Source of the DNA: Deltaproteobacteria bacterium
GTDB taxonomy: Bacteria; Desulfobacterota; Desulfomonilia; UBA1062
Direction: 5' to 3'
Assembly: GCA_029552245.1 (NCBI GenBank)
Contig: JAKPDW010000005.1
Span: forward strand, 62,001 to 126,000
Length of the DNA: 64,000 nucleotides
In this document: piece after piece, positions 1 through 64,000 of the stretch
Numbering within the stretch: position 1 is the stretch's first letter
Layout of the letters: each line of letters opens with the position of its first letter
The notes under the pieces: model-generated
The model's database searches: none
Told to the model about the DNA's origin: nothing
Seen by the model: only the letters and a program-made list of their open reading frames with translations
Program-made: the position numbers and the translations under genes

Positions 1-1
1 G

Positions 2-565
2 GTGAACCTCATCCGGCTGTCCATCAACAACCTTGCAGGGGTGCCCTCGGTGGTCTTCGGGCTCTTCGGCTTCGCGGTCTTCGTCAAGGGTTTCGGGTTC
101 GGGGTCTCCATCCTCTCGGGCAGCCTCACACTCGGCATCATGGCCCTGCCCGGGATCATATCGGCCTCCCAGGAAGCCATCCTGGCGGTCCCCCAGTCCT
201 ACCGGGAGGCGTCCCTCGCCCTCGGGGCGTCCCACTGGCAGACCATCAGGGAAATCGTCCTCCCCTCGGCCCTGCCGGGCATCCTCACGGGCATGATATT
301 GACCATCGGGAGGGTGGCGGGCGAGACCGCGCCCATCCTCTTCACGGCGGCGACGTTCTACACCAGGGGGTACCCGGACTCGATCTTCTCCGAGGTCATG
401 GCCCTGCCGTACCACATCTATGCGCTCATGACCGAGGGGACCAGGCCTGAGCTGCAGACCCCCATCGCCTACGGCTGCTCTCTCATCCTCCTGTGCCTGG
501 TGCTCGCCGTGTCCGCCCTCGCCATCGTGCTGAGACAGAGACAGAGGTTCTCCTATGGCTCTTGA
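2..565 (+). CDS. pstA: Phosphate ABC transporter permease PstA, 5' end outside window
   Basis: Inner-membrane permease of the high-affinity phosphate importer, paired with PstC and energised by PstB. Only the C-terminal ~187 residues are in the window; the frame is open to the left edge, so the true start lies upstream (the GTG at position 2 is just the first visible codon). Several hydrophobic helices are visible, and the ABC-permease EAA loop that docks on the ATPase is seen as [20 protein letters not shown]. The gene overlaps pstB by 11 bp, showing operon structure. Identification rests on the EAA loop plus the pstB-phoU neighbours. Confidence 0.93.
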
Positions 566-1316
566 GGCCAAGATCCGCGCATCCGACGTGCATTTCTACT
601 ACGGCCAGACCAGGGCCCTCACCGGGATCAGCATGGAGATCCACGAGAGGTGCGTCACCGCGCTCATCGGCCCCTCCGGGTGCGGGAAGTCCACCTTCAT
701 CAGGCTCCTCAACCGGATGAACGACCTCGTGCCCAACACCAGGGTTGAGGGCCGGATACTCCTGGACGGAAAGGACATCTACCACCCGAAGACCGACGTG
801 GTGGAGCTCAGGAGGAAGGTCGGCATGGTGTTCCAGAAACCGAACCCCTTCCCCAAGAGCATCTACGAGAACATGGCCTACGGGCTTCTCGTCGGGGGCG
901 TCAAGGACAGGGGGTTCATCGAGCACCGCGTGATAACCGCCCTCAAGAAGGCCGCCCTGTACGACGACGTCAAGGACCGCCTCCACGACAGCGCGCTCAA
1001 GCTCTCGGGAGGCCAGCAGCAACGGCTCTGCATCGCCAGGTGCCTGGTGGTGGAACCGGAGGTGATCCTCTTCGACGAGCCCTGCGCGAGCCTCGACCCC
1101 ATCTCCACCCGCAAGATCGAGGAACTCATCCTCGAACTCAAGAAGGACTACACCATCGTGATCGTCACCCACAACATGCAGCAGGCTGCGCGCGTCTCGG
1201 ACTACACGGCCTTCATGTACCTGGGGGAGCTCGTCGAGTACGACCGGACGGACAAGATCTTTACCGTCCCGAAGGAGCGCATGACAGAGGAATACCTGAG
1301 CGGAAAGTTCGGTTGA
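555..1316 (+). CDS. pstB: Phosphate ABC transporter ATP-binding protein PstB
   Basis: Cytoplasmic ATPase driving phosphate import through PstA/PstC. The 253-aa length is normal for the family. Visible motifs in order: Walker [10 protein letters not shown], the PstB-typical Q-loop stretch [20 protein letters not shown] signature LSGGQQQR, Walker B VILFDEP, and the switch histidine in VIVTHNM. The ATG at 555 lies inside the end of pstA (11-bp overlap), and phoU follows after 9 bp. In other bacteria such pst-phoU operons are PhoB controlled; no promoter can be judged because the operon begins outside the window. Confidence 0.97.
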
Positions 1317-1325
1317 GGTCATCGT

Positions 1326-1985
1326 ATGCTGGAAGAGTCGAAGATCGTTCAGTTGAAGAAGGAGATCACGGAGTTCGCGACGCTCGTCGAGTCCATGGTC
1401 GACAAGAGCGTCTCGGGGCTCGAGGAACGAAGGGTGGATCTGCTCATGGAGGTCATCGAGCGCGACGAGCCCAGGGCGAACGACCATGAGATGGACATCG
1501 ACGAGCGCTGCGTCTCCATCATCGCGCAGCACCAGCCGGCGGGGAGGCCCCTCAGAACGGTCCTCATGGTGTCCCACATCAACAGCACCCTGGAACGGGT
1601 AGCCGACCACGCCGTCACCATAGCGGAAAGCGCCCTGTACCTCATCTCGCGCCCTCCGGTGAAGCAGCTCATCGATATCCCCCGGATGGCGCAGATGGTG
1701 GAGATCATGATCAAGGACAGCATCACCTCGTTCCTCAACGACGACGCCGAGCTCGCAAAGGGGGTGTGCGAGCGGGACGACACCGTCGACGGCCTGAGGG
1801 ACCAGATCGTGCGCGAACTCATCACCTACATGACCTCAGACCCCGCCACCATCGAGAGGGCCCTCCACCTCATGAAGATAACGAGCAACCTGGAGCGTAT
1901 CGCCGATCTGGCCACCAACATCTGCGAGGACGTGATCTACATGGTGAAGGGCAAGGTGATCAAGCATCACAAGGAGACCCTCTGA
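1326..1985 (+). CDS. phoU: Phosphate signalling regulator PhoU
   Basis: 219-aa PhoU, which links the Pst transporter to PhoR signalling and represses phosphate uptake when phosphate is plentiful. It shows the expected two three-helix bundles with duplicated acidic metal-binding motifs, seen as RVADHAVTIAES in the first half and RIADLATNICED in the second. It is the last gene of the visible pst operon and converges on the aldehyde ferredoxin oxidoreductase gene only 15 bp away, with no clear terminator between them. Confidence 0.95.
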   Translation: MLEESKIVQLKKEITEFATLVESMVDKSVSGLEERRVDLLMEVIERDEPRANDHEMDIDERCVSIIAQHQPAGRPLRTVLMVSHINSTLERVADHAVTIAESALYLISRPPVKQLIDIPRMAQMVEIMIKDSITSFLNDDAELAKGVCERDDTVDGLRDQIVRELITYMTSDPATIERALHLMKITSNLERIADLATNICEDVIYMVKGKVIKHHKETL

Positions 1986-2000
1986 GGCGGCCGGGGGAGG

Positions 2001-3839
2001 TCACTCTGCGAGGCCGAGCTCCTGGAGCCTGGCTGGAGAGGGTCTGCCGGTGACAGGGTCCCAGCCCTGCTCGTCGTAGTAGTCGGCGATCATTCCGCCT
2101 ATGTCCTCGAGGCTGAGCGCGGTACCGTCGACGTAGTCCCTGAAGCCTTCCCCGCCGTACCACGCGCGCGGGACCTCCCCTGGAGTGAGGCCGCGGCCCG
2201 CCCCTGCGTTCGCGAGGGCGAGGAGGGTCCAGGACCTGTCCGCACGCTCCGCCAGCTTCTCCGCGTCGGTCGGGATCCCGGTGACCGCCTCGTAGAGCCT
2301 CGCCAGGAGGCCCGCGCTGTAAAACCTGTTCACCTGGGCCCTCGCGCAGACGCCCAGGCTTCCGAGTATCGTGAACCAGCGGTGGGAGTACCTGAGCAGC
2401 CTGCCCACGTTCAGGCCGCGCCCGGCTCCTTCCCGCCCCTGAAGGATCCTCTTCACGGCCTGTTCAGGGACCCCCATGCGCGCCAGGTGGCCGGGGAAGA
2501 CCTCGAGCCCGCGCCTCGCGAAGTAGGTGGGCGACCCGGAGGCCCCGACGTGCGGGCCCCTGGGGTCGAGGATCTGTCCGAGCTCCATGGTCCCGAAATA
2601 CGTCCAGGGAAGCGCTGACAGCGGACCCACGTAGGTGACCATCCCCCTGAAGGTCGGGGGGGCGCACCGGAGGGCCTGCTCGCCGAACTCCCTCACGATC
2701 CGGTCGAACCCGCCTGCGAGCGTATCACCCACGCCGTCTCTCTCGACCACCTTGTCCGCCCACGAGAGCATGGACGACGGCGATGACACGTCGATGACTG
2801 GATCGCCCGAGATCAGGCCCATCTCCTGGAGGGAGGCGGCGAGCCTCATGATCCCGAAGAACTCGAACATGTCCATGCCCAGTTCGTCGAGGCGTGCGAT
2901 GCACCGGGCCGCATCCAGCGGGTCGGTCATGCCGTAGACGAGGGGCATGAAGAGGTTCACCGCGGAGCTCGAGCAGACGATATCCCCCGGAGCCGCCCCC
3001 TCGATCTTGAGCATGTCCTTGTCGCCCAGGGGGCACGACACGCACGCGAGCCTCCTGACCCTGAGCCGCCTGTACACCTCCGCAGGCACCACGGGCAGGG
3101 AGGACAGGAGGCCGAGGTCCTGCCAGGACGCCAGGTAGGGGTAGCGCCGTATCCTCTCCACGAGGCCATCTCTCAGCGAGCGGTAGAGGACGGGGTCGGC
3201 TACCCCGATACCCCTGCTTCCACCCGCCACGACGGCCTTGAGGTTCTTGGAGCCCATGACCGCGCCCAGCCCGCCCCTGCCGAGGGTGGAGACGCCGTCC
3301 ACGTACGCCATGGCAAAGGACACGAGCCGCTCGCCCGCAGGGCCGACCGCCAGGACCCCGGCCTGGGCGCCGTGCCTGGCCTTGAGCTCCTCGCACGTCC
3401 GTCCCGCCCCTTTTCCCGACAGCCAGGACGCGTCGAGCATGTCCACGCCGTCATCGTGGATCGAGAGATACACGGGACGGGAAGACGCCCCCTTCACGAC
3501 CACGTGATCGAAGCCCGCGTACTTCAGGCCGCACCCGAACGTCATCCCGCCGGCGCCGCACCACCCGATCGAGTTGCTGCAGGGAAGCGCGGAGACGGCG
3601 TAGACGCGCGAGGTCGCGGGAAGATCCGTCCCCACGAACGGGCCGGCTCCTATGACGACGGCGTTCTCCTGCCCCAGCGCGCCATGGGGGCCGGGGATGG
3701 CGCGTGCGGCCAGGGCGATGCACAGGCCGAGGCCTCCCCCGAACCGCTCGGCCTCGCGCTCGTCAAGCCGGCGCACCTCCACGGCACCTGTACCGAGGTC
3801 GACGATCGCCGTCCTTCCCGCGAACCCCTTCGAGCTCAA
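2001..3839 (-). CDS. Aldehyde ferredoxin oxidoreductase family protein with a substituted Fe-S ligand
   Basis: AOR family (tungsto-bispterin enzymes oxidising aldehydes to acids with ferredoxin, or the reverse), 612 aa, normal length. The start is a TTG at 3839 preceded by GGAGGGG; this TTG overlaps the TGA of the upstream ferredoxin gene (TTGA), so the two are translationally coupled. N-terminal AOR domain spans ~1-205, domains 2/3 follow. The [4Fe-4S] motif CxxCxxxC of the family appears as C266-VS-C269-PLG-D273, so the third cysteine is aspartate; the distal cysteine C498 (SLGVC) is present. Substrate is unknown. It may be an active AOR with an Asp-ligated or incomplete cluster, or a diverged paralogue. 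The adjacent ferredoxin is the likely redox partner. Confidence 0.9.
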   Translation of the reverse strand: MSSKGFAGRTAIVDLGTGAVEVRRLDEREAERFGGGLGLCIALAARAIPGPHGALGQENAVVIGAGPFVGTDLPATSRVYAVSALPCSNSIGWCGAGGMTFGCGLKYAGFDHVVVKGASSRPVYLSIHDDGVDMLDASWLSGKGAGRTCEELKARHGAQAGVLAVGPAGERLVSFAMAYVDGVSTLGRGGLGAVMGSKNLKAVVAGGSRGIGVADPVLYRSLRDGLVERIRRYPYLASWQDLGLLSSLPVVPAEVYRRLRVRRLACVSCPLGDKDMLKIEGAAPGDIVCSSSAVNLFMPLVYGMTDPLDAARCIARLDELGMDMFEFFGIMRLAASLQEMGLISGDPVIDVSSPSSMLSWADKVVERDGVGDTLAGGFDRIVREFGEQALRCAPPTFRGMVTYVGPLSALPWTYFGTMELGQILDPRGPHVGASGSPTYFARRGLEVFPGHLARMGVPEQAVKRILQGREGAGRGLNVGRLLRYSHRWFTILGSLGVCARAQVNRFYSAGLLARLYEAVTGIPTDAEKLAERADRSWTLLALANAGAGRGLTPGEVPRAWYGGEGFRDYVDGTALSLEDIGGMIADYYDEQGWDPVTGRPSPARLQELGLAE

Positions 3840-4075
3840 GCGGACCCCTCCCTCTGGCGTTCCGCCGCAAGCGCGCCGTAGAGGCAGCCCCCGACGCAGG
3901 CGAGGCATCCCGTGCAGGCGTCGTCGAACGAGATGTCGCAGGCAGGCCCGTCCATGCGGATGTGTATCCTCGCACGCATGGGGTTGAACATGCCCGTATG
4001 CCTGAACGAGCAGGCGAGCGCGCACCTGAGGCATCCCGTGCACTTCTCGGGATGCGTCGTGATCGATCTTTGCAT
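3836..4075 (-). CDS. Small 2x[4Fe-4S] ferredoxin-like protein, AOR partner
   Basis: 79-aa iron-sulfur protein. Two CxxCxxCxxxC blocks are visible, C12/C15/C18/C22 (CTGCLRCALAC) and C54/C57/C60/C64 (CTGCLACVGGC), plus an extra Cys46 in the linker, resembling electron-transfer subunits accompanying AOR-type and molybdo enzymes. The start is ATG at 4075; a GTG lies one codon upstream. The stop overlaps the AOR start by 4 nt, so it is very likely the electron acceptor/donor for that enzyme. An 80-bp gap separates it from the upstream beta-barrel gene on the same strand. Confidence 0.9.
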   Translation of the reverse strand: MQRSITTHPEKCTGCLRCALACSFRHTGMFNPMRARIHIRMDGPACDISFDDACTGCLACVGGCLYGALAAERQREGSA

Positions 4076-4155
4076 CACCCTGCCGGGATCGTCCCTCTCC
4101 ACCGGGAGCCTCCGCCTCTCACGCCCACCAACGGCGGCATCGGGGTGAGAGGGCC

Positions 4156-5745
4156 CTAAAAGTAGACCTTCGTGAGGAGGTACACCACGTCGTTCTTCTC
4201 GAACGCCCCGTACTTCGTCCGACTGTCGCCCGTTATCAGGACGTAGGCGAGCTCGAAGGAGGTGCTGTCGTACGGCTTGTAGATGAGCTTCGGCTTCACC
4301 ACCACCGCGGAGTACCCGTTCACGTCGCTCTTGTCGGGCATCTCCAGGAGGCAGTCGAGCACGGTCGTGAGCTCGTCGTGGAAGAACTTGTACTCGACGC
4401 GGGTCGCCAGGTAATCCTCGATACCGCCCATGAACCCCGGCCGCCCGAGGCCCAGCTCGGACCCCGCCTCCGGGGTGTACCTGAACTCGTCGTAGAAGCC
4501 GTGGTTGAACTGGACGTTCCAGTACAGGCCCGACCCGATCCCGAAGGTGTAGTCGAATCCGAGCGTGTACTTCCAGTAGGGTCGGTCGAAGAGGCGGATG
4601 ACGTCGGTCCTCGTCGTGGACATGAGCTTTGCCGTCCTCCTCACGACGTAGTCCTCGGGCCAGTAGCAGCCGGCCTCGGCCCAGACGCCCACCGATCGGA
4701 CCTCTCCCGCCAGGTCGAATCCCAAAACGTCCAGGCGCGGGTAGGACATGAGGGCGTTCAGGGTCGTCCCCTCCACGAGGGTGATGTCCGAGGAGATCGC
4801 ATGGATCAGCGGCAGGCCGGCATAGCCGTGGAAGTAGCTCACGCCCCAGTCCATATTGAAGGCGTTCCCCCCGACCCTCACCCCCACGGTCCCCTTCCCG
4901 GCCCTGTACTCGGGCGAAGAGTCGAGATCGACGCTCACCTCCCCCGTGGGGAACCCGTACGGGGCCGTCTGTTCCTCGAGCTCGTCCTCCATGAGGTCGG
5001 TGATCCTCTCCTTGAAGCCCTCGGGCAGGGAAGCGGGCCTGAAGGAGAGGAGGTAGACGAACTGGGCCTTGAGCTCCCACTCGGTGGGGAGGCGGTACTC
5101 GAGGTTGAACCCGTCCATGGGCAGGTGCTCCACGAAGTAGTCCGGGTCGAAGGAGAAGACGTTGCCGTAGTCCACGGGGTTCAGGTTGTCGATCACGTTG
5201 TACTCGTCGGAGGTACCCCAGCGGATGCGCTGTCGTCCCACGGTGAGGTCGACCCCTGCCGTCCCGAGGTCCATGACGGTGATCGAGGCCGCCTTCAGCT
5301 CGGTGGAGAGATCGGTCTCTTGTTCTGTGCCGCTCTCCTGCACCTCGAGCTGAGAGAGGTCCCGGACGTCGTGGCGCATGCCGTAGGTGAAGGCCAGGTG
5401 TGACTTGTAGCTGACCTTCTCCGAGACGTAGCCGTCGAGCTTGAGGTGGAGCTCGCCACGGTTGATGGCATAGTCCAGGGCCTCGTGGGGGTCGTACCTA
5501 TCGGACGCGTCGTCCTCGGTGTAGACGGAACCGTACAGCTTGACCGTCCCCTTCAGGTCGAACGAGCGCGAGCCTTCGTCCTGAGCCTTGAGCGTCGCCG
5601 CGCACGCGAGCACGAGCGCCGCGGCGCACACGAAGGCGGCGGCATGCTTCGCGCATGCGGGAGACCCCGGATGCCCCTCGCGTCTCAAGGCGGGGCAGGC
5701 CTGGGCGTCGTGCGCGCGGGGCAGGGTCAGGCGGCCCTCAATCAC
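4156..5745 (-). CDS. Outer-membrane beta-barrel protein, DUF1302-like
   Basis: 529-aa protein with an N-terminal secretion signal (basic stretch, then hydrophobic AAAFVCAAALVLACAATLKA) and a body of alternating amphipathic strands rich in Tyr/Trp, ending LLTKVYF; a C-terminal Phe with alternating hydrophobics is the usual BAM insertion signal. Overall character matches DUF1302/porin-like barrels often found beside LolA-like proteins and RND exporters. The GTG start at 5745 overlaps the upstream LolA-like gene by 8 bp. The exact family is inferred from sequence character and context; the substrate is unknown. Confidence 0.75.
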   Translation of the reverse strand: MIEGRLTLPRAHDAQACPALRREGHPGSPACAKHAAAFVCAAALVLACAATLKAQDEGSRSFDLKGTVKLYGSVYTEDDASDRYDPHEALDYAINRGELHLKLDGYVSEKVSYKSHLAFTYGMRHDVRDLSQLEVQESGTEQETDLSTELKAASITVMDLGTAGVDLTVGRQRIRWGTSDEYNVIDNLNPVDYGNVFSFDPDYFVEHLPMDGFNLEYRLPTEWELKAQFVYLLSFRPASLPEGFKERITDLMEDELEEQTAPYGFPTGEVSVDLDSSPEYRAGKGTVGVRVGGNAFNMDWGVSYFHGYAGLPLIHAISSDITLVEGTTLNALMSYPRLDVLGFDLAGEVRSVGVWAEAGCYWPEDYVVRRTAKLMSTTRTDVIRLFDRPYWKYTLGFDYTFGIGSGLYWNVQFNHGFYDEFRYTPEAGSELGLGRPGFMGGIEDYLATRVEYKFFHDELTTVLDCLLEMPDKSDVNGYSAVVVKPKLIYKPYDSTSFELAYVLITGDSRTKYGAFEKNDVVYLLTKVYF

Positions 5746-6505
5746 CCTTCACGTCCCTCTTCAGGTAGCGCTCCGTGAAGATCTCGTCCTTGAGCCCGGT
5801 ATCGTAGGTGATCTTCGAGATCTTCATGATCGTCGTGTGGTCCTTGGTCACGTCCTTCATCGAGATCTCGACAGGGGTCCAGTACCCCTGGATGCGCTCG
5901 TTCTTGATGGTCGAGGTCTTCCAGAGCCTGTTCGAGTCGTCGTAGAGATCCATCTTGCTTACCGTGAACTCCTTCTTGTCCACCCATGCCGTGACCCTGG
6001 GGTAGATGCGCTCGGAGGAGGGTTTCCGTTTGAGCTCGAGCACGTAGTCGTCCCCTTCCTCCCTCACGATCTTCGCGTCGTAGTGGCTCGAGTACTTGCC
6101 GGTGCTCAGGTCGTCGTTGGAGAGGTCAGAGCCTGCGAAGCTCTCCTTCCTCGCGTGGGACGCGATCCTCCTCACCCTGTCGAAGGCGCTCAGGTAGAGG
6201 TACATCTTGTCGTCGGCCAGACTCAAGAACCCGAGGTTCTTGATGTCCGCGGGCGAGACGAACTTGAGGAGGGACCAGTCGTCCTTGTCCCTGTAATGGC
6301 GTCTCCAGACCTTCATGCTCCGTTCCTTGGTCGTCGCGTCCTTGCCTTTCAGGATCATGACGATGTCCGCGACAGAGTCCTTGGACGCCGACTGGACCTC
6401 GTCCACCTTCTTCAAGACCTCGTTCCCGTCCATGGCGGACGCCTGGATCGTCCAGGCCGAGACCGCCGCCGCGATGACGATGCATACCACAGCAAGCCTT
6501 TTCAT
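5738..6505 (-). CDS. Outer-membrane lipoprotein-sorting (LolA/LolB-fold) protein
   Basis: 255-aa periplasmic protein of the COG2834-type 'outer membrane lipoprotein-sorting protein' group. The start is ATG at 6505 behind GGGAGGTG. The signal peptide is MKRLAVVCIVIAAAVSAW... with a likely cleavage after ASA. The mature part has the family pattern: MYLYLSAFDRVRRI, S-D-LSNDDL, and YPRVTAWVDKKEFTVSKMDLYD. This family is usually encoded beside an MMPL/RND exporter and a beta-barrel partner; here the barrel gene follows with an 8-bp overlap but no exporter gene is in the window. Probable role is moving a hydrophobic ligand or lipid across the periplasm. Confidence 0.85.
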   Translation of the reverse strand: MKRLAVVCIVIAAAVSAWTIQASAMDGNEVLKKVDEVQSASKDSVADIVMILKGKDATTKERSMKVWRRHYRDKDDWSLLKFVSPADIKNLGFLSLADDKMYLYLSAFDRVRRIASHARKESFAGSDLSNDDLSTGKYSSHYDAKIVREEGDDYVLELKRKPSSERIYPRVTAWVDKKEFTVSKMDLYDDSNRLWKTSTIKNERIQGYWTPVEISMKDVTKDHTTIMKISKITYDTGLKDEIFTERYLKRDVKGD

Positions 6506-6746
6506 CAGCACCTCCCGGAGAATCTTATGCTCTGCCTGTTCTGCCATATCGGGCAGCGTCTTCCAAGCCCCGAACACCGGCTGTCCGCCTGCGGGGCGGC
6601 GTCGCCGACCCTCATCACCGGCGACGTCCCCCGCCCCGGCCCACGGGATCTTCGCCGCGAGGCATCCCCCCTCGAACCCGGGCGCGCCTCGGCCGGCAAG
6701 GCCGGCTCGACGTCGCGGGCATGGGCGACGGGGGGCAGCCGGTGCC

Positions 6747-8138
6747 CTAGCTCACGAGCTCTTCGACGAGCCCCGCGATGGTGTCCACGTACCTGTCCAC
6801 GTCCCGCTCGGTCGCGGCGGGCCCCACGAGGGTCATCTCGTGCACCGGGGTCAGGAGGATGCCCCTGTTCGCGCACCAGACGTGGATGAGTGCGTCGAGC
6901 GGCCCCGTGAGCCCCTCGCTCACGATGTCGACGGCATTGTAGTCCACCTCGGAGAAGAGCGCCTCCGACCCGTTCTTCGGGGGCTTCGGGAGGAAGCGGA
7001 ACTCCACCCGGCACCCGATCCTCGCCACGTACCACTCGAGCCCGTGCCCGGCGATGACCCGCGCGAGACCCTGTTCCATGCGCGAGGCCAGCGCCTTCAT
7101 GCGCGAGAAGTTCTCGTCGGTCAGCACGTGCTCGAGCGCCGCCCGGATGCCGGCGACCGCGGTGGCGTTTCCCGAGAGGGTTCCCCCGAACCCGAAGAAG
7201 TTGTGCCACGGCAGCCGGGATGCCATCCAGTCCGAGATCTCGCGGGTGAAACCGAGCACCGCAGCCGGGTAACCGCCGGCAATGAACTTGCCTGCCACGA
7301 AGATGTCAGGCTCGAGCCCCATCTCGCCGGTCACCCCTCGGGGGCCTGCGCACAGAGAGTGCGTCTCGTCGATGAGCAGGAGCGTCCCGTACTTCCTCGT
7401 GAGCCTCCTCAGGGCCTCGTGGTAGCCAGGCTGCGGGTAGATGATGCCGATGTTCGTCATCACGGGCTCCGTGATGACGCACGCGACGTCACCCGGCGCG
7501 AGGGCCTCCTCGAGGGCGTCGACATCGTTGAAATCGATGACCTTCGTCATGAGGGAGGCGTCCTTCACGATCGGTCCGAGCATGCCGGGGATCGTCACGA
7601 GCTCGCCGAAGAAGTTCACCACGAGCGTCTCGTCGACAGACCCGTGGTACGTCCCGTTGAAGCAGAGCACGAGCTGCCTGCCCGTGAAGGACCTCGCCAC
7701 CTTCAAGGCCATGCGGTTCGCGTCCGTCGCGGTCATGAGCACCTGCCACGCGGGGAGGGAAAACCTGTGCTCGAGCTCCCTGCCCACCCAGATCACGTCC
7801 TCGGTGGGGAGCATAGTCGTGGTGCCACGCCTCCTCATCTGATCGTATATGGCCTCGACGATCTTCGGGTGGGCGTGGCCGCACAGGCCCCCCGTGTCCC
7901 CGAGGCAGAGATCCAGGTAGCTGTGGCCGTCGACGTCCACGACGGTCACCCCTTCGGCTTCAGCGACGAACACCGGGAAGCCGCCGGGCCAGATGCGCAT
8001 CCACGACATGGGCACGCCGCCCGTCCAGTTCCTTTTCGCCTCCTCGAACAGCGCCCTCGACCTCGGGCGAAGCCTAGCGAACCTTTCCTCCTCCTGTGCG
8101 AGCAGTTCCCGGACCTTCTCGAGGCTTATCCGCGCCAT
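6747..8138 (-). CDS. Class III PLP-dependent aminotransferase (GSA-AT/omega-AT type)
   Basis: 463-aa fold-type I aminotransferase. The PLP motif LLIDETHS (D257, contacts the pyridine nitrogen) and the Schiff-base lysine K284 in VAGKFIAGGYP are intact; an NGTYHGS phosphate/substrate loop precedes them. It resembles glutamate-1-semialdehyde aminomutase relatives annotated as 'aspartate aminotransferase family', but a true HemL role is not supported. It lies downstream of potABCD on the same strand, 294 bp after potD, so an amine or polyamine donor is a reasonable guess. Start ATG 8138 follows AAAGGGGGG. Confidence 0.88.
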   Translation of the reverse strand: MARISLEKVRELLAQEEERFARLRPRSRALFEEAKRNWTGGVPMSWMRIWPGGFPVFVAEAEGVTVVDVDGHSYLDLCLGDTGGLCGHAHPKIVEAIYDQMRRRGTTTMLPTEDVIWVGRELEHRFSLPAWQVLMTATDANRMALKVARSFTGRQLVLCFNGTYHGSVDETLVVNFFGELVTIPGMLGPIVKDASLMTKVIDFNDVDALEEALAPGDVACVITEPVMTNIGIIYPQPGYHEALRRLTRKYGTLLLIDETHSLCAGPRGVTGEMGLEPDIFVAGKFIAGGYPAAVLGFTREISDWMASRLPWHNFFGFGGTLSGNATAVAGIRAALEHVLTDENFSRMKALASRMEQGLARVIAGHGLEWYVARIGCRVEFRFLPKPPKNGSEALFSEVDYNAVDIVSEGLTGPLDALIHVWCANRGILLTPVHEMTLVGPAATERDVDRYVDTIAGLVEELVS

Positions 8139-8432
8139 GCAGCCCCCCTTTCACGGTTCATTCCCGTTCATGCACACGCCACGCACGACTCACAGACAGA
8201 CAATAAGACCTTTCTAGCACGCGTGGCGCCTCGGTGCAAACGCGGGCGATCCCGGAAGACAGGTCCTTGCGCACCCTGCCGGCAGGTTGGCGTGCTCACG
8301 CCCCTTGCGACGCCCGCGCCCGGGCCGGGCTCCTTCCGGCTCACGGGCACCGGTCTTCGGCGCGGGGTCGAACGGGAAAGACGCCCCGGGCCGGGAGCAC
8401 GGCCTCACGCACACTCCAGCGAACGGGCCGGA

Positions 8433-9464
8433 TCAGCGGGTCTTGAGCATTTCCCAGTATTTCTCGTAGATCCTTATCGCATCCCCCACGTCCGCCTGGA
8501 ACTCGCCCTTTTTGACCGTCTCGTCTCCCGGGTAGACCGCCTTGTGGTTCTTCGTCTTCGGCGAGAGCATGTTCTGGGCGGTCAGGTTCGCTGTGGCGTA
8601 CCCGATGAACTCGCAGTTCTTCTTGGCCACGTCCGGCCTGCACATGAAGTCTATGAAGAGGTGCGCCGCGTCGACGTCCCTGGCCGAGGAGGGGATCACC
8701 ATGTTGTCGACCCAGAAGATCGCCCCCTCCTTGGGGTAGACGAGCACGAGGTCCGGGGATTCCTGGTTCGCCTGGTAGACGGCCCCACCCCAGATCTGCC
8801 CGATGATCACCTCCTTGTTCAAGAACGGTTGCGCCGGGGAGTCGGAGTTGAAGACCTTCACGCTGGGCTTGAGCTTGAGGAGCTTCTCGTAGGCGAGCCG
8901 TATCTGGACGGGGTCCGTGGTGTTGCCCGAGTATCCCATGGACCTCAGCGCCATCGCGAAGACCTCCCTCACGTCGTCCATGAGGAGGACCTTGCCCTTG
9001 TACCTGGGGTTCCACAGGTCGTTCCAGCTCGTTATCGTCTTCGGATCCACCGCCTTCCTGTTGACCCCTATGGCCGAGGATCCCCACATGTACGGGACGC
9101 TGTAGGCGTTGCCGGGGTCGTACGCCTTGTCCATGAGCGTAGGGTTGAGGTGCCTGAGGTTGGGAAGCTTGGACTTGTCGAGCCTCGTAACGAGACCATG
9201 TTTGCGCATGCGCTCAACGTAGTACGTCGAGGGGAAGGCGACGTCGTATCCGCCCTTCTTCACGAGCTTGAGCTTCGCGAACATGGCCTCGTTGCTCTCG
9301 TAGGTGGCGTACCTGACCTTGATCCCCGTCTCCGCCTCGAACTGTTTGAGCACGTCGGGGTCGATGTACTCGGTCCAGTTGAAGACGTAGACCTGGCGGG
9401 CGGCGCCGAACAGGGCTGCAGGCAGCAATACCAGGGCGACCAGGAAGGCGAGCCTCTTCATCAT
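8433..9464 (-). CDS. potD: Spermidine/putrescine-binding periplasmic protein PotD
   Basis: 343-aa solute receptor for the polyamine ABC importer. It has a Sec signal peptide (MMKRLAFLVALVLLPAALFGA) and the family's opening VYVFNWTEYIDPDVLKQFE. Further PotD landmarks are YDVAFPSTYYVERM, a WGSSAIGVN block, GGAVYQAN and the FWVDNMVIP ligand-binding segment. The start overlaps the potC stop (ATGA) with an AAGGAG ribosome site. The 294-bp spacer beyond the gene contains a perfect 12-bp palindrome CCTGCCGGCAGG (8275-8286) but no typical T-tract terminator. Confidence 0.95.
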   Translation of the reverse strand: MMKRLAFLVALVLLPAALFGAARQVYVFNWTEYIDPDVLKQFEAETGIKVRYATYESNEAMFAKLKLVKKGGYDVAFPSTYYVERMRKHGLVTRLDKSKLPNLRHLNPTLMDKAYDPGNAYSVPYMWGSSAIGVNRKAVDPKTITSWNDLWNPRYKGKVLLMDDVREVFAMALRSMGYSGNTTDPVQIRLAYEKLLKLKPSVKVFNSDSPAQPFLNKEVIIGQIWGGAVYQANQESPDLVLVYPKEGAIFWVDNMVIPSSARDVDAAHLFIDFMCRPDVAKKNCEFIGYATANLTAQNMLSPKTKNHKAVYPGDETVKKGEFQADVGDAIRIYEKYWEMLKTR

Positions 9465-10228
9465 GTCTTCTCCTTTGTCACGAGGTGCGCCACCGTCACG
9501 GTGACGAGCGAGAGGGCGAACATCACCGTGGACAGGGCGTTTATCTCGGGTTTTATCCCGAGCCTGACCATGGAATAGATCCTGAGCGGCAGTATGTCGA
9601 AGGACGGCCCGGTGGTGAAGAAACTCACCACGACGTCATCGAGGGACAGGGTGAAGCTGAGGAGCCACCCCGCTATGATGGCGGGCATGAGCAGGGGCAT
9701 CACCACGTGGCGGAAGACCTGCATCTCGTTCGCGCCGAGGTCCTTGGCCACGTCTATGATGGACCTGTCGAGCCCGCTGATCCTCGAGTACACCGTGACC
9801 ACCACGAACGGGAGACAGAAGGTGATGTGGGCGATCAGGAGCGTGAGGGCGCCGGTGGCCAGGCCCAGGGTCACGAAGAACATGAGGAGCGAGATACCCA
9901 TGACGATGTCCGGGCTCATCATGACGATATAAATGAAGGTGTAGAGCACCTTGCGCCCCACGAAGCGGTACCGGTAGAACGCGAACGCCGCGAGCGTGCC
10001 GAGGATGGTCGCGCACACGCTGGAAGCAAAAGCGATGACGAGGGAGTTGACGAAGGCCTCCCTGAGGGGGGAGTCGGACACGAGCTGACCGTACCACTTG
10101 AGCGTGAAGCCCTGCCAGTTGGTGGAGTACTTGGATGAGTTGAACGAGTAGACCACGAGCACAGCTATGGGCACGTAGAGGAAGGCGTAGATCAGGCCGA
10201 GGTACACCCAGCGGAAGACGCGGCTCAC
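9461..10228 (-). CDS. potC: Polyamine ABC transporter permease PotC
   Basis: 255-aa inner-membrane permease with about six helices. The start is GTG 10228, forming a 4-nt GTGA overlap with the potB stop. The EAA-type loop is visible as DVAKDLGANEMQVFRHVVMP. Length and order (A-B-C-D) are as in the canonical spermidine/putrescine system; it pairs with PotB to form the channel energised by PotA. The next gene, potD, overlaps by 4 nt. Confidence 0.95.
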   Translation of the reverse strand: MSRVFRWVYLGLIYAFLYVPIAVLVVYSFNSSKYSTNWQGFTLKWYGQLVSDSPLREAFVNSLVIAFASSVCATILGTLAAFAFYRYRFVGRKVLYTFIYIVMMSPDIVMGISLLMFFVTLGLATGALTLLIAHITFCLPFVVVTVYSRISGLDRSIIDVAKDLGANEMQVFRHVVMPLLMPAIIAGWLLSFTLSLDDVVVSFFTTGPSFDILPLRIYSMVRLGIKPEINALSTVMFALSLVTVTVAHLVTKEKT

Positions 10229-11085
10229 GGCATCCCCCCCATGCTCTCGGTCCGGGCCTTCCTGGCGCTCAGGAAGTAGCCGTAGATGCAGAGGCACATG
10301 AGGAGCGTGAGCACCACGCTCGCTGCGGACCCAGCGCTCCAGTTGCCTGCCACGAGGAACTGGTTCTTGATGTAGTTCCCTATGAGCATCGACCTCGCGC
10401 CGCCGAGGAGATCGGGTATGTAGAAGAGCCCGAGCGCGGGCAGAAAGACCATGGTGCTGCCGGCTATGAGGCCGGGCATGGTCAGGGGGAGCACGACGCG
10501 CGCGAACACCGAGAACGGCGTGGCGCCCAAGTCCCTGGCCGCCTCGACGAGGCGCCAGTCGAGTTTCTGGAGCGAGGAGTAGATGGGCAGGACCATGAAC
10601 GGCAGAAGCGTGTAGACGAGGCCCGCGAACACCGACCATTGTGTGTACAGCATGGACAGCGGCTCGTCGATGAGCCCTGCGTACAGGAGCACGCTGTTGA
10701 CGATGCCGTTAGCCTTCAGGAGGATGATGAGGGCGTAGGTCCGCACCAGCGACGATGTCCAGAACGGGATGATCATGAGCAGGAGCATCACCCTCTTTAC
10801 GGCCTCGGGGAGACGGGTGAGGATGTACGCGTACGGGTAGGCGACGAGCAGGGTGAGCACCGTGGCGCCCAGCGCCAAGGAGAACGAGGAGATGCACACC
10901 TCGAGAAACACGCTCGAGCATATCTCCCTGAACCCGTCGAGGCTGAGATCGATGACTCCCGAGATCAGGCCCTCGTAGGAGACCGTGCTGAAGAGGACGA
11001 CGAAGAGATACGGGATCACGACGAACAGGACGATCCAGGATACGGTGGACCCCACCGAGATGAACCTGAAGACCCCCCTGTTCAT
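10225..11085 (-). CDS. potB: Polyamine ABC transporter permease PotB
   Basis: 286-aa permease with the EAA loop EAARDLGATPFSVFARVVLP and six predicted membrane helices. ATG at 11085 overlaps the potA stop (ATGA), and the stop overlaps the potC start. The partner permease is PotC; together with PotA and PotD this is a complete importer. Confidence 0.95.
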   Translation of the reverse strand: MNRGVFRFISVGSTVSWIVLFVVIPYLFVVLFSTVSYEGLISGVIDLSLDGFREICSSVFLEVCISSFSLALGATVLTLLVAYPYAYILTRLPEAVKRVMLLLMIIPFWTSSLVRTYALIILLKANGIVNSVLLYAGLIDEPLSMLYTQWSVFAGLVYTLLPFMVLPIYSSLQKLDWRLVEAARDLGATPFSVFARVVLPLTMPGLIAGSTMVFLPALGLFYIPDLLGGARSMLIGNYIKNQFLVAGNWSAGSAASVVLTLLMCLCIYGYFLSARKARTESMGGMP

Positions 11086-12173
11086 GACGGCAGCACGACT
11101 TCCCACCCGTAGAGCCAGTTGACGTGGACACGCTGGCCTTCGCGATAGATGACGTTCTCCTGGTCCTCGTTGAAGAACTGGGTGACGTTGATGCTCTCTT
11201 TGTTGTCGAGCCTCACGACGAGATCCACGGTCTTGCCCTTGTAGATGACCTCCTCGACACTGCCTGCAAGGTAGGGCTCGCCCTCGGTCCACTCGCCTTC
11301 GATCGCGACCTGTATGTCCTCGGGCCTCAAGAGGACCTTCACCGCCCTGCCGGGACCCAGGTTCTTCCTGTTCTGCACGGGGAACAGCCTGCCCTGGATC
11401 TCCACCGTCGCGCCGCCGTTGTTCACCTCGCGCACCACGCCGTCGAACACGTTGATCTCGCCGACGAACCGGGCCACGAACATGTTCTCCGGCTCCTCGT
11501 AGATCTCGATGGGAGTCCCGACCTGCTCAATGGCCCCCCTGTTCATGACCGCTATGCGGTCGGACATGCTGATGGCCTCCTCCTGGTCGTGCGTGACGAA
11601 GACGAACGTGATGCCGAGCTGGCGGTGGATCCTCTTGAGCTCTATCTCCATCTCCTGTCGCAGCCTGTAGTCGAGTGCGCTCAGAGGCTCGTCGAGCAGC
11701 AGCACCTGCGGCTTGTTCACGATGGCGCGCGCCATCGCCACCCGCTGCTGCTGCCCGCCGGACAGCTGGTGGGGCATGCGGTTCTCGAGCCCCGACATCT
11801 TCACGATCTCGAGCGCCTCCCCCACCTGTCGCCTCACGAGGCCTTCCTCGCACTTCTTCATCCGCAAGCCGAAGGCGATGTTGTCGAAGACGTTCATATG
11901 GGGGAAGAGTGCGTAGCTCTGGAAGACCGTGTTGACGTTGCGCTTGTTCGGGGGCGTGCCGTTGAGCCTGGCGCCGTTCATGTAGATCTCCCCGGAGGTG
12001 AGCGTCTCGAACCCGGCTATGAGGCGGAGCACGGTGGTCTTGCCGCAACCGGAAGGCCCGAGAAGGGTGAGGAATTCACCCTGGTAGATGTCGAGGGACA
12101 GCGAGTCGACGGCGACGACGTCGTCAAACCGCTTCGTCACCTCCTTCAGTGAAACAATGGGCTGCCTCTCCAT
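11082..12173 (-). CDS. potA: Polyamine ABC transporter ATPase PotA
   Basis: 363-aa ATPase: Walker A GPSGCGKTT, Q-loop, signature LSGGQQQR, Walker B VLLLDEP, switch histidine in FVTHDQEE, then a C-terminal TOBE-like regulatory domain (~240-363). The start is ATG 12173, where GGAGG precedes by 9 nt; an upstream in-frame extension is possible but lacks a ribosome site. First gene of the potABCD operon, with coupled 4-nt overlaps downstream. Spermidine versus putrescine preference cannot be told from sequence. Confidence 0.95.
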   Translation of the reverse strand: MERQPIVSLKEVTKRFDDVVAVDSLSLDIYQGEFLTLLGPSGCGKTTVLRLIAGFETLTSGEIYMNGARLNGTPPNKRNVNTVFQSYALFPHMNVFDNIAFGLRMKKCEEGLVRRQVGEALEIVKMSGLENRMPHQLSGGQQQRVAMARAIVNKPQVLLLDEPLSALDYRLRQEMEIELKRIHRQLGITFVFVTHDQEEAISMSDRIAVMNRGAIEQVGTPIEIYEEPENMFVARFVGEINVFDGVVREVNNGGATVEIQGRLFPVQNRKNLGPGRAVKVLLRPEDIQVAIEGEWTEGEPYLAGSVEEVIYKGKTVDLVVRLDNKESINVTQFFNEDQENVIYREGQRVHVNWLYGWEVVLPS

Positions 12174-12218
12174 CCATGCGGCCTCCGTGGCGTAGTGATG
12201 TCTTGGAGACACCCTGTC

Positions 12219-12227
12219 TTTATACCA
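12219..12227 (-). promoter_or_regulatory. Putative extended -10 promoter of potABCD
   Basis: Minus-strand TTGGTATAAA carries an extended -10 (TG-n-TATAAA) about 45 nt before the potA start; no good -35 hexamer is evident at the usual distance. This suits an extended -10 promoter but is a pattern match only. Confidence 0.4.
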
Positions 12228-12382
12228 AACCACCGGCTCCCGCAACGGTATTCTTGTCTCCGAACCCTACTTTTATCGTCCTGGCGGTACAACAATAGTA
12301 AACCCGCAGGGGGGCTCGGTCCCGGGAGGCGAACCCCGGGAACGCCGCCCAGAGGCTTCCCGGAGCCACACGGCTCGGCCGC

Positions 12383-13843
12383 TCACGCGCTCATGGCCGC
12401 AAGGCGCGGGTATGCTTGCGGGAAATCATCGGCGCACCCGGTATAGAACCACTTCGGAAAGTTGAAGTAGGAGGTGACGGATGCGGGCAGGAGGAGCACG
12501 GCCTGGAGAAAGGATTCCAGGTCCGGGACGTTGTAGATGTTCACCTCGTACCCCCAGTTCTGCAGGCTGACGACGATCTCCCTCGAGCCGGGCGTGTTCC
12601 AGTCGACCGAGTACCGGTCGATCCCCGCCTCGGAGAGCGCATGGAGGCGGCGCCTGGCGTCGTGGGGCGCAAACATGATGGATCTCCACAGGGGGTCCAC
12701 GGGGCACTGTTTGACAGCGCCCGGGAAGGCCTCGCAGATCGCCCTCAGTCCGCCCCTCATGGCATCCTCGATGCTCAGGGAGAACCACACCCTGTCTTCT
12801 GTGTACCCCATCGACGCGAGGGAAGCCACGACGGGCGGCGCCAGGCCGGGGTCCTTCAGGTCGAGCTTCACCCCCCGCCCGGCCTCGAAGATGAGGTACA
12901 GGAAATCGTCCAGCTCCGGGCAGTGCTCATGCGGCAGCAAAGGCACCTCGGCGTACGAGCGTCTCCTGAGCACCAACCGACCGCTCGTGGGGTGCCTGCG
13001 CACATGGAGCTCGGCCCAGTTCACGGGAGAGACCAGGAACTGCCTCAGCACGGACTCTTCATCGACACCGTGCCAGGCGAACTCCACGCTCGAAGGGAGG
13101 TCTTCCTCGCGCACGAGATCGGTGATGTCGCATGGGTTTCCCGGGTGCCAGGGCCGGGCCTCCTCGGCGTGCGGGCGATCCCACATCAGGTCCGAGTGGA
13201 CGAGGAGGATGTCGCGGGATCCCTCGTACCGCTGGAGAGCCTCGAGGTTGGCCGTGTCGCTGTCTATCACCGCGGCGACGACGTACCCGAGAGACTGGAA
13301 GAACCTGATGCCCTCCACCTTGGCTTCGCGCGCGCCCATCCCTTGGTTCATGAACATAAGAGCGCTTTCGAACCCCACGCGGTACCTCGATCCCAGCCCG
13401 TTGAGGATCTCGAGCGTCTCGCGTCTCAACGCCTCGGGACGGGAGGTGTTCAGTCCCACCACCGTCCTCTCCTGCAACTGGAACCACCTGATGACGTCGA
13501 GCACCCCCTTGCACGGCACCTGGGCGGCCTTCACCGAGTCCGCCGTAAAGAGGTTCTCGAAGAACCAGGCCAGGATATCCCGCCTCGCGCCGGGGCCTAT
13601 GCCGAAATCCTTGAGCATCGAGTCGAGCTCTCCGGGCGAAGAGGTGATGTCCTCGGCCCGAAGGTTCTCGAAACACGACGTCGAGTGCCTTCTGTCATAC
13701 GACCTGAGCACCGACAGGACCAGGTACCGTTCGTCGAGGACGGTCCCGTCGATATCGAACACGATCATGATCTCTGACAGGGGGTGCGTGTCCCGTATGG
13801 ATTCGTAGTGAAACGCCAGATCCCTCATCCACCCGTTGCCCAC
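12383..13843 (-). CDS. HAD-like phosphatase fused to FAM151/menorin-like (PLC-fold) domain
   Basis: 486-aa two-domain protein. The N-terminal HAD domain (~25-220) opens with VFDIDGTVLD (nucleophile D30, acid D32), with a candidate motif II LNTSRPE near 131-137. The C-terminal region (~255-480) resembles the FAM151/DUF2181 family, related to glycerophosphodiester phosphodiesterases: WHGVDEE, NWAELHVR (E279), PLLPHEHC (H304), and GVKLDLK (328). This makes a two-step phospho-ester hydrolase plausible. The start chosen is GTG 13843 behind AAAGGAG; ATG 13828 is an alternative. Substrate is unknown. The HAD call is firm; the FAM151 relation is from remembered family motifs and needs profile search. 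Confidence 0.7.
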   Translation of the reverse strand: MGNGWMRDLAFHYESIRDTHPLSEIMIVFDIDGTVLDERYLVLSVLRSYDRRHSTSCFENLRAEDITSSPGELDSMLKDFGIGPGARRDILAWFFENLFTADSVKAAQVPCKGVLDVIRWFQLQERTVVGLNTSRPEALRRETLEILNGLGSRYRVGFESALMFMNQGMGAREAKVEGIRFFQSLGYVVAAVIDSDTANLEALQRYEGSRDILLVHSDLMWDRPHAEEARPWHPGNPCDITDLVREEDLPSSVEFAWHGVDEESVLRQFLVSPVNWAELHVRRHPTSGRLVLRRRSYAEVPLLPHEHCPELDDFLYLIFEAGRGVKLDLKDPGLAPPVVASLASMGYTEDRVWFSLSIEDAMRGGLRAICEAFPGAVKQCPVDPLWRSIMFAPHDARRRLHALSEAGIDRYSVDWNTPGSREIVVSLQNWGYEVNIYNVPDLESFLQAVLLLPASVTSYFNFPKWFYTGCADDFPQAYPRLAAMSA

Positions 13844-13978
13844 GATCCGGTCACTCCTTTGGGTCGAGCCCTCCTATGCGGCCCTGAGGGCATGATTCCA
13901 ACGCCCGGTTCACCACCTTGGTGCACTCCGGTTGAACCTCGAGAGGTCGATCCTTGCACCAGGCTCTTCGTGTCAGGC

Positions 13979-14227
13979 TCACGATCCACCCCCCACGAAA
14001 CCACCCGGCCCCAAGTCTCTCGCGGGGACGACACCCCGACCAGCGGCACGCCCGGCAGGGGGGTTTCCTTTCTCGGGGCGGGCCATCCTGCCGGTGAGAT
14101 ACCTGAAGAACCTCTCCAGGGTGGAATTGTAGCCGTAGGTATCCCTGGTGACCCAGATCCCGTACAGCCCCTTCAGTATCCGCCCGGTCTCGCGGAACAC
14201 CCATGCACGGTCAGTGCGCGGTTTCAT
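13979..14227 (-). CDS. Small protein of unknown function
   Basis: 82 codons from ATG 14227, behind GGGAGGT with a 7-nt spacer. The first ~48 residues look protein-like (basic, aromatic-rich; GRILKGLYGIWVTRDTYGYN), while the tail is low-complexity Gly/Pro/Ala and may be non-coding. A second reading frame that ends at 13851, seven bases before the HAD-fusion GTG, could represent the genuine C-terminus after a frameshift. No family is recognised. It sits immediately upstream of the HAD fusion gene on the same strand, so co-expression is likely. Confidence 0.5.
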   Translation of the reverse strand: MKPRTDRAWVFRETGRILKGLYGIWVTRDTYGYNSTLERFFRYLTGRMARPEKGNPPAGRAAGRGVVPARDLGPGGFVGGGS

Positions 14228-14744
14228 GATCAAGACCTCCCGCGTATGCTTATCGGCAGATTACACTGTCATTATGAATGAATGATGAATGCAGGGTGCC
14301 CATGGCGAACATCCACGGCTGACACAAGCGGCGACCCGTGGAGCACGGGGTTCCACGGGTGATGGTTCAGCGAGCTCCTATCCGCGTTTTCTGGCTCCCT
14401 CAAAAGATCCACCCATATCATCGGGCTCACGCGGACAGACCGAGGCCCTCGCCCTTGATCCCCCCATCCCTTGCCGGGAAAGCATTGCACCGCGCCCGAC
14501 GAGCATCATCACACCTCGATCTCAAGGTTCTTCTCATGCCCTCAGCGAGGGCCCGTGGCGCTCCCTGGGAGGAGACCGTCACGGTCCCGGCTCACAACGT
14601 CTTGCCGGTGCGCGGGAAAGGGGCGGGGGGAAGTGCAGCGGCCCGCCATGTCGGGAGAAGACCGGTATCGGCCCCAAGGGGCAGACACGGGAGTCGGGCC
14701 GGCACGGCGGGGCGGCTCGCCCATTCGGACGCGCCTAAGCGCTG
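14228..14744. other. Long GC-rich spacer with a 9-bp inverted repeat
   Basis: No convincing gene in about 517 bp. It holds a perfect 9-bp inverted repeat ACCCGTGGA / TCCACGGGT (14334-14342 and 14352-14360, 9-nt loop). There is an AT-richer start (TGAATGAATGATGAATG around 14275-14291) which probably contains the promoter of the small upstream-facing gene. No T-tract follows the hairpin. Confidence 0.5.
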
Positions 14745-15659
14745 TCACAATTTCTTGTACTTCCAGAAGACCACGACCACGAGGGTCGACAACAGCGAGA
14801 TCCCCATGATGAACCAGAACGCCAGGGGGTGGTGTTGCATGGGCATGGCCACGTTCATGGAAAAGGCGCTCACCACGAACTGGGGGAGCATGATGCACAG
14901 GATGATGATGTTGAGCGTCTTCATGAGTATGTTGAGGTTGTTGTTCACGATCGACACCCGCGCGTCCATGAGGTTCGAAAGGATGTTCGAGTAGATCTCC
15001 GCCTGGCGGTAGCACTGGTTGTTGTCGACCATGATGTCGTCGAGGAATTCCGCCTCCTCGGTGTTCAGGCCTATCTTCTGGACGTTGTTCTTGAGCTTCG
15101 CGATGACGATGGCGTTCGAGTTGATGGCGTTCAGGTAGTAAACCAGGCTCTTCCCCAGGGTGAAGAGGTTGATGAGGTACGTGTTCTCCATCGAGGTGTT
15201 GATGCGGTCCTCGAGCTCTTCGGTGAGTAGGTTTATCACCCTGAGGTGTTCCATGAAGTGGTGCGCCGATCGGTTGATCACCTTGAGGAAAAGGCTGTTG
15301 AGCGAGGACACCTTGAGGAACTGCTTCCCCTCGAACAGCGGCACCTCCTCCGACATCACGAGCACGAGCCTGTCCTTGAAGAGGAAGGCGCCGGTGGAGC
15401 AGACCCTGAACTGGAGCTGGTCCTCACCGGAATAGCTCTTGGGCATCTTGAAGATGAGGGCGACGTGATCCGGCTCGAACTCCAGCCTCGAGAGCTCGTC
15501 GGGGTCGAGCGAGGACGCGAGCGTGTGCTCGTCCACCCCGAGCCCGGTGATGAGGTACTTCCGCTCCTCGGGATCCGGGTTGACGAAGATCGTCACACTC
15601 CCTTCACCCTCGGCGCAACTCACGATCCTGTTGCCTTCGAGTTCGAAGTCTCTCCGCAT
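14745..15659 (-). CDS. CorA-family divalent cation transporter with SMN in place of GMN
   Basis: 304-aa CorA/2-TM-GxN family protein: cytoplasmic alpha/beta N-domain (~1-135), long stalk helix (~136-245), TM1 (~249-267), short periplasmic loop, TM2 (~279-298), basic C-terminus FWKYKKL. The selectivity signature after TM1, normally Y-G-M-N, reads S-M-N (267-269) followed by VAMP. Family membership is clear from topology. Known relatives with altered GxN can differ in ion or direction of transport, so magnesium import should not be assumed. ATG 15659 follows GGGAAG. Confidence 0.85.
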   Translation of the reverse strand: MRRDFELEGNRIVSCAEGEGSVTIFVNPDPEERKYLITGLGVDEHTLASSLDPDELSRLEFEPDHVALIFKMPKSYSGEDQLQFRVCSTGAFLFKDRLVLVMSEEVPLFEGKQFLKVSSLNSLFLKVINRSAHHFMEHLRVINLLTEELEDRINTSMENTYLINLFTLGKSLVYYLNAINSNAIVIAKLKNNVQKIGLNTEEAEFLDDIMVDNNQCYRQAEIYSNILSNLMDARVSIVNNNLNILMKTLNIIILCIMLPQFVVSAFSMNVAMPMQHHPLAFWFIMGISLLSTLVVVVFWKYKKL

Positions 15660-16180
15660 GCGTTCTTCCCGTTGCGACGACCGGCGCAGCGGAACCGGAA
15701 GAGATCTCTGAAGTCCTGGATCCGGCGCGGCCATCCTTACCCACCCAGGGCAGGATGACCTGCTCCTAGGCGGGATTACCTCGGTCGTTTACCGGTGATG
15801 TCGTCGGTACTCATTGGCAACGTGCCTAGCACACATTTCTTCCATGCGTCAAACAAAAGATCCTGCCCTGTCTCTGTCCAGGCACAAACGCATCCCCGCC
15901 TCGCCCGGCCGTCCCCGTGCCCAGCACGTGGATCCCCTTTCTTCCCGCCTGGACAGCCCTGGCGGGACGGGCTTCTCCTCAAGGGCTGCACGACGGCCGT
16001 CTCGACCCTCGCGCGCGGCTGCATTGGGGACACCGCATCGTACGAGCTCATGCCGCATGCGCCGCCCTCGCACTTCCGAAGGAACGTGGGGGTGCCGGCC
16101 GTGGGATACCCGGATGCCTCACCCCCAGGACAGGGGCCGTATCTCCTCGTAAAAACGGCCGGGAAAGGACATCTTGCGAC
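15660..16180. other. Spacer without recognisable gene
   Basis: About 520 bp between two divergent genes, GC-rich, with no reading frame that looks coding on either strand and no typical terminator. It must contain the corA promoter at its left end; no clear -35/-10 pair was found there. Confidence 0.4.
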
Positions 16181-16210
16181 TTGACACCCTGTTTCCGGCT
16201 CATGTAATCG
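16181..16210 (+). promoter_or_regulatory. Putative sigma70 promoter of the ArnT-like gene
   Basis: TTGACA (16181-16186) and TAATCG (16205-16210) with an 18-nt spacer, located 26 nt before the GTG start. The -35 is perfect, the -10 only partial. Confidence 0.4.
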
Positions 16211-16235
16211 CTCAGGGCATAGGGAGGTATGCCCC

Positions 16236-17777
16236 GTGTTCCCCTGGAAATCGGCCTTCTCGGCCGTGATGGTCTGCCTGGGCGCTCTCCTGGTGCTCCT
16301 GCCCCTGAACCTGGCGGCGCCTCCAGGAGACGACGAGGCCTGGGTCTGGCGTGCGGCCGGGGAGATGCGGGAGGCAGGCTCGTTCCTCCCCCTGCTCAAC
16401 GGCCGGGTAGTGGGGGGCGCCAACCCCCTGACCATGCTCGGGGCCTGCGCCGTCCCATCCACGGGTGACGTCCCGCCGAGGCTCATCAACGGGGCGCTCG
16501 GCTGCATCCTCGCCGTCGGGACGTTCCTCTACGCGCACCGACTCTTCGGCCTGAAGAGCGCCCTCGCATCCAGTGTCGCCCTGCTCACCACCCTGGGGTT
16601 CCAGTCCACCTACGGCACCCTCAACCTTGCCGCCATACCGGTGACGTTTTCCGCATGCGCATTCGGGCTCTTTTCCCTCGCCTACCTCGAGAGGCTGCCG
16701 CGCTGGTGCTACCACGCCTCGTACGTCACGGCCGCCCTGGCCTTCATCACGGGTGGGGCGCCGCCCCTGGTCTTCTTCGCCGCGGCATCCGCGCTCACCG
16801 TCGTGCTCGATCTCGCGCCCTCGCGATTCTTCTCCGTGCACCTGGTCTTCGGCGCAGCCGTCGTCTCGCTCGCGCTCATCTCCTACCTCACGGCCTTCAG
16901 AGTCCTCGGGGGCCCGGGCTACGCAAGCGCATCGCTCTTCGCCGGCGAGCACACGGGTCTTTTCGGGTCACTGCTCTCGGTCTTCTCTTCGGGCATCCCC
17001 TGGGTGTTCATGCTGATACCTGCGTTCATCCAGGGAGACGGCCCGTCGGACCAGGATCGCTGGAGGCGCCTGCTGCCCCTGAGGATCGCCTGCATCGCCG
17101 CTCCCCTTGCCCTGTGGCTCACCGGCCGTTCGATGCCCGGGATGTCCGCCCTCCTTGTCGCGCCCGCGTCCGTACTCGCCGGGGCGTGGGCGGCCTCCTC
17201 CCTCGAGGGCACCACGAGACGGCGCCCCATTGACTCGTGGATGCTCTTGTGCTCGGGTATCAGCGTTCTTGCCGTCGCGTCTGCGGCCATGATCCGTACC
17301 GCGCTCTCAGACGACGGCGTGAGTATCGCCCTTGCGGCCTGGGCGGCTGTCTTCACCGCCATGGCGTTGGCTTTCGCGGTGCTGTCGATCAAGCGCCGCA
17401 CCGTGGGAAGGCTCGTCCTCGTAGCCGCGTGTTCCGCGTGCCTGGGCTGGATGACCGCGTCCTCGGAGCCGTGGGGCGCATGGGAGAGGAAGGCCGCCTT
17501 CGCGCGCGATGCATCCGTGCACTCCCCCCTGGTCGTCCACGAGGACGACCTCGTCATGCGGGGCCTCCTGGGTCTTGCGGGCACGGGGTGCATGGTGGTG
17601 CCGAGGTCGGCCGTCCCGCTCGGCGCGAAGGCATACCTGGCTGCGAGCTCGCACGACCTCGACGGTCTTGTCACGTCGCTGAGCGAACGCATGGAAGCGA
17701 CCGTCGTCGATGCGCTCCACGAGAGGACCAGCTACGCCGTCATCCTCATCGGCCCGCCCCCAGAGGTCAGGCCCTGA
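16236..17777 (+). CDS. ArnT/GT83-like integral-membrane glycosyltransferase
   Basis: 513-aa polytopic membrane protein (about ten or more hydrophobic helices). Near the N-terminus, after TM1, it has GDDEAWVWRAAGEMREAGS, which matches the acidic first-loop motif (D-E-A...) of ArnT/PMT-type GT-C enzymes that transfer sugars from polyprenyl phosphate in the inner membrane. The C-terminal periplasmic part is short (~440-513). Start is GTG 16236 behind AGGGAGG (8-nt spacing). Acceptor and donor are unknown; lipid A, glycan or protein modification are all possible. The neighbouring TMTC-like transferase suggests a shared surface-glycosylation role. Confidence 0.7.
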   Translation: MFPWKSAFSAVMVCLGALLVLLPLNLAAPPGDDEAWVWRAAGEMREAGSFLPLLNGRVVGGANPLTMLGACAVPSTGDVPPRLINGALGCILAVGTFLYAHRLFGLKSALASSVALLTTLGFQSTYGTLNLAAIPVTFSACAFGLFSLAYLERLPRWCYHASYVTAALAFITGGAPPLVFFAAASALTVVLDLAPSRFFSVHLVFGAAVVSLALISYLTAFRVLGGPGYASASLFAGEHTGLFGSLLSVFSSGIPWVFMLIPAFIQGDGPSDQDRWRRLLPLRIACIAAPLALWLTGRSMPGMSALLVAPASVLAGAWAASSLEGTTRRRPIDSWMLLCSGISVLAVASAAMIRTALSDDGVSIALAAWAAVFTAMALAFAVLSIKRRTVGRLVLVAACSACLGWMTASSEPWGAWERKAAFARDASVHSPLVVHEDDLVMRGLLGLAGTGCMVVPRSAVPLGAKAYLAASSHDLDGLVTSLSERMEATVVDALHERTSYAVILIGPPPEVRP

Positions 17778-18365
17778 CGAAGGCCCACGCCTCGACGGTG
17801 CAAGCCGTCAATGACCGGAGAAGTTCGCTCTTTCAAGAACGCCGAAGCGAGCGGCATCCTCGTCACAACGGCGAAGGCCGAACCCCACGTGGCCGGCGCC
17901 CGGGACGTTCCTTGAGATCCGGCCTTGACCCAACGCACACCGCCAGGCCGATTCCCCCACCATGACCATGCCCGCTGACAGCGGGCAAGACCCGAGCCTT
18001 GGCGAGAGCGACTCTCCCGGGCACGGCCGCGACCTTGACCCGAGACACTCGATCCCGGGATGGGTGCGTTCACCAGGGAGAACCGATCGGGGCCACGCCT
18101 TCTCGAGGCGCCTGCACGAGGTCGACCCCTTCGTCGGCACACCCCCTCATCACGTCCGACTCTCGTGGGGTCGAACCGTTTCGCCCCGGGGCGGACCTCT
18201 CAAGGAGGGCAGGGGCGATGCGGCCCCGAGGCCTTCTCTTGTCTCTTCCCCGGGGGCCCGCCGGGGGGCCGGGGAGGGCCCTCATGCCATCCGTCCGTCC
18301 CTGCCCCTCTGCCCACCGAGATGCCGCCACGCGTCGCCCCGGCGGAGCGGTCGGACCCGTCGCCC
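17778..18365. other. GC-rich spacer between convergent genes, with hairpin
   Basis: 588 bp without a supportable gene. Contains a perfect CCCGCT-gac-AGCGGG hairpin (17971-17985) and very GC-rich repeats of C and G runs near 18230-18290. No T-tract; any termination for the two flanking convergent genes would have to be of a non-classical or Rho-dependent kind. Confidence 0.45.
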
Positions 18366-20228
18366 TCACTGCCTCATCTTCTTTTCCAGGGCGGAGAGGA
18401 GCCTGGCGAGCTTGGCCTTGGGTTCCCCTTCCTCGAGTCGGTCGTAGACGGTGCGGTAGACGCGGTATGCGTTTCTGAAGTCGTTCATGCTCGTGTACAC
18501 GCCTGCGAGTTCCGAGAGCTTGAACAGGTCCCCTCTCAGACCCGGCTCGGCGGCTGCCAGGAAGGCCCTCGCGTCACGGGGATCGCCATATTTCCATGTC
18601 ATGTACCCGAGCCTGAAGTACATGGTGGGAGCGTGTCTCGAGCCCGCCACGACGCCTTCCTGGTAGAGCTGCATGTACACGCTGTAGGCGTTCTCGTAGT
18701 CACCCTTTTCCCAGTAGGCATGCGCGAGCCCCATCCTGGCCTCGATCAGCGAGGGCTTGAGGCGGAGCGCCGCCTTGTAGTTGCTGATGGCGTTGTCGTA
18801 CTGCCCCATCATGACCTGGGCAAGGGCCAGGTTGCTTATGGCCAGGTAGTCGTAGGGAAGGACCCTGATGGCTCGGATGGCCAGTTCCTGGGCCTCCAGG
18901 GGCCTGCCCTGCTTTATGTAGATGGCGGCGAGGTTGACGTTTGCCGGGCTCGAGTCCGGGTACTTGGCAAGGGTGTCCTCCCAGAGGCTCTGGCTGTTCT
19001 GCCAGATGTCGTTCTGGCGGAAGGTCATGTACGCGTAGAACAGGGTGACGAAACAGAACAGCCCCACCGAGAGCGCGGTGAAGAAACCCGGCGACAGCGA
19101 CCACACGGTCTTCCTCACCGTCCACAGCTTCGCCAGGAGGTAACCGACAAGGACGCACCAGCTCAACGAGGGCAGGAGCGCATACCTGTCCGCCATGATC
19201 TGCGCGATGGGGAACACGTGGGAGACGGGCAGGACGAACAGGTAGTGCCATGCCACGAAGAAGGCGTAGACGAGCCTTTTTCTCATGAAGGCGTAGACCG
19301 CGCTGGCCAGAAGGATGACGTTGACCGCCACGTACACCCACGGACGCCACGAAAAGGGATCGGTGTAGAGGGGTATCGGGTAATCCGCCGAGTAATTCAC
19401 CGTGAACCCCGCAAGCTTGATGTAGCTCACGAAGATCTGGGACACGGCCAGGAGATTCGTCCAGAAGCCCCCGCCGTGGTAGGGCTTCACCCCGCCCGCC
19501 TCCTGCATCATGTCCACGAGCCTGTAGGCCATGGGGACCGTGAAGGCGAGCATGGGGAGGTAGACGAAGAGCCTCTTCTTCCAGAATGCGGGGTCGGGCC
19601 GACGTTTTTGGATCGCGAGGTCCAGCACGAACATGACCGCCGGCGCCACGAGCGCGGTCGGCTTGGCGAGTACCGCGAGAACGAGGGTCGCAAGGCAGGG
19701 CAGGTAATACCACCAGGATGTCACGCGGGCCTCGATGAACGCCCACAGCGACAGGAAGGTGAAGATCCCGAGCAGCGGCTCCTTGCGCGCGAAGAGCCAC
19801 GCGACGCTCTCCACGTGTACCGGGTGCACGGCATAGAGAACGCTCGCCATGGCCGCCCAAAGGTAACCCTCCTCCTCGTCGTCGTGGAAGATCTGAAGGA
19901 GCCTTCTCAAGAACCCGTAACAGGCGAGCACCATGAACGCGTACAGCACGATGCTCTGCACGTGCATCCCGGTCACCGCCCTGTCGCCCCAGAGGCCGAA
20001 GTCGATCATGTACGACAGGTCACGCAGCGGCTGGTACGTGGAGCCCTCGTGGAAGGTCAGCACGTCCTTGACGTGCTCCAAGGTGAATCCCCGGTATGCC
20101 GTCCTGGTGAAGAGGACCGGGTCGTCCCAGTTGGTCGGGCTGTTGTCGAGGGTGTTGTAGTAGATCACCCCGACCATCACGGCGAGAAGCACGGAGATGA
20201 TGTAAGGCGAGCGGATCCTCCCTGTCAT
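18366..20228 (-). CDS. TMTC-like membrane glycosyltransferase with C-terminal TPR repeats
   Basis: 620 aa from ATG 20228 (AAAGGA ribosome site). An N-terminal signal-anchor helix precedes NSPTNWDDPVLF, the DD motif of the TMTC/GT105-type O-mannosyltransferase fold. About ten more membrane helices follow to ~390, including HPVHVESVAW and ARKEPLLG, which are typical of this family. Residues ~400-605 are TPR repeats (ANVNLAAIYIKQGRPLEAQELA, then AISNLALAQVMMGQYDNAIS). Likely a polyprenyl-phosphate-sugar dependent transferase acting on periplasmic proteins or glycans. A longer in-frame N-terminal extension exists but looks non-coding. Confidence 0.8.
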   Translation of the reverse strand: MTGRIRSPYIISVLLAVMVGVIYYNTLDNSPTNWDDPVLFTRTAYRGFTLEHVKDVLTFHEGSTYQPLRDLSYMIDFGLWGDRAVTGMHVQSIVLYAFMVLACYGFLRRLLQIFHDDEEEGYLWAAMASVLYAVHPVHVESVAWLFARKEPLLGIFTFLSLWAFIEARVTSWWYYLPCLATLVLAVLAKPTALVAPAVMFVLDLAIQKRRPDPAFWKKRLFVYLPMLAFTVPMAYRLVDMMQEAGGVKPYHGGGFWTNLLAVSQIFVSYIKLAGFTVNYSADYPIPLYTDPFSWRPWVYVAVNVILLASAVYAFMRKRLVYAFFVAWHYLFVLPVSHVFPIAQIMADRYALLPSLSWCVLVGYLLAKLWTVRKTVWSLSPGFFTALSVGLFCFVTLFYAYMTFRQNDIWQNSQSLWEDTLAKYPDSSPANVNLAAIYIKQGRPLEAQELAIRAIRVLPYDYLAISNLALAQVMMGQYDNAISNYKAALRLKPSLIEARMGLAHAYWEKGDYENAYSVYMQLYQEGVVAGSRHAPTMYFRLGYMTWKYGDPRDARAFLAAAEPGLRGDLFKLSELAGVYTSMNDFRNAYRVYRTVYDRLEEGEPKAKLARLLSALEKKMRQ

Positions 20229-20498
20229 GTCCGGTCCTTTCCAGGCCGGGGCGATTCGTCGCGCCCCATGCCCTCTATGATGAACCCCACATAGCATCCC
20301 CGGACTGCATCGACAATACGCAATACCCCGGCAGAAAGGGTGCGTGCGGCCGGCGCCCACACCCAGCCGTCCGTCGCGCGCCCTTCGCCGGGGCTGCAGA
20401 CACCCGGGAGCATCCCGGCCCCACCCCTCCGCCTCGGCTGTACATCGGGAAGACGGGCTGGTATCATGCACACCATTCAATGGCGAGGAGGGTGTACC

Positions 20499-21659
20499 AT
20501 GCCGGTGGCTGCTCGAATGCTCGATTTCATGGCCAAGGCTTCCTGGATACGGAAGATGTTCGAGGAGGGAGCGCGCCTCAAGTCCATCCACGGCGCAGAC
20601 AAGGTGTACGACTTCAGCCTGGGCAACCCGGACGTGCCGCCTCCGCCCCGGGTCATCGAGAGCATGTCTGCCCTCGCAAGGGAGTCCTTCCACGGGTACA
20701 TGCCGAACGCGGGCTACCCCGAGGTGCGCAACGTACTCGCCGCACACCTGGGCGGGATCTACGGGGTCGCTCTCACGGGGGAGGAGATCGTCATGACATG
20801 CGGGGCCGGCGGCGCCATGAACGTGGTGCTCAAGGCGCTCCTCGACCCCGGTGACGAGGTGATCGCCCTGGCGCCTTACTTCGTGGAGTACGGTTTCTAC
20901 GCGGACAACCACGGCGGGCGCCTCGTAACGGTTCCCTGCCGCGACGACTTCCTCCCTGACATACGGGCGATCGAGCGCGCAATCGGTCCCTCCACCAAGG
21001 CGATCATCGTGAACTCGCCGAACAACCCCACGGGCAGGGTCTACCCCGAGTCCGTCATCGAGGACCTGGCAAGGCTCGTGAGATCATACCCCCACGTGGC
21101 GGTGATCTCTGACGAACCGTACAGGGCCATCGTCTACGACGCCAGGGAGGTGCCTTCGATCCTCGCGTACATACCCAACTCCATCGTGGTGTCCTCGGCC
21201 TCCAAGGAGCTCTCCCTCGCGGGCGAACGCATCGGGTACATCGCCGTCAACCCCTCCATGGACCGCAAGGACGATCTCGTGGCCGCCATGATCCTCGCGA
21301 ACCGCATCCTCGGGTTCGTCAACGCGCCCGCCCTCATGCAGCGGGTGATCGCTGCGTGCGTCAGGGAGCGGGTGGACACGGGGATCTACGAAAGGCGTAG
21401 GAACACCATGACGAGCGTCATGGACGACACGGGCCTGACCTACGCCCCGCCTGAGGGCGCGTTCTATCTCTTCGTCCGCTCGCCCCTGTCGGACGAGGTG
21501 GCGTTCTGCAACCTCCTGCTCGAGGAGCGCGTGCTCGCCGTCCCCGGCAGGGGGTTCGGCTGGCCCGGCTGGGTGAGGTTCGCCTACTGCGTCGACGAGA
21601 CCGTGATCTTGAACGCCCATGACGGCATCCTCAGGGCGGCCAAGCGGGCAGGGGTCTGA
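20499..21659 (+). CDS. Class I/II PLP aminotransferase
   Basis: 386-aa fold-type I aminotransferase of the aspartate/aromatic type. Landmarks: SLGNPD, AGGAMNVV (cofactor phosphate), NSPNNPTGRVY (N176), SDEPYR (D205), Schiff-base lysine K236 in SSASKELSLAGERIGY with R244, and a C-terminal Arg (VRFAYC) for the substrate carboxylate. Start ATG 20499 follows GGAGG. Substrate is not determinable; an amino-acid/2-oxoacid exchange feeding the IorAB cluster is possible but unproven. It stands alone, convergent with ssb. Confidence 0.9.
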   Translation: MPVAARMLDFMAKASWIRKMFEEGARLKSIHGADKVYDFSLGNPDVPPPPRVIESMSALARESFHGYMPNAGYPEVRNVLAAHLGGIYGVALTGEEIVMTCGAGGAMNVVLKALLDPGDEVIALAPYFVEYGFYADNHGGRLVTVPCRDDFLPDIRAIERAIGPSTKAIIVNSPNNPTGRVYPESVIEDLARLVRSYPHVAVISDEPYRAIVYDAREVPSILAYIPNSIVVSSASKELSLAGERIGYIAVNPSMDRKDDLVAAMILANRILGFVNAPALMQRVIAACVRERVDTGIYERRRNTMTSVMDDTGLTYAPPEGAFYLFVRSPLSDEVAFCNLLLEERVLAVPGRGFGWPGWVRFAYCVDETVILNAHDGILRAAKRAGV

Positions 21660-21728
21660 GCCTGGGTGCGGCCCGGGAAAGGCCGCATCGAGCCGCCCTG
21701 GACGAACTGCCCGGCCCGTGTCTCGAGA

Positions 21729-22160
21729 TCAGAAGGGCACGTCGTCGTACTCGGGCCCCCCGGAGGAGGCGGCGCCCGCCGGGAAGTCCCCGCCCTCATC
21801 GGCGGTGAGAGCCCTGTCCTGGCCTTCGGGCGAGCCGAGGACCTGCATGGTGCTGGCCACTATCTCGGTGGTGTAGCGCTTGTTCCCGTCCCTGTCGTCC
21901 CACGAGCGGGTCTGGAGCCTGCCCTCGATGTAGACCTGCTTTCCCTTGCCCAAAAGCTTCGCACTCGTCTCGGCCAGTTTTCCCCAGGTGACTATCCGGT
22001 GCCACTCGGTCCTCTCCTGGCGTTCACCGTTCGGATCCGTCCAATACTCGTTGGTGGCAAGGCTGAAACTGGTGACCGGCTTGCCCGAGGGCGTGAACCT
22101 CATCTCGGGATCTTTGCCGAGTCTTCCTATGAGAATGACCTTGTTCACTGAACCCGCCAT
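21729..22160 (-). CDS. ssb: Single-stranded DNA-binding protein
   Basis: 143-aa SSB: OB fold from [17 protein letters not shown] through [11 protein letters not shown], a Gly/Ala-rich linker and the conserved acidic tip DDVPF that recruits replication and repair proteins. ATG 22160 is preceded by GGAGG (8-nt spacing). Monocistronic as far as can be seen. Confidence 0.96.
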
Positions 22161-22659
22161 GTGTTCCATCCTCCTTTTCCCGTCACGCAAAGCGAGGGCA
22201 TGGATGATTCCGCTCACCTCCAACCAGGGCGCCAGATCATGGGTTGCCCGTCACGTGTGCGGAAGGCATCATACCTCATCGGCGACCGGTCCACAAGGCG
22301 GGGTTCGTGGGGGCATGAAGCCCCTCGCGGAGGCCGTGGCGTGAGGGTTGCGCGGGGATGTGCACGGTGCGTATCCCGCAACCGTCCGCCTCGGGCGTCT
22401 CCAGCCCGGTAGACGGATGCAGAGCCCTCGTGGGCGAAACGGGCGCGGTACCGGCGTGAGATGGGGATGTCTCCAGCCAGGGAGACGGGCGCAGACCCCT
22501 TCAGGGGGCGCGGGAGACCCGGTCCCCGGCGCGACGACCCCTCACCCCGACGACCATTCCCCACTCTGCCGAGGGGGGCGGCGGGCGGCCAAACACCTGT
22601 CGGGCTCAGATCGTTCCACAACCCGGCGACCATCCCCCTCTCTGCCGAGTGAGCGGGAT
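22161..22659. repeat. Spacer with two pairs of degenerate direct repeats
   Basis: No gene in 499 bp. Repeat pair A: 22397-22428 and 22469-22500, each starting GTCTCCAGCC and containing an AGACGG...GCAGA core; the first forms GTCT/AGAC and the second GTCTCC/GGAGAC hairpins. Repeat pair B: 22551-22573 and 22627-22649, 23 nt, 21 of 23 identical (starts CGACCAT, ends CTCTGCCGAG), 76 nt apart. Nothing recognisable as an IS end or CRISPR. Confidence 0.55.
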
Positions 22660-23091
22660 TCAAGCCTGCCCGCCTTCGGCCACGCGAAGGCGGTACCTCC
22701 CCTTGCCGAGATAGACGAGGTGGTCTTTGCCGTTCCGGTAGTGCTTCCAGGAGGGGTGCTCGGGGGCTGACGCGATCACGGTGGTGGTGAAGCTCTTCTT
22801 GTTCAGGGCGGGGTATTTCTTGACCGCCTGCTTGTAGAGATCCATCGACGAGAAGACTCCGTTTTCCGCCTTCTTGGAGAGCTTTTTCGCGGTCTCGAGG
22901 ACGATGTCGTGGATGGCCTTCCCTTTCCGGCCGGGTTGTTTCTTCTCTTTCTTCAGGAGGAGGGCTGAGGCAGGTATGGCCACGGCGTCGGGCCTGACCT
23001 TGACATCTTTCACAACGATCCTGGGCCTGCCGTTCTTTGTCTCGACGCCGTTATGCACGGTCAAAGAGAATTTCATAGCACGTTTTCTCAT
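22660..23091 (-). CDS. Hypothetical basic protein, possible winged-helix (DUF7669-like) C-terminus
   Basis: 143 aa from ATG 23091 (GAGG ribosome site). Lysine-rich. Residues ~80-135 resemble small winged-helix domains ending in a 'GRYRL' strand (HYRNGKDHLVYLGKGRYRL), similar to DUF7669-type domains by memory. Its upstream region is markedly AT-richer than the surroundings and carries a good promoter, and the codon choice is a little less GC-biased than neighbours, hinting at transfer. Function is unknown; DNA binding is a guess from the fold likeness and charge. Confidence 0.7.
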   Translation of the reverse strand: MRKRAMKFSLTVHNGVETKNGRPRIVVKDVKVRPDAVAIPASALLLKKEKKQPGRKGKAIHDIVLETAKKLSKKAENGVFSSMDLYKQAVKKYPALNKKSFTTTVIASAPEHPSWKHYRNGKDHLVYLGKGRYRLRVAEGGQA

Positions 23092-23120
23092 GATCACCCC
23101 TCTGAATGGTAATTGCAAAA

Positions 23121-23149
23121 TGTATAAAAGGAAATCATGCGGCTTGCAA
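23121..23149 (-). promoter_or_regulatory. Putative sigma70 promoter of the 22660-23091 gene
   Basis: Minus strand TTGCAA (23149-23144), 17-nt spacer, TATACA (23126-23121), about 30 nt before the start codon, in an AT-rich island. Confidence 0.55.
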
Positions 23150-23411
23150 GAAGGAATAATCGGAAAAGTCGGCCGTTTCCGTCTTGACGGCCTCCATGCG
23201 TGGGTTGCGCGCAGCCGCCTTCACCTTCCCGTGAGCCCGGGCGGTCACGCTCCGCGAGCGCCCAGGCGCCCGCAGGAAGGCCTCCCGCCCGCGTGCGGGC
23301 CGACAATCGGCGGGGCCGACGCCTTCATGCACGAGGCCCGTCGGTCTCGATCGACCGGGGGCCCGTTCTCCTTCCGTCCGCCTGCCCCAGCCCGGGAAAG
23401 CCCCCGGGACC
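23150..23411. other. Spacer with a short GC hairpin after larA
   Basis: No gene seen. CCCGGG-aaagcc-CCCGGG (23391-23408) lies directly past the larA stop and may slow or end transcription, but has no T-tract. Confidence 0.35.
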
Positions 23412-24656
23412 CTACACGGGCCTCATGAGGTACTGGACGGTGCCGTCTACGACCACGGCGACCTTCGCGCCGCCCGGGTACTCCTCCTCGAGCCGCTCGA
23501 GCGCCTGGGGCCACGTCTTGACCACGACGGCGTCCGCCTCGTTGCACACCAGGTCGAGGAAGGTCTTGTCAGGCTGCGGGTTGAGAACGACGAGCCTCTT
23601 CATGAGGAGGGGTATGAATCCCGGGGCCCTCGGCGTGTAGTGCCTGCCGCCGTAGCCGCTGCCGATCGCCCTGAACACGTAGTGGGGAACCTGCCCCTCG
23701 GGACTGTCGCAGATGATGACCCCGATCCCCTTGCCTCCCGGCTCCAGGAGCATGACCGGGAACGACAGGGCGATGGCGGCCTCGTTGGCCTTGCCGTAGG
23801 CGTTGGACACCACGATGTCGTAGCCCTTCGCGTACGGTATGCCGTAATGTTCCTTGCCCTCTTCGGCACCCATCGCGTGGGTCACCTTGAACGGGCCTGC
23901 GTAGAGCGACGTGATGCGGCCCCTGCGGTTTACGAGACAGTCGACCTTGAAGTCGAGGCCTACCATCTCGCCGGCTGCGTCGCACTCCGCCCGCATGATG
24001 TTGTTCTCGAAGTTCCCGAGCCCGGTGCGGCCGAAGTCCCTGAACTGCTGGTTGTGGAACTGGTTTATGGACTCGATGCCCGCCACGCCCGGCAGGACGA
24101 TCTTGGCTCCGCCACCGAATCCCACGTGCACGTGCGCCGTGATGCACCCGATGCCGATCTTGAGGTCGCACGCCATGAACTCCCTGTTCACCCACAGTTC
24201 GACGCCGGTGGGGGTCCTCCCCACGTACACCGTGTTCTGGAAGGGGTCGTGGTTGTAGACGGCGTAGTTCTCGACCACGTGGTCCCCGAGCTTCTTCCTC
24301 GCATCGGCCATGCCGTACGCACCGTGGCTGCCGAGGGCCCAGATGAAACGTATCTGCTCCTTCTTCATGCCCGCCCTGTGGAGCTCCTCGAGCACGAAGG
24401 GCACCACGTCCTTGACGGGGGTGGGCCTCGTCATGTCGTCGAAGACGATGACCGCCTGGCGCCTGTTTCGTGCCAGATCCGACAGCCTCGGGCCATCCAC
24501 CGGGTTCTCGATCCTCCTGCGGATCTCCTCCGGGCCCAGGGCGGGACGCTCGAGCCCCGGGCTCGTGAGGACATCCACCTGCCACCGGTCAGGGAACTCT
24601 ATTTCCCGCTCGGTGTTTTCGTACCACAGACGCGAGGGTACAGAGACCTTTTGCAT
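23412..24656 (-). CDS. LarA-like nickel-pincer 2-hydroxyacid racemase/epimerase family protein
   Basis: 414-aa DUF2088/LarA family. Signature FDDMTRPTP (72-80) is present, and the residues that hold the nickel-pincer cofactor and do catalysis in Lactiplantibacillus LarA all have counterparts with identical spacing: H111 (GSHG), H175, K185 (GGGAK) and H201. So it should be an active cofactor-dependent racemase. It is last in a tetR-ior-frhB-lut series, 125 bp after lutC. Substrate could be lactate, but the indolepyruvate-type oxidoreductase in the same cluster makes aryl- or branched 2-hydroxyacids attractive. The cofactor genes larBCE are not in the window. Confidence 0.85.
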   Translation of the reverse strand: MQKVSVPSRLWYENTEREIEFPDRWQVDVLTSPGLERPALGPEEIRRRIENPVDGPRLSDLARNRRQAVIVFDDMTRPTPVKDVVPFVLEELHRAGMKKEQIRFIWALGSHGAYGMADARKKLGDHVVENYAVYNHDPFQNTVYVGRTPTGVELWVNREFMACDLKIGIGCITAHVHVGFGGGAKIVLPGVAGIESINQFHNQQFRDFGRTGLGNFENNIMRAECDAAGEMVGLDFKVDCLVNRRGRITSLYAGPFKVTHAMGAEEGKEHYGIPYAKGYDIVVSNAYGKANEAAIALSFPVMLLEPGGKGIGVIICDSPEGQVPHYVFRAIGSGYGGRHYTPRAPGFIPLLMKRLVVLNPQPDKTFLDLVCNEADAVVVKTWPQALERLEEEYPGGAKVAVVVDGTVQYLMRPV

Positions 24657-24781
24657 GATCTTTCTCCTCCCCGGGGACCACCCCGGCCACGCCCGGCCCC
24701 TTCAAGAGGCCGGCTTTCCGCCTCGCTCACCTGGGGGCCCTTCGAGCCCGGCCGGCATCAGGCCGAAGAGACGGCCGCGAC

Positions 24782-25483
24782 TCAAAGGCCTCCCGCCGGT
24801 TTTCGTTCGCACGTATCGAGAAGGATCACCTCGAGCCTGGCCGGCCCGTGCATCCCCTTGAACTGCACAGCCTGGATGTCGCTCGTGGAACTCGGCCCGG
24901 TGATGAAGCAGACCTGGCCCGCAAACCCTTTGCGGCGGCGCAGCAGACGCTCGAAGGCCTCCTCGTACGACATGACGAGATCGTCGATCGCGACCACGGC
25001 GAAGTGCGCCGGGGCGGCCACCGAGAGCAGCCTCTGGTGGTCGCTGTCGAAAGCCATGACGAGGGTTCCGCTCTCCGCCACGGCGAAGTCGGCAGGCGTC
25101 AGTGCCGCGTCCGCGGTGAACGCGGCTTCCCTCACGGCGCCCCTGTCCCCGAGCCGGGACGAATCGACGACCTCGACGCCGGTCTCCACGGCCCACCGGC
25201 CGAGGTCGAGGGCGGAAACCGCCCCCGAGGCGCAGGCCACCATCCGCCGGATACCTTGGGCCCTCACGGAGGCGGTCAGGACCTGGGCCAGCTCCTGGCC
25301 GCCCGATGCGCGGTGGACCGTCACGCCCTGGGATGACGCCTCTTCGGTGAAGCGCAGGACCATCCCCGCCCTGTCCCCCTCCACGCCCGAGGATGCGGGC
25401 CGTCCCTGTATCGTTCGGTGAGGCCCTGCGCGAGGCGCCCTCCTGAGCAGCTCGAGGATCTCCCTTCCGGCGTCACCGTTCAC
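24782..25483 (-). CDS. lutC: LUD-domain protein, LutC-like
   Basis: 233 aa. The GTG start at 25483 sits in a GTGA overlap with the lutB stop behind GGAGG. LUD fold landmarks: ADAALTPADFAVAESGTLVM and the terminal FITGPSSTSDIQ. LutC is the third subunit of the LutABC L-lactate dehydrogenase type. Its role here is as part of an iron-sulfur 2-hydroxyacid dehydrogenase; substrate is uncertain because the neighbours include IorAB. Confidence 0.88.
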   Translation of the reverse strand: MNGDAGREILELLRRAPRAGPHRTIQGRPASSGVEGDRAGMVLRFTEEASSQGVTVHRASGGQELAQVLTASVRAQGIRRMVACASGAVSALDLGRWAVETGVEVVDSSRLGDRGAVREAAFTADAALTPADFAVAESGTLVMAFDSDHQRLLSVAAPAHFAVVAIDDLVMSYEEAFERLLRRRKGFAGQVCFITGPSSTSDIQAVQFKGMHGPARLEVILLDTCERKPAGGL

Positions 25484-26940
25484 GTCGGGCCTCCCCCGGG
25501 TCCTCTCCCACCCTTGGCTGCATCTCGCCCTTTCCACCACTCGCGGAACGTCCGGGCGGCCACTGCCGGGAGATCCCTGGACGAGAACCATCCGGAGAGC
25601 CCAAACGGGCTTTTCCGCACGTAGCCCCCCTCACCCAGCACGGCGCAGGCGAGCCTCGCCGAACGCACCGCCGCCATCCACGCCGCCGGGTGCGAGGCGC
25701 ACAGGCCCAGCACGCCGAGGGCGGCTCTCTCAGCGGCGCCTTGTGCACCTGGAGCCGCCTGAGCGCCTGCTTCCACCTCCCGCTGACGGAAGACCCTGAT
25801 GAGCTCCGGGTGGTCGATGCCCGCCGGGCACACCTGCCTGCACGCACCGCACAGGGTGCACGCGCGGAAGAGGTCGGAAGTGCGCTCTATCCCGTGCAAG
25901 AGCGGCGACAGGACGGCCCCCATCGGGCCCGAGTACACCCCCCCGTAGGGGTAGCCGCCGATCCTCGCGTACACGGGGCAGGTGTTCAGGCAGGCGCCGC
26001 ACCTGATGCACCTGAGCACCTGCCGGGCGAGGGGGTCTTGGTAGATCGCGGAGCGCTTGTTGTCCACGATCACCACGAAGAGTTCCTCCGGGCCGTCCTT
26101 CTCCCCCCTCCCCGCCGGTCCCGAATCGAACGTCACGTAACCGGACATCTTCTGCCCGGTGCAGTTCCTGCACAGGACCCTGAGGAGGTGCAGCGCGTCT
26201 TCGAGCGTGGGCACCACCTTCTCGATGCTCATCACGGCCACGAGGGTCCTCGGGGAGGACTTGATCATGCGGATGTTCCCCTCGTTCTCCACGTTGACCA
26301 GGGTGCCGGTGGAGGCTATCGCCATGTTGACGCCCACGACGCCCATGTCCAACGCCCTGAACTTCTCCCTGAGGTGGGCCCTGACCGCCTTGCCGAGCCG
26401 CACAGGGTCGGAGTCGGGCTCGCGAATGACACCCTTGGCGAAGAACGCCTCGCCGATCTTGTCCGGGGGTATGTTGATCGCGGGCCCCACGAGGTGAAAG
26501 GGGGGGAGCCCCATGGTCTGGGTGACGAACTCTCCGAGGTCCGTCTCGAACACTTCCACGCCGCTCTCTTCCAGCGCCCTGTTCAGGCCGATCTCCTCGG
26601 TGATCATGGACTTGCCCTTGGCCACGAACCTCACCCCGCGTTCGCGGGCGAGCCCGACGATCTGGTCGCACGCGTGCCGAGCGTCACGAGCCCACAGGAC
26701 CACGGCCCCGTTTTCCCCTGCGGCGCGGGCGAACTCCTCCAGGAGTTCTGGCATGCGCTCGACGGCGTCGCGACGTATCGCGCGGGAACGGTCGAGGGCC
26801 TCCTGGGGGTCCTCGAAGGTGGACATGCCGGCCGAGCGCAGGATCGCGAACCCCTCCGAGAGGAGCTTCAGGAAGATCCGGCTGTATTCATTTCCAAGCT
26901 CCCTCGAGGCGATCTCCCTGAACCCGGAAGGAGAGCTCAT
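25480..26940 (-). CDS. lutB: LutB-like iron-sulfur LUD protein
   Basis: 486 aa. N-terminal LUD domain (~50-300; VAKGKSMITEEIGLN, ASTGTLVNVENEGN), then a ferredoxin domain with two [4Fe-4S] motifs CIRCGACLNTCP and CTLCGACRQVCP, and a DUF3390-like C-terminus. ATG 26940 overlaps the lutA stop (ATGA), and its own stop overlaps lutC. Electron-carrying subunit of a LutABC-type dehydrogenase; the tail is Gly/Arg-rich (GGRGPGGGPT). Confidence 0.9.
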   Translation of the reverse strand: MSSPSGFREIASRELGNEYSRIFLKLLSEGFAILRSAGMSTFEDPQEALDRSRAIRRDAVERMPELLEEFARAAGENGAVVLWARDARHACDQIVGLARERGVRFVAKGKSMITEEIGLNRALEESGVEVFETDLGEFVTQTMGLPPFHLVGPAINIPPDKIGEAFFAKGVIREPDSDPVRLGKAVRAHLREKFRALDMGVVGVNMAIASTGTLVNVENEGNIRMIKSSPRTLVAVMSIEKVVPTLEDALHLLRVLCRNCTGQKMSGYVTFDSGPAGRGEKDGPEELFVVIVDNKRSAIYQDPLARQVLRCIRCGACLNTCPVYARIGGYPYGGVYSGPMGAVLSPLLHGIERTSDLFRACTLCGACRQVCPAGIDHPELIRVFRQREVEAGAQAAPGAQGAAERAALGVLGLCASHPAAWMAAVRSARLACAVLGEGGYVRKSPFGLSGWFSSRDLPAVAARTFREWWKGRDAAKGGRGPGGGPT

Positions 26941-27686
26941 CGGCCACTCCCCCTTTCCATGGCCTCGTCGAGGAAGACCGCCAGGTGCATGACCCTCTTT
27001 TCCGGGTGGTGCCTGTGGAGGTAGCCGCCGATGTTCAGGAGGCATCCGGGCTCGTTCAGCACGAGCACATCCGCGCGGCTGTCCAGGAAGGACTGGACCT
27101 TGTCCTTGAGTATCGCCACGGATATCTCCGGGAACCTCACGGAGAATTCCCCCCCGAACCCGCAGCAGGAGTCGGCCCCGGGCATCTCCACCCTGCGGGG
27201 ACCTGCCGCGGCGTCAACGAGCATCCTGGCCTGGCGCGACACGCCGAGCCCCCTGAGCACGTGGCACGAATCGTGGTAGGTCACCGTGGCGTCGAACGAC
27301 CCTCCGGGATCGGTCACACCCATGACATCCACCAGGAACTGGCTCAGCTCGAACACCCTGGGTGCGAGATCGAGGGCTCGGGCCCGCCAGAGGCTGCCCG
27401 CCGGGAAGAGGTCGGGATAGCAGCTCCTGACCATGTGCACGCACGACCCGCTGGGGCTCACGACGAAGTCGTCCTTGGAGAAGATCTCGATGAAGCGGCA
27501 CGCGGCCCGTCTCGCCTTCTGCGCGTGCCCGGCGTTGAGGAAGACCTGCCCGCAGCACGTCTGGCTCTCGTGGTACACCGTTTTCACGCCGAGTCTCTCG
27601 AGGACCCTGCAGGTTGCGACGCCTATCTCCGGGAGAAGGACATCGACGGTGCACGGGATGAAGAGGGAGACCTCCATGGTCCTCAT
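26937..27686 (-). CDS. lutA: LutA-like CCG-domain iron-sulfur protein
   Basis: 249 aa with two CCG (cysteine-rich) domains: C-T-V...TCCGQVFLNAGH in the first half, then HDSCH...SCCGFGGEFSV in the second, the heterodisulfide-reductase/LutA signature. ATG 27686 overlaps the frhB stop (ATGA), so the FrhB-like protein and LutA are translationally coupled, an arrangement suggesting a physical complex. An alternative start is ATG 27677. Confidence 0.9.
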   Translation of the reverse strand: MRTMEVSLFIPCTVDVLLPEIGVATCRVLERLGVKTVYHESQTCCGQVFLNAGHAQKARRAACRFIEIFSKDDFVVSPSGSCVHMVRSCYPDLFPAGSLWRARALDLAPRVFELSQFLVDVMGVTDPGGSFDATVTYHDSCHVLRGLGVSRQARMLVDAAAGPRRVEMPGADSCCGFGGEFSVRFPEISVAILKDKVQSFLDSRADVLVLNEPGCLLNIGGYLHRHHPEKRVMHLAVFLDEAMERGSGR

Positions 27687-28825
27687 GCCCCCTGCTGCAA
27701 GGCGGAAAACATCGGGTCGTTCGGGTCGAGGTACACGAGGTCTCCTTCCCGGCCGGACTTGAGCACGAGGTTTCTCCTCGCCCGCGCCCTCTTCTCCAGG
27801 GACCCCTTCTTGAGCTCGGAGACCACCTGGGACGGGATCTCCCTGCATTCCAGCAGGCGCCTCTTCCGGGCGAGATCCAAAAGCTCCCTCGCCCGCCGAG
27901 TGCGCACGATGACGGTGTTCCAGCCCCTCGCCGACTCCCAGTCCTCCTCGAGCAGCGCGCTTCCCACGGATATGTCGCTGAACTCGGCGGTGAGATCGAA
28001 ACAGTAGTGGCACCCCCCCCGTATGCAGCGCTTCGCCTCTTCGAGCCCTATGTCAACGGTCCTCTCGCCGGTGAAGAGCTGGAGCACCCCGTACTGCTTG
28101 GGCGGGATGTCCATGCCCCGAACGAGGTACGGATCGACACTCTTGCGAGCCAGCTCCGAGAACCTGTCGCGGCTGAAGGCCCAGCTGCAGAACAGCCCGA
28201 TCACGAGCGACGGCCTTTGTGCAGGAGGGTTGTTCTCGTCTTCGGGGAGAACGCGCATCTTCGCGTACGCGAGGGCCTGGCAGGGAAGGGCCACCGCGCC
28301 CAGGTTCGCGAAACCGTCCCTGACAGCCCTGTTGAAGGCCGCAACGCTCGGGGAGACCACGAAGGAACTCCCGGCGTGCGAGACCACCCGTTCGGGATCG
28401 GTCACCACGACCCCGAACGGGTCCATGGCATCCTTCCTGTCGGTCACGACCGCGGCATCGATCAGGCCCTCCTTGAGCGCGAGGGACAAGAGCGTCGAGA
28501 CCGTGCCCCCGTGTTGCGCTCGGCTCCTCACCTTCTCCCGCGTAGCCCTGGCAAGGTAGATCGCTTTGACGGCCCCCAGCTCGGGCGTAGTGTCAGCCGG
28601 TTCGAACAGCGCCTTCCTGATGCCGTCGAGGTCGGCCGGGGTCCTCGGGCAGAAGTCGAAGCACCTCCCTTCTTCTCTGTCGCAGGGAAACAGGGTCACG
28701 ATCCTGTCCCTGTAAAACCTCCTGTACGGGCAGAGCCCCACGCACGAACCGCAGCCCGTGCAGAGCTTCGCATCCACCACCAGCCTGTCCAATTCCCTCT
28801 GTCCTCTCTGCACCCTCTCCTCCAT
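27683..28825 (-). CDS. FrhB/FdhB-family iron-sulfur flavoprotein
   Basis: 380 aa: an N-terminal single ferredoxin motif CTGCGSCVGLCP (22-33), then the Coenzyme F420 hydrogenase/dehydrogenase beta-subunit N and C domains (HGGTVSTLLSLALKEGLIDAAVV, and CIRGGCHYCFDLTAEFSDISVG). Members bind FAD and [4Fe-4S] and pass electrons between ferredoxin and a partner, not only F420. Coupled by 4-nt overlap to lutA and 140 bp downstream of iorB, it probably links the LutABC-like dehydrogenase to ferredoxin. Confidence 0.85.
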   Translation of the reverse strand: MEERVQRGQRELDRLVVDAKLCTGCGSCVGLCPYRRFYRDRIVTLFPCDREEGRCFDFCPRTPADLDGIRKALFEPADTTPELGAVKAIYLARATREKVRSRAQHGGTVSTLLSLALKEGLIDAAVVTDRKDAMDPFGVVVTDPERVVSHAGSSFVVSPSVAAFNRAVRDGFANLGAVALPCQALAYAKMRVLPEDENNPPAQRPSLVIGLFCSWAFSRDRFSELARKSVDPYLVRGMDIPPKQYGVLQLFTGERTVDIGLEEAKRCIRGGCHYCFDLTAEFSDISVGSALLEEDWESARGWNTVIVRTRRARELLDLARKRRLLECREIPSQVVSELKKGSLEKRARARRNLVLKSGREGDLVYLDPNDPMFSALQQGA

Positions 28826-28964
28826 GGCAAGGAGCCCCTGAAGCCGTCATTCCCCAGCACGACCGCGCCGCAACCCGGCAGGGGCTCGACGCTCTGTACC
28901 CTTGAACGAAACCCTCCCGGCCGCTGGTCGTCTCATCGGGGAAGGGTCCCGGTCCTTCCCGTCA

Positions 28965-29606
28965 TCACCATGCCTTGCCCCCCATCGCCTGTTCGGCGAG
29001 ACGGACCCCTGCATCAAAGGCCTCGAGGTTGAGTTCCGCCGTGGCCGGTGCCATCTCCGCCGAGACCAGGCCCTCGAAATCCGCCCTCGTGAAAGGCACG
29101 AGCCCCGTGGCCTGGAGGGCCCCGATCATGATTACGTTCTGGAGCACGGGGTTCCCGAGCCTCAGGGCCTCGGACGTCGCTCCGATCATCACGTGAGCCC
29201 TGCAGAGACCCGCTATCGTGCGGTCTATCTCCTCGATCCCGGGGTACTCGACCTCGCCTGCGATCACGCGGACGGGATACACAGGCCGGTCGTTCACCAC
29301 GCAGCGGGTCTCTGGGTGCCCGTAGGAGGCGAGGACCCTTATGGTCTCGGTCGGTTCCAGGGAGACCACCACGTCGGCCCTGCACTTCGGCACCTGGGGA
29401 CTGTAGGTGTGACAGGCCGAGATCCTGACGTGGCTCATGACCGAGCCCCCCCTCTGGGAGGCGCCGAAGGTCTCACCGACGGTCACGACGTACCCCTTGG
29501 CGACCAGCATGGAGGCGATGAGCCTCGATGCGGTCACGTTGCCCTGCCCCCCCACACCGGTGACTATGACGCTGAACGGATCGCGGCTCAATGTCCTACC
29601 GGCCAT
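28965..29606 (-). CDS. iorB: Indolepyruvate:ferredoxin oxidoreductase beta subunit
   Basis: 213 aa, gamma-type 2-oxoacid:ferredoxin oxidoreductase domain: IVTGVGGQGNVTASRLIA at the start, GETFGASQRGGSVMSHVRI typical of IorB, and MIGATSEALRLGNPVLQN later. Starts 3 bp after the iorA stop, so it is cotranscribed with it. Together IorAB decarboxylate aryl 2-oxoacids to aryl-acetyl-CoA and reduce ferredoxin. Confidence 0.94.
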   Translation of the reverse strand: MAGRTLSRDPFSVIVTGVGGQGNVTASRLIASMLVAKGYVVTVGETFGASQRGGSVMSHVRISACHTYSPQVPKCRADVVVSLEPTETIRVLASYGHPETRCVVNDRPVYPVRVIAGEVEYPGIEEIDRTIAGLCRAHVMIGATSEALRLGNPVLQNVIMIGALQATGLVPFTRADFEGLVSAEMAPATAELNLEAFDAGVRLAEQAMGGKAW

Positions 29607-29609
29607 CGT

Positions 29610-31547
29610 TCACCCAGCCTCCTCTTTCCTGATCGCCCCCGAGGGGCAGACGCTCGCGCATACCCCGCACCCGGTGCAGATAACCTCGTCGATGCGGGCG
29701 ACCTTCGCCCGGGCGTCCCAGAAGAGGCCCGGGCACCTGAAGACGCGGGTGCACATCCTGTTGCAGCCGCACCTCGAACCTATGCAGGCGGCCTCGTCCA
29801 CGCGGATCTTGAACCTTTTGCCGGCGCGCTTGTGGGGGCTGAGGGCGCACTCCTGCCTGAGGATGGCCACCCGGGGACCCGATTCCTCGAGCATGGACAG
29901 GAGGGTGCGCTCGGTCCCCTCCACCTCGAAGGGGTCGCATACCACGACCTTCGCGCCCATGGCGCGGCATATGGCCTCGATGTCCATGGGTCGAGCCCTC
30001 TTGCCCGAGGCGTCCTCACCGATGCCCGGGTGGGGCTGGAAACCCGTCATCGCCGTGCCGCTGTTGTCGAGCACCACGAGCATCACGTCAGCCTCGTGGT
30101 GTACCGCGTCCACGAGCGCTGGCATCGCCGCGTGAAAGAAGGTCGAGTCGCCGCACACGGCCACCACCGGCTGGTCGAAACCGAAGGCGCCGAGCTTACC
30201 GAAACCTGATGCGAGGCCGATGCCCGACCCCATGCAGAAGGCCGTCTTGACGACCTCGAAGCCTGCCGGCAGAATCCCCATGGTGTAGCAGCCCACGTCC
30301 CCGCAGACGAACCCGTTCTTCCCCTTGAGCGCGAGCGCGTTGTGCAGGCAGTAGAACGACGCCCTGTGCGGGCAGCCGGCGCAGAAGGTCAGCTCCCTGC
30401 CGGGTGCGGTGAACGTGGCGGCGAGGGCCCTGTCCGCGTAGTCCTTGGGTGCCGGCTCGTAGTTCACCCCCAGGATGCGCGCCAAGGCGCCTATCACCAC
30501 GTCGCAGTTGAGCTCACCGGCCGGGGGCACGTGGCCGGAGCGCTTGCCGTAGAACACCTTCGCGCCCGCTATGGAAGCCTGCTCAGCTGCGAGCACCTTC
30601 ACGGCGTCCTCCAGGAAGTCCTGCGGCTCCTCGACCACGAGCACCTCGCCCGCCCCAGCCAAGTGCCTCAGGACGAGCTGCTCGGGCAGGGGCCACGTGG
30701 TCCCGAGCTTGAGCAACCCCACCCTGTCCCAGGCGCCGAGGATCTCGATCGCCTCCCTGGCGTACAGGGCGCAGGCGCTCGACGACACGACGAGGAGGCG
30801 GGGCTCTAAGGATCCCGTGTAGCTGTTGAACGGGGACTGGTCGAACATCCGGGATGCCTGCCTCAGCCGCCCCTGCTGCACGGTCCTGGCATAGGTCACC
30901 GCGCCGGGGCCGGTTATCATGGGCCCCCTCTGGAAGTCGAGCAGCGAGCCCGTGCACTCGAAGTACGCCTTCTTGCCATTGCCGGAAAGCGCCCCGAGGG
31001 TCACGGTGCCGCTCGCGTGGGACATGCGCGTGACGCTCCTCAGGATGACGAAGGTCTTGAGTTCCTCCGAGAGCTCGAGCGCCCAGCGCGTCATGTCCTT
31101 GGCCTCCTGGAAATCCCCGGGCTCCAGCAGGGGGACCTCGAGCATCCTCGCGAAGAACCTGGCATCCGCCTCGTTCTGGCTCGAGAGCGCCCCTGGGTCC
31201 TCGCACACGATGACGGCCATGCCGGCCCTCACCCCGGTGCCCGTGAGGTGGAGGAGGAAGTCCGATGCCACGTGCATGCCGTTCTGCTTCATGGTGCAGA
31301 TAGACCTGAGCCCCGCGAACGACGCCGCTGCGGCCACTTCGGCGGCCACCTTCTCGTTCACCGCCCACCTCACGTGGAGCCCGGCCCGGTCAGCCACGCG
31401 CGAGAGGTTCTCGATGATCTCGGACGAAGGCGTCCCCGGGTAACCGGCCGCCACCGAGACCCCGGCCTCCAGCGCCCCCCGCGCAATGGCGGCGTTCCCC
31501 ATGAGGAGGCACCTTGTCCCCTCAGCGACTTCCATGAGATCGGTCAT
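29610..31547 (-). CDS. iorA: Indolepyruvate:ferredoxin oxidoreductase alpha subunit
   Basis: 645-aa thiamine-diphosphate enzyme. In order: N-terminal 2-oxoacid:ferredoxin oxidoreductase alpha domain (VAAGYPGTPSSEIIE), TPP-binding domain with FCAGCPHRASF and CGDSTFFHAAMPALVDAV (Mg-TPP GDS...N), and a C-terminal ferredoxin region (CTGCGVCASVCP plus a Cys-rich CIGSRCGCNRMC). ATG 31547 has a strong AGGAGGT site. Fifty bp after tetR on the same strand. Typical substrates are indolepyruvate, phenylpyruvate and hydroxyphenylpyruvate. Confidence 0.95.
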   Translation of the reverse strand: MTDLMEVAEGTRCLLMGNAAIARGALEAGVSVAAGYPGTPSSEIIENLSRVADRAGLHVRWAVNEKVAAEVAAAASFAGLRSICTMKQNGMHVASDFLLHLTGTGVRAGMAVIVCEDPGALSSQNEADARFFARMLEVPLLEPGDFQEAKDMTRWALELSEELKTFVILRSVTRMSHASGTVTLGALSGNGKKAYFECTGSLLDFQRGPMITGPGAVTYARTVQQGRLRQASRMFDQSPFNSYTGSLEPRLLVVSSSACALYAREAIEILGAWDRVGLLKLGTTWPLPEQLVLRHLAGAGEVLVVEEPQDFLEDAVKVLAAEQASIAGAKVFYGKRSGHVPPAGELNCDVVIGALARILGVNYEPAPKDYADRALAATFTAPGRELTFCAGCPHRASFYCLHNALALKGKNGFVCGDVGCYTMGILPAGFEVVKTAFCMGSGIGLASGFGKLGAFGFDQPVVAVCGDSTFFHAAMPALVDAVHHEADVMLVVLDNSGTAMTGFQPHPGIGEDASGKRARPMDIEAICRAMGAKVVVCDPFEVEGTERTLLSMLEESGPRVAILRQECALSPHKRAGKRFKIRVDEAACIGSRCGCNRMCTRVFRCPGLFWDARAKVARIDEVICTGCGVCASVCPSGAIRKEEAG

Positions 31548-31596
31548 CGCTACCTCCTGTCATCCTGCGGCGAGACAGCCGCACCTCATCATCCGT

Positions 31597-32277
31597 TCAG
31601 CGGGCCGCCGCCCTGTCTCTGGGTGTCATCCTGGCCCTTATGTCCTGCACGAAGCGTTCGTGAACATGATCGACGAGATCGTCCACGAGCGACAAGGGAT
31701 CTTCGTGCATGTAGGTGAGCAGGGTGTTGTTGATGCCTGCGATGAAGCCGTGCAGGGTGCTCCACACGCACACGAGCAGGAACCTCGCGTCTTGTTCCGT
31801 GATCGTGTAACCCTCACCGGCGCACTCCCTGATGACCCCCGTGACCAGCCGGGCCACGCCGAGAGCGGTCTCGAGCTCGAGCCGGGCCACCTCTTCCACG
31901 GGCGTACCCAGGTAGTCGTTGTACTTGGGCACGTGCCACGTGAACATGAGGTTGTAGAAATGCGCACGGTGCAGACCGAAGTCCACATACGCCCTGGCGA
32001 TCCCCCTGAGCCGCCCGAAGGGGTCGCCGCCTCGCGAGCACTCTGCCTCGACGAGCCCGTACAGCTCCTTGAACCCCTCTATGAGGATACAGAGGTAGAG
32101 CTCGTCTTTGTCGTGGAAATAGGTGTAGAGCGTGGGCGGGGACACCTTCAGTTCCCTTGCCAGCCCCCTCATGCTGAAATCCCGGTAGCCCACCCGGTTC
32201 ATGAGCTCGACCGCTGTCTCGAGGATTTTCTTCTTGACGCTCTCGATCTGCTCGGGTGTTCGCTGTGCCCGGGGCAT
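31597..32277 (-). CDS. TetR-family transcriptional regulator
   Basis: 226 aa from ATG 32277 behind AAGGAG. HTH in the first 60 residues: FSMRGLARELKVSPPTLYTYFHDKDELY. The C-terminal ligand domain has no obvious subfamily. Directly upstream of iorA on the same strand (50 bp), with a perfect 23-bp palindrome overlapping its own -10 box; therefore it likely represses itself and the downstream ior-frhB-lut-lar genes until an inducer binds. Confidence 0.93.
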   Translation of the reverse strand: MPRAQRTPEQIESVKKKILETAVELMNRVGYRDFSMRGLARELKVSPPTLYTYFHDKDELYLCILIEGFKELYGLVEAECSRGGDPFGRLRGIARAYVDFGLHRAHFYNLMFTWHVPKYNDYLGTPVEEVARLELETALGVARLVTGVIRECAGEGYTITEQDARFLLVCVWSTLHGFIAGINNTLLTYMHEDPLSLVDDLVDHVHERFVQDIRARMTPRDRAAAR

Positions 32278-32359
32278 GCACGCTCTCCTTGAGGGCCTTC
32301 CCGCCTCGAGGCCGGCCGACCGAACCGCCGACTCCCGCGAGGGCCTTCCGGATGTCTTT

Positions 32360-32397
32360 ACATGTGTTATATTAACACATGTCACCTCTACGGCCAA
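32360..32397 (-). promoter_or_regulatory. Promoter with overlapping TetR-type operator
   Basis: Operator 32360-32382: arms ACATGTGTTA and TAACACATGT, perfect 10-bp inverted repeat around TAT. On the minus strand the -10 TAATAT (32374-32369) lies in its centre, with -35 TTGGCC (32397-32392) 17 nt upstream. Binding there would block RNA polymerase. The start codon of tetR is about 83 nt downstream. Confidence 0.75.
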
Positions 32398-32683
32398 GGG
32401 GATCCTCGGTCACTCCACTGGGTGCTGTACCTGTACTGACATACGGCGGAGCCCCTCGGTCGGAGGGGACTCGGAACGGGGCGCAGGTGATCACGCGGTC
32501 TTCGACTGCGGCGCACCTATCCACACGAGGACTTCAAGGGCCATCCGACAGCCCTTCAACGATTGGGACAGGCACCGCCCCCGCGGCCCGGAGGCACCAC
32601 GCCGCAGGCAGGGACGGCTGGCACGGCCGCCTCCCGCCCGCGCCCATCCAGGGCAGCCCTGCCGAGAGGGGGAAGGTTCCCCC

Positions 32684-32959
32684 CTACTTGTTCACCAGGG
32701 CCTTGAACTCCTTGCCCGCCTTGAAGCGCGGCGCCTTGCACGCCTTGATCTTGATCTTCTCGCGGGTCCTCGGGTTCATACCCTGCCTGGCCGCCCTCTT
32801 CACCACATCGAACGTCCCGAACCCGACGAGGGTGACCTTCTCGCCCTTCTTGAGCGAAGCCGATATGGCGTCGGTCATCGCGTCTACTGCTGCCTGAGCG
32901 GCAGACTTGGAGATTTTCAACTTGCCGGCCACGACCTCAACAAGACCCGTCTTCGTCAT
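32684..32959 (-). CDS. HU family DNA-binding protein
   Basis: 91-aa histone-like protein: MTKTGLVEVVAGKLKISKS start, GFGTFDVVKRAARQGMNPRT arm region and FKAGKEFKALVNK end. Bends and compacts DNA as a dimer. ATG 32959 is behind AGGAGG; a good promoter lies ~60 bp upstream. Monocistronic. Confidence 0.96.
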   Translation of the reverse strand: MTKTGLVEVVAGKLKISKSAAQAAVDAMTDAISASLKKGEKVTLVGFGTFDVVKRAARQGMNPRTREKIKIKACKAPRFKAGKEFKALVNK

Positions 32960-33019
32960 ACTTCCCTCCTCTTATCTGTTGGGAATGTACTGAACGCCGC
33001 AGTTCAAGATCGTGCAAAT

Positions 33020-33047
33020 AGTATAATCGACCGCATTCCTGTTTCAA
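33020..33047 (-). promoter_or_regulatory. Putative sigma70 promoter of the HU gene
   Basis: Minus strand TTGAAA (33047-33042), 16-nt spacer, TATACT (33025-33020), ~60 nt before the HU start. Confidence 0.6.
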
Positions 33048-33095
33048 GCCTTTTTTGATGCCCGCCTTCCGTTTCCACCCGTGACGACGAGCTTC

Positions 33096-33125
33096 TTGAT
33101 AACTTATTATCGCTGGTGTTATGAT
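33096..33125 (+). promoter_or_regulatory. Putative sigma70 promoter of fic
   Basis: TTGATA (33096-33101), 18-nt spacer, TATGAT (33120-33125), ~37 nt before the fic start. A small inverted repeat GATAA-CTTA-TTATC (33098-33111) overlaps the -35. Confidence 0.55.
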
Positions 33126-33147
33126 CTGAAAATAATCAGCGCCGCTG

Positions 33148-33163
33148 TTTTCGCCGGCGAAAA
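33148..33163. promoter_or_regulatory. Perfect 16-nt palindrome at the fic start
   Basis: TTTTCGCC/GGCGAAAA, whose last base is the A of the first ATG. Could be an autoregulatory operator or an mRNA hairpin that hides the start codon. Confidence 0.6.
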
Positions 33164-34329
33164 TGGAGAAGACCTGGGCGGAGGCGATGAAGAGGCCGGG
33201 CAGGACGATAACGCTCTCGAAAGGAGGCCGCGCCTTCGTGCCCGATCCGCTCCCACCCAAGCTGGAATGGTCTCATGGCCTGCTCCGCTCGCTCTCGGAG
33301 GCCGACAGGCTCCTGGGGTGGCTCGCCGGGGAGGGCAGGCGCATGAAGAACCCCACCCTCCTCATGCGGCCCTTCCTCACCCGCGAGGCAGTCCTCTCGA
33401 GCCGCATCGAGGGCACGCAGGCCACCCTGGGGGAGATACTGGCTGCAGACGCCGGCGCAGGGGGAGGCCTGGGCCGTGGCGACTTGAGGGAGGTGGCGAA
33501 CTACGTGGCCTGCCTGAACCACGGGATCGCCCGCCTCGGGCAGACACCCCTGTCGACCCCGCTCGTCCTGGAGCTCCACGAGCGCCTCATGGACGGGGTG
33601 AGGGGGGAAGACGCCACGCCGGGTGAGTTCAGGAAGGTCCAGAACTGGATAGGCCCGCCGGGCTGCCGCATCGAGGAGGCGTCATACGTGCCCCCGCCCC
33701 CTGAACTCGTGCCCGAACTCATGGCGTCCCTCGAGGCGTTCCTCCAGGACGACAGCCTCCCGCCGCTGGTCCAAATAGGGCTCGCCCATTACCAGTTCGA
33801 GGCCATACACCCGTTCATGGACGGCAACGGCCGCATGGGAAGGCTTCTCGTCATCCTGTTCCTCATCGAGCGCGGGGTGTTGCCCACACCACTGCTCTAC
33901 CTGAGCGCCTTCTTCGAGGCGACCAGGGACACGTACTACCGATGCCTGAGGCGGGTGGACACCGAGGGAGACTGGGAAGGGTGGCTCTCGTACTTCTTCA
34001 CGGGGATCGCGCGCCAGGCGGAAGACGCCCTGGACAGGGCCGAGTCCATAAACGACATCATCGCGTCGTGGCGCCACTCGGTCGCAGGGCTGAAGTCGAA
34101 GATCCTTCCCCTCGTCATCGACGCCCTCGCTGCGAACCCTTTCACGACGGCCACGCGACTGGCCCAAGGCCTCGGGGTCGCGTTCACGACCGCCCAGCGG
34201 GCCATAGATCACCTGGTGGAGCTGGGCATCCTCGTGCCGACGAGCCACGCCAGGCGCGACAGGGTCTACTGCGCCAAGGGGTTGTTGGACGTCCTCGAGA
34301 GGCCCGCACGCCTGCGGGGGCCCCAGTGA
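33163..34329 (+). CDS. Fic-domain AMPylase (class II, with inhibitory helix)
   Basis: 388 aa. Inhibitory motif SSRIEG (S79-G84; S/T-x3-E-G/N) lies N-terminal to the catalytic loop HPFMDGNGRMGR (216-227), defining a class II Fic enzyme that self-inhibits by E83. N-terminal Fic_N domain and a C-terminal winged-helix (~300-375, TATRLAQGLGVAFTTAQRAIDHLVELG) are present. Such Fic-wHTH proteins AMPylate (often themselves) and may act as solitary toxin-like regulators; no separate antitoxin gene is adjacent. First ATG lies in a 16-bp palindrome without a ribosome site; ATG 33187, with GGAGG only 2 nt away, is an alternative. Confidence 0.92.
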   Translation: MEKTWAEAMKRPGRTITLSKGGRAFVPDPLPPKLEWSHGLLRSLSEADRLLGWLAGEGRRMKNPTLLMRPFLTREAVLSSRIEGTQATLGEILAADAGAGGGLGRGDLREVANYVACLNHGIARLGQTPLSTPLVLELHERLMDGVRGEDATPGEFRKVQNWIGPPGCRIEEASYVPPPPELVPELMASLEAFLQDDSLPPLVQIGLAHYQFEAIHPFMDGNGRMGRLLVILFLIERGVLPTPLLYLSAFFEATRDTYYRCLRRVDTEGDWEGWLSYFFTGIARQAEDALDRAESINDIIASWRHSVAGLKSKILPLVIDALAANPFTTATRLAQGLGVAFTTAQRAIDHLVELGILVPTSHARRDRVYCAKGLLDVLERPARLRGPQ

Positions 34330-34341
34330 AGCGGTTTCACC

Positions 34342-36570
34342 ATGGATAGTCGAGAAAACCCCAAGCGCGAAATCGGTGCCACAAGGACCCTTCAGAACTT
34401 CTCCGGGGCGGTGGAGCACGTGAAGTTCCACCATTCCCAAACGCTTTACACCGTGCTCCGCGTGAGGGCCAAGGCCCCCCTGGACTCCTCCGTCACCGTG
34501 ATCGCCCACATGCCCATGCCGCGCACGGGCGACCTCTTCCGCTTCACCGGGACATGGGAGACGCACCCCGTCTACGGGGAACAGTTTCACGCCCTGTCCT
34601 ACGAGGCGGCGCCGCCCGTGACCGTCGAGGGTATACGCGCGTACCTCGCCTCCGAGGTGGAGGAGATCGGGCCGGGACTTGCCGGCCGGGTCGTCGAGGC
34701 GTTCGGGCTGGACACCCTGCGCGTGATCGAGGAGGCCCCCGAGCGTCTGGAGAGCGTGCCGGGGATCGGGCCCAAGAGGGCGCGTGCCATCACATCGGCG
34801 TGGGGGTCGCGCAGGGCGACCCACGACGTGCTCGTCTTCCTCTACAGCCAGGGCCTCTCTCCAGCCCTCGCGGCACGGGTGGTGAACCACTACGGGGATC
34901 GGGCGGCGGAAGTCGTCAGAACGGATCCCTACCGCCTCGCCCTGGACATACCGGGAGTGGGGTTCCTCACGGCGGACCGCATAGCCATGAACACGGGCAT
35001 CCCCCGTGATGCGCCCGAGCGCCTCAAGGCGGGCGTGCTCTACACGCTCGAGGCGGCCGCCGCCAGGGGCCACGCGTTCCTCCCCCGCCGTGCGCTCTGC
35101 CACGAGGCGGCGCGCCTGCTGAACGTGGATGCACACGCCGCCGAGGCCACCTGCGATTCCCTCGGAGAGGCGCTCCTCGTCGCGATGGAGCCGGACCCTG
35201 GGGGCTCGAGGGGCAAGGACGCCGTCTACCTCCCCGGCATCCTCAACGCCGAGAGAGAGGCGGCGCGCCTGCTCGCATGCATAGCGCACGCACCCAAGAG
35301 GCCGCTCGGCATCGACCCCTCGACGGCGGTGGCGTGGATGGAGGCGTCGAGGGGCGTGAGCCTGTCGGAAAGGCAGAGGCAGGCGGTACGGATGGCCGCG
35401 ACCCGCACGTGCCTGGTGCTCACCGGGGGGCCCGGCACGGGGAAGACCTCGACCATCACCGCCATCATCCACCTCTTCGACAGGGCGGGCGCCCGTATAG
35501 CCCTGTGCGCGCCCACGGGCAGGGCCGCGAGGCGGATGAGCGAGGCCACGAGATTCGAGGCCTCGACCATCCACCGTCTCCTCGAATACAACCCCGGTTC
35601 ATCGACCTTCCTCAAGAACGAGAACAGGCCCATTGAGGCGGACCTGGTGGTCGTCGACGAGTGCTCGATGGTGGACATAACGCTCATGCACCACCTCCTG
35701 AAGGCCGTGAGACCCGGCACGACCCTCGTCCTCGTCGGCGACGTCGACCAGCTCCCGTCGGTCGGCCCGGGCGACTGCCTCCGGGACGTGATCTCATCGG
35801 TCGTGGCCGAGGTGGTGAGGCTCGACACCATCTACCGGCAGGAAAAGACGAGCGGCATCGTGGACAACTGCCACCGGATCAACAAGGGCGCCATGCCGGT
35901 CGTGTCGACGGACCTCTCGGGCGACTTCACGTTCGTCCCGGAGGAGGATCCCGAACGCATCCTCGGGCTCGTGGTGGAGCACGTGACCTCTCGACTACCG
36001 TCCATGCACGGCCTCGACCCGCTCTCGGACATCCAGGTGCTGAGCCCCATGCACAAGGGGGTCCTGGGCGTGGACAACCTGAACGCCGTGCTGCAGCGGG
36101 CCGTGAACCCTTCGGGCAGGCCATTCAAGAAGCGCCATGGGGAGTTCAGGCTCGGCGACAAGGTCATGCAGACCAGGAACAACTACGAGCTCGAGGTCTT
36201 CAACGGGGACATAGGCAGGCTCGTGGACATGGACGAGCGCGACGGATCGTGTACGGTGGACTTCGAAGACAGGCTCGTCGCATACTCGCAGGCGGACGCC
36301 CTCGACCTGGTCGTCGCGTACGCCACCACCATCCACAAGGCCCAGGGATCGGAGTACCCGTGCGTCGTCATGCCGGTGCACACCCAGCACGCGCTCATGC
36401 TGGCCAGGAATCTCATCTACACCGCCGTGTCCCGCGCCAGGAAGATCGTCGTGACCATCGGTTCAGAGCGCGCCTTGAGGTACGGCATCGAGAACACCAG
36501 GAGCAGCAGGCGCTACACGCTGCTGGCCCGGCGCCTCGCGCAAGAGGCCTCATCCCCCGCCACACCATAG
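34342..36570 (+). CDS. recD2: RecD2-like 5'-3' DNA helicase
   Basis: 742-aa SF1B helicase. An N-terminal OB/HhH extension typical of RecD2 contains SVPGIGPKRARAI and IPGVGFLTADRIA; the helicase core has Walker A GGPGTGKTST, Walker B VVVDECSMVD, QRQ/Q-motif SERQRQAVRMA, and C-terminal motifs YATTIHKAQGSEYP and NLIYTAVSRARK. Twelve bp after fic, so possibly cotranscribed. RecD2 proteins act without RecBC in repair and fork processing. Confidence 0.94.
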   Translation: MDSRENPKREIGATRTLQNFSGAVEHVKFHHSQTLYTVLRVRAKAPLDSSVTVIAHMPMPRTGDLFRFTGTWETHPVYGEQFHALSYEAAPPVTVEGIRAYLASEVEEIGPGLAGRVVEAFGLDTLRVIEEAPERLESVPGIGPKRARAITSAWGSRRATHDVLVFLYSQGLSPALAARVVNHYGDRAAEVVRTDPYRLALDIPGVGFLTADRIAMNTGIPRDAPERLKAGVLYTLEAAAARGHAFLPRRALCHEAARLLNVDAHAAEATCDSLGEALLVAMEPDPGGSRGKDAVYLPGILNAEREAARLLACIAHAPKRPLGIDPSTAVAWMEASRGVSLSERQRQAVRMAATRTCLVLTGGPGTGKTSTITAIIHLFDRAGARIALCAPTGRAARRMSEATRFEASTIHRLLEYNPGSSTFLKNENRPIEADLVVVDECSMVDITLMHHLLKAVRPGTTLVLVGDVDQLPSVGPGDCLRDVISSVVAEVVRLDTIYRQEKTSGIVDNCHRINKGAMPVVSTDLSGDFTFVPEEDPERILGLVVEHVTSRLPSMHGLDPLSDIQVLSPMHKGVLGVDNLNAVLQRAVNPSGRPFKKRHGEFRLGDKVMQTRNNYELEVFNGDIGRLVDMDERDGSCTVDFEDRLVAYSQADALDLVVAYATTIHKAQGSEYPCVVMPVHTQHALMLARNLIYTAVSRARKIVVTIGSERALRYGIENTRSSRRYTLLARRLAQEASSPATP

Positions 36571-36614
36571 GCGTTCCCAGTGCCCCGCGGCACAGGGAAG
36601 CGGACCGGGGCCGC

Positions 36615-36643
36615 TTGACACCCCCACCCCCATACGTTACATC
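36615..36643 (+). promoter_or_regulatory. Putative sigma70 promoter of the kds-lpt-rpoN series
   Basis: Perfect TTGACA (36615-36620), 17-nt spacer, TACATC (36638-36643), 20 bp before kdsA. Good position; -10 is weak. Confidence 0.5.
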
Positions 36644-36663
36644 TGCTCCCAGGGAGTATACGC

Positions 36664-37476
36664 ATGCGCACCGTACAGGTAAGGGACGTCACCATCGGGG
36701 GCGGCACGCTCGTGCTCATCGCCGGGCCATGCGTGATCGAGTCCAGGGACCACTGCCTCTTCCTGGCCGAACGCATAGCCGAGACGGCTCGCAGAAGGGG
36801 CGTCCCTTGCATCTTCAAGGCCTCCTTCGACAAGGCGAACCGCACCTCAGCATCGTCGTTCAGGGGGCCCGGGCTCACCGAAGGCCTCGCCGTCCTCGCC
36901 GAGGTGAAGGCGGCCACCGGCCTGCCCGTGGTCTCGGACATCCACGAGCCCGGCCAGGCCCCGCAGGCATCCGAGGTCCTCGACATGATCCAGATCCCTG
37001 CCTTCCTCTGCCGCCAGACGGACCTGCTCGCCGCGGCCGGGAGGACGGGGCTGCCCGTCAACATCAAGAAGGGCCAGTTCATGGCGCCCTGGGACATGGC
37101 GCACGCGGTGGAGAAGGTGAGGCTCGCGGGGAACGACTCGGTGGTCCTCACCGAGCGCGGCACGTCCCTCGGGTACAACAACCTGGTGTGCGACCTCAGG
37201 AGCCTCGCCATCATGCGCGAGACGGGGTGCCCGGTCATCCTCGACGTCACGCACAGTCTCCAGCTGCCCGGGGGCATGGGCTCGTCGTCTGGGGGGGCGG
37301 CCTGGCTCATAGAACCGCTTGCCAGGGCCGGCGTGGCCTTCGGGCTCGACGGCGTGTTCCTGGAGGTGCACGAAGACCCGGAGCGCGCCAAGAGCGACGG
37401 CCCCAACAGCCTCAGGCTCGACCGTCTCGAACCCCTCATCGAGAGCCTGCTCAGGATACGAGAGGCCTCCGGATGA
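36664..37476 (+). CDS. kdsA: 3-deoxy-8-phosphooctulonate (KDO-8-P) synthase
   Basis: 270-aa DAHP-synthase-fold enzyme condensing PEP and arabinose-5-phosphate to KDO-8-P for lipopolysaccharide. Markers: AGPCVIESRD, FKASFDKANRTS, KKGQFMAPWDM, LTERGTSLGYNNLVCDLR, DVTHSLQLPG. ATG 36664 follows AGGGAG. The stop overlaps kdsC (ATGA). Confidence 0.97.
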   Translation: MRTVQVRDVTIGGGTLVLIAGPCVIESRDHCLFLAERIAETARRRGVPCIFKASFDKANRTSASSFRGPGLTEGLAVLAEVKAATGLPVVSDIHEPGQAPQASEVLDMIQIPAFLCRQTDLLAAAGRTGLPVNIKKGQFMAPWDMAHAVEKVRLAGNDSVVLTERGTSLGYNNLVCDLRSLAIMRETGCPVILDVTHSLQLPGGMGSSSGGAAWLIEPLARAGVAFGLDGVFLEVHEDPERAKSDGPNSLRLDRLEPLIESLLRIREASG

Positions 37477-37976
37477 ACAGGATCTCCTGCATGGTCTTCG
37501 ACGTGGACGGGGTGCTCACCGACGGGGGCATCACCATCACCGACGCGGGGGACGAGATCAAGACGTTCAACAGCAGGGACGGCCACGGAATCAAGCTGCT
37601 GCTGCGCGCAGGCATCCAGGTGGCCATCATCACCGGGAGGTCGTCCCGCGTGGTGGAGCACCGGGCTCGAGAGCTCGGCATCCAGTACGTGATCCAGGGC
37701 TCCAAGGACAAGAAGGAGGCGCTTTTGGATCTGGCCGAGCGCCTCGGCATAGAACCCTCGAACATGGCCTACATGGGGGACGATGTGGTGGACCTCCCCG
37801 CCATGGCCCTGTGCGGCCTGAGCTTCGCACCGGCGGACGCCCTCGAGGTGGTGAAAGAGCGTTCCGACGTGGTGACCGCCCGGGAGGGCGGGAAAGGGGC
37901 GGCCCGGGAGGCCGCGGAAATCCTGTTGAAACGGATGGGCCTCTACGAACAGGTCATGGAGCGCTACGGTGTCTAG
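37473..37976 (+). CDS. kdsC: KDO-8-phosphate phosphatase
   Basis: 167-aa C0-type HAD phosphatase that removes phosphate from KDO-8-P. Nucleophile D10 and D12 (FDVDGVLTDG), motif II ITGRSS, motif III lysine in QGSKDKK, and motif IV GDDVVDLP are all intact. ATGA overlap with kdsA and 8-bp overlap with lptC. Confidence 0.96.
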   Translation: MNRISCMVFDVDGVLTDGGITITDAGDEIKTFNSRDGHGIKLLLRAGIQVAIITGRSSRVVEHRARELGIQYVIQGSKDKKEALLDLAERLGIEPSNMAYMGDDVVDLPAMALCGLSFAPADALEVVKERSDVVTAREGGKGAAREAAEILLKRMGLYEQVMERYGV

Positions 37977-38496
37977 GTATGCCGCCCTCGCCGCGGCCGT
38001 GCTGCTCTGCGCCCTTATCCTCGTCCTCCAGTCACCGGAGGGGGACAAGACCGAGGGGGGCAACTCCCCACGGGTACGCAGGCTCCTGAACGTGACCATG
38101 GTGGAGAGGTCGCACACAACCGGCAGAACGGTCAGGATAACGGCGAGCGAGGTGATCGAGGACCACCTCGGGACGGCGCACCTCGTCGGGCTGAAGGCCG
38201 AGGATGCCGGGGGATCCTTCCTGGAAGCGCCTCGTGCCGTCTACGACATGAAAACCTCTGTTCTCAAGGTGGAAGGCCCGACGTCCATAACGGCCGGCGG
38301 CTGGCTGACCATGAAACTGAATGGCATCTCGTGGGACCTGGAGAACGACTCCGGCGGCACTGCGGAGGCGGTCACCATCGAGGGCAGGGGGAGCGTGATC
38401 ACGGCCCCACGGGCGGCCTTCTCATCGAGGTTCTCAACCATAACCCTTTCCGGCGGAGTCCATGCAGAGATATCTCGCGACGTTCTTGATCTGTAG
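37969..38496 (+). CDS. lptC: LPS export protein LptC
   Basis: 175 aa. One N-terminal membrane helix (YAALAAAVLLCALILVL) then a periplasmic beta-jellyroll domain with the family pattern AEDAGGSFLEAPRAVYD and GGWLTMKLNGISWDLEN. Receives LPS from LptBFG and passes it to LptA. GTG start at 37969 inside kdsC; overlaps lptA by 35 bp. Placed on domain character plus gene order. Confidence 0.88.
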   Translation: MSRYAALAAAVLLCALILVLQSPEGDKTEGGNSPRVRRLLNVTMVERSHTTGRTVRITASEVIEDHLGTAHLVGLKAEDAGGSFLEAPRAVYDMKTSVLKVEGPTSITAGGWLTMKLNGISWDLENDSGGTAEAVTIEGRGSVITAPRAAFSSRFSTITLSGGVHAEISRDVLDL

Positions 38497-38968
38497 CCTC
38501 TTCGCGGCAACGGCCGTCTCCGGTGCGGACCTCAAGGCACACGAAAGGGGTACCGATACGGTGATCATAGAAGCGGACAGGTTGGACGTGAACGCGACGC
38601 AATCCACGGCGGTGTTCAAGGGCAACGTCAGGGCCGCAAGGGGTACCATGAGCCTCAGGGCCGATACCGTGACGCTCGTGTACGACAAGCAGACCCGGAA
38701 GGTCGACACCCTCAGCGCATCGGGGAAGGTGTCCATCACCTGGGACGACAGGCGTGCCGAATGCTTGCGGCTCGTGTACCACGTCCAGGACCAACTCATG
38801 GAACTCATAGGCGACGTGACCATAACCAAGGGCCGAGAGAGTCTCTCGGGCCAGCGGGTGACGGTGGATCTCAAGAGGGACACGCAGACTGCAGAGGGTG
38901 GAGACCAGAGGGTGAGGGTACGGGTGGAGGCCCAGGAGGGCTCGGGGATCCTGCAATGGAAGAAGTGA
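38462..38968 (+). CDS. lptA: LPS transport periplasmic protein LptA
   Basis: 168 aa with signal peptide (MQRYLATFLICSLFAATAVSG). OstA/LptA domain: IIEADRLDVNATQSTAVFKGNV, and DRRAECLRLVYHVQ. Forms the periplasmic bridge for LPS. ATG 38462 lies within lptC; its end overlaps lptB by 13 bp. Confidence 0.92.
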   Translation: MQRYLATFLICSLFAATAVSGADLKAHERGTDTVIIEADRLDVNATQSTAVFKGNVRAARGTMSLRADTVTLVYDKQTRKVDTLSASGKVSITWDDRRAECLRLVYHVQDQLMELIGDVTITKGRESLSGQRVTVDLKRDTQTAEGGDQRVRVRVEAQEGSGILQWKK

Positions 38969-39684
38969 TCCTCAGGGCCCAAGGGCTCGAGAAGAGCTAC
39001 GGGAAACACAAGGCCGTCAACGGACTGTCCTTGCGGTGCGCCCCCGGCGAGGTGATCGGCCTTCTCGGCCCCAACGGGGCGGGAAAGACCACGACCTTCT
39101 ACATGATCGTGGGCCTCGTACGCCCCGACAGCGGAGCGGTGTACCTGGGCGACGAGGACATCACCGAGTTCGACCTCGCCGGCCGCGCGCTCAGGGGGAT
39201 AGGGTACCTGCCGCAGGAACCGTCGGTGTTCAGGGGGCTCAGCGTGGAGGACAACATCGCGGTCCCGCTGGAGGCGAGAGGCCTGAAAGGGGCGGACCTC
39301 AAGGGCCGTGTCGACGAGATCGTGGGGGCGTTCGGGCTGGACCACGTGCGCACGTCCAAGGGGGTGTCACTCTCGGGGGGCGAGCGCAGGAGGGTCGAGA
39401 TCGCCCGGGCCATGGCGCTCGACCCGAAATACATGCTCCTCGACGAACCGTTCGCGGGGATAGATCCGGTCACGGTCAAGGACATCCAGGAGATGATCAT
39501 CACCTTGAAAAACAGCTCCATCGGTGTCATTATTACAGACCACAACGTGAAAGAAACGCTCAAGATCTGCGACAGGGCCTACATCATCCACCAGGGGGTC
39601 GTGATAGAGGAAGGGACCCCGGCGCAGGTCGTGGCGAACGAGGACGTGAGAAGGTACTACGTGGGAAGGGATTTCTCGCTGTAA
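38956..39684 (+). CDS. lptB: LPS export ABC transporter ATPase LptB
   Basis: 242 aa: Walker A GPNGAGKTT, LptB-typical GYLPQEPSVFRGLSVEDNI, signature LSGGERRR, Walker B MLLDEPFAGIDP, switch ITDHNVKETL. Drives LPS extraction with LptFG (not in window). Start ATG 38956 overlaps the end of lptA. Confidence 0.96.
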   Translation: MEEVILRAQGLEKSYGKHKAVNGLSLRCAPGEVIGLLGPNGAGKTTTFYMIVGLVRPDSGAVYLGDEDITEFDLAGRALRGIGYLPQEPSVFRGLSVEDNIAVPLEARGLKGADLKGRVDEIVGAFGLDHVRTSKGVSLSGGERRRVEIARAMALDPKYMLLDEPFAGIDPVTVKDIQEMIITLKNSSIGVIITDHNVKETLKICDRAYIIHQGVVIEEGTPAQVVANEDVRRYYVGRDFSL

Positions 39685-39701
39685 GAGGCAGGGAGGGAGA
39701 A

Positions 39702-41081
39702 GTGGCACTGGAGCTCAAACAACACCTCAAGCTGGCGCAACAGCTCATCATGACCCCCCAGCTCCAGCAGGCCATCAAGCTCCTGCAGCTCTCCAGGCTC
39801 GAGCTCCAGGAATACATCGAGACCGAGCTCCAGCAGAACCCGCTGCTGGAGGTCGACACCACCAGGGTCAAGGAGGACACCCTCGAGGAGATAGCACAGC
39901 GCAAGGAACTCAGGCAGCGATGGGAGGCCTACCTGGAGACCTACGGCCAGGACAACATACCCTACTACGAAGACGAGGAAAGGCCGTCTTTCGAGGCCAC
40001 CACCTCGAAGCCGGAAGGGCTCGTCGACCACCTCATGTGGCAGCTCAGGCTCAACGACTTCACGGACGAGGAACGCGCGATCGGGCTGTTCATCATAGGG
40101 AACCTCGACCACAACGGGTACCTTCCCATGGACATACCGTCCATCTGCCAGGAGACCGGGGCTTCCGAAGAGGTGGTCGAGCGTGTCCTGTCGAGGGTCC
40201 AGCAGTTCGACCCGCAAGGCATAGCCGCGAGGGACCTCAAGGACTGCCTCAAGATCCAGGCACGCCAGCTCGGGCTGGAGAACTCCCTCGTCTGGAAGAT
40301 TATCGAGAATCACCTCCAGGACCTCCAGACCAAGAACTACCACAAGATCGCGCAGGAGCTGTCCACGAGCGTCGAAGAGGTGGCACAGGCCGCCGGCATC
40401 ATCACCAACATGGAACCCAGGCCGGCCAGGGACTACTCGGACGACCCGCCGCAGTACATCGTGCCTGACGTCTACGTGGTGAAGCTCGAGGGTGAGTACG
40501 TGGTGCTCCTCAACGAGGAGGACCTCCCCGTGCTCAAGTTCAGCCGCGAGTACCAGGAGATGATGAAGTCGAACAGCATGAGCAAGCTCGCGAGAGACTA
40601 CCTCTCCGAGTGCTACAAGTCCGCACAGTGGCTCATGAAGAGCATTCAGCAGAGGCAGAACACGCTCGTTCGAGTCACAGAGAGCATCGTCAAGTTCCAG
40701 AGAGAGTTCCTCGACCACGGGATCTCGCACCTCAAGCCCCTCGTTCTCAGGGACGTCGCCGACGACGTGGGGATGCACGAGTCCACCATCAGCAGGGTGA
40801 CCTCCAACAAGTACGTGCATACGTGCCAGGGTACCTTCGAGCTCAAGTTCTTCTTCAACAGCGGGATCTCGAAGAGCGACGGGAGCTTCGTCGCATCCCA
40901 GAGCGTCAAGAACGAGATCGAGGGGATCATCAAGGCGGAGGACCCCAGGCACCCGCTGAGCGACCAGGCCATCGCTCTCATCTTAAAGCAGAAGGGGGTG
41001 AGTATCGCACGCAGAACCGTCGCCAAGTACAGGGAACTCCTGGGCATTCTTCCTTCCAACCAGAGGAAGAAACATTTCTGA
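39702..41081 (+). CDS. rpoN: RNA polymerase sigma-54 factor
   Basis: 459 aa from GTG 39702 behind GGGAGGGAG. Region I is Gln/Leu-rich (LKQHLKLAQQLIMTPQLQQAIK), core-binding region in the middle, then the HTH RDVADDVGMHESTISRVTSNKYV and C-terminal RpoN box ARRTVAKYR. Recognises -24/-12 promoters and needs NtrC-type activators such as the one at 47252-48628. In the conserved lptB-rpoN-hpf-ptsN order. Confidence 0.97.
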   Translation: MALELKQHLKLAQQLIMTPQLQQAIKLLQLSRLELQEYIETELQQNPLLEVDTTRVKEDTLEEIAQRKELRQRWEAYLETYGQDNIPYYEDEERPSFEATTSKPEGLVDHLMWQLRLNDFTDEERAIGLFIIGNLDHNGYLPMDIPSICQETGASEEVVERVLSRVQQFDPQGIAARDLKDCLKIQARQLGLENSLVWKIIENHLQDLQTKNYHKIAQELSTSVEEVAQAAGIITNMEPRPARDYSDDPPQYIVPDVYVVKLEGEYVVLLNEEDLPVLKFSREYQEMMKSNSMSKLARDYLSECYKSAQWLMKSIQQRQNTLVRVTESIVKFQREFLDHGISHLKPLVLRDVADDVGMHESTISRVTSNKYVHTCQGTFELKFFFNSGISKSDGSFVASQSVKNEIEGIIKAEDPRHPLSDQAIALILKQKGVSIARRTVAKYRELLGILPSNQRKKHF

Positions 41082-41105
41082 AAGCCCGAATTCCAAGAGA
41101 GGGGG

Positions 41106-41648
41106 ATGTACATGCTCACAAACATCACCTTTAAGAACATCGAGTCGTCCGACGCACTGAGGGATTACGCACTGAAACGCCTTTCGAAGATAGACAAGTA
41201 CATAGACCGCACGGCAGAGGCGCACGTGGTCTTTTCCGTCGAGAAGCGCCGCCACAAGGCCGACATCACCCTCAGCGCGGACGGAACGGTGATCAACGCG
41301 GTGGAGATCACCGACGACTTGTATGCAGCCATCGACATGGTGATGGACAAGCTCGAAAGACAGCTCAAGAAGCACAAGGGAAAGCTCCAGGACAAGAAGG
41401 CCCCCGCGAAGACCGGCGTGCCGGCGTCTTTGTCTGCGGAGGAGGCGCCGAAACCCAGGAAGAAGCCCCCCCGCATCGCCAAGGGAACCGCGTACACGGT
41501 CAGGCCCATGAGCCTCGACGAGGCCATCGAAGAGATGCTCGCAGGCAAGGAGGACTTCGTCCTCTTCAGGAACACGAAGTCGCAGCTGCTGAACCTCCTC
41601 TACAGACGCGCGGACGGGGAGCTGGCCATCGTCGAGCCTCGGCTATGA
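41106..41648 (+). CDS. hpf: Ribosome hibernation-promoting factor, long form
   Basis: 180 aa: N-terminal S30AE/YfiA domain (~1-100; TNITFKNIESSDALRDYALKR), a Lys/Pro linker, and a C-terminal dimerisation domain (~125-180; YTVRPMSLDEAIEEML...FVLFRN) characteristic of long HPF that forms 100S ribosomes. The second ATG at 41112 has better spacing to GAGGGGG and may be the true start. ATGA overlap with ptsN. Confidence 0.94.
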   Translation: MYMLTNITFKNIESSDALRDYALKRLSKIDKYIDRTAEAHVVFSVEKRRHKADITLSADGTVINAVEITDDLYAAIDMVMDKLERQLKKHKGKLQDKKAPAKTGVPASLSAEEAPKPRKKPPRIAKGTAYTVRPMSLDEAIEEMLAGKEDFVLFRNTKSQLLNLLYRRADGELAIVEPRL

Positions 41649-42109
41649 AAATCGCTGACATCCTCTCCCCCGAGTGCGTGATCTCGGATCTACGGGGCGC
41701 CACGAAGAAGGAGATCCTCGAGGAACTCGCGCTGCCGGTATCCCGGATCCACCGCATCAACCTCGACGAGATCGTCTCGATCCTCATGGCGCGGGAACAG
41801 CTGGGGTCGACCGGGATGGGAGACGGGGTGGCCATACCGCACGGCAAGGTTCCCGGGCTGAAAGACATCGTGGGCGCCCTGGGCAAGAGCGCCAAGGGCC
41901 TCGATTTCGATTCCATAGACAAGAAGCCCTGCCACATCTTCTTCATGCTCCTCGCGCCCAGCACGTTCGTGACCCAGCACCTCAAGGCCCTGGCCAGGGT
42001 CGCAACCCTCCTGAAAGACCCCTCGCTGAGACACCGCATCATGGAGAGCTCCTCTGCAAGCGAGATCCATCACCTGCTCATCGACCACGACAGTACCATC
42101 GAGGACTGA
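41645..42109 (+). CDS. ptsN: PTS EIIA-Ntr protein PtsN
   Basis: 154-aa fructose/mannitol-type EIIA of the nitrogen PTS. Phosphorylated histidine H66 in GVAIPHGKVPG. Regulatory rather than sugar-transporting in relatives (potassium and nitrogen control). ATGA overlap with hpf and last gene before a strong hairpin. Confidence 0.95.
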   Translation: MKIADILSPECVISDLRGATKKEILEELALPVSRIHRINLDEIVSILMAREQLGSTGMGDGVAIPHGKVPGLKDIVGALGKSAKGLDFDSIDKKPCHIFFMLLAPSTFVTQHLKALARVATLLKDPSLRHRIMESSSASEIHHLLIDHDSTIED

Positions 42110-42132
42110 AGGAACCACACGAGGCGCAAAAG

Positions 42133-42166
42133 GGGCGGGGCCCGCCGAAAGCGGCGGGCCCCGCCC
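42133..42166. terminator. Strong GC hairpin between convergent ptsN and the dCache gene
   Basis: Perfect 14-bp arms GGGCGGGGCCCGCC and GGCGGGCCCCGCCC around a 6-nt GAAAGC loop (42147-42152), extendable to 15 bp. Only a weak T-run follows (GGTGTTTC). Position between convergent genes supports a bidirectional terminator. Confidence 0.75.
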
Positions 42167-42205
42167 GGTGTTTCACGGGTGTATGGGTGTGCGACGCGAC
42201 CCGGA

Positions 42206-43507
42206 TCAGTCCTCGTCGTCGTAGCCCTTCGGCTTGAGCGCCTCGGGGGGCACTTCGGAGGCGATGGACCTGTTGATGCCCCTCGAGAGGATGACCGCTA
42301 TGGTGAAGAGGATGACAGCGGCGCCGAAGATGATGAGCACGATCGTGGTGAGCCAGGCCTGGGCCTCTTTCTCGACCTTGCCCGATGCCTCCTTGGCCTG
42401 CTCGAGGAACTTCTCGACGTCGACCGCCATGGCCACCCACCCGAAGCCCGCGGGCTTGGGGTAATCCCTCGTATAGAAGGGCACGGGCGCGTAGGCCACG
42501 ACCTTGGTGTGTCCCTCGAACTGATAGGTCTTCACCCCGGACAAACCCTGAGCGGCATCCTTGGCCACCTCGGGGAGTGTCTGGTCGACCCCTCCCAGCT
42601 CGTTCACGTTCAGGACTTCCTCGCCCTTCTTCATCTTCTCATCCCAGGTGCCCTTGGTGATGGGGGGCACCTGCGTGCCGTCCTTGTAGAGGCCGACGAT
42701 GTGGTAATCAGCAGGGTGCGAAATCACGAACCCGCGGTTGTCCACCAGGTAAGCATAGTTGCCGGTGGCCGCGTCGCTCTCCACCACGTGGCCCGCCTCT
42801 GTGGGGACGACGGTGTCGGTGAACCTCGACAACGCCCTCGCGTCGAGCGTAAGCGTCAGGACCCCCGTGAATCCCCGCTTGTCGAACACCGGGGTTGCCA
42901 GCCTGATGATCCCCTCGAATCTCTTCCCTTTCTCGAACTCCTCCCTCGTCACGTACCAGCCCGTGACGTGAGAGACGTACACTTCGCCCTTGTCGAGCTC
43001 CCTGGCCTTGATGAAGTAGTCCTCGCTCTTGTACGTGGTGTTCGCCGGGTTCGAGATGTCCAGCAACCCGTCAGCGCCTACGACCTTGCCGTCCTTGATC
43101 TTCATGATCTCGCGGCCCGCGCTGTCGGTAAGGGAGAGCTCGACGTACAGGGGGAGCTGCTCTCTCGCGATCCCGGTGTCTTTCTTGACCCAGAGCTCGA
43201 ACGTCTTGGTGTCCAGGAACTTCTTGTAGGCCTGGGCGTCCGCCGGAAGGATGGTGGCGATGAGAACGTCCTTCTGGCGTTCGCGGAGGAAGTCCGCCAC
43301 GTTCTGGGCCACGTCGGCGGCCCTGACACGGAGTTCCTGCTGTGCCTTCTGATCCAGCACCGCCATGGTGCCCTTCTTCGACACACCTCCGATATGGAAG
43401 ATGCTGAAGGCGATAAGGGAAGCTATCAGTAATAAGGGGATGATCACGAGCAGGAAAAACAACCGCGCAACCGTTAGAAGGCGACTTCCTTTGATCGTTT
43501 CAGTCAT
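42206..43507 (-). CDS. Membrane dCache sensor protein without output domain
   Basis: 433 aa: TM1 (~13-37, LFFLLVIIPLLLIASLIAF), a large periplasmic double-Cache-like domain (~40-385; SEDYFIKARELDKGEVYVSHV, GVLTLTLDARALSRF, YAYLVDNRGFVISHP), TM2 (~390-412), and only ~25 cytoplasmic residues (no HAMP, kinase, GGDEF or MCP signalling helix). So it senses a small ligand but must signal through a partner, or is a truncated chemoreceptor. No frameshifted output domain is visible beyond the stop. Stands alone next to atpE; start ATG 43507. Confidence 0.8.
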   Translation of the reverse strand: MTETIKGSRLLTVARLFFLLVIIPLLLIASLIAFSIFHIGGVSKKGTMAVLDQKAQQELRVRAADVAQNVADFLRERQKDVLIATILPADAQAYKKFLDTKTFELWVKKDTGIAREQLPLYVELSLTDSAGREIMKIKDGKVVGADGLLDISNPANTTYKSEDYFIKARELDKGEVYVSHVTGWYVTREEFEKGKRFEGIIRLATPVFDKRGFTGVLTLTLDARALSRFTDTVVPTEAGHVVESDAATGNYAYLVDNRGFVISHPADYHIVGLYKDGTQVPPITKGTWDEKMKKGEEVLNVNELGGVDQTLPEVAKDAAQGLSGVKTYQFEGHTKVVAYAPVPFYTRDYPKPAGFGWVAMAVDVEKFLEQAKEASGKVEKEAQAWLTTIVLIIFGAAVILFTIAVILSRGINRSIASEVPPEALKPKGYDDED

Positions 43508-43561
43508 TGTTTTCCCCCTTATTATGCATAGCGTTATGGTTGGACATACCTCCGCAGGGCG

Positions 43562-43936
43562 TTATCCGAAGAGGAACGTCTTGTAGGGGTTCGCGAAGAT
43601 CAGAATGAGCGTGATGACGAGCGCATAGATGGCGATCGACTCGGCCATGGCCATGCCCACCATCATGGTCATCATGATCTTGCCCTGCGCAGCGGGGTTC
43701 CTTCCAACCGCCTCCGACGCACCTGCGGCCGCGTTCCCTATGCCGGCACCGGCGCCGATGCAACCGAGCCCGATGGCGAGACCCGCCCCGATCATGGCGC
43801 CCACAGAGAAAATCACCTTGATGAGGGGATCGTTCGCGGGGATGGCATCAGCCGCGAAGACCGCCGGCGATCCGAGGATCCAGACGAGAGCCGTGGCTGC
43901 AACCGTGAACAGAACCTGGGTGGCTTTCCGATTCAT
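43562..43936 (-). CDS. atpE: ATP synthase subunit c
   Basis: 124 aa from ATG 43936 (AAAGGAG). A cleavable-looking signal (to AVFAAD) precedes two helices: TM1 with the GxGxGxG-rich stretch and RNP loop, TM2 with the ion-carrying E99 in AMAESIAIY. The position that is Gln in sodium-binding c subunits is Ile66, so proton coupling is more likely, though Ser100 is retained. Not accompanied by atpB or other F0 genes here. A 20-nt palindrome lies 40 bp upstream. Confidence 0.96.
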   Translation of the reverse strand: MNRKATQVLFTVAATALVWILGSPAVFAADAIPANDPLIKVIFSVGAMIGAGLAIGLGCIGAGAGIGNAAAGASEAVGRNPAAQGKIMMTMMVGMAMAESIAIYALVITLILIFANPYKTFLFG

Positions 43937-43975
43937 GTCAATCTCCTTTCCCTCTGAAGATATTTTTCCCGTCCA

Positions 43976-43995
43976 CATTGAGTGAGCACTCAATG
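43976..43995. promoter_or_regulatory. Perfect 9-bp palindrome upstream of atpE
   Basis: CATTGAGTG-AG-CACTCAATG. Operator-like dyad, 40 bp before the atpE start. The regulator is not known; TetR-type dyads look like this. Confidence 0.55.
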
Positions 43996-44310
43996 TTTGC
44001 AGCATGTTTTGCAACAGCCATGCCATGCACCCTCTCATCGTCCTCGTCCCCCATATCTCACCGTTATCGTTGGTTGTTTCGGGGCGGCAGCGGCCTTTCC
44101 CCCGGGCCGTTGCCCTCGTGTCGTTGTACGGATCGTTCAACGCCTCGTGTCCCCGTTGAACGAAAGGTGCCGTCGGGCGGTCACCGGGCATTCGCCGCAC
44201 GGCCCCGTGGACGGGCCTTCTTCCCGGTACGCCCGTGACCCCAAAGACATGTCCACGCAGGCCTATCCACGGGACGGACAAGGACGGGGGCGCCCCTCAC
44301 CCACTGGGTA
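43996..44310. other. Spacer without recognisable gene
   Basis: GC-rich, between divergent atpE and the two-component locus; no coding frame or terminator supported. Confidence 0.35.
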
Positions 44311-44339
44311 TTGAACACGGCGTCCTTTCCCTATACAAT
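44311..44339 (+). promoter_or_regulatory. Putative sigma70 promoter of the small-protein/kinase/regulator genes
   Basis: TTGAAC (44311-44316), 17-nt spacer, TACAAT (44334-44339; 5 of 6 to consensus). About 50 nt before the 44390 start. Confidence 0.6.
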
Positions 44340-44389
44340 ATACCACAACCAACGGCCCAAAGGCTCGGCCGGAAACAGGCAAAAGCATC

Positions 44390-44560
44390 GTGAGAGAGAT
44401 CGGCGCTATCGCGGCATACCTGATATCGTGGCTGTTCTGCGAGCTTGTGTTGGGCATAGAGAGCGGCCTCATCACCCTTATCGTCTCGCTCCTCTTCGCC
44501 TTCGGCATCTACGCCCTCATAGCCTTTGCCGAGCACGAGGAGGGGGGCAGGAAAGCGTAA
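44390..44560 (+). CDS. Small two-helix membrane protein upstream of the sensor kinase
   Basis: 56 aa from GTG 44390. Two hydrophobic segments (AIAAYLISWLFCELVLGI and LITLIVSLLFAFGIYALIAF) separated by a short E-S-G turn, then a charged tail AEHEEGGRKA. No family recognised. It follows a good promoter and ends 3 bp before the kinase start, an operon-like spacing. Ribosome site is weak (ACAGG). Coding status inferred from the topology and position. Confidence 0.55.
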   Translation: MREIGAIAAYLISWLFCELVLGIESGLITLIVSLLFAFGIYALIAFAEHEEGGRKA

Positions 44561-44563
44561 AGG

Positions 44564-47191
44564 ATGCAGGCTCACGGAGGGATGCACGGAAGCCCACCGG
44601 CCCACGATCACCCCATGGAGACAAGAGGGTCAGGACCGAGACGGTTCCCCGTCCGGGCCAGGTACACCTTCTGGATCACCGTCCCCGCACTCGCGGTTCT
44701 CATCGTCCTTCTGGCCATCACCGTGTACTCGGTGCACGAGAAGGCCGTCATCGAGCTCTTCGGCAGGCAGCAGGCCACGGCGGCAAGGCTCTATGCCGGC
44801 CGCATACAGGACGCGACTGCGGCGTGCGGGCATGCGCTGACCCTGTACGCCCAAGCCGCGACTCACACAGGAAAGGCCCCCGAGGGACTCCAAGCCGTCC
44901 ACGACGAGCTCACACCCACTGTCACGGCCCTGGCCCTCCTGGGACCGGACAGCGCCGTGCTGTCGGCGTACCCCGCCCAGAAGGGCTTTTTCGAGAAAGG
45001 ATCCGCCTGTGACATCCCCGCCATGGTGAACGCCCTGGAGAGGATGCACCGCCGGTACGTCGGCGAGGCCTGGGTGGTCGCGGGAGACGGCGCCCCCGGT
45101 TCCGAAGGATGCGTCTCGAGGTCCAAGGTGATCGTCATGGGTGTCCCCCTCCTGTCGAAGGACGGCGCCTACCAGGGTGCGCTGGTGGCGGCGATCCACC
45201 CCAAGTCCCTCCTGGGTTCGCAAGGCGGCATCCCCGCGCCTGCCGGAGGGGCCGCCCTCCTCCTGGACGAGTCGGGAACCGTGCTGTTCGATCCCGACCC
45301 CTCGCACGTGGGCAAGGCGTTCGACGCGCTGTTGGATACCCGATCCAAGAGGTTCAGGGCCTTTGCGTATACCCACGGCGGGGTTCTCGACGTAACGATG
45401 AAGGGAAGAGACGGCCCGGTCGCCGCCACGGCCGCCTTCGCGCCCGTAAGGCTCGGGAGCGACAGGTGGTGGGTCGTTCTCGTCACGCCGAACGATACGG
45501 TCACGGGCCCGGTGAGAAGGGCTTCGCTCAACATCCTGGTGGGAGCCTGCGGGCTCGTCGTGGTGGTCATGGTCACCGCCTTCTCCGTGGCCAGGGCGGA
45601 GACGAAGAGGCTGAGGCTCTCCGAAGAGCTCAAGAGGGCCAGGGAGCGGGAAGAATGGCAGGGCAGGCTCCTCAGGGAGAAGATGACCATCGAGGGCATC
45701 GTCCAGGGTTCCCCGGTGCCCATGTTCGTCATCGACAAGGACCACAAGGTGATCCTCTGGAACAAGGCATGCACGGAGCTCACCGGGTACTCCGCCGAAG
45801 AGATGATCGGCACGGACAACTACTACAAGCCGTTCTACGAAAAGAAACGGCCCTTCCTTGCCGACCTCATCATCGACCGGAACGTGGACAACATCGGATC
45901 GCTCTACGGAGAGGGCGGTGCGGTCAAGTCCGAGACCATCGAGGGGGCGTACGAGGCGGTGAGGCACTTCCCGAGGCTCAAGGGGAAAGACCGGCATCTC
46001 TACTTCCTCGCCGCCCCCATCCACGACGAGCGGGGTGAGATCGTCGCGGCCATCGAGACCTTCCTCGACGTGACCAAGGAGGTGGAGCTCACGCGCAACC
46101 TCCAGGAATACAACGAGACCCTCGAGAACGAGCTCCAGGAGAACATCCAGCTCAAGCAGGAGGTGGAGCAGCTCTACCGTTACCTCCAGAGCATCCTGGA
46201 CAGCCTCCCTGACAAGGTCTACGAGCTCAACAAGGACGGTATCATAAACTATGTCAGCAGGCAGATTACCACCGGCATGTTCGACCCGAAGGGCAGGCAC
46301 TTCACCGAGTACGTGGCGCCGGAGCACCGCGAATACGCGATCTCCAAGTGGGAGGACGCGAAGCGGGGCATTTTCAAGCCGTACGAGCTCGAGCTCACGG
46401 GCAGGGACGGGAAGAAACGCCACCTCCTCATGACCCCGGGCCCCGTGAGGGGAACGGACCGCTTCGTCCTCGTCGAGCGCGACATCACCGAGCTCAAGGA
46501 GCTCGAGAAGAAATACTACGAGAGCCAGAAGCTCGCCGCCATCGGCCAGCTCTCCGCAGGCATCGCCCACGAGATCCGGAACCCCCTCTCCTCCATCAAG
46601 ATGAGCCTGCAGATCCTGGAGAAACGCATGCAGCCCCAGGGCAACGACCTCAAGAGGTTCAAGATCGCCCAACGGGAGGTGGAACACCTGGAGAAGCTCG
46701 TGAGCGACGTGCTCCTCTACGCCAAACCCATGGAGCCGTCGAAATCCCCCTGCGACCTGAGGCAGGTGGCGGACCAGGCGATCGCGATGGTGGAGAAGTC
46801 CATCGAGGAGAAACGCATCGAGGTGCACAGGGACTACCCCCCTGATCTCCACCTCGTGCCGGTCGACCCCGCCATGATCGGCCAGGCTCTCATCAACGTG
46901 CTCCAGAACGCGATAGACGCCATGGACGTGGGCGGGAGACTCGGTGTCGTGCTCAGGGAAGAACCGAAGTCGGCATCGATAACCGTGGAGGACAACGGTT
47001 CAGGCATAGACGAGGGCGACATGCCCTACCTGTTCAACCCCTTCTTCACGAAGAAGAGCTACGGCACAGGCCTCGGGCTGACCCAGGTGGAGAAGATCGT
47101 GACCCTGCACGGCGGGTCCATCGACGTGAAGAGCCGCAAGGGGGAAGGCACCAGGTTCAGGATCGTCCTTCCCCGGAACGCCGCCTGGTGA
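44564..47191 (+). CDS. Membrane sensor histidine kinase with Cache and two PAS domains (NtrB-like)
   Basis: 875 aa. TM1 (36-56), periplasmic Cache-like domain (~57-320), TM2 (322-343), PAS1 (~372-505), coiled coil (~508-540), PAS2 (~541-645), HisKA with H669 in GIAHEIRNPLSS, HATPase (NVLQNAIDAM, DNGSGID, GTGLGL; to 875). The cognate regulator follows 60 bp downstream. Signal unknown; small organic acids are common Cache ligands. ATG 44564 chosen from spacing to the upstream gene. Confidence 0.93.
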   Translation: MQAHGGMHGSPPAHDHPMETRGSGPRRFPVRARYTFWITVPALAVLIVLLAITVYSVHEKAVIELFGRQQATAARLYAGRIQDATAACGHALTLYAQAATHTGKAPEGLQAVHDELTPTVTALALLGPDSAVLSAYPAQKGFFEKGSACDIPAMVNALERMHRRYVGEAWVVAGDGAPGSEGCVSRSKVIVMGVPLLSKDGAYQGALVAAIHPKSLLGSQGGIPAPAGGAALLLDESGTVLFDPDPSHVGKAFDALLDTRSKRFRAFAYTHGGVLDVTMKGRDGPVAATAAFAPVRLGSDRWWVVLVTPNDTVTGPVRRASLNILVGACGLVVVVMVTAFSVARAETKRLRLSEELKRAREREEWQGRLLREKMTIEGIVQGSPVPMFVIDKDHKVILWNKACTELTGYSAEEMIGTDNYYKPFYEKKRPFLADLIIDRNVDNIGSLYGEGGAVKSETIEGAYEAVRHFPRLKGKDRHLYFLAAPIHDERGEIVAAIETFLDVTKEVELTRNLQEYNETLENELQENIQLKQEVEQLYRYLQSILDSLPDKVYELNKDGIINYVSRQITTGMFDPKGRHFTEYVAPEHREYAISKWEDAKRGIFKPYELELTGRDGKKRHLLMTPGPVRGTDRFVLVERDITELKELEKKYYESQKLAAIGQLSAGIAHEIRNPLSSIKMSLQILEKRMQPQGNDLKRFKIAQREVEHLEKLVSDVLLYAKPMEPSKSPCDLRQVADQAIAMVEKSIEEKRIEVHRDYPPDLHLVPVDPAMIGQALINVLQNAIDAMDVGGRLGVVLREEPKSASITVEDNGSGIDEGDMPYLFNPFFTKKSYGTGLGLTQVEKIVTLHGGSIDVKSRKGEGTRFRIVLPRNAAW

Positions 47192-47251
47192 TATAAACGC
47201 TGATCAGATCGACGCGCGCACCCTTTACGCGTTCCGGAGGATTCCAGCACC

Positions 47252-48628
47252 ATGGCGAAAGTCCTCGTCATCGACGACGACAGCTCCATCCGCGAGACCC
47301 TGGAGATGTACCTCTCCGAGGAGGGTTACGAGGTCTACACGGCACCGACCGGTACCGACGGGCTCAATACCTTCGCCAGGGTGACCCCGGATGTGGTCTT
47401 CCTCGATATCAGGCTGCCCGACGTCAACGGCTTTCTCATCCTGGAGGACCTGAAGGAAGAGGACGAAAACGTCAAGGTCATCATGATCACCGCCCACCAC
47501 GACATGGAATCCACCATCAAGGCCATGAAGGAAGGGGCCTTCGATTACATCCACAAGCCCATAGACGTCAACGAGCTCGACATAGCCGTGAAGAAGGCCC
47601 TCCACGCGCTCGAGATGGAGAAGAAGATCAAGGGGTTCGTCGAGTCCACCCGCGATTACAAGGTCGGTGACATCATCGGCAGAGGCCCGAGGATGCGGGA
47701 GATCTTCAAGACCATCGGCGTGGTGTCCCAGAGCCGAACCACCGTCCTCATCCAGGGGGAGAGCGGCACCGGCAAGGAGCTCATCGCCCGCGTCATCCAC
47801 AACAACACCTCGCCCGGCGAACCCTATATCGCGGTGAACTGCTCGGCCATCGTGGAGACCCTGCTCGAGTCGGAGCTCTTCGGCCACGAGAAGGGGTCCT
47901 TCACCGGCGCGGTGACGCGGAAACCAGGCAAGTTCGAGCTTGCACGCGGCGGCACCGTGTTCTTGGACGAGATCAGCGAGATGTCCCTCAACCTCCAGGC
48001 GAAGCTCCTCAGGGTCCTCCAGGAGCTCGAGTTCGAGCGCGTCGGCGGCAAGGACCGGATCAGGGTGAACGCGAGGATCATCGCCGCCACGAACAAGGAC
48101 CTCAAGGCCATGGTCAGGGAAGGGACGTTCAGGGACGACCTCTACTACCGCCTCAACATCGTGACCATCACGATACCCCCGCTCAGGGAACGCATGGAAG
48201 ACCTCGAGCCCCTCATCGAGTACCTCCTCTCCAAGATCAACGCAGAGCTCCACAAGCGCATCGCGGGGATATCGGACGAGGTGCTCGAGATGTTCAGGAA
48301 CTACAGCTGGCCGGGCAACGTCAGGGAGCTCGAGAACCTCCTCGTGAGGGCCGCGGTCATCGCGAAGGGCCAGGTTCTCGTCAAGAGCGATTTCCCGGAT
48401 CTCGCCGACATCCAGGAAAAACGAGAGACCGCGGGCGAGGACTTAGGCCCCTTCAGGAACGCCCAAGGGAGGATCCTCACCCTCGACGAGGTCGAGGAAC
48501 TCCACATCAGGCGGGTCCTCAAGGACTCCAAGAAGACCAAGGGCGAGATCTGCGAAATACTCGGCATATCCAGGCCCACCTTCGAGCGGAAGCTCGAGCG
48601 GTACAACATCCCCTTCGAGAGGGATTGA
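47252..48628 (+). CDS. NtrC-family sigma-54-dependent response regulator
   Basis: 458 aa. Receiver (1-122) with phospho-acceptor D52 in FLDIRLPD; AAA+ domain with Walker A GESGTGKE (169-176) and the sigma-54 contact loop GSFTGA (215-220; the frequent Ala-to-Ser variant); Walker B VFLDEI; Fis-type HTH at the end (KTKGEICEILGISRPTFERKLERY). Partner of the kinase upstream. Works with RpoN, encoded 8 kb away. Targets unknown; no convincing -24/-12 promoter was found in the window. Confidence 0.95.
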   Translation: MAKVLVIDDDSSIRETLEMYLSEEGYEVYTAPTGTDGLNTFARVTPDVVFLDIRLPDVNGFLILEDLKEEDENVKVIMITAHHDMESTIKAMKEGAFDYIHKPIDVNELDIAVKKALHALEMEKKIKGFVESTRDYKVGDIIGRGPRMREIFKTIGVVSQSRTTVLIQGESGTGKELIARVIHNNTSPGEPYIAVNCSAIVETLLESELFGHEKGSFTGAVTRKPGKFELARGGTVFLDEISEMSLNLQAKLLRVLQELEFERVGGKDRIRVNARIIAATNKDLKAMVREGTFRDDLYYRLNIVTITIPPLRERMEDLEPLIEYLLSKINAELHKRIAGISDEVLEMFRNYSWPGNVRELENLLVRAAVIAKGQVLVKSDFPDLADIQEKRETAGEDLGPFRNAQGRILTLDEVEELHIRRVLKDSKKTKGEICEILGISRPTFERKLERYNIPFERD

Positions 48629-48642
48629 CCCGGAAGGATCGC

Positions 48643-48657
48643 ATGCCCGAAGGGCAT
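48643..48657. terminator. Short hairpin between convergent genes
   Basis: ATGCCC-gaa-GGGCAT just past the regulator stop, followed by GGCCG-tgacgg-CGGCC; no T-tract, so termination is uncertain. Confidence 0.3.
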
Positions 48658-48706
48658 CGGCCGTGACGGCGGCCTGCCTGGGTCCGCGTCGTGCCCGCCT
48701 CGGCCC

Positions 48707-49123
48707 TCACTCTCCGATGATCTTCACGAGCACCCTCTTGGGACGCCTGCCGTCGAACTCGCCGTAGAAGATCTGTTCCCAGGGGCCGAAATCGAGCCTG
48801 CCGCCGGTGATCGCCACCACCACCTCCCTCCCCATGACCTGGCGCTTGAGGTGGGCGTCGGCGTTGTCTTCCCCGACGTTGTGCCGGTATCGGTCCACGG
48901 GTCCGTAAGGCGCGAGGGCGTCGAGCCACTTCGCGAAGTCGTGGTGGAGCCCGGGTTCGTCGTCGTTGATGAACACGCTGGCCGTTATGTGCATGGCGTT
49001 CACCAGCACGAGCCCCTCGGTGACGCCGCTGTCACGCACGCATTTCTCGACCTCGGGGGTGATGTTGACGAACTCGACGCGTCCTTTCGTGTTGAACCAG
49101 ATCTCCTTGCGATAGGTCTTCAT
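48707..49123 (-). CDS. YjbQ/UPF0047 family protein
   Basis: 138 aa. Secondary thiamine-phosphate-synthase/YjbQ family: [61 protein letters not shown]. The family's biochemical activity is weak and its true role unsettled. ATG 49123. Follows a ferredoxin gene (70 bp). Confidence 0.9.
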
Positions 49124-49193
49124 GGCATTCCCGCGCTCCGTTATGTGGCATGCACCATCGGGGGGATGGTGACCGGGGCTCGACGAGCCGTCG

Positions 49194-49385
49194 TCATTCC
49201 TTGAATGCGATGCAGGAGACCGGACAGGCGTCGATGGCCTGTTCGACGAGGTCCTCAGGCCCTCCCTGGGGCTTGATGACCCTGGCCTTGCCCTCCTCGT
49301 CCAGTTCGAAGACCTCCGGACAGATGTCCTGGCACATCCCGCACCCGATACACTCTTCCCTGTCGAGGAATACGGTCTTTCCCAT
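49194..49385 (-). CDS. Single [4Fe-4S] ferredoxin
   Basis: 63-aa monocluster ferredoxin resembling Desulfovibrio types: C12, C15, C18 (CIGCGMC) and C54 (ACPVSC) as ligands, with C22 and C58 as extra cysteines, acidic middle. ATG 49385 behind GGGAGGG. General low-potential electron carrier; possible partner for Ior or AOR enzymes, not shown by position. Confidence 0.93.
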
Positions 49386-49938
49386 GGGCCCTCCCGGTCG
49401 AAGCGTACGCACATGGTAGCCGCACCGGGCAAGAAAGGCAAGTACAGCAAAGGCGCCGCCACGCCCCCCCGAACCCCGGGCATGCACCCTGCGCGGGCCC
49501 CCCACCTGGACCACGCTCACGCCTTTACGCCCCGGGAAGCCCCTCGGGCCAGGGCCGGTTCTCGAGGGCGCCATGGACAGGTCTTCTCTCGCATGGGATT
49601 CTCCGAGAAAAGGCCCGGCGCATGGGCCGAGCGGCCAGGGAGCCTCCCGCTCCCCCGCCGCACCTGCACGTGCAGGTCAGGCCCAGGGCATGAGACCGCC
49701 CCGGCACCCGTCGAGACGGCGCCGACGGCGCACCTGAAGCGCGCCACGTCCGAGACAGGCCACGAGGATTCCCTCGCACGTCAAGAGACACGCCCGGCCA
49801 CGCACTCCCGTGTTCGCACGTCTGCCCCCAGACCTGACGGTGCGTGATGCCCACGGGCTCGACGGGTGCCGCACGGCCGAGGGCCGTTTGGGCTTGCGGC
49901 CGTGCCTGAAACCCTCAAGGGGCTTTTCTTGGGGGCAC
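49386..49938. other. Long spacer with two notable inverted repeats
   Basis: 553 bp, no gene supported. Contains a perfect 16-bp palindrome ACCTGCAC/GTGCAGGT (49662-49677) and a 9-bp inverted repeat GCACGGCCG/CGGCCGTGC (49871-49879, 49897-49905; 17-nt loop) about 35 bp beyond the sua5 stop. Confidence 0.5.
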
Positions 49939-50541
49939 TCAAGACCCCATCAAGAGGGGCAGGACCTCTTCGAAGGCCACCGCCCCCTCCCTGAGGCACA
50001 CGGGCGTGTCCGACGTGAGGTCGACGAGCGTGGACGGCATCGCACCCGGGGTCTCCCCCCCGTCCAAAACCGCGTCGATGTCCAGCCCTGAACGGACGAC
50101 CTCACCTGCGCTGCAAGCCGGCGGCATCCCCGTACGGTTCGCAGAGGTGGAGGTGATCGGGCCCACGAGACCCGTCAGGCCGCGTGCCAAAGGGTGCGGC
50201 GAGATGCGTACGGCAACCTTGCCCCCCGGCGCGAGCAGGGGGTGAAGGGCGGGGGAGGCGGCAAGGATCACGCTGAGGGCGGCGGGCCAGATCTTCGCCA
50301 GGGCCTCCTGCAGCCCGGGGCCTATCTTCGCTATGCGCAAGACCGTCTCGATGTCGTGCACGAGCACGATCATCCCCCGATCGGCATCCCTCCCCTTGAT
50401 CCTCACGATGCGTTCGACGGCCTGGGCATCGTCTATCCTGGCGCCGAGCCCGTAGAAGGTCTCCGTCGGGTAGGCAACCACCGTCGACTGCGTCGACAGC
50501 ATCAGGGAGGCCACGTACGACACATCCTGCGTCACGATCAC
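49939..50541 (-). CDS. L-threonylcarbamoyladenylate synthase (Sua5/YciO/YrdC)
   Basis: 200 aa from GTG 50541 behind GGGGAGG. YrdC fold: VVAYPTETFYGLGARIDD, RIKGRDADRGMIVLV, VAVRISPHPLARGLTGLVGPITSTSANRTG. Makes the TC-AMP donor for t6A37 in tRNA. Short single-domain form. Seventy-eight bp downstream of purE; could be read with the purine operon. Confidence 0.92.
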   Translation of the reverse strand: MIVTQDVSYVASLMLSTQSTVVAYPTETFYGLGARIDDAQAVERIVRIKGRDADRGMIVLVHDIETVLRIAKIGPGLQEALAKIWPAALSVILAASPALHPLLAPGGKVAVRISPHPLARGLTGLVGPITSTSANRTGMPPACSAGEVVRSGLDIDAVLDGGETPGAMPSTLVDLTSDTPVCLREGAVAFEEVLPLLMGS

Positions 50542-50619
50542 GTCACCACCTCCCCGGGTGGTACGAGCGCCTCTCCCCGTGCTCCCGCGGACCGGGACTC
50601 GAGGCCCGTGCACGAGGCC

Positions 50620-51108
50620 TCATGCCCCGGAGAGCTTTGCATCCTCCTCGAGCACCTGACGCCGCATGTCTTCCCGGTAGGCATCGAGCTTCTTCCTGAG
50701 CCCCTCGTCGCCGAGGGCGAGGATCTCCACGGCGAGGAGGGCCGCGTTCTTCGCGCCGGCCTTGCCCACGCTCACCGTGGCGACCGGCACCCCCGGGGGC
50801 ATCTGCACCATCGAGAGCAGGGCGTCCAGGCCCCCGAGCGGCGACGAGGCGACGGGCACGCCTATGACGGGCAGCGTCGTGTGGGCGGCCACCACCCCAG
50901 CCAGGTGGGCGGCCATGCCGGCACCGGCGATCACCACGGAGACCCCCCTTTCGCGGGCCGACCTCGCGAAGGAGGCGACCTCCTCCGGCGACCGGTGGGC
51001 GGACATGATGCGCATCTCGCAGTCGACCCCGAACCGGTCGAGGAGTGCGCGCGCCTCCTCCATGACCGGCAGGTCCGACGGACTCCCCATGAGCACGGCT
51101 ACCTTCAT
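50620..51108 (-). CDS. purE: N5-carboxyaminoimidazole ribonucleotide mutase
   Basis: 162 aa, class I PurE: VAVLMGSPSDLPVM and the active-site MSAHRSPEEV, then GAGMAAHLAGVVAAHTTLPVIGVP. ATG 51108 overlaps the purD stop. De novo purine step from N5-CAIR to CAIR; purK is not in the window. Confidence 0.96.
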   Translation of the reverse strand: MKVAVLMGSPSDLPVMEEARALLDRFGVDCEMRIMSAHRSPEEVASFARSARERGVSVVIAGAGMAAHLAGVVAAHTTLPVIGVPVASSPLGGLDALLSMVQMPPGVPVATVSVGKAGAKNAALLAVEILALGDEGLRKKLDAYREDMRRQVLEEDAKLSGA

Positions 51109-52388
51109 GGCATCCTCCCTATGGCTTTCTTCCCGATGTCGCGCCGGTAATGCATCCCCTCGAACGATATCTTCGAGACCGCGCTGTATGCCTTCGCTAT
51201 CGCACCGGTCAACGTGTCGCCCGTGGCGGTCACGCCGAGCACGCGCCCGCCGTTGGTGACGAACCTCTTGTCCCTGAGGGTGGTCCCGGCGTGGAAGACC
51301 TTCACCCCCTCGATCTTTGCCGCCTCCTCGATCCCCTCTATGACCCTGCCCTTGACCACGGGTCCGGGGTATCCCTCGGATGCCGCGACCACGCACACCG
51401 CAGGGCCGGCCGAGGAATCGATCCTCAGCGACTTGACGCTCCCCCCCCTCGCCACCTCGAGCATCACCGGGACGATGTCGCTTGCGCACCTCACGAGCAA
51501 CGGCTGGGTCTCCGGGTCGCCCATGCGCACGTTGAACTCGAGCACGAAGGGGCCTTCATCGGTGATCATGAGCCCGGCGTAGAGAACGCCCCGGTACGTT
51601 ATGCCCGCCTTCTTGAGACCCCACACGAGGGGCTCGATCACCCTGTCCATCACGAGACCTTCCATGCGCACGTCCACGACGGGCGCTGGAGAGTACGCAC
51701 CCATCCCTCCCGTGTTGGGGCCCTCGTCATTGTCGAGAAGGCGCTTGTGATCCTGGGAAGAGGCGAAGCTGAGCACGTTCTCGCCGTCGCAGACGGCGAT
51801 GAACGAGGCCTCCTCCCCCTCGAGCATCTCCTCCACCACCACCCTGTCGCCGGCCGCACCGAAGGCGCGCCTCGCCATGATCTCCTCGATCGCCTGGAGC
51901 GCTTCCTCCCTGGTCCTCGCCACCACGACGCCCTTCCCGGCGGCAAGACCGTCGGCCTTGACCACCACGTTCCCGCGAGCCTCCTTCTCCACGTATTCCC
52001 TGGCCTTTGAGGCGTCCGAGAACGTACGGTAAGCCGCGGTCGGGATCCCGCACCTGCTCATGAGATCCTTGGCGAAGGCCTTGGAGCCCTCGAGCATGGC
52101 CCCCGTCGCGCCGGGACCGAACACGGGCAGGCCCTCCGCGAGGAAGGCGTCCGCGATCCCGCCGACCAGGGGCGCCTCGGGCCCCACCACCGTCAGGTCG
52201 AACGCGTTGTCCTTGGCGAACCTCAGGAGCCCGGCCGTGTCGTCGGAACCGATATCCACGCACACCGCGTCCTCGGCGATGCCCGCATTGCCGGGCGCGC
52301 AGAAGACCTCGTCGACGAGGGGGCTCTGGGCGATCTTCCAGCACAGGGCGTGTTCCCGTCCCCCCGACCCGATGACCAGGACCCGCAT
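51105..52388 (-). CDS. purD: Phosphoribosylamine-glycine ligase
   Basis: 427-aa ATP-grasp enzyme: [69 protein letters not shown]. Second step of purine synthesis. GGAGGT precedes ATG 52388; 10 bp after purH. Confidence 0.97.
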
Positions 52389-52398
52389 GGGATACCTC

Positions 52399-53970
52399 CT
52401 AGTGCCTGAAGTGGCGCATGCCGGTGAAGATCATGGCCATGCCGTGCTCGTCAGCGGCCTCGACGACCTCGGCGTCGCGCACCGAGCCGCCGGGCTGGAC
52501 GATGGCCGTGGCGCCTGCCTTGGCAGCCTCGTCCACCCCGTCCCTGAAGGGGAAGAAGGCGTCTGAGGCGACCACCGAACCCTGCGTGGACAGCCCCGCT
52601 TCCCGCGCCTTGGACACGGCGAGCCTCGATGAGTCGACCCTGCTCATCTGGCCCGCCCCCACGCCCACGAGCTGGCCCGCCTTCGCATAGACCACGGCGT
52701 TCGACTTGACGTACTTGACGATCCTCCAGGCGAACTCCAGTGCCTTGAGCTCCTCAGGCGTCGGGCCCCTCTTCGTCACCACCTCGGCCTTGCCCAGGTC
52801 CACCCGGCCCAGGTCACGGTCCTGCAGGAGCAGACCTCCCGTCACCCGCCTGGAGACGAGGAAAGGTTTCTTCGCGCTCGCGCCCGCCTCGATCCCCGGG
52901 ACCCTGAGGAGCCTGATGTTCTTCTTCTCCCTGAGGATGTCGAGGGCGTCCCGGGTGTAGTCCGGCGCAAGGACCACCTCGGTGAACACCTCCGAGAGGG
53001 CCCGCGCCGTGGGGGCGTCGACCGTCCTGTTGAACCCCACGATCCCGCCGAAGGCGCTCGTCGGGTCGACCGCGAGGGCCTTCCGGTACGCCTCCTCGAG
53101 GGATGCGTCCGAGAGCGCCGCCCCGCACGGGTTCGAGTGCTTGAGGATGACGCACGCAGGGGTGTCGAACTCCATGACCAGATCGAGGGCCGCGTCCGCG
53201 TCCATGATGTTGTTGTACGAGAGCTCCTTGCCCCAGAGCTGTTCCGCGGAGGCAACGGACGGCTGGTCGAGACCCCATTCGACGTAGAAGGCCGCATCCT
53301 GGTGCGGGTTCTCCCCGTAGCGCATGATCTGCCTGCGCCTGAACTGCGTCGTGTAGGTGAGGGGGAACTTGGGGTGATCGACGCCCACCGACTGGAGGTA
53401 GTTGGAGATCGCGGCGTCGTAGCGGGCCGTCAGCGAGAAGGCCTTCCGGGCGAGCTCGAAGTTGGTCTCCTCGCTCACGGCACCACCGGTCCTTCTCATT
53501 TCCTCGACGATGGACGCGTAGTCTCCGGGGTCGGTCACGACCGTGACGAACCTGTAGTTCTTGGATGCGGCCCTCACCATGGCCGGCCCCCCGATGTCGA
53601 TGTTCTCGACCGCCTCCTCGAGGGAAGCGCCCCTCGCCACCGTCTCCTCGAAGCGGTACAGGTTGACGACGAGCATGTCGATGGGCCTGATGCCGTGCTC
53701 CTCCATGGCGCGCACGTGTTCCGGGTTGTCCCTGAGGGCGAGCATGCCGCCGTGCACCAGGGGGTGCAGGGTCTTCAGCCTGCCGTCCATCATCTCGGGG
53801 AAACCCGTGAAGTCGGAGATATCGACGATCTCGACCCCGGCATCCCTCAGGATCTTCGCCGTCCCGCCCGTGGAGACGATCTCCACGCCGAAGGAAGCGA
53901 GGGCCTTCACGAAGTCGCTTATCCCGCCCTTGTCGGTGACGCTCACGAGGGCACGTGTGATCTTTGGCAT
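52399..53970 (-). CDS. purH: Bifunctional AICAR formyltransferase / IMP cyclohydrolase
   Basis: 523 aa. MGS-like IMP cyclohydrolase domain (1-190: [33 protein letters not shown]) and AICAR transformylase domain (200-523: [48 protein letters not shown]). Last two steps to IMP. ATG 53970 behind AAAGGAG. Begins 45 bp after an unknown gene that may head the operon. Confidence 0.97.
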
Positions 53971-54015
53971 ATGGGCTCCTTTCCGCTGGGTGATGTGTTC
54001 AGGAACGTCGGTGCG

Positions 54016-54606
54016 TCAGTTGTTGTGGTGCGCCCCTCGGGGACCGGCGCCCTGGATGTAGTACCACGTGAGGATAGGCACGAGGCGTTCATAGAGACCC
54101 GCGTCCAGGTAACCGATGTGTTCGATATGATGCCGGGCCTCGTCTCCGGATATCTCGCCCGTCATCATCCCTTCCCTTAGGCGGGTGATTCGGTTGTGGA
54201 GGGTGCTCCTGGTCATGGGGTCTCCCACGTGGGAGACCACGTAGCGGTTCATCTCCGCGAACATGCTTTCCATGTCCATCATCCCAGGGGTGCTGCTGTG
54301 CTCGCTCTCGAGCTCGTCCATGAGGGCGACCAAAAACGAGTGGGCGTCGTCCATGGCGATCGTGAGGGTCTGTTCCCTCACGAGGTCGTCGAAATCGTCG
54401 AAGAAGTCCGTGGTGAGCTTTATGGAGTCGAACTCCTTGACGTAGGCGTGCTCCGAACCGAGGATCCTCTTGAGGATACCCAGAGCCCGGCTCTTCCACT
54501 CGACGCACGCGTCTTCATCGGCCCGGTCCTCGATGAGCTCCTCCACGTCGCTCACCATCTCCCGTATGATGAAGAGATACTCCTTTATGGCGCTCTTGCT
54601 TCTCAT
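54016..54606 (-). CDS. Hypothetical helical protein heading the pur operon
   Basis: 196 aa from ATG 54606. Predominantly helical and acidic, Met-rich in the middle (GMMDMESMFAEMNRYVV), no signal peptide or membrane segment, no recognised family. Lacks a ribosome site; its putative -10 ends six bases before the ATG, so the mRNA may be leaderless. Same strand and 45 bp upstream of purH. Role in purine metabolism is only suggested by position. Confidence 0.75.
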   Translation of the reverse strand: MRSKSAIKEYLFIIREMVSDVEELIEDRADEDACVEWKSRALGILKRILGSEHAYVKEFDSIKLTTDFFDDFDDLVREQTLTIAMDDAHSFLVALMDELESEHSSTPGMMDMESMFAEMNRYVVSHVGDPMTRSTLHNRITRLREGMMTGEISGDEARHHIEHIGYLDAGLYERLVPILTWYYIQGAGPRGAHHNN

Positions 54607-54612
54607 GCCGGC

Positions 54613-54642
54613 ATCATATACAGCATACCTCCGACCGGTCAA
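54613..54642 (-). promoter_or_regulatory. Putative promoter giving a leaderless mRNA (minus)
   Basis: TTGACC (54642-54637), 18-nt spacer, TATGAT (54618-54613), then GCCGGC and the ATG at 54606: transcription would start at or next to the start codon. Confidence 0.55.
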
Positions 54643-54669
54643 GCCTGTTCATGGCGCGCCTTCGTGTGC

Positions 54670-54675
54670 TAGAAT
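54670..54675 (+). promoter_or_regulatory. Putative -10 element giving a leaderless mRNA (plus)
   Basis: TAGAAT (5 of 6 to consensus), then GCATGC and the Nudix ATG at 54682: same 6-nt distance as on the other strand. -35 weak (TGTTCA-like at 18 nt). Confidence 0.45.
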
Positions 54676-54681
54676 GCATGC

Positions 54682-55368
54682 ATGGGCTTCTCCCCCGTGA
54701 CCGATCTCCTCGGCAGGCCCGACGAGTTGAGGGCCTTCATCAAGGAGGTGCTCGCCCGCCGAGAGCGGCGGACCATACCTGCCGGAAGCCTGCGAGAGGC
54801 CGCGGTGCTCGTCCCCCTGTGCTGGAGGGACCCGGGGCCCGCCGTCCTGCTGACCAAGAGATCCCTCGACGTGGAGCACCACAAGGGCGAGATCTCGTTC
54901 CCGGGAGGCAGGTTCGAGCCGGGCGACAGGGACATCGTGCACACCGCCCTACGCGAGGCTCACGAGGAGATCGGCCTCGCCGGCGACGATGTGGACGTGC
55001 TCGGGTTGCTCGACGACCACGTCTCCATCGTCGGTTACCACATAACCCCGGTGGTCGGCTCCATCCCATACCCGTACCCGTTTCGCATCAACAGCGAGTC
55101 GGAAGCCCTGATCGAGCTCGAGCTGGCGAGGATCCTCGACGGTGATGCATGGATGGCGGAACGCTCGTTCTTCAAGGGGAGCTCGGTGAACATGTTCTAT
55201 CTCGAGACCGACCAGGGGGTGGTCTGGGGGGCCACCGCGCGCATGCTCAAGCACTTCGCCGACCTCCTGGCCGGGACCACCGTACCCTGGGGCGAGGTGT
55301 CGGCCAGCGCCAGGACGTGGGTGATGAACCTCATCCAAGCCCAGGGGGCGTACAGGGACCTGCGCTGA
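54682..55368 (+). CDS. Nudix hydrolase, CoA pyrophosphatase (NudL) type
   Basis: 228 aa. Nudix box region FPGGRFEPGD...ALREAHEEIGL (74-99) with the catalytic R91-E92...E95-E96, preceded by LLTKRSLDVEHHKGEISFPGG, the extra motif typical of NudL/YeaB CoA diphosphatases; VGYHITPVVG also fits that group. No ribosome site before ATG 54682 (see -10 element). Splits CoA or acyl-CoA into phosphopantetheine and 3',5'-ADP. Confidence 0.9.
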   Translation: MGFSPVTDLLGRPDELRAFIKEVLARRERRTIPAGSLREAAVLVPLCWRDPGPAVLLTKRSLDVEHHKGEISFPGGRFEPGDRDIVHTALREAHEEIGLAGDDVDVLGLLDDHVSIVGYHITPVVGSIPYPYPFRINSESEALIELELARILDGDAWMAERSFFKGSSVNMFYLETDQGVVWGATARMLKHFADLLAGTTVPWGEVSASARTWVMNLIQAQGAYRDLR

Positions 55369-56099
55369 GAGTGCCGTCTCGAGGCCAGAAACGCGCGAAC
55401 GCCTGACACGCGGAGACGTTGCCCGTCAACCATGCCTCGAACCGACACGACCATGATCCTGCCGGGGTGCTCCAGAGGCACCCAGAGACCCGGGGCGCCC
55501 CCGGCGCGCGCCCCTGGGTCTCGCTGCCGGGAGGCCTGCCTGCCTCAGGTACGAGAAATGCCCAGGCGGTCCTCATGAAGCGACGGATCGTGCCGATACG
55601 TCTTTGTGGGAAGGGAGACACGCTGGGATATTCGACAGACCGGACCCCTGAGGCGGACTAACCGAACACGAGACAGTGTCATCGTAGACGAAAAGAGAGT
55701 CCGGCCGGGCTGAGTCACCGGTATCCCCGGCATCTCCCCTTTTCCTTTTTCCGGGGGAAAAGCCCGCCGGGGAGACCGCACCCGGAGGTCCTCCCCAAAA
55801 CGCCCCCACCCGCGCGCTCCGGTCAACCGACACCACGAAGGGCTAGGCGGCTTCCGGTGGCCGTTCTCGCATCGACGGCCAAGGGCCCTGCGGCATCGGT
55901 CCACCGGGAAAGCCCATGGCGTAGACCAGCTCGGTCTCTGCAGGTGGTCCAGCTTGCGGGTGAGACCTTTGCCTGGAGCGCGCACCCTTGGGTCAACGGG
56001 TGCCCGGCGCCGGGCCCCACCCCGGAGCGGTTGGCCGTCGTCGGCCATCGCCGGCTTGGACCCCACCCGTGACCGACCGGGTTCGACCCGGGCGGCCCC
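55369..56099. other. 731-bp spacer with tandem hairpins
   Basis: No gene supported. Hairpin 1: GGGTGC/GCACCC (55465-55483, 7-nt loop). One base later hairpin 2: GAGACCC+GGGGCGC pairing with GCGCCCC+(T)+GGGTCTC (55485-55522, 14 bp, one bulge, 9-nt loop). No T-tract. A TTTTCC.../...GGGGAAAA imperfect inverted repeat lies near 55740-55770. Confidence 0.55.
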
Positions 56100-56996
56100 T
56101 CATGTCCACGAGAATTTCCTGCCTGTCAGCATCTCGTAGGCAGCCACGTATTTCTCGGAGGTCTTCCTGACCACCTCTTCGGGCAACCTCGGGCCAGGGG
56201 CCGTCTTGTCCCAGTCGAGCGTCTCGAGGTAGTCCCTCACGTACTGCTTGTCGAAACTCGGCTGGGGCCCGCCCGGCTGGTAACCGTCCAGGGGCCAGAA
56301 CCTCGAGGAGTCGGGGGTCAAGGCCTCGTCGATCCACACGAGATCTCCCCCCACGAGGCCGAACTCGAACTTGGTGTCGGCGATGATGATCCCCCTCTCC
56401 AGGGCGTGGGCGCACGCCTGCCTGTAGATCTCCAGCGAGAGCTCCCGGACCCGCTCGAGGAGGCTCCGCCCCACGAGCCTCGCCGCCGTGTCGAAGTCGA
56501 TGTTCTCGTCGTGGGTGCCGGGGGCCGCCTTGGTGGACGGGGTGAAGATGGGCTCGTCGAGGCGATCCGATTCCCTGAGGCCTGCGGGCAGCCTCACGCC
56601 CGAGACCGAACCCAGCCGTACGTACTCCTTCCATCCCGACCCCGAGAGGTACCCCCTCACGATGCACTCGACAGGAAGAGGCTCCGCCTTCCTTACGAGC
56701 ACGGACCTCCCCTCGAGGCGGGGGTCGCCCTTGAAGGGGGCCGGATACTCCGAGACGTCCGCGCTCTGTATGTGGTTGGCGGCGAGCGCTTTGCACTTCT
56801 CGAACCAGAAGAGGGAGGTCTGGTTGAGGACGTATCCCTTGGCGGGTATGGGGTCGGGCAGCACCACGTCGAAGGCGGAGAGCCTGTCCGTGGTCACGAT
56901 GAGCAGCAGCTCGTCGGAGACCTCGAAGATTTCCCTGACCTTGCCGCTCGCGATCTTCTTCGCGCCCATGACGTCGATGGTGTACATGGCTTCCAT
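56100..56996 (-). CDS. purC: Phosphoribosylaminoimidazole-succinocarboxamide synthase
   Basis: 298 aa, SAICAR synthetase of the long (yeast-like) type: [70 protein letters not shown], and [16 protein letters not shown] 56996 follows GGGAGG. Divergent from thrC. Confidence 0.97.
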
Positions 56997-57047
56997 GTCC
57001 TCGTGCCTCCCTGTCGTGAAATAAGGAGCAAGCATCCCAAAAAACAG

Positions 57048-57076
57048 TTGAAAATGTCAAGCGCGTGTAATACATA
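57048..57076 (+). promoter_or_regulatory. Divergent promoter region purC/thrC
   Basis: Plus strand TTGAAA (57048-57053), 17-nt spacer, TACATA (57071-57076) for thrC. A minus-strand TTGACA (57060-57055) in the same spot, with a weak -10 18 nt on, may serve purC; the two would compete. Confidence 0.5.
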
Positions 57077-57163
57077 GTGTGATCCTTAGGGCGGGCTCCA
57101 CGTGAACGTAAATCTGGGCCGCCGCCAGTATACGGACGATTCCGGGAGGAAACGAGGCGAACC

Positions 57164-58555
57164 ATGTCGCAGGGTGCGGATCCCTTCATGCCCGATGTCG
57201 CGGGAGAGATGGGCTATGTGTGCATCGGGTGCGGGGGGCGCTACGACATCTACGAGTTCATCTACACCTGCCCGGAATGCGGAAGCCTCCTCAAGATCGA
57301 GAACGCCGCCTTCGAGGACCTGAAACGCAGGCCTGCATCCGAATGGAGGAACCTCTTCGACTCGAGGAGGAACAGCACCACCCTCGAGATCCAGGGGGTT
57401 TTCAGGTTCCACGAGCTCATCCTCCCCATCGTGCCGCTGAAAGACGTGATTTACCTCGGCGAGGGCAACACCCCCCTGGTCAGGGCGAACCGCGAACTCA
57501 GCCAATGGGTGGGCGCCCCGTTCTTCGTCAAGAACGACGGGCTCAACCCGTCCGCCAGCTTCAAGGACCGGGGCATGGCCTCTGCCATATCGTTCCTGAA
57601 CCACGTCATCCGGGTCAGGGGGCTGACGGACGTGCTGGGCATCTGCGCATCGACGGGCGACACCTCGGCTGCGGCGGCCCTGTACCTCAGCTACCTGCCG
57701 AAGGACAAGGTAAGGGCCGTGGTGCTCCTCCCCAAGGGCAAGGTGACGCCCCAGCAGCTGTCCCAGCCCCTCGGCTCGGGCGCGAAGGTCATCGAGATGC
57801 CGGGCGTCTTCGACGACTGCATGCGCGTGGTCGAAGAGCTCGCGCAGAACTACCATGTCTTCCTGCTGAACTCGAAGAACCCGGTGCGCATCCTCGGCCA
57901 GAAGAGCTACGCGTACGAGACCGCCCAGCAGCTCGGCTGGGACACGAAAGGGCTCGCCGTGGTGGTCCCCATAGGAAACGCCGGCAACATCACGGCGGTC
58001 ATGGACGGCTTCATCGACCTCCTCGAGCTCGGCATCATAGAGGAGCTCCCCCTGATCCTGGGTGTCCAGAGCGAGCACGCGGACCCGATCGCCCGCTGGC
58101 GATCGAGCGGCGTCTTCAAGCCGGTCAAGGTGAGGCCGTCGGTGGCCCAGGCGGCCATGATAGGCGACCCGGTCTCGTTCCCCAAGGTGAAACTCAACGT
58201 GGAGCGGTACTTCTCCGACAAGTTCCTCGTGGTTTCGGTGAGCGAGAACGAGATCATGGAAGGGATGCTGACGGCCAACAGGCACGGCCACGTCGTGTGC
58301 ACCCAGGGGGGGGAATCCGTCGCCGGGCTGAAAAAGGCCCTCGAGACGGGCCTCGTTCCCCCGGGCCTGACGTACGTGGTGGATTCCACGTCGCACCACC
58401 TCAAGTTCGCTTCCTTCCAGGAACGGTACTTCGCGGACGACTTCGACCCCGCCTACGGGATACAGACGAGGGAAGACCTCAAGAACGCGCCGGTGACCCT
58501 CGACGGCAAGGCGGCCACCATCGCGTCGTTTTTGGGTCTCAGGAGGAAGACGTGA
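57164..58555 (+). CDS. thrC: Threonine synthase
   Basis: 463 aa. N-terminal zinc ribbon (C20, C23, C36, C39), then the fold-type II PLP domain with K134 in NPSASFKDRGM, CASTGDTSAAAA for the cofactor phosphate region, and PIGNAGNITAVMDG. Converts phosphohomoserine to threonine. ATG 57164 follows GGGAGG. Alone on its strand, followed by metK after 169 bp. Confidence 0.94.
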   Translation: MSQGADPFMPDVAGEMGYVCIGCGGRYDIYEFIYTCPECGSLLKIENAAFEDLKRRPASEWRNLFDSRRNSTTLEIQGVFRFHELILPIVPLKDVIYLGEGNTPLVRANRELSQWVGAPFFVKNDGLNPSASFKDRGMASAISFLNHVIRVRGLTDVLGICASTGDTSAAAALYLSYLPKDKVRAVVLLPKGKVTPQQLSQPLGSGAKVIEMPGVFDDCMRVVEELAQNYHVFLLNSKNPVRILGQKSYAYETAQQLGWDTKGLAVVVPIGNAGNITAVMDGFIDLLELGIIEELPLILGVQSEHADPIARWRSSGVFKPVKVRPSVAQAAMIGDPVSFPKVKLNVERYFSDKFLVVSVSENEIMEGMLTANRHGHVVCTQGGESVAGLKKALETGLVPPGLTYVVDSTSHHLKFASFQERYFADDFDPAYGIQTREDLKNAPVTLDGKAATIASFLGLRRKT

Positions 58556-58724
58556 GCGATGCCAAGCGCGCCCGGCACCATGAACGGACCATGCCACCCG
58601 GGATCATCGACCTTCGTACGCTTTCGCTTGCCCGAGGCAGGGCCACGGGTACATACTCTGCTGCACATGCACATACCGCATACAAAAGGAGTGCGTGAGC
58701 ACGACGCCAAGGAGGAAAAGCTTC

Positions 58725-59887
58725 ATGTCTGACAGGAATTTCACGTTCTCGTCCGAATCAGTCACCGAAGGCCACCCGGACAAGGTGGCAGACAACATCT
58801 CGGATGCAATCCTGGACGAAATCATCGCGAACGACAAGCATGCGCATGTGGCCTGCGAAACCCTCGTGACCACCGGGCTCGTCTTCGTATCAGGCGAGAT
58901 CACGACCACACACCAGTTCGACGTCCAGCGCATCGCACGGCAGACCATCAAGGAGATCGGCTACACGGAGGCCGTCATGGGGTTCAGCTGGAACACCTGC
59001 GGCGTGATGGTGAGCATCGACAAGCAGTCCCCGGACATCAACCAGGGTGTCCAGGAGGGACAGGGGCTCTTCGCCGAGCAGGGGGCCGGGGACCAGGGCA
59101 TGATGTTCGGGTTCGCCTGCGACGAGACAGACATGCTCATGCCCACCCCCATCTACTACGCCCACAAGCTCACCAAGGCGCTCGCGGACACGCGCAAGAG
59201 CGGCGTGCTCGAGTTCCTCAGGCCCGACGGGAAGTCGCAGGTATCCGTACAGTACGAGGACGGCAGGCCGGCGAGGATCGACGGCATCGTGATCGCGGCG
59301 CAGCACGACGAGGACGCGAGCTACGAGACCGTGCGCGAGGGGATCATGGAGGAGGTGGTCAAGAAACAGATCCCTGCCCACCTCCTCCACAAGGACACGA
59401 AGTACTTCATCAACGCCACCGGCAGGTTCGTCCTGGGCGGGCCGCACGCGGACACCGGCCTGACCGGCAGGAAGATCATCGTTGACACCTACGGCGGTTT
59501 CGCCAGCCACGGGGGCGGGGCCTTCTCGGGAAAGGACCCCTCCAAGGTGGACCGATCCGCCGCGTACATGGCGCGCAAGATAGCCAAGAACATCGTGGCT
59601 TCGGGTCTCGCCAGACGCTGCACCGTGCAGCTCGCCTACGCCATCGGCGTCGCCGATCCCGTGTCCATCATGGTGGACACCCAGGGGACCGGGAAGATAT
59701 CCGACGACAGGCTGGCGCAGATCGTCAGGGAGGTCTTCCCGCTCAAGCCGAAGGGTATCATCGAGCACCTCGACCTCCTGAGGCCGATCTACAGGAAGAC
59801 CGCGGCGTACGGGCACTTCGGGAGACCCGAACCCGAGTTCACGTGGGAACGCACCGACATGGTGGAAAAACTCCTCGAAAGGGCGGG

Positions 59888-59891
<4 letters not shown>
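58725..59891 (+). CDS. metK: S-adenosylmethionine synthetase
   Basis: 388 aa: [39 protein letters not shown], and [22 protein letters not shown] 58725 behind AAGGAGG. ATGA overlap with ahcY shows coupling of SAM formation with SAH removal. No SAM riboswitch was recognised upstream. Confidence 0.98.
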
Positions 59892-61342
<1,451 letters not shown>

Positions 61343-61503
61343 CCCGCGGGGTGCTCGATCTCACACCCGCACCTGGCGGCGAGGCATCAAGGCAGGGTTC
61401 GGTCCCGCGAGGTCACGAAGGGACAGGCGTCACGAGAGGGGACAGGCATCAGTGTACACGGCAGGCCGTGTCCTCGAGCGACCGCGAAGGAAAGGCGCCT
61501 GGG

Positions 61504-62340
61504 TCAGAGGTGGGCATCCAGCCACGCGCGCAGGTCTTCAAGCACCCTCTTCCTGTCCTGAGGCAGCTCGTTGTAGACCTCGTGCTTGAGCCCCTCGTAG
61601 AGCTTGAAGGTCTTGTCCTTCGAACCGATCGCCTCGAAGAGTTCCCGCTGGCCCGAGAACGAGGTGTCGAGCGAGCCCAGCTGGATGAGAACGGGCATGG
61701 CGAGCGCATGCGCCCCTGAGGCCACCCTGACCACGGACTTGTTCATCTCGTGCGCGAGCCTCGGCGTGATGACGTTGTACACCAGGGGGTCCTCCACGTA
61801 GGCCTTCACCACATCCTCATCCCGCGAGATGAATTCCGGCGGGAGCGGCGACTTCACGTGCACCCAGGGCAGCACCGAGGAGAGGATCCCGGTGATCTTG
61901 ACGAGCAGGGGCGGGATGTCCGGCCCAGGCTTGGAGCCGGTCCCCGAGAGCACGAGACCCTTCACGTTCTCGGGCCTCTGCTCCACGTAATCCATGGCTA
62001 TGAGGCTCCCCATGGAGTGACCGAGGACGAACCTGGGGACATCCGGCATGCGGAACCTGATCACTTGGAGGTAGAAGAGGTGCTCGTCGTCCACGAAATC
62101 CTGGAAACGTCGCACGTGCCCCCTCCTGCCGTCGCTCCTGCCGTGACCGCGGTGGTCGTTGCCCATCACCGCGTACCCTGCGGGAACCAGCTCGTTCACG
62201 ACGTTGGCATAGCGGTCCACGTGCTCGGCGTAGCCGTGGATGAGGTGGATGACCGCCTTGACATCCCCTTGAGGCAGCCAACCCTTCCAGAAGAGGGAAA
62301 GACCTCCCGACCCGACGAAGCTCCCCGTGACGGTCTGCAT
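61504..62340 (-). CDS. Alpha/beta hydrolase, monoacylglycerol-lipase/S33 type
   Basis: 278 aa. Catalytic triad visible: S109 in LGHSMGS, D225 (GSLDTSFSG), H253 (GLKHEVYNE). Oxyanion region HLIHGYAEHVDRY and NDHRGHGRSDGRRGH are typical of MAG-lipase/lysophospholipase family. No signal peptide, so cytoplasmic. ATG 62340 behind GGAGG; a longer start lacks one. Divergent from the acyl-CoA dehydrogenase. Confidence 0.88.
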   Translation of the reverse strand: MQTVTGSFVGSGGLSLFWKGWLPQGDVKAVIHLIHGYAEHVDRYANVVNELVPAGYAVMGNDHRGHGRSDGRRGHVRRFQDFVDDEHLFYLQVIRFRMPDVPRFVLGHSMGSLIAMDYVEQRPENVKGLVLSGTGSKPGPDIPPLLVKITGILSSVLPWVHVKSPLPPEFISRDEDVVKAYVEDPLVYNVITPRLAHEMNKSVVRVASGAHALAMPVLIQLGSLDTSFSGQRELFEAIGSKDKTFKLYEGLKHEVYNELPQDRKRVLEDLRAWLDAHL

Positions 62341-62447
62341 GCCCGACGACCCTCCTTCCAATGCAGCCATGGTATCGTAAACCCCGCCCGCAAGACCCGG
62401 ACTCGCCAGATAAGCGTTTCGAGGACGACGCAAACAAACGAGATGTC

Positions 62448-62476
62448 TTTATGCACCAGGTCCGCGAAAAAATCAA
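62448..62476 (-). promoter_or_regulatory. Putative sigma70 promoter of the lipase gene
   Basis: Minus strand TTGATT (62476-62471), 17-nt spacer, CATAAA (62453-62448), ~100-nt leader. Confidence 0.4.
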
Positions 62477-62485
62477 GAACCTCTG

Positions 62486-62530
62486 TTGACATAAGCACCG
62501 CATGTGGGGTATAAGAATGAGTGCTCATTC
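62486..62530 (+). promoter_or_regulatory. Promoter and operator of the acyl-CoA dehydrogenase
   Basis: Perfect -35 TTGACA (62486-62491), 18-nt spacer, TATAAG (62510-62515), immediately followed by the dyad GAATGAG-TG-CTCATTC (62515-62530), which would overlap the transcription start. Dyads of this kind are typical of TetR-type fatty-acid regulators. Confidence 0.65.
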
Positions 62531-62579
62531 ATGGGGCTGCAAGACGACACGCAAACGACACTCAAGCAAGGAGGGTATT

Positions 62580-64000
62580 ATGGCTAGTCAATGGGTGGAC
62601 CTGAGGGACCTCAAGTTCATACTGTTCGAGGTCTTCAAGATGGGGGAGGCCCTTCTCGGCAAGGGCCAGTTCGCCGACCATGACGTCGACATGGTGAACA
62701 TGGTGCTCGACCAGGCCGCGAAGTTCACCGAGAACGACATCGCCCCAACGTACCCCGACGAGGTTCAGCGCAAGCCCGTCGAGGCCGTGTACAAGGACGG
62801 CAAGGTGTACGTGCCCGAGGCGTACCACCGGCTGTACCAGCTCTACTGCGAGGGCGGGTGGATGACCGTGTCCGACAGCCCCGAGGTGGGAGGCCAGGGC
62901 TTCCCGGCGGTGGTCGCCGCGGCCTGCGCACAGATGTTCCTCGCCGGCAACCAGGCCTTCCTCATGTATCCCGGTCTCACCCACGGCGCAGCCAGACTCG
63001 TGGAAGACCACTTCCAGCACCCGCTCCGCGACATCATCCTCGAGAAGATGTACACGGGCGTGTGGGCCGGCACCATGTGCCTCACCGAGCCGGGCGCCGG
63101 TTCGGACGTGGGGGCCCTGAAAACCACGGCCAAGAAGAACCCGGACGGCACGTACTCCATCACGGGCACCAAGTGCTTCATCTCCGCGGGCGACCATAAC
63201 CTCACCGAGAACATCATCCACCCGGTGCTCGCCCGCATCGAGGGTGACCCCCCAGGAACGAAGGGCATCTCCATCTTCATCGTGCCCAAGATCCGCATCA
63301 ACCCCGACGGCACGCTCGGCGAGCCCAACGACGTGACCTGCGGCGGCATCGAGAGCAAGATGGGAATCCACGGCAACGCCACCTGTACGCTCAACTTCGG
63401 CGAGAACGGCAAGTGCATCGGCTACCTCATGGGCGAGGAGCGCCAGGGCATGCCCATCATGTTCCAGATGATGAACGAGGAGCGCCAGGGAGTGGGCACC
63501 ATGGGCGTGGCGCTCTCCACTGCGGCATACCTCCACGCGCTGTCCTACGCCAAGGAGCGCCTCCAGGGCGTCAACATCATGCAGATGAAGGACCCCAACG
63601 CGAAGCAGTGCCCCATCATCCAGCACCCCGACGTCCGCAGGATGCTCCTCAAGATGAAGTCCATCACGGACGCCATCAGGATCCTCGCCCTGTACTGCTA
63701 CTACGCCATGGACCGCAGGGCCCTCGCCGAGGACGAGGCGGAAAAGGACAAGTGGCAGGGCATGGTCGAGATGTACACCCCCATCGTCAAGGCGTACTGC
63801 ACCGACATGGGTGACGAGGTCACCAAGCTCGCCGTCCAGACCTACGGCGGCTACGGCTACTGCCGCGAGTACCCGGTCGAGCAGATGATGAGGGACAACA
63901 AGATCAACACGATCTACGAGGGTACCAACGGCATCCAGGCCCTCGACCTCCTCGGGAGGAAGCTCGGCATGAAGAAGGGTCTCTACTTCATGAACATGCT
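62580..64000 (+). CDS. Acyl-CoA dehydrogenase, 3' end outside window
   Basis: 473 codons visible from ATG 62580 behind AAGGAGG; no stop before the window end (family length near 600 aa). FAD/substrate motifs: CLTEPGAGSDVGALKT, KCFISAGDHNLTENI, MNEERQGVGTMGVALSTAAY, QTYGGYGYCREYPVEQMMRDNKI, and IYEGTNGIQALDLLGRKL with the catalytic-base glutamate. Probably a long-chain or specialised member with an extra N-terminal segment. Beta-oxidation step producing trans-enoyl-CoA; electron acceptor would be ETF. Confidence 0.95.
   Translation, partial: MASQWVDLRDLKFILFEVFKMGEALLGKGQFADHDVDMVNMVLDQAAKFTENDIAPTYPDEVQRKPVEAVYKDGKVYVPEAYHRLYQLYCEGGWMTVSDSPEVGGQGFPAVVAAACAQMFLAGNQAFLMYPGLTHGAARLVEDHFQHPLRDIILEKMYTGVWAGTMCLTEPGAGSDVGALKTTAKKNPDGTYSITGTKCFISAGDHNLTENIIHPVLARIEGDPPGTKGISIFIVPKIRINPDGTLGEPNDVTCGGIESKMGIHGNATCTLNFGENGKCIGYLMGEERQGMPIMFQMMNEERQGVGTMGVALSTAAYLHALSYAKERLQGVNIMQMKDPNAKQCPIIQHPDVRRMLLKMKSITDAIRILALYCYYAMDRRALAEDEAEKDKWQGMVEMYTPIVKAYCTDMGDEVTKLAVQTYGGYGYCREYPVEQMMRDNKINTIYEGTNGIQALDLLGRKLGMKKGLYFMNM

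Follow-up and report, generated by a model that had tools for sequence, protein, structure and literature searches.

What do the eight genes running from position 32277 down to 23412 of the window (the whole 64,000-nucleotide stretch of DNA analysed here) do together, and do they form one functional unit? A first-pass annotation had read tetR-iorA-iorB-frhB-lutA-lutB-lutC-larA as a single gene series, and all eight genes indeed lie on the minus strand in this order with their key residues intact. We therefore examined the gene order, the individual proteins, and their neighbours in other genomes.

A unit from tetR to lutC

The regulator gene tetR (31597..32277, minus strand; 226 aa; PF00440 and PF13305), whose start is better set at ATG 32277 than at TTG 32397 from the ribosome site, is separated from iorA by 49 nt, iorA from iorB by 3 nt, and iorB from frhB by 139 nt. 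The many 4-nt overlaps described earlier do exist, but only at three of the seven junctions (frhB/lutA, lutA/lutB and lutB/lutC). No minus-strand terminator-like site was found between positions 22600 and 33100 of the window, and RNA fold z-scores are near 0 both between lutC and larA and between iorB and frhB. The gap between lutC and larA is 125 nt, which possibly leaves room for a separate promoter.

In front of tetR lies a candidate TetR operator, a perfect 10-bp palindrome with a 3-nt centre, ACATGTGTTA-ATA-TAACACATGT (32360..32382, no strand assigned), which is unique in the genome at up to 3 mismatches and has a chance expectation of 0 in the window. Because the genome holds no second copy of it at that tolerance, we rejected a TetR regulon extending beyond the operon. 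Two further species of the genus (G004 and G002) have the same order, tetR-iorA-iorB-frhB-lutA-lutB-lutC. In both, the TetR counterparts are 61-62% identical and neighbour the ior-frhB-lut genes, and a shorter core, TAAT-N-TAACA, occupies the matching place before tetR; a third species (G003) carries a truncated copy. The main subunits are 52-70% identical across the genus. Since the order recurs in two other species and a palindrome-like site precedes tetR in all three intact cases, the gene set from tetR to lutC is a real unit, more than a chance association. The search for the order in relatives proposed with the annotation thus bore out the series as far as lutC, but left larA outside the kept order; likewise, the idea of one TetR over the series is supported, on sequence grounds, for one conserved unit from tetR to lutC.

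The enzymes and the relocated larA

The IorA-like alpha subunit (29610..31547, minus strand; 645 aa, with TPP and 4Fe-4S domains) and the IorB-like beta subunit (28965..29606, minus strand; 213 aa) together carry all the domains of a 2-oxoacid:ferredoxin oxidoreductase (TPP-binding PF02775, POR_N PF01855, 4Fe-4S PF00037 and POR PF01558). TIGR03336 is the best-matching family for IorA, and indolepyruvate oxidoreductase beta is among the two best NCBIfam models for IorB, yet both proteins fall below the curated equivalog level (570 bits against a cut-off of 651 for TIGR03336, and 144 against 206 for TIGR03334), so the pair is best described as a predicted Ior-like 2-oxoacid oxidoreductase. The operon IorA is a separate protein from the canonical IorA of the same genome, with 42% identity between them.

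The three lut-like genes adjoin in the order lutA, lutB, lutC on the minus strand. LutA (26937..27686; 249 aa), a subunit with two CCG domains (PF02754) whose gene overlaps frhB by 4 nt, aligns to the C-terminal part of LdhH. LutB (25480..26940; 486 aa) combines a LUD domain with two 4Fe-4S clusters (LUD, Fer4_8 and LutB_C); its 382.8 bits against TIGR00273 are under the curated equivalog cut-off of 444.8, and no other full-length LutB was found in the genome. LutC (24782..25483; 233 aa; GTG start at 25483) is a LUD subunit (PF02589).

The last gene, larA (23412..24656, minus strand; 414 aa; PF09861, Lar_N), encodes a putative nickel-pincer 2-hydroxyacid racemase. The residues reported as intact, H111, H175, K185 and H201, are all kept, as is R77; the five cofactor and catalytic residues correspond to R75, H108, H174, K184 and H200 of LarA1 (R77 first) and are invariant in 17 aligned homologues. 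LarB, LarC and LarE are encoded in the genome by three adjacent genes, all scoring above cut-off. LarA reaches only 202 bits against the lactate racemase model (cut-off 460) and lies well below the cut-offs of all named LarAH models, and by its sequence it belongs to an uncharacterised LarA subgroup, of which 17 members were aligned. F348 aligns to the position of W358 in LarA1, in a C-terminal part where alignment confidence is low; F or Y at this position is a trait of hydrophobic 2-hydroxyacid racemases (PMC11770544).

The annotation had counted larA as part of the series, which the relatives contradict. As far as the contigs reach, larA does not directly follow lutC in either intact relative or in the truncated one; in G004 it is ~9 kb from lutC, and many relatives have LarA without frhB or lut. 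Its family-wide home is a 2-hydroxyacyl-CoA dehydratase cluster, where its usual neighbours are a HadB/HadC-like dehydratase, an activase, and a CoA-transferase, the dehydratases scoring best against the HadB/HadC (2-hydroxyisocaproyl-CoA dehydratase) models. From this cluster, which the genome retains, larA is gone in the source species and one relative. We therefore rejected larA as a member of the conserved unit. Its move to an oxidative operon suggests that both clusters share one 2-hydroxyacid, through an oxidative and a reductive branch.

FrhB and its association with iorAB

Proteins of the FrhB type are familiar chiefly from F420 metabolism and are usually associated with methane-making microbes. 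The operon FrhB (27683..28825, minus strand; 380 aa; PF04422 and PF04432) is an FrhB/FdhB-family iron-sulfur flavoprotein with an N-terminal 4Fe-4S domain, in which the FrhB_FdhB N and C domains and Fer4 are present with the conserved Cys kept; its profile matches include subunits of F420-reducing CODH and Fwd (8riu_B and 8rja_E). CofH was not found above cut-off across 41 genomes and gave no match at all in G004, which is 98% complete and has an intact cassette, and the two strong matches in the source genome are the menaquinone enzymes MqnC/MqnE. With F420 synthesis not found, the operon FrhB probably does not reduce F420, and we rejected F420 as a likely electron acceptor.

The partner of FrhB was sought among 80 frhB loci drawn from Desulfobacterota, Chloroflexota, Bacillota, and Spirochaetes. 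In 73 of these, frhB and iorA(-iorB) form a conserved cassette, which identifies iorAB, rather than lutA as had been suggested, as the primary partner. Arrangements of frhB with glcD(F) and no adjacent ior also occur (L044, L046, L075). This Ior-FrhB pairing is widespread and apparently undescribed; the open-access literature yielded no description of it or of the Lut-Ior-FrhB combination, which does not by itself prove that none exists.

In a minority of loci the cassette is joined by lutABC, glcDF, an NAD 2-hydroxyacid dehydrogenase, or larA. Examples are lutBC-frhB-iorA in G006 (L011), the cassette followed by LUD genes in two Dehalococcoidia loci, glcD-glcF adjoining frhB in L041, L046 and L215, and a locus with a TRAP permease, an NAD 2-hydroxyacid dehydrogenase, frhB-iorAB, larA, a thiolase, and ECH (L090). 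Desulfocicer vacuolatum carries frhB-iorAB-Fe-ADH-Fe-ADH-AOR-lutABC-SDR-iorAB on one strand, where, as sometimes elsewhere, the hydroxyacid genes joined the cassette independently. Enzymes of 2-hydroxyacids occur 16 times within 6 kb of frhB (14 of the 16 on the same strand) and never beyond, a modest regional enrichment (p 0.018) that is in part due to phylogeny. LutB and FrhB occur together in 7 of 15 family genomes, each alone in one, and neither in six. In most cases the genes beside the cassette are others (ABC and TRAP transporters, CoA-transferases, thiolases, kinases), and its range of substrates therefore extends past 2-hydroxyacid products.

A proposed 2-hydroxyacid pathway and known systems

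Families, gene order, conservation, relocation, and cofactor machinery are read from the sequence; reactions, substrates, and electron acceptor we infer. We consider it somewhat better than an even bet that this is a TetR-controlled catabolic operon, in an uncultured anaerobic bacterium, for 2-hydroxyacids whose side chains are probably hydrophobic or aromatic, with specificity for aryl substrates such as aryl-lactates being plausible. LutABC would form the 2-oxoacid by oxidizing the 2-hydroxyacid, probably its L form, and IorAB would convert this product to acyl-CoA by oxidative decarboxylation. FrhB would be the dedicated iron-sulfur/FAD electron-transfer partner of this type of Ior, passing electrons from Ior, and possibly also those of the hydroxyacid dehydrogenase, to a soluble acceptor that is not F420. 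The electron transfer to ferredoxin put forward with the annotation is, like aryl specificity, an inference. LarA would interconvert the enantiomers, making both usable, and would connect this oxidative branch with the dehydratase branch, the reductive one, which is encoded elsewhere. The route to acyl-CoA, as originally proposed, fits the recurrence of non-homologous dehydrogenases (LutABC, GlcDF, and the NAD type) and LarA beside frhB-iorAB, but the coupling of FrhB to lutA, the membership of larA, and the undescribed status of the route did not stand.

The operon might instead serve lactate or other short 2-hydroxyacids, with the Ior paralogue acting on pyruvate or a branched 2-oxoacid as in a luo-type system, and without aromatic substrates. 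L-lactate is the best-known substrate of LutABC, and the sub-cut-off scores of IorA and IorB against the indolepyruvate models would allow this. The luo precedent, in which D-/L-lactate dehydrogenases and PFOR are united and co-migrate (PMC4481167), points the same way. We nevertheless hold this rather unlikely, as the Ior pair is nearest to indolepyruvate-type and not pyruvate-type oxidoreductases, the usual neighbours of larA point to HadB/HadC, and LarA falls far short of the lactate racemase cut-off. The flow could also be reversed, ferredoxin reduced by Ior driving LutABC through FrhB to reduce the 2-oxoacid to the 2-hydroxyacid, in a redox-balanced disproportionation continued by LarA and the dehydratase cluster. 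The normal home of larA and the retained cluster would suit this, as would the HGD-type dehydratase genes adjoining frhB-iorAB in L105, features that together resemble a Stickland-like fermentation layout; LutABC, however, is known in the oxidizing direction and GlcDF, found beside the cassette, are oxidative flavoenzymes, and we regard the reversal as improbable. There is little chance that ior-frhB and lut are loose neighbours with independent functions under a shared regulator and larA a passenger with its own promoter: lutABC and frhB-iorAB do lie on different contigs in G009 and G010, and larA is separable, but the three overlaps from frhB through lutC, the genus-wide order, and the recurrent linkage of lut to ior-frhB elsewhere argue against it.

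A bolder form of the proposed pathway, which we think quite doubtful, makes FrhB the hub of an electron-confurcating complex serving aryl-lactate oxidation in an F420-free anaerobe through one shared carrier. Electrons of low potential from IorAB and of higher potential from LutABC (or GlcDF) would meet on FrhB and leave it at a potential in between, with NAD+ as one possible acceptor. If true, the FrhB family would gain a new role and confurcation a new type. That the cassette is carried by four or more phyla, among them a lineage in which F420 synthesis was not detected, points to an as yet unassigned path for electrons in the anaerobic breakdown of amino acids and hydroxy acids. The operon suggests concrete substrates for it, and cultured Desulfocicer vacuolatum, a sulfate reducer, offers a test.

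Parallel routes have been published. Desulfococcus multivorans, which grows on phenyllactate, was proposed to convert it through phenylpyruvate to phenylacetyl-CoA with an Ior, and its phenylacetate/phenylpyruvate cluster contains IorA3B3, an Ior induced on phenylpyruvate, and TRAP uptake (PMC5109826). The proposed 2-hydroxyacid to 2-oxoacid to arylacetyl-CoA route is shared, but in the genome taken as this species (G095, 4,455,399 bp) the iorAB near 2.79 Mb are only 34% identical to the operon Ior and neighbour an ApbA-type reductase, an activase, an HGD gene, and two CoA ligases. Neither cassette-type frhB nor lutABC was found in the 60 kb around them, and on the identity and neighbours we rejected this Ior as the operon cassette. 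The luo operon of Desulfovibrio vulgaris likewise unites 2-hydroxyacid dehydrogenases with a 2-oxoacid oxidoreductase, taking lactate to acetyl-CoA; it differs in using PFOR and lactate, while the operon here is Ior-like and domain profiles show no permease, of lactate or otherwise, among its eight genes, and the abstract makes no mention of FrhB or LarA (PMC4481167). The operon Lut proteins share domain make-up and gene order with the LutABC/LldEFG/LdhH lactate complexes and differ in the sub-cut-off LutB (383 against 445 bits) and the attachment to ior-frhB, and LarA shares its catalytic and cofactor residues with the hydrophobic 2-hydroxyacid racemases (PMC11770544), the F at the W358 position being tentative. 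The best solved relative of the operon FrhB is the FrhB-family subunit with a ferredoxin domain of the Ca. Ethanoperedens F420-reducing CODH and formylmethanofuran dehydrogenase (8RIU, 8RJA), which docks on an enzyme of the ferredoxin type and accepts electrons from it (PMC11493965); those complexes are archaeal and F420-linked, whereas here a bacterial lineage in which F420 synthesis was not detected has Ior as the partner.

Anatomy, probable control and conservation of the operon

All eight genes named in the first-pass annotation were found on the minus strand of the window, with domain contents that match their names: tetR (32277-31597), iorA (31547-29610), iorB (29606-28965), frhB (28825-27683), lutA (27686-26937), lutB (26940-25480), lutC (25483-24782) and larA (24656-23412). 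Four-nucleotide overlaps occur at three of the seven junctions, the iorB-frhB and lutC-larA gaps are 139 and 125 nt, respectively, and a search of the minus strand between 22600 and 33100 gave no terminator-like site. Upstream of tetR lies a perfect palindrome, ACATGTGTTA-ATA-TAACACATGT (32360-32382), with no further copy at ≤ 3 mismatches across the 3.27-Mb genome, and two congeners carry a shorter related site before tetR in which TAAT-N-TAACA is invariant. Because of the palindrome and the related sites, the operon is likely under TetR control, with the palindrome as a candidate operator. On the opposite strand nearby, a class I aminotransferase gene (PRK06836-type, 520 bits vs. a cut-off of 376; 20340-21659, plus strand) could in principle provide 2-oxoacids.

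The order from tetR to lutC is the same in two other genomes of the genus (G004 and G002, whose contig stops inside lutC), with main subunits 52-70% identical. A third (G003) keeps frhB-lutABC on a contig truncated within frhB, and a fourth (G001) is without frhB and without a full lutB. In the wider family, G006 has lutBC-frhB-iorA, while G009 and G010 encode both lutABC and frhB-iorAB on separate contigs. Among 15 family genomes, which are not independent, FrhB and LutB occur jointly in seven, one alone in two (G005 and G008) and neither in six. The operon is genuine and conserved, and its role is probably catabolic.

FrhB and its cassette-type Ior

A profile search with the FrhB alignment against 84,980 species genomes returned 80 loci in Desulfobacterota, Chloroflexota (mostly Dehalococcoidia), Bacillota and Spirochaetes, and an iorA gene accompanies frhB in 73 of them, almost always adjoining it (several of the other seven are truncated contigs). 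In a quick tree with only the canonical IorA (the second, separate IorA of the same genome, 42% identity) and Desulfococcus IorA3 as outgroup, the FrhB-linked IorA forms a single branch apart from both, which also includes a few long-type IorA without adjacent frhB. FrhB scores in Desulfobacterales are bimodal, with a strong cassette-type form in ~30 of 128 genomes and a weaker paralogue in others. Taken together, these three results indicate that FrhB is primarily the partner of the Ior encoded in this frhB-iorA(-iorB) cassette, and not, as had been proposed, a carrier coupled to lutA, although three loci with frhB beside glcD(F) and no adjacent ior (L044, L046 and L075) keep the idea of a bridge alive. 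In a Chloroflexota MAG (L127, 1669-8018), frhB-iorA-iorB is followed by 261-aa MvhD-like and 554-aa HdrA-like proteins. These resemblances, judged by eye on no more than the first residues, hint that Hdr-type complexes can receive electrons from the cassette.

Among solved structures, FrhB is closest to FrhB-type subunits from Ca. Ethanoperedens (8RIU, 8RJA), those of its F420-reducing CODH and formylmethanofuran dehydrogenase. These subunits accept electrons from enzymes usually thought to be ferredoxin-reducing (PMC11493965). By analogy, FrhB would receive electrons from Ior. The acceptor is probably other than F420, because CofH, a requirement for F420, was not found above the cut-off among 41 genomes and is wholly missing in G004 (98% complete, operon intact), and because the strong CofH-search matches in the window's own genome are MqnC and MqnE.

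Relocation of larA, and 2-hydroxyacid genes near the cassette

The window LarA has all five cofactor and catalytic residues intact, and larB, larC and larE adjoin one another in the genome. The score of this LarA is far under every named LarA model. Most genomes of the family, among them some that lack both frhB and lut, encode an orthologue (72-78% identity). There, larA neighbors two HadB/HadC-like 2-hydroxyacyl-CoA dehydratase subunits, an activase, an SDR and a CoA-transferase. The window's genome retains this dehydratase cluster (C53, L216), but compared with L190 and L226, the slot between the HadBC-like dehydratase and membrane pyrophosphatase genes lacks larA. The slot is likewise empty in G004 (C34), whose larA shares the strand of lutC and lies ~9 kb downstream of it, whereas in G002 larA is still inside the cluster. 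Therefore, larA moved toward the lut-ior operon in the window's species and one relative, and is a recent arrival in the series. We infer that the dehydratase and lut-ior pathways use one common 2-hydroxyacid. By a published residue rule (PMC11770544), the F at the W358 position, where the alignment is weak, suggests a hydrophobic 2-hydroxyacid racemase. The genome also encodes a second, different LarA-like protein (C75, L049:7853-9415; LarAH14/15/16 family, 462 bits vs. a cut-off of 740) and, in 3.3 Mb, eleven HGD-D (2-hydroxyacyl-CoA dehydratase/benzoyl-CoA reductase-like) genes on contigs C2, C53, C63, C70 and C95.

The cultured Desulfocicer vacuolatum DSM 3385 (L213) has an independent lut and frhB-ior linkage, with a sigma-54 activator, frhB, iorAB, two Fe-ADH, aldehyde:ferredoxin oxidoreductase, lutABC, an SDR and a second iorAB on a single strand. 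Elsewhere, LUD proteins follow iorB (L081, L083), and GlcD/GlcF (L041, L215), NAD-type 2-hydroxyacid dehydrogenase (L090, L094, L107) or LarA (L064, L072, L090, L131) lies near the cassette. One strand of L105 (559-10243) carries HGD-type dehydratase (HGD-D) subunit genes, an acyl-CoA dehydrogenase, a 569-aa protein and frhB-iorA-iorB, placing reductive and oxidative branches next to each other. In the scan loci without the genus, 16 2-hydroxyacid-type genes lie ≤ 6 kb from frhB and none farther (762 vs. 250 kb; p 0.018 in a binomial test), and 14 of the 16 share the strand of frhB. The association is real, but it concerns a minority of loci, the other neighbors being very diverse.

Comparison with known systems

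With its anatomy corrected for FrhB and larA, the proposed route from D/L-(aryl)lactate through a 2-oxoacid to acyl-CoA is plausible and better supported than could be known at first pass; its aryl specificity and electron route stand as proposals from gene content. Its logic is already known from two systems: Desulfococcus multivorans grows on phenyllactate and produces an Ior specifically on phenylpyruvate (PMC5109826), and the Desulfovibrio luo operon joins lactate dehydrogenases with PFOR (PMC4481167). The presumed phenylpyruvate iorAB of D. multivorans (G095), however, is 34% identical to that of the window and has different neighbors. The cassette of FrhB with Ior, and the fusion of this cassette with lutABC, appear to be undescribed in the literature searched.
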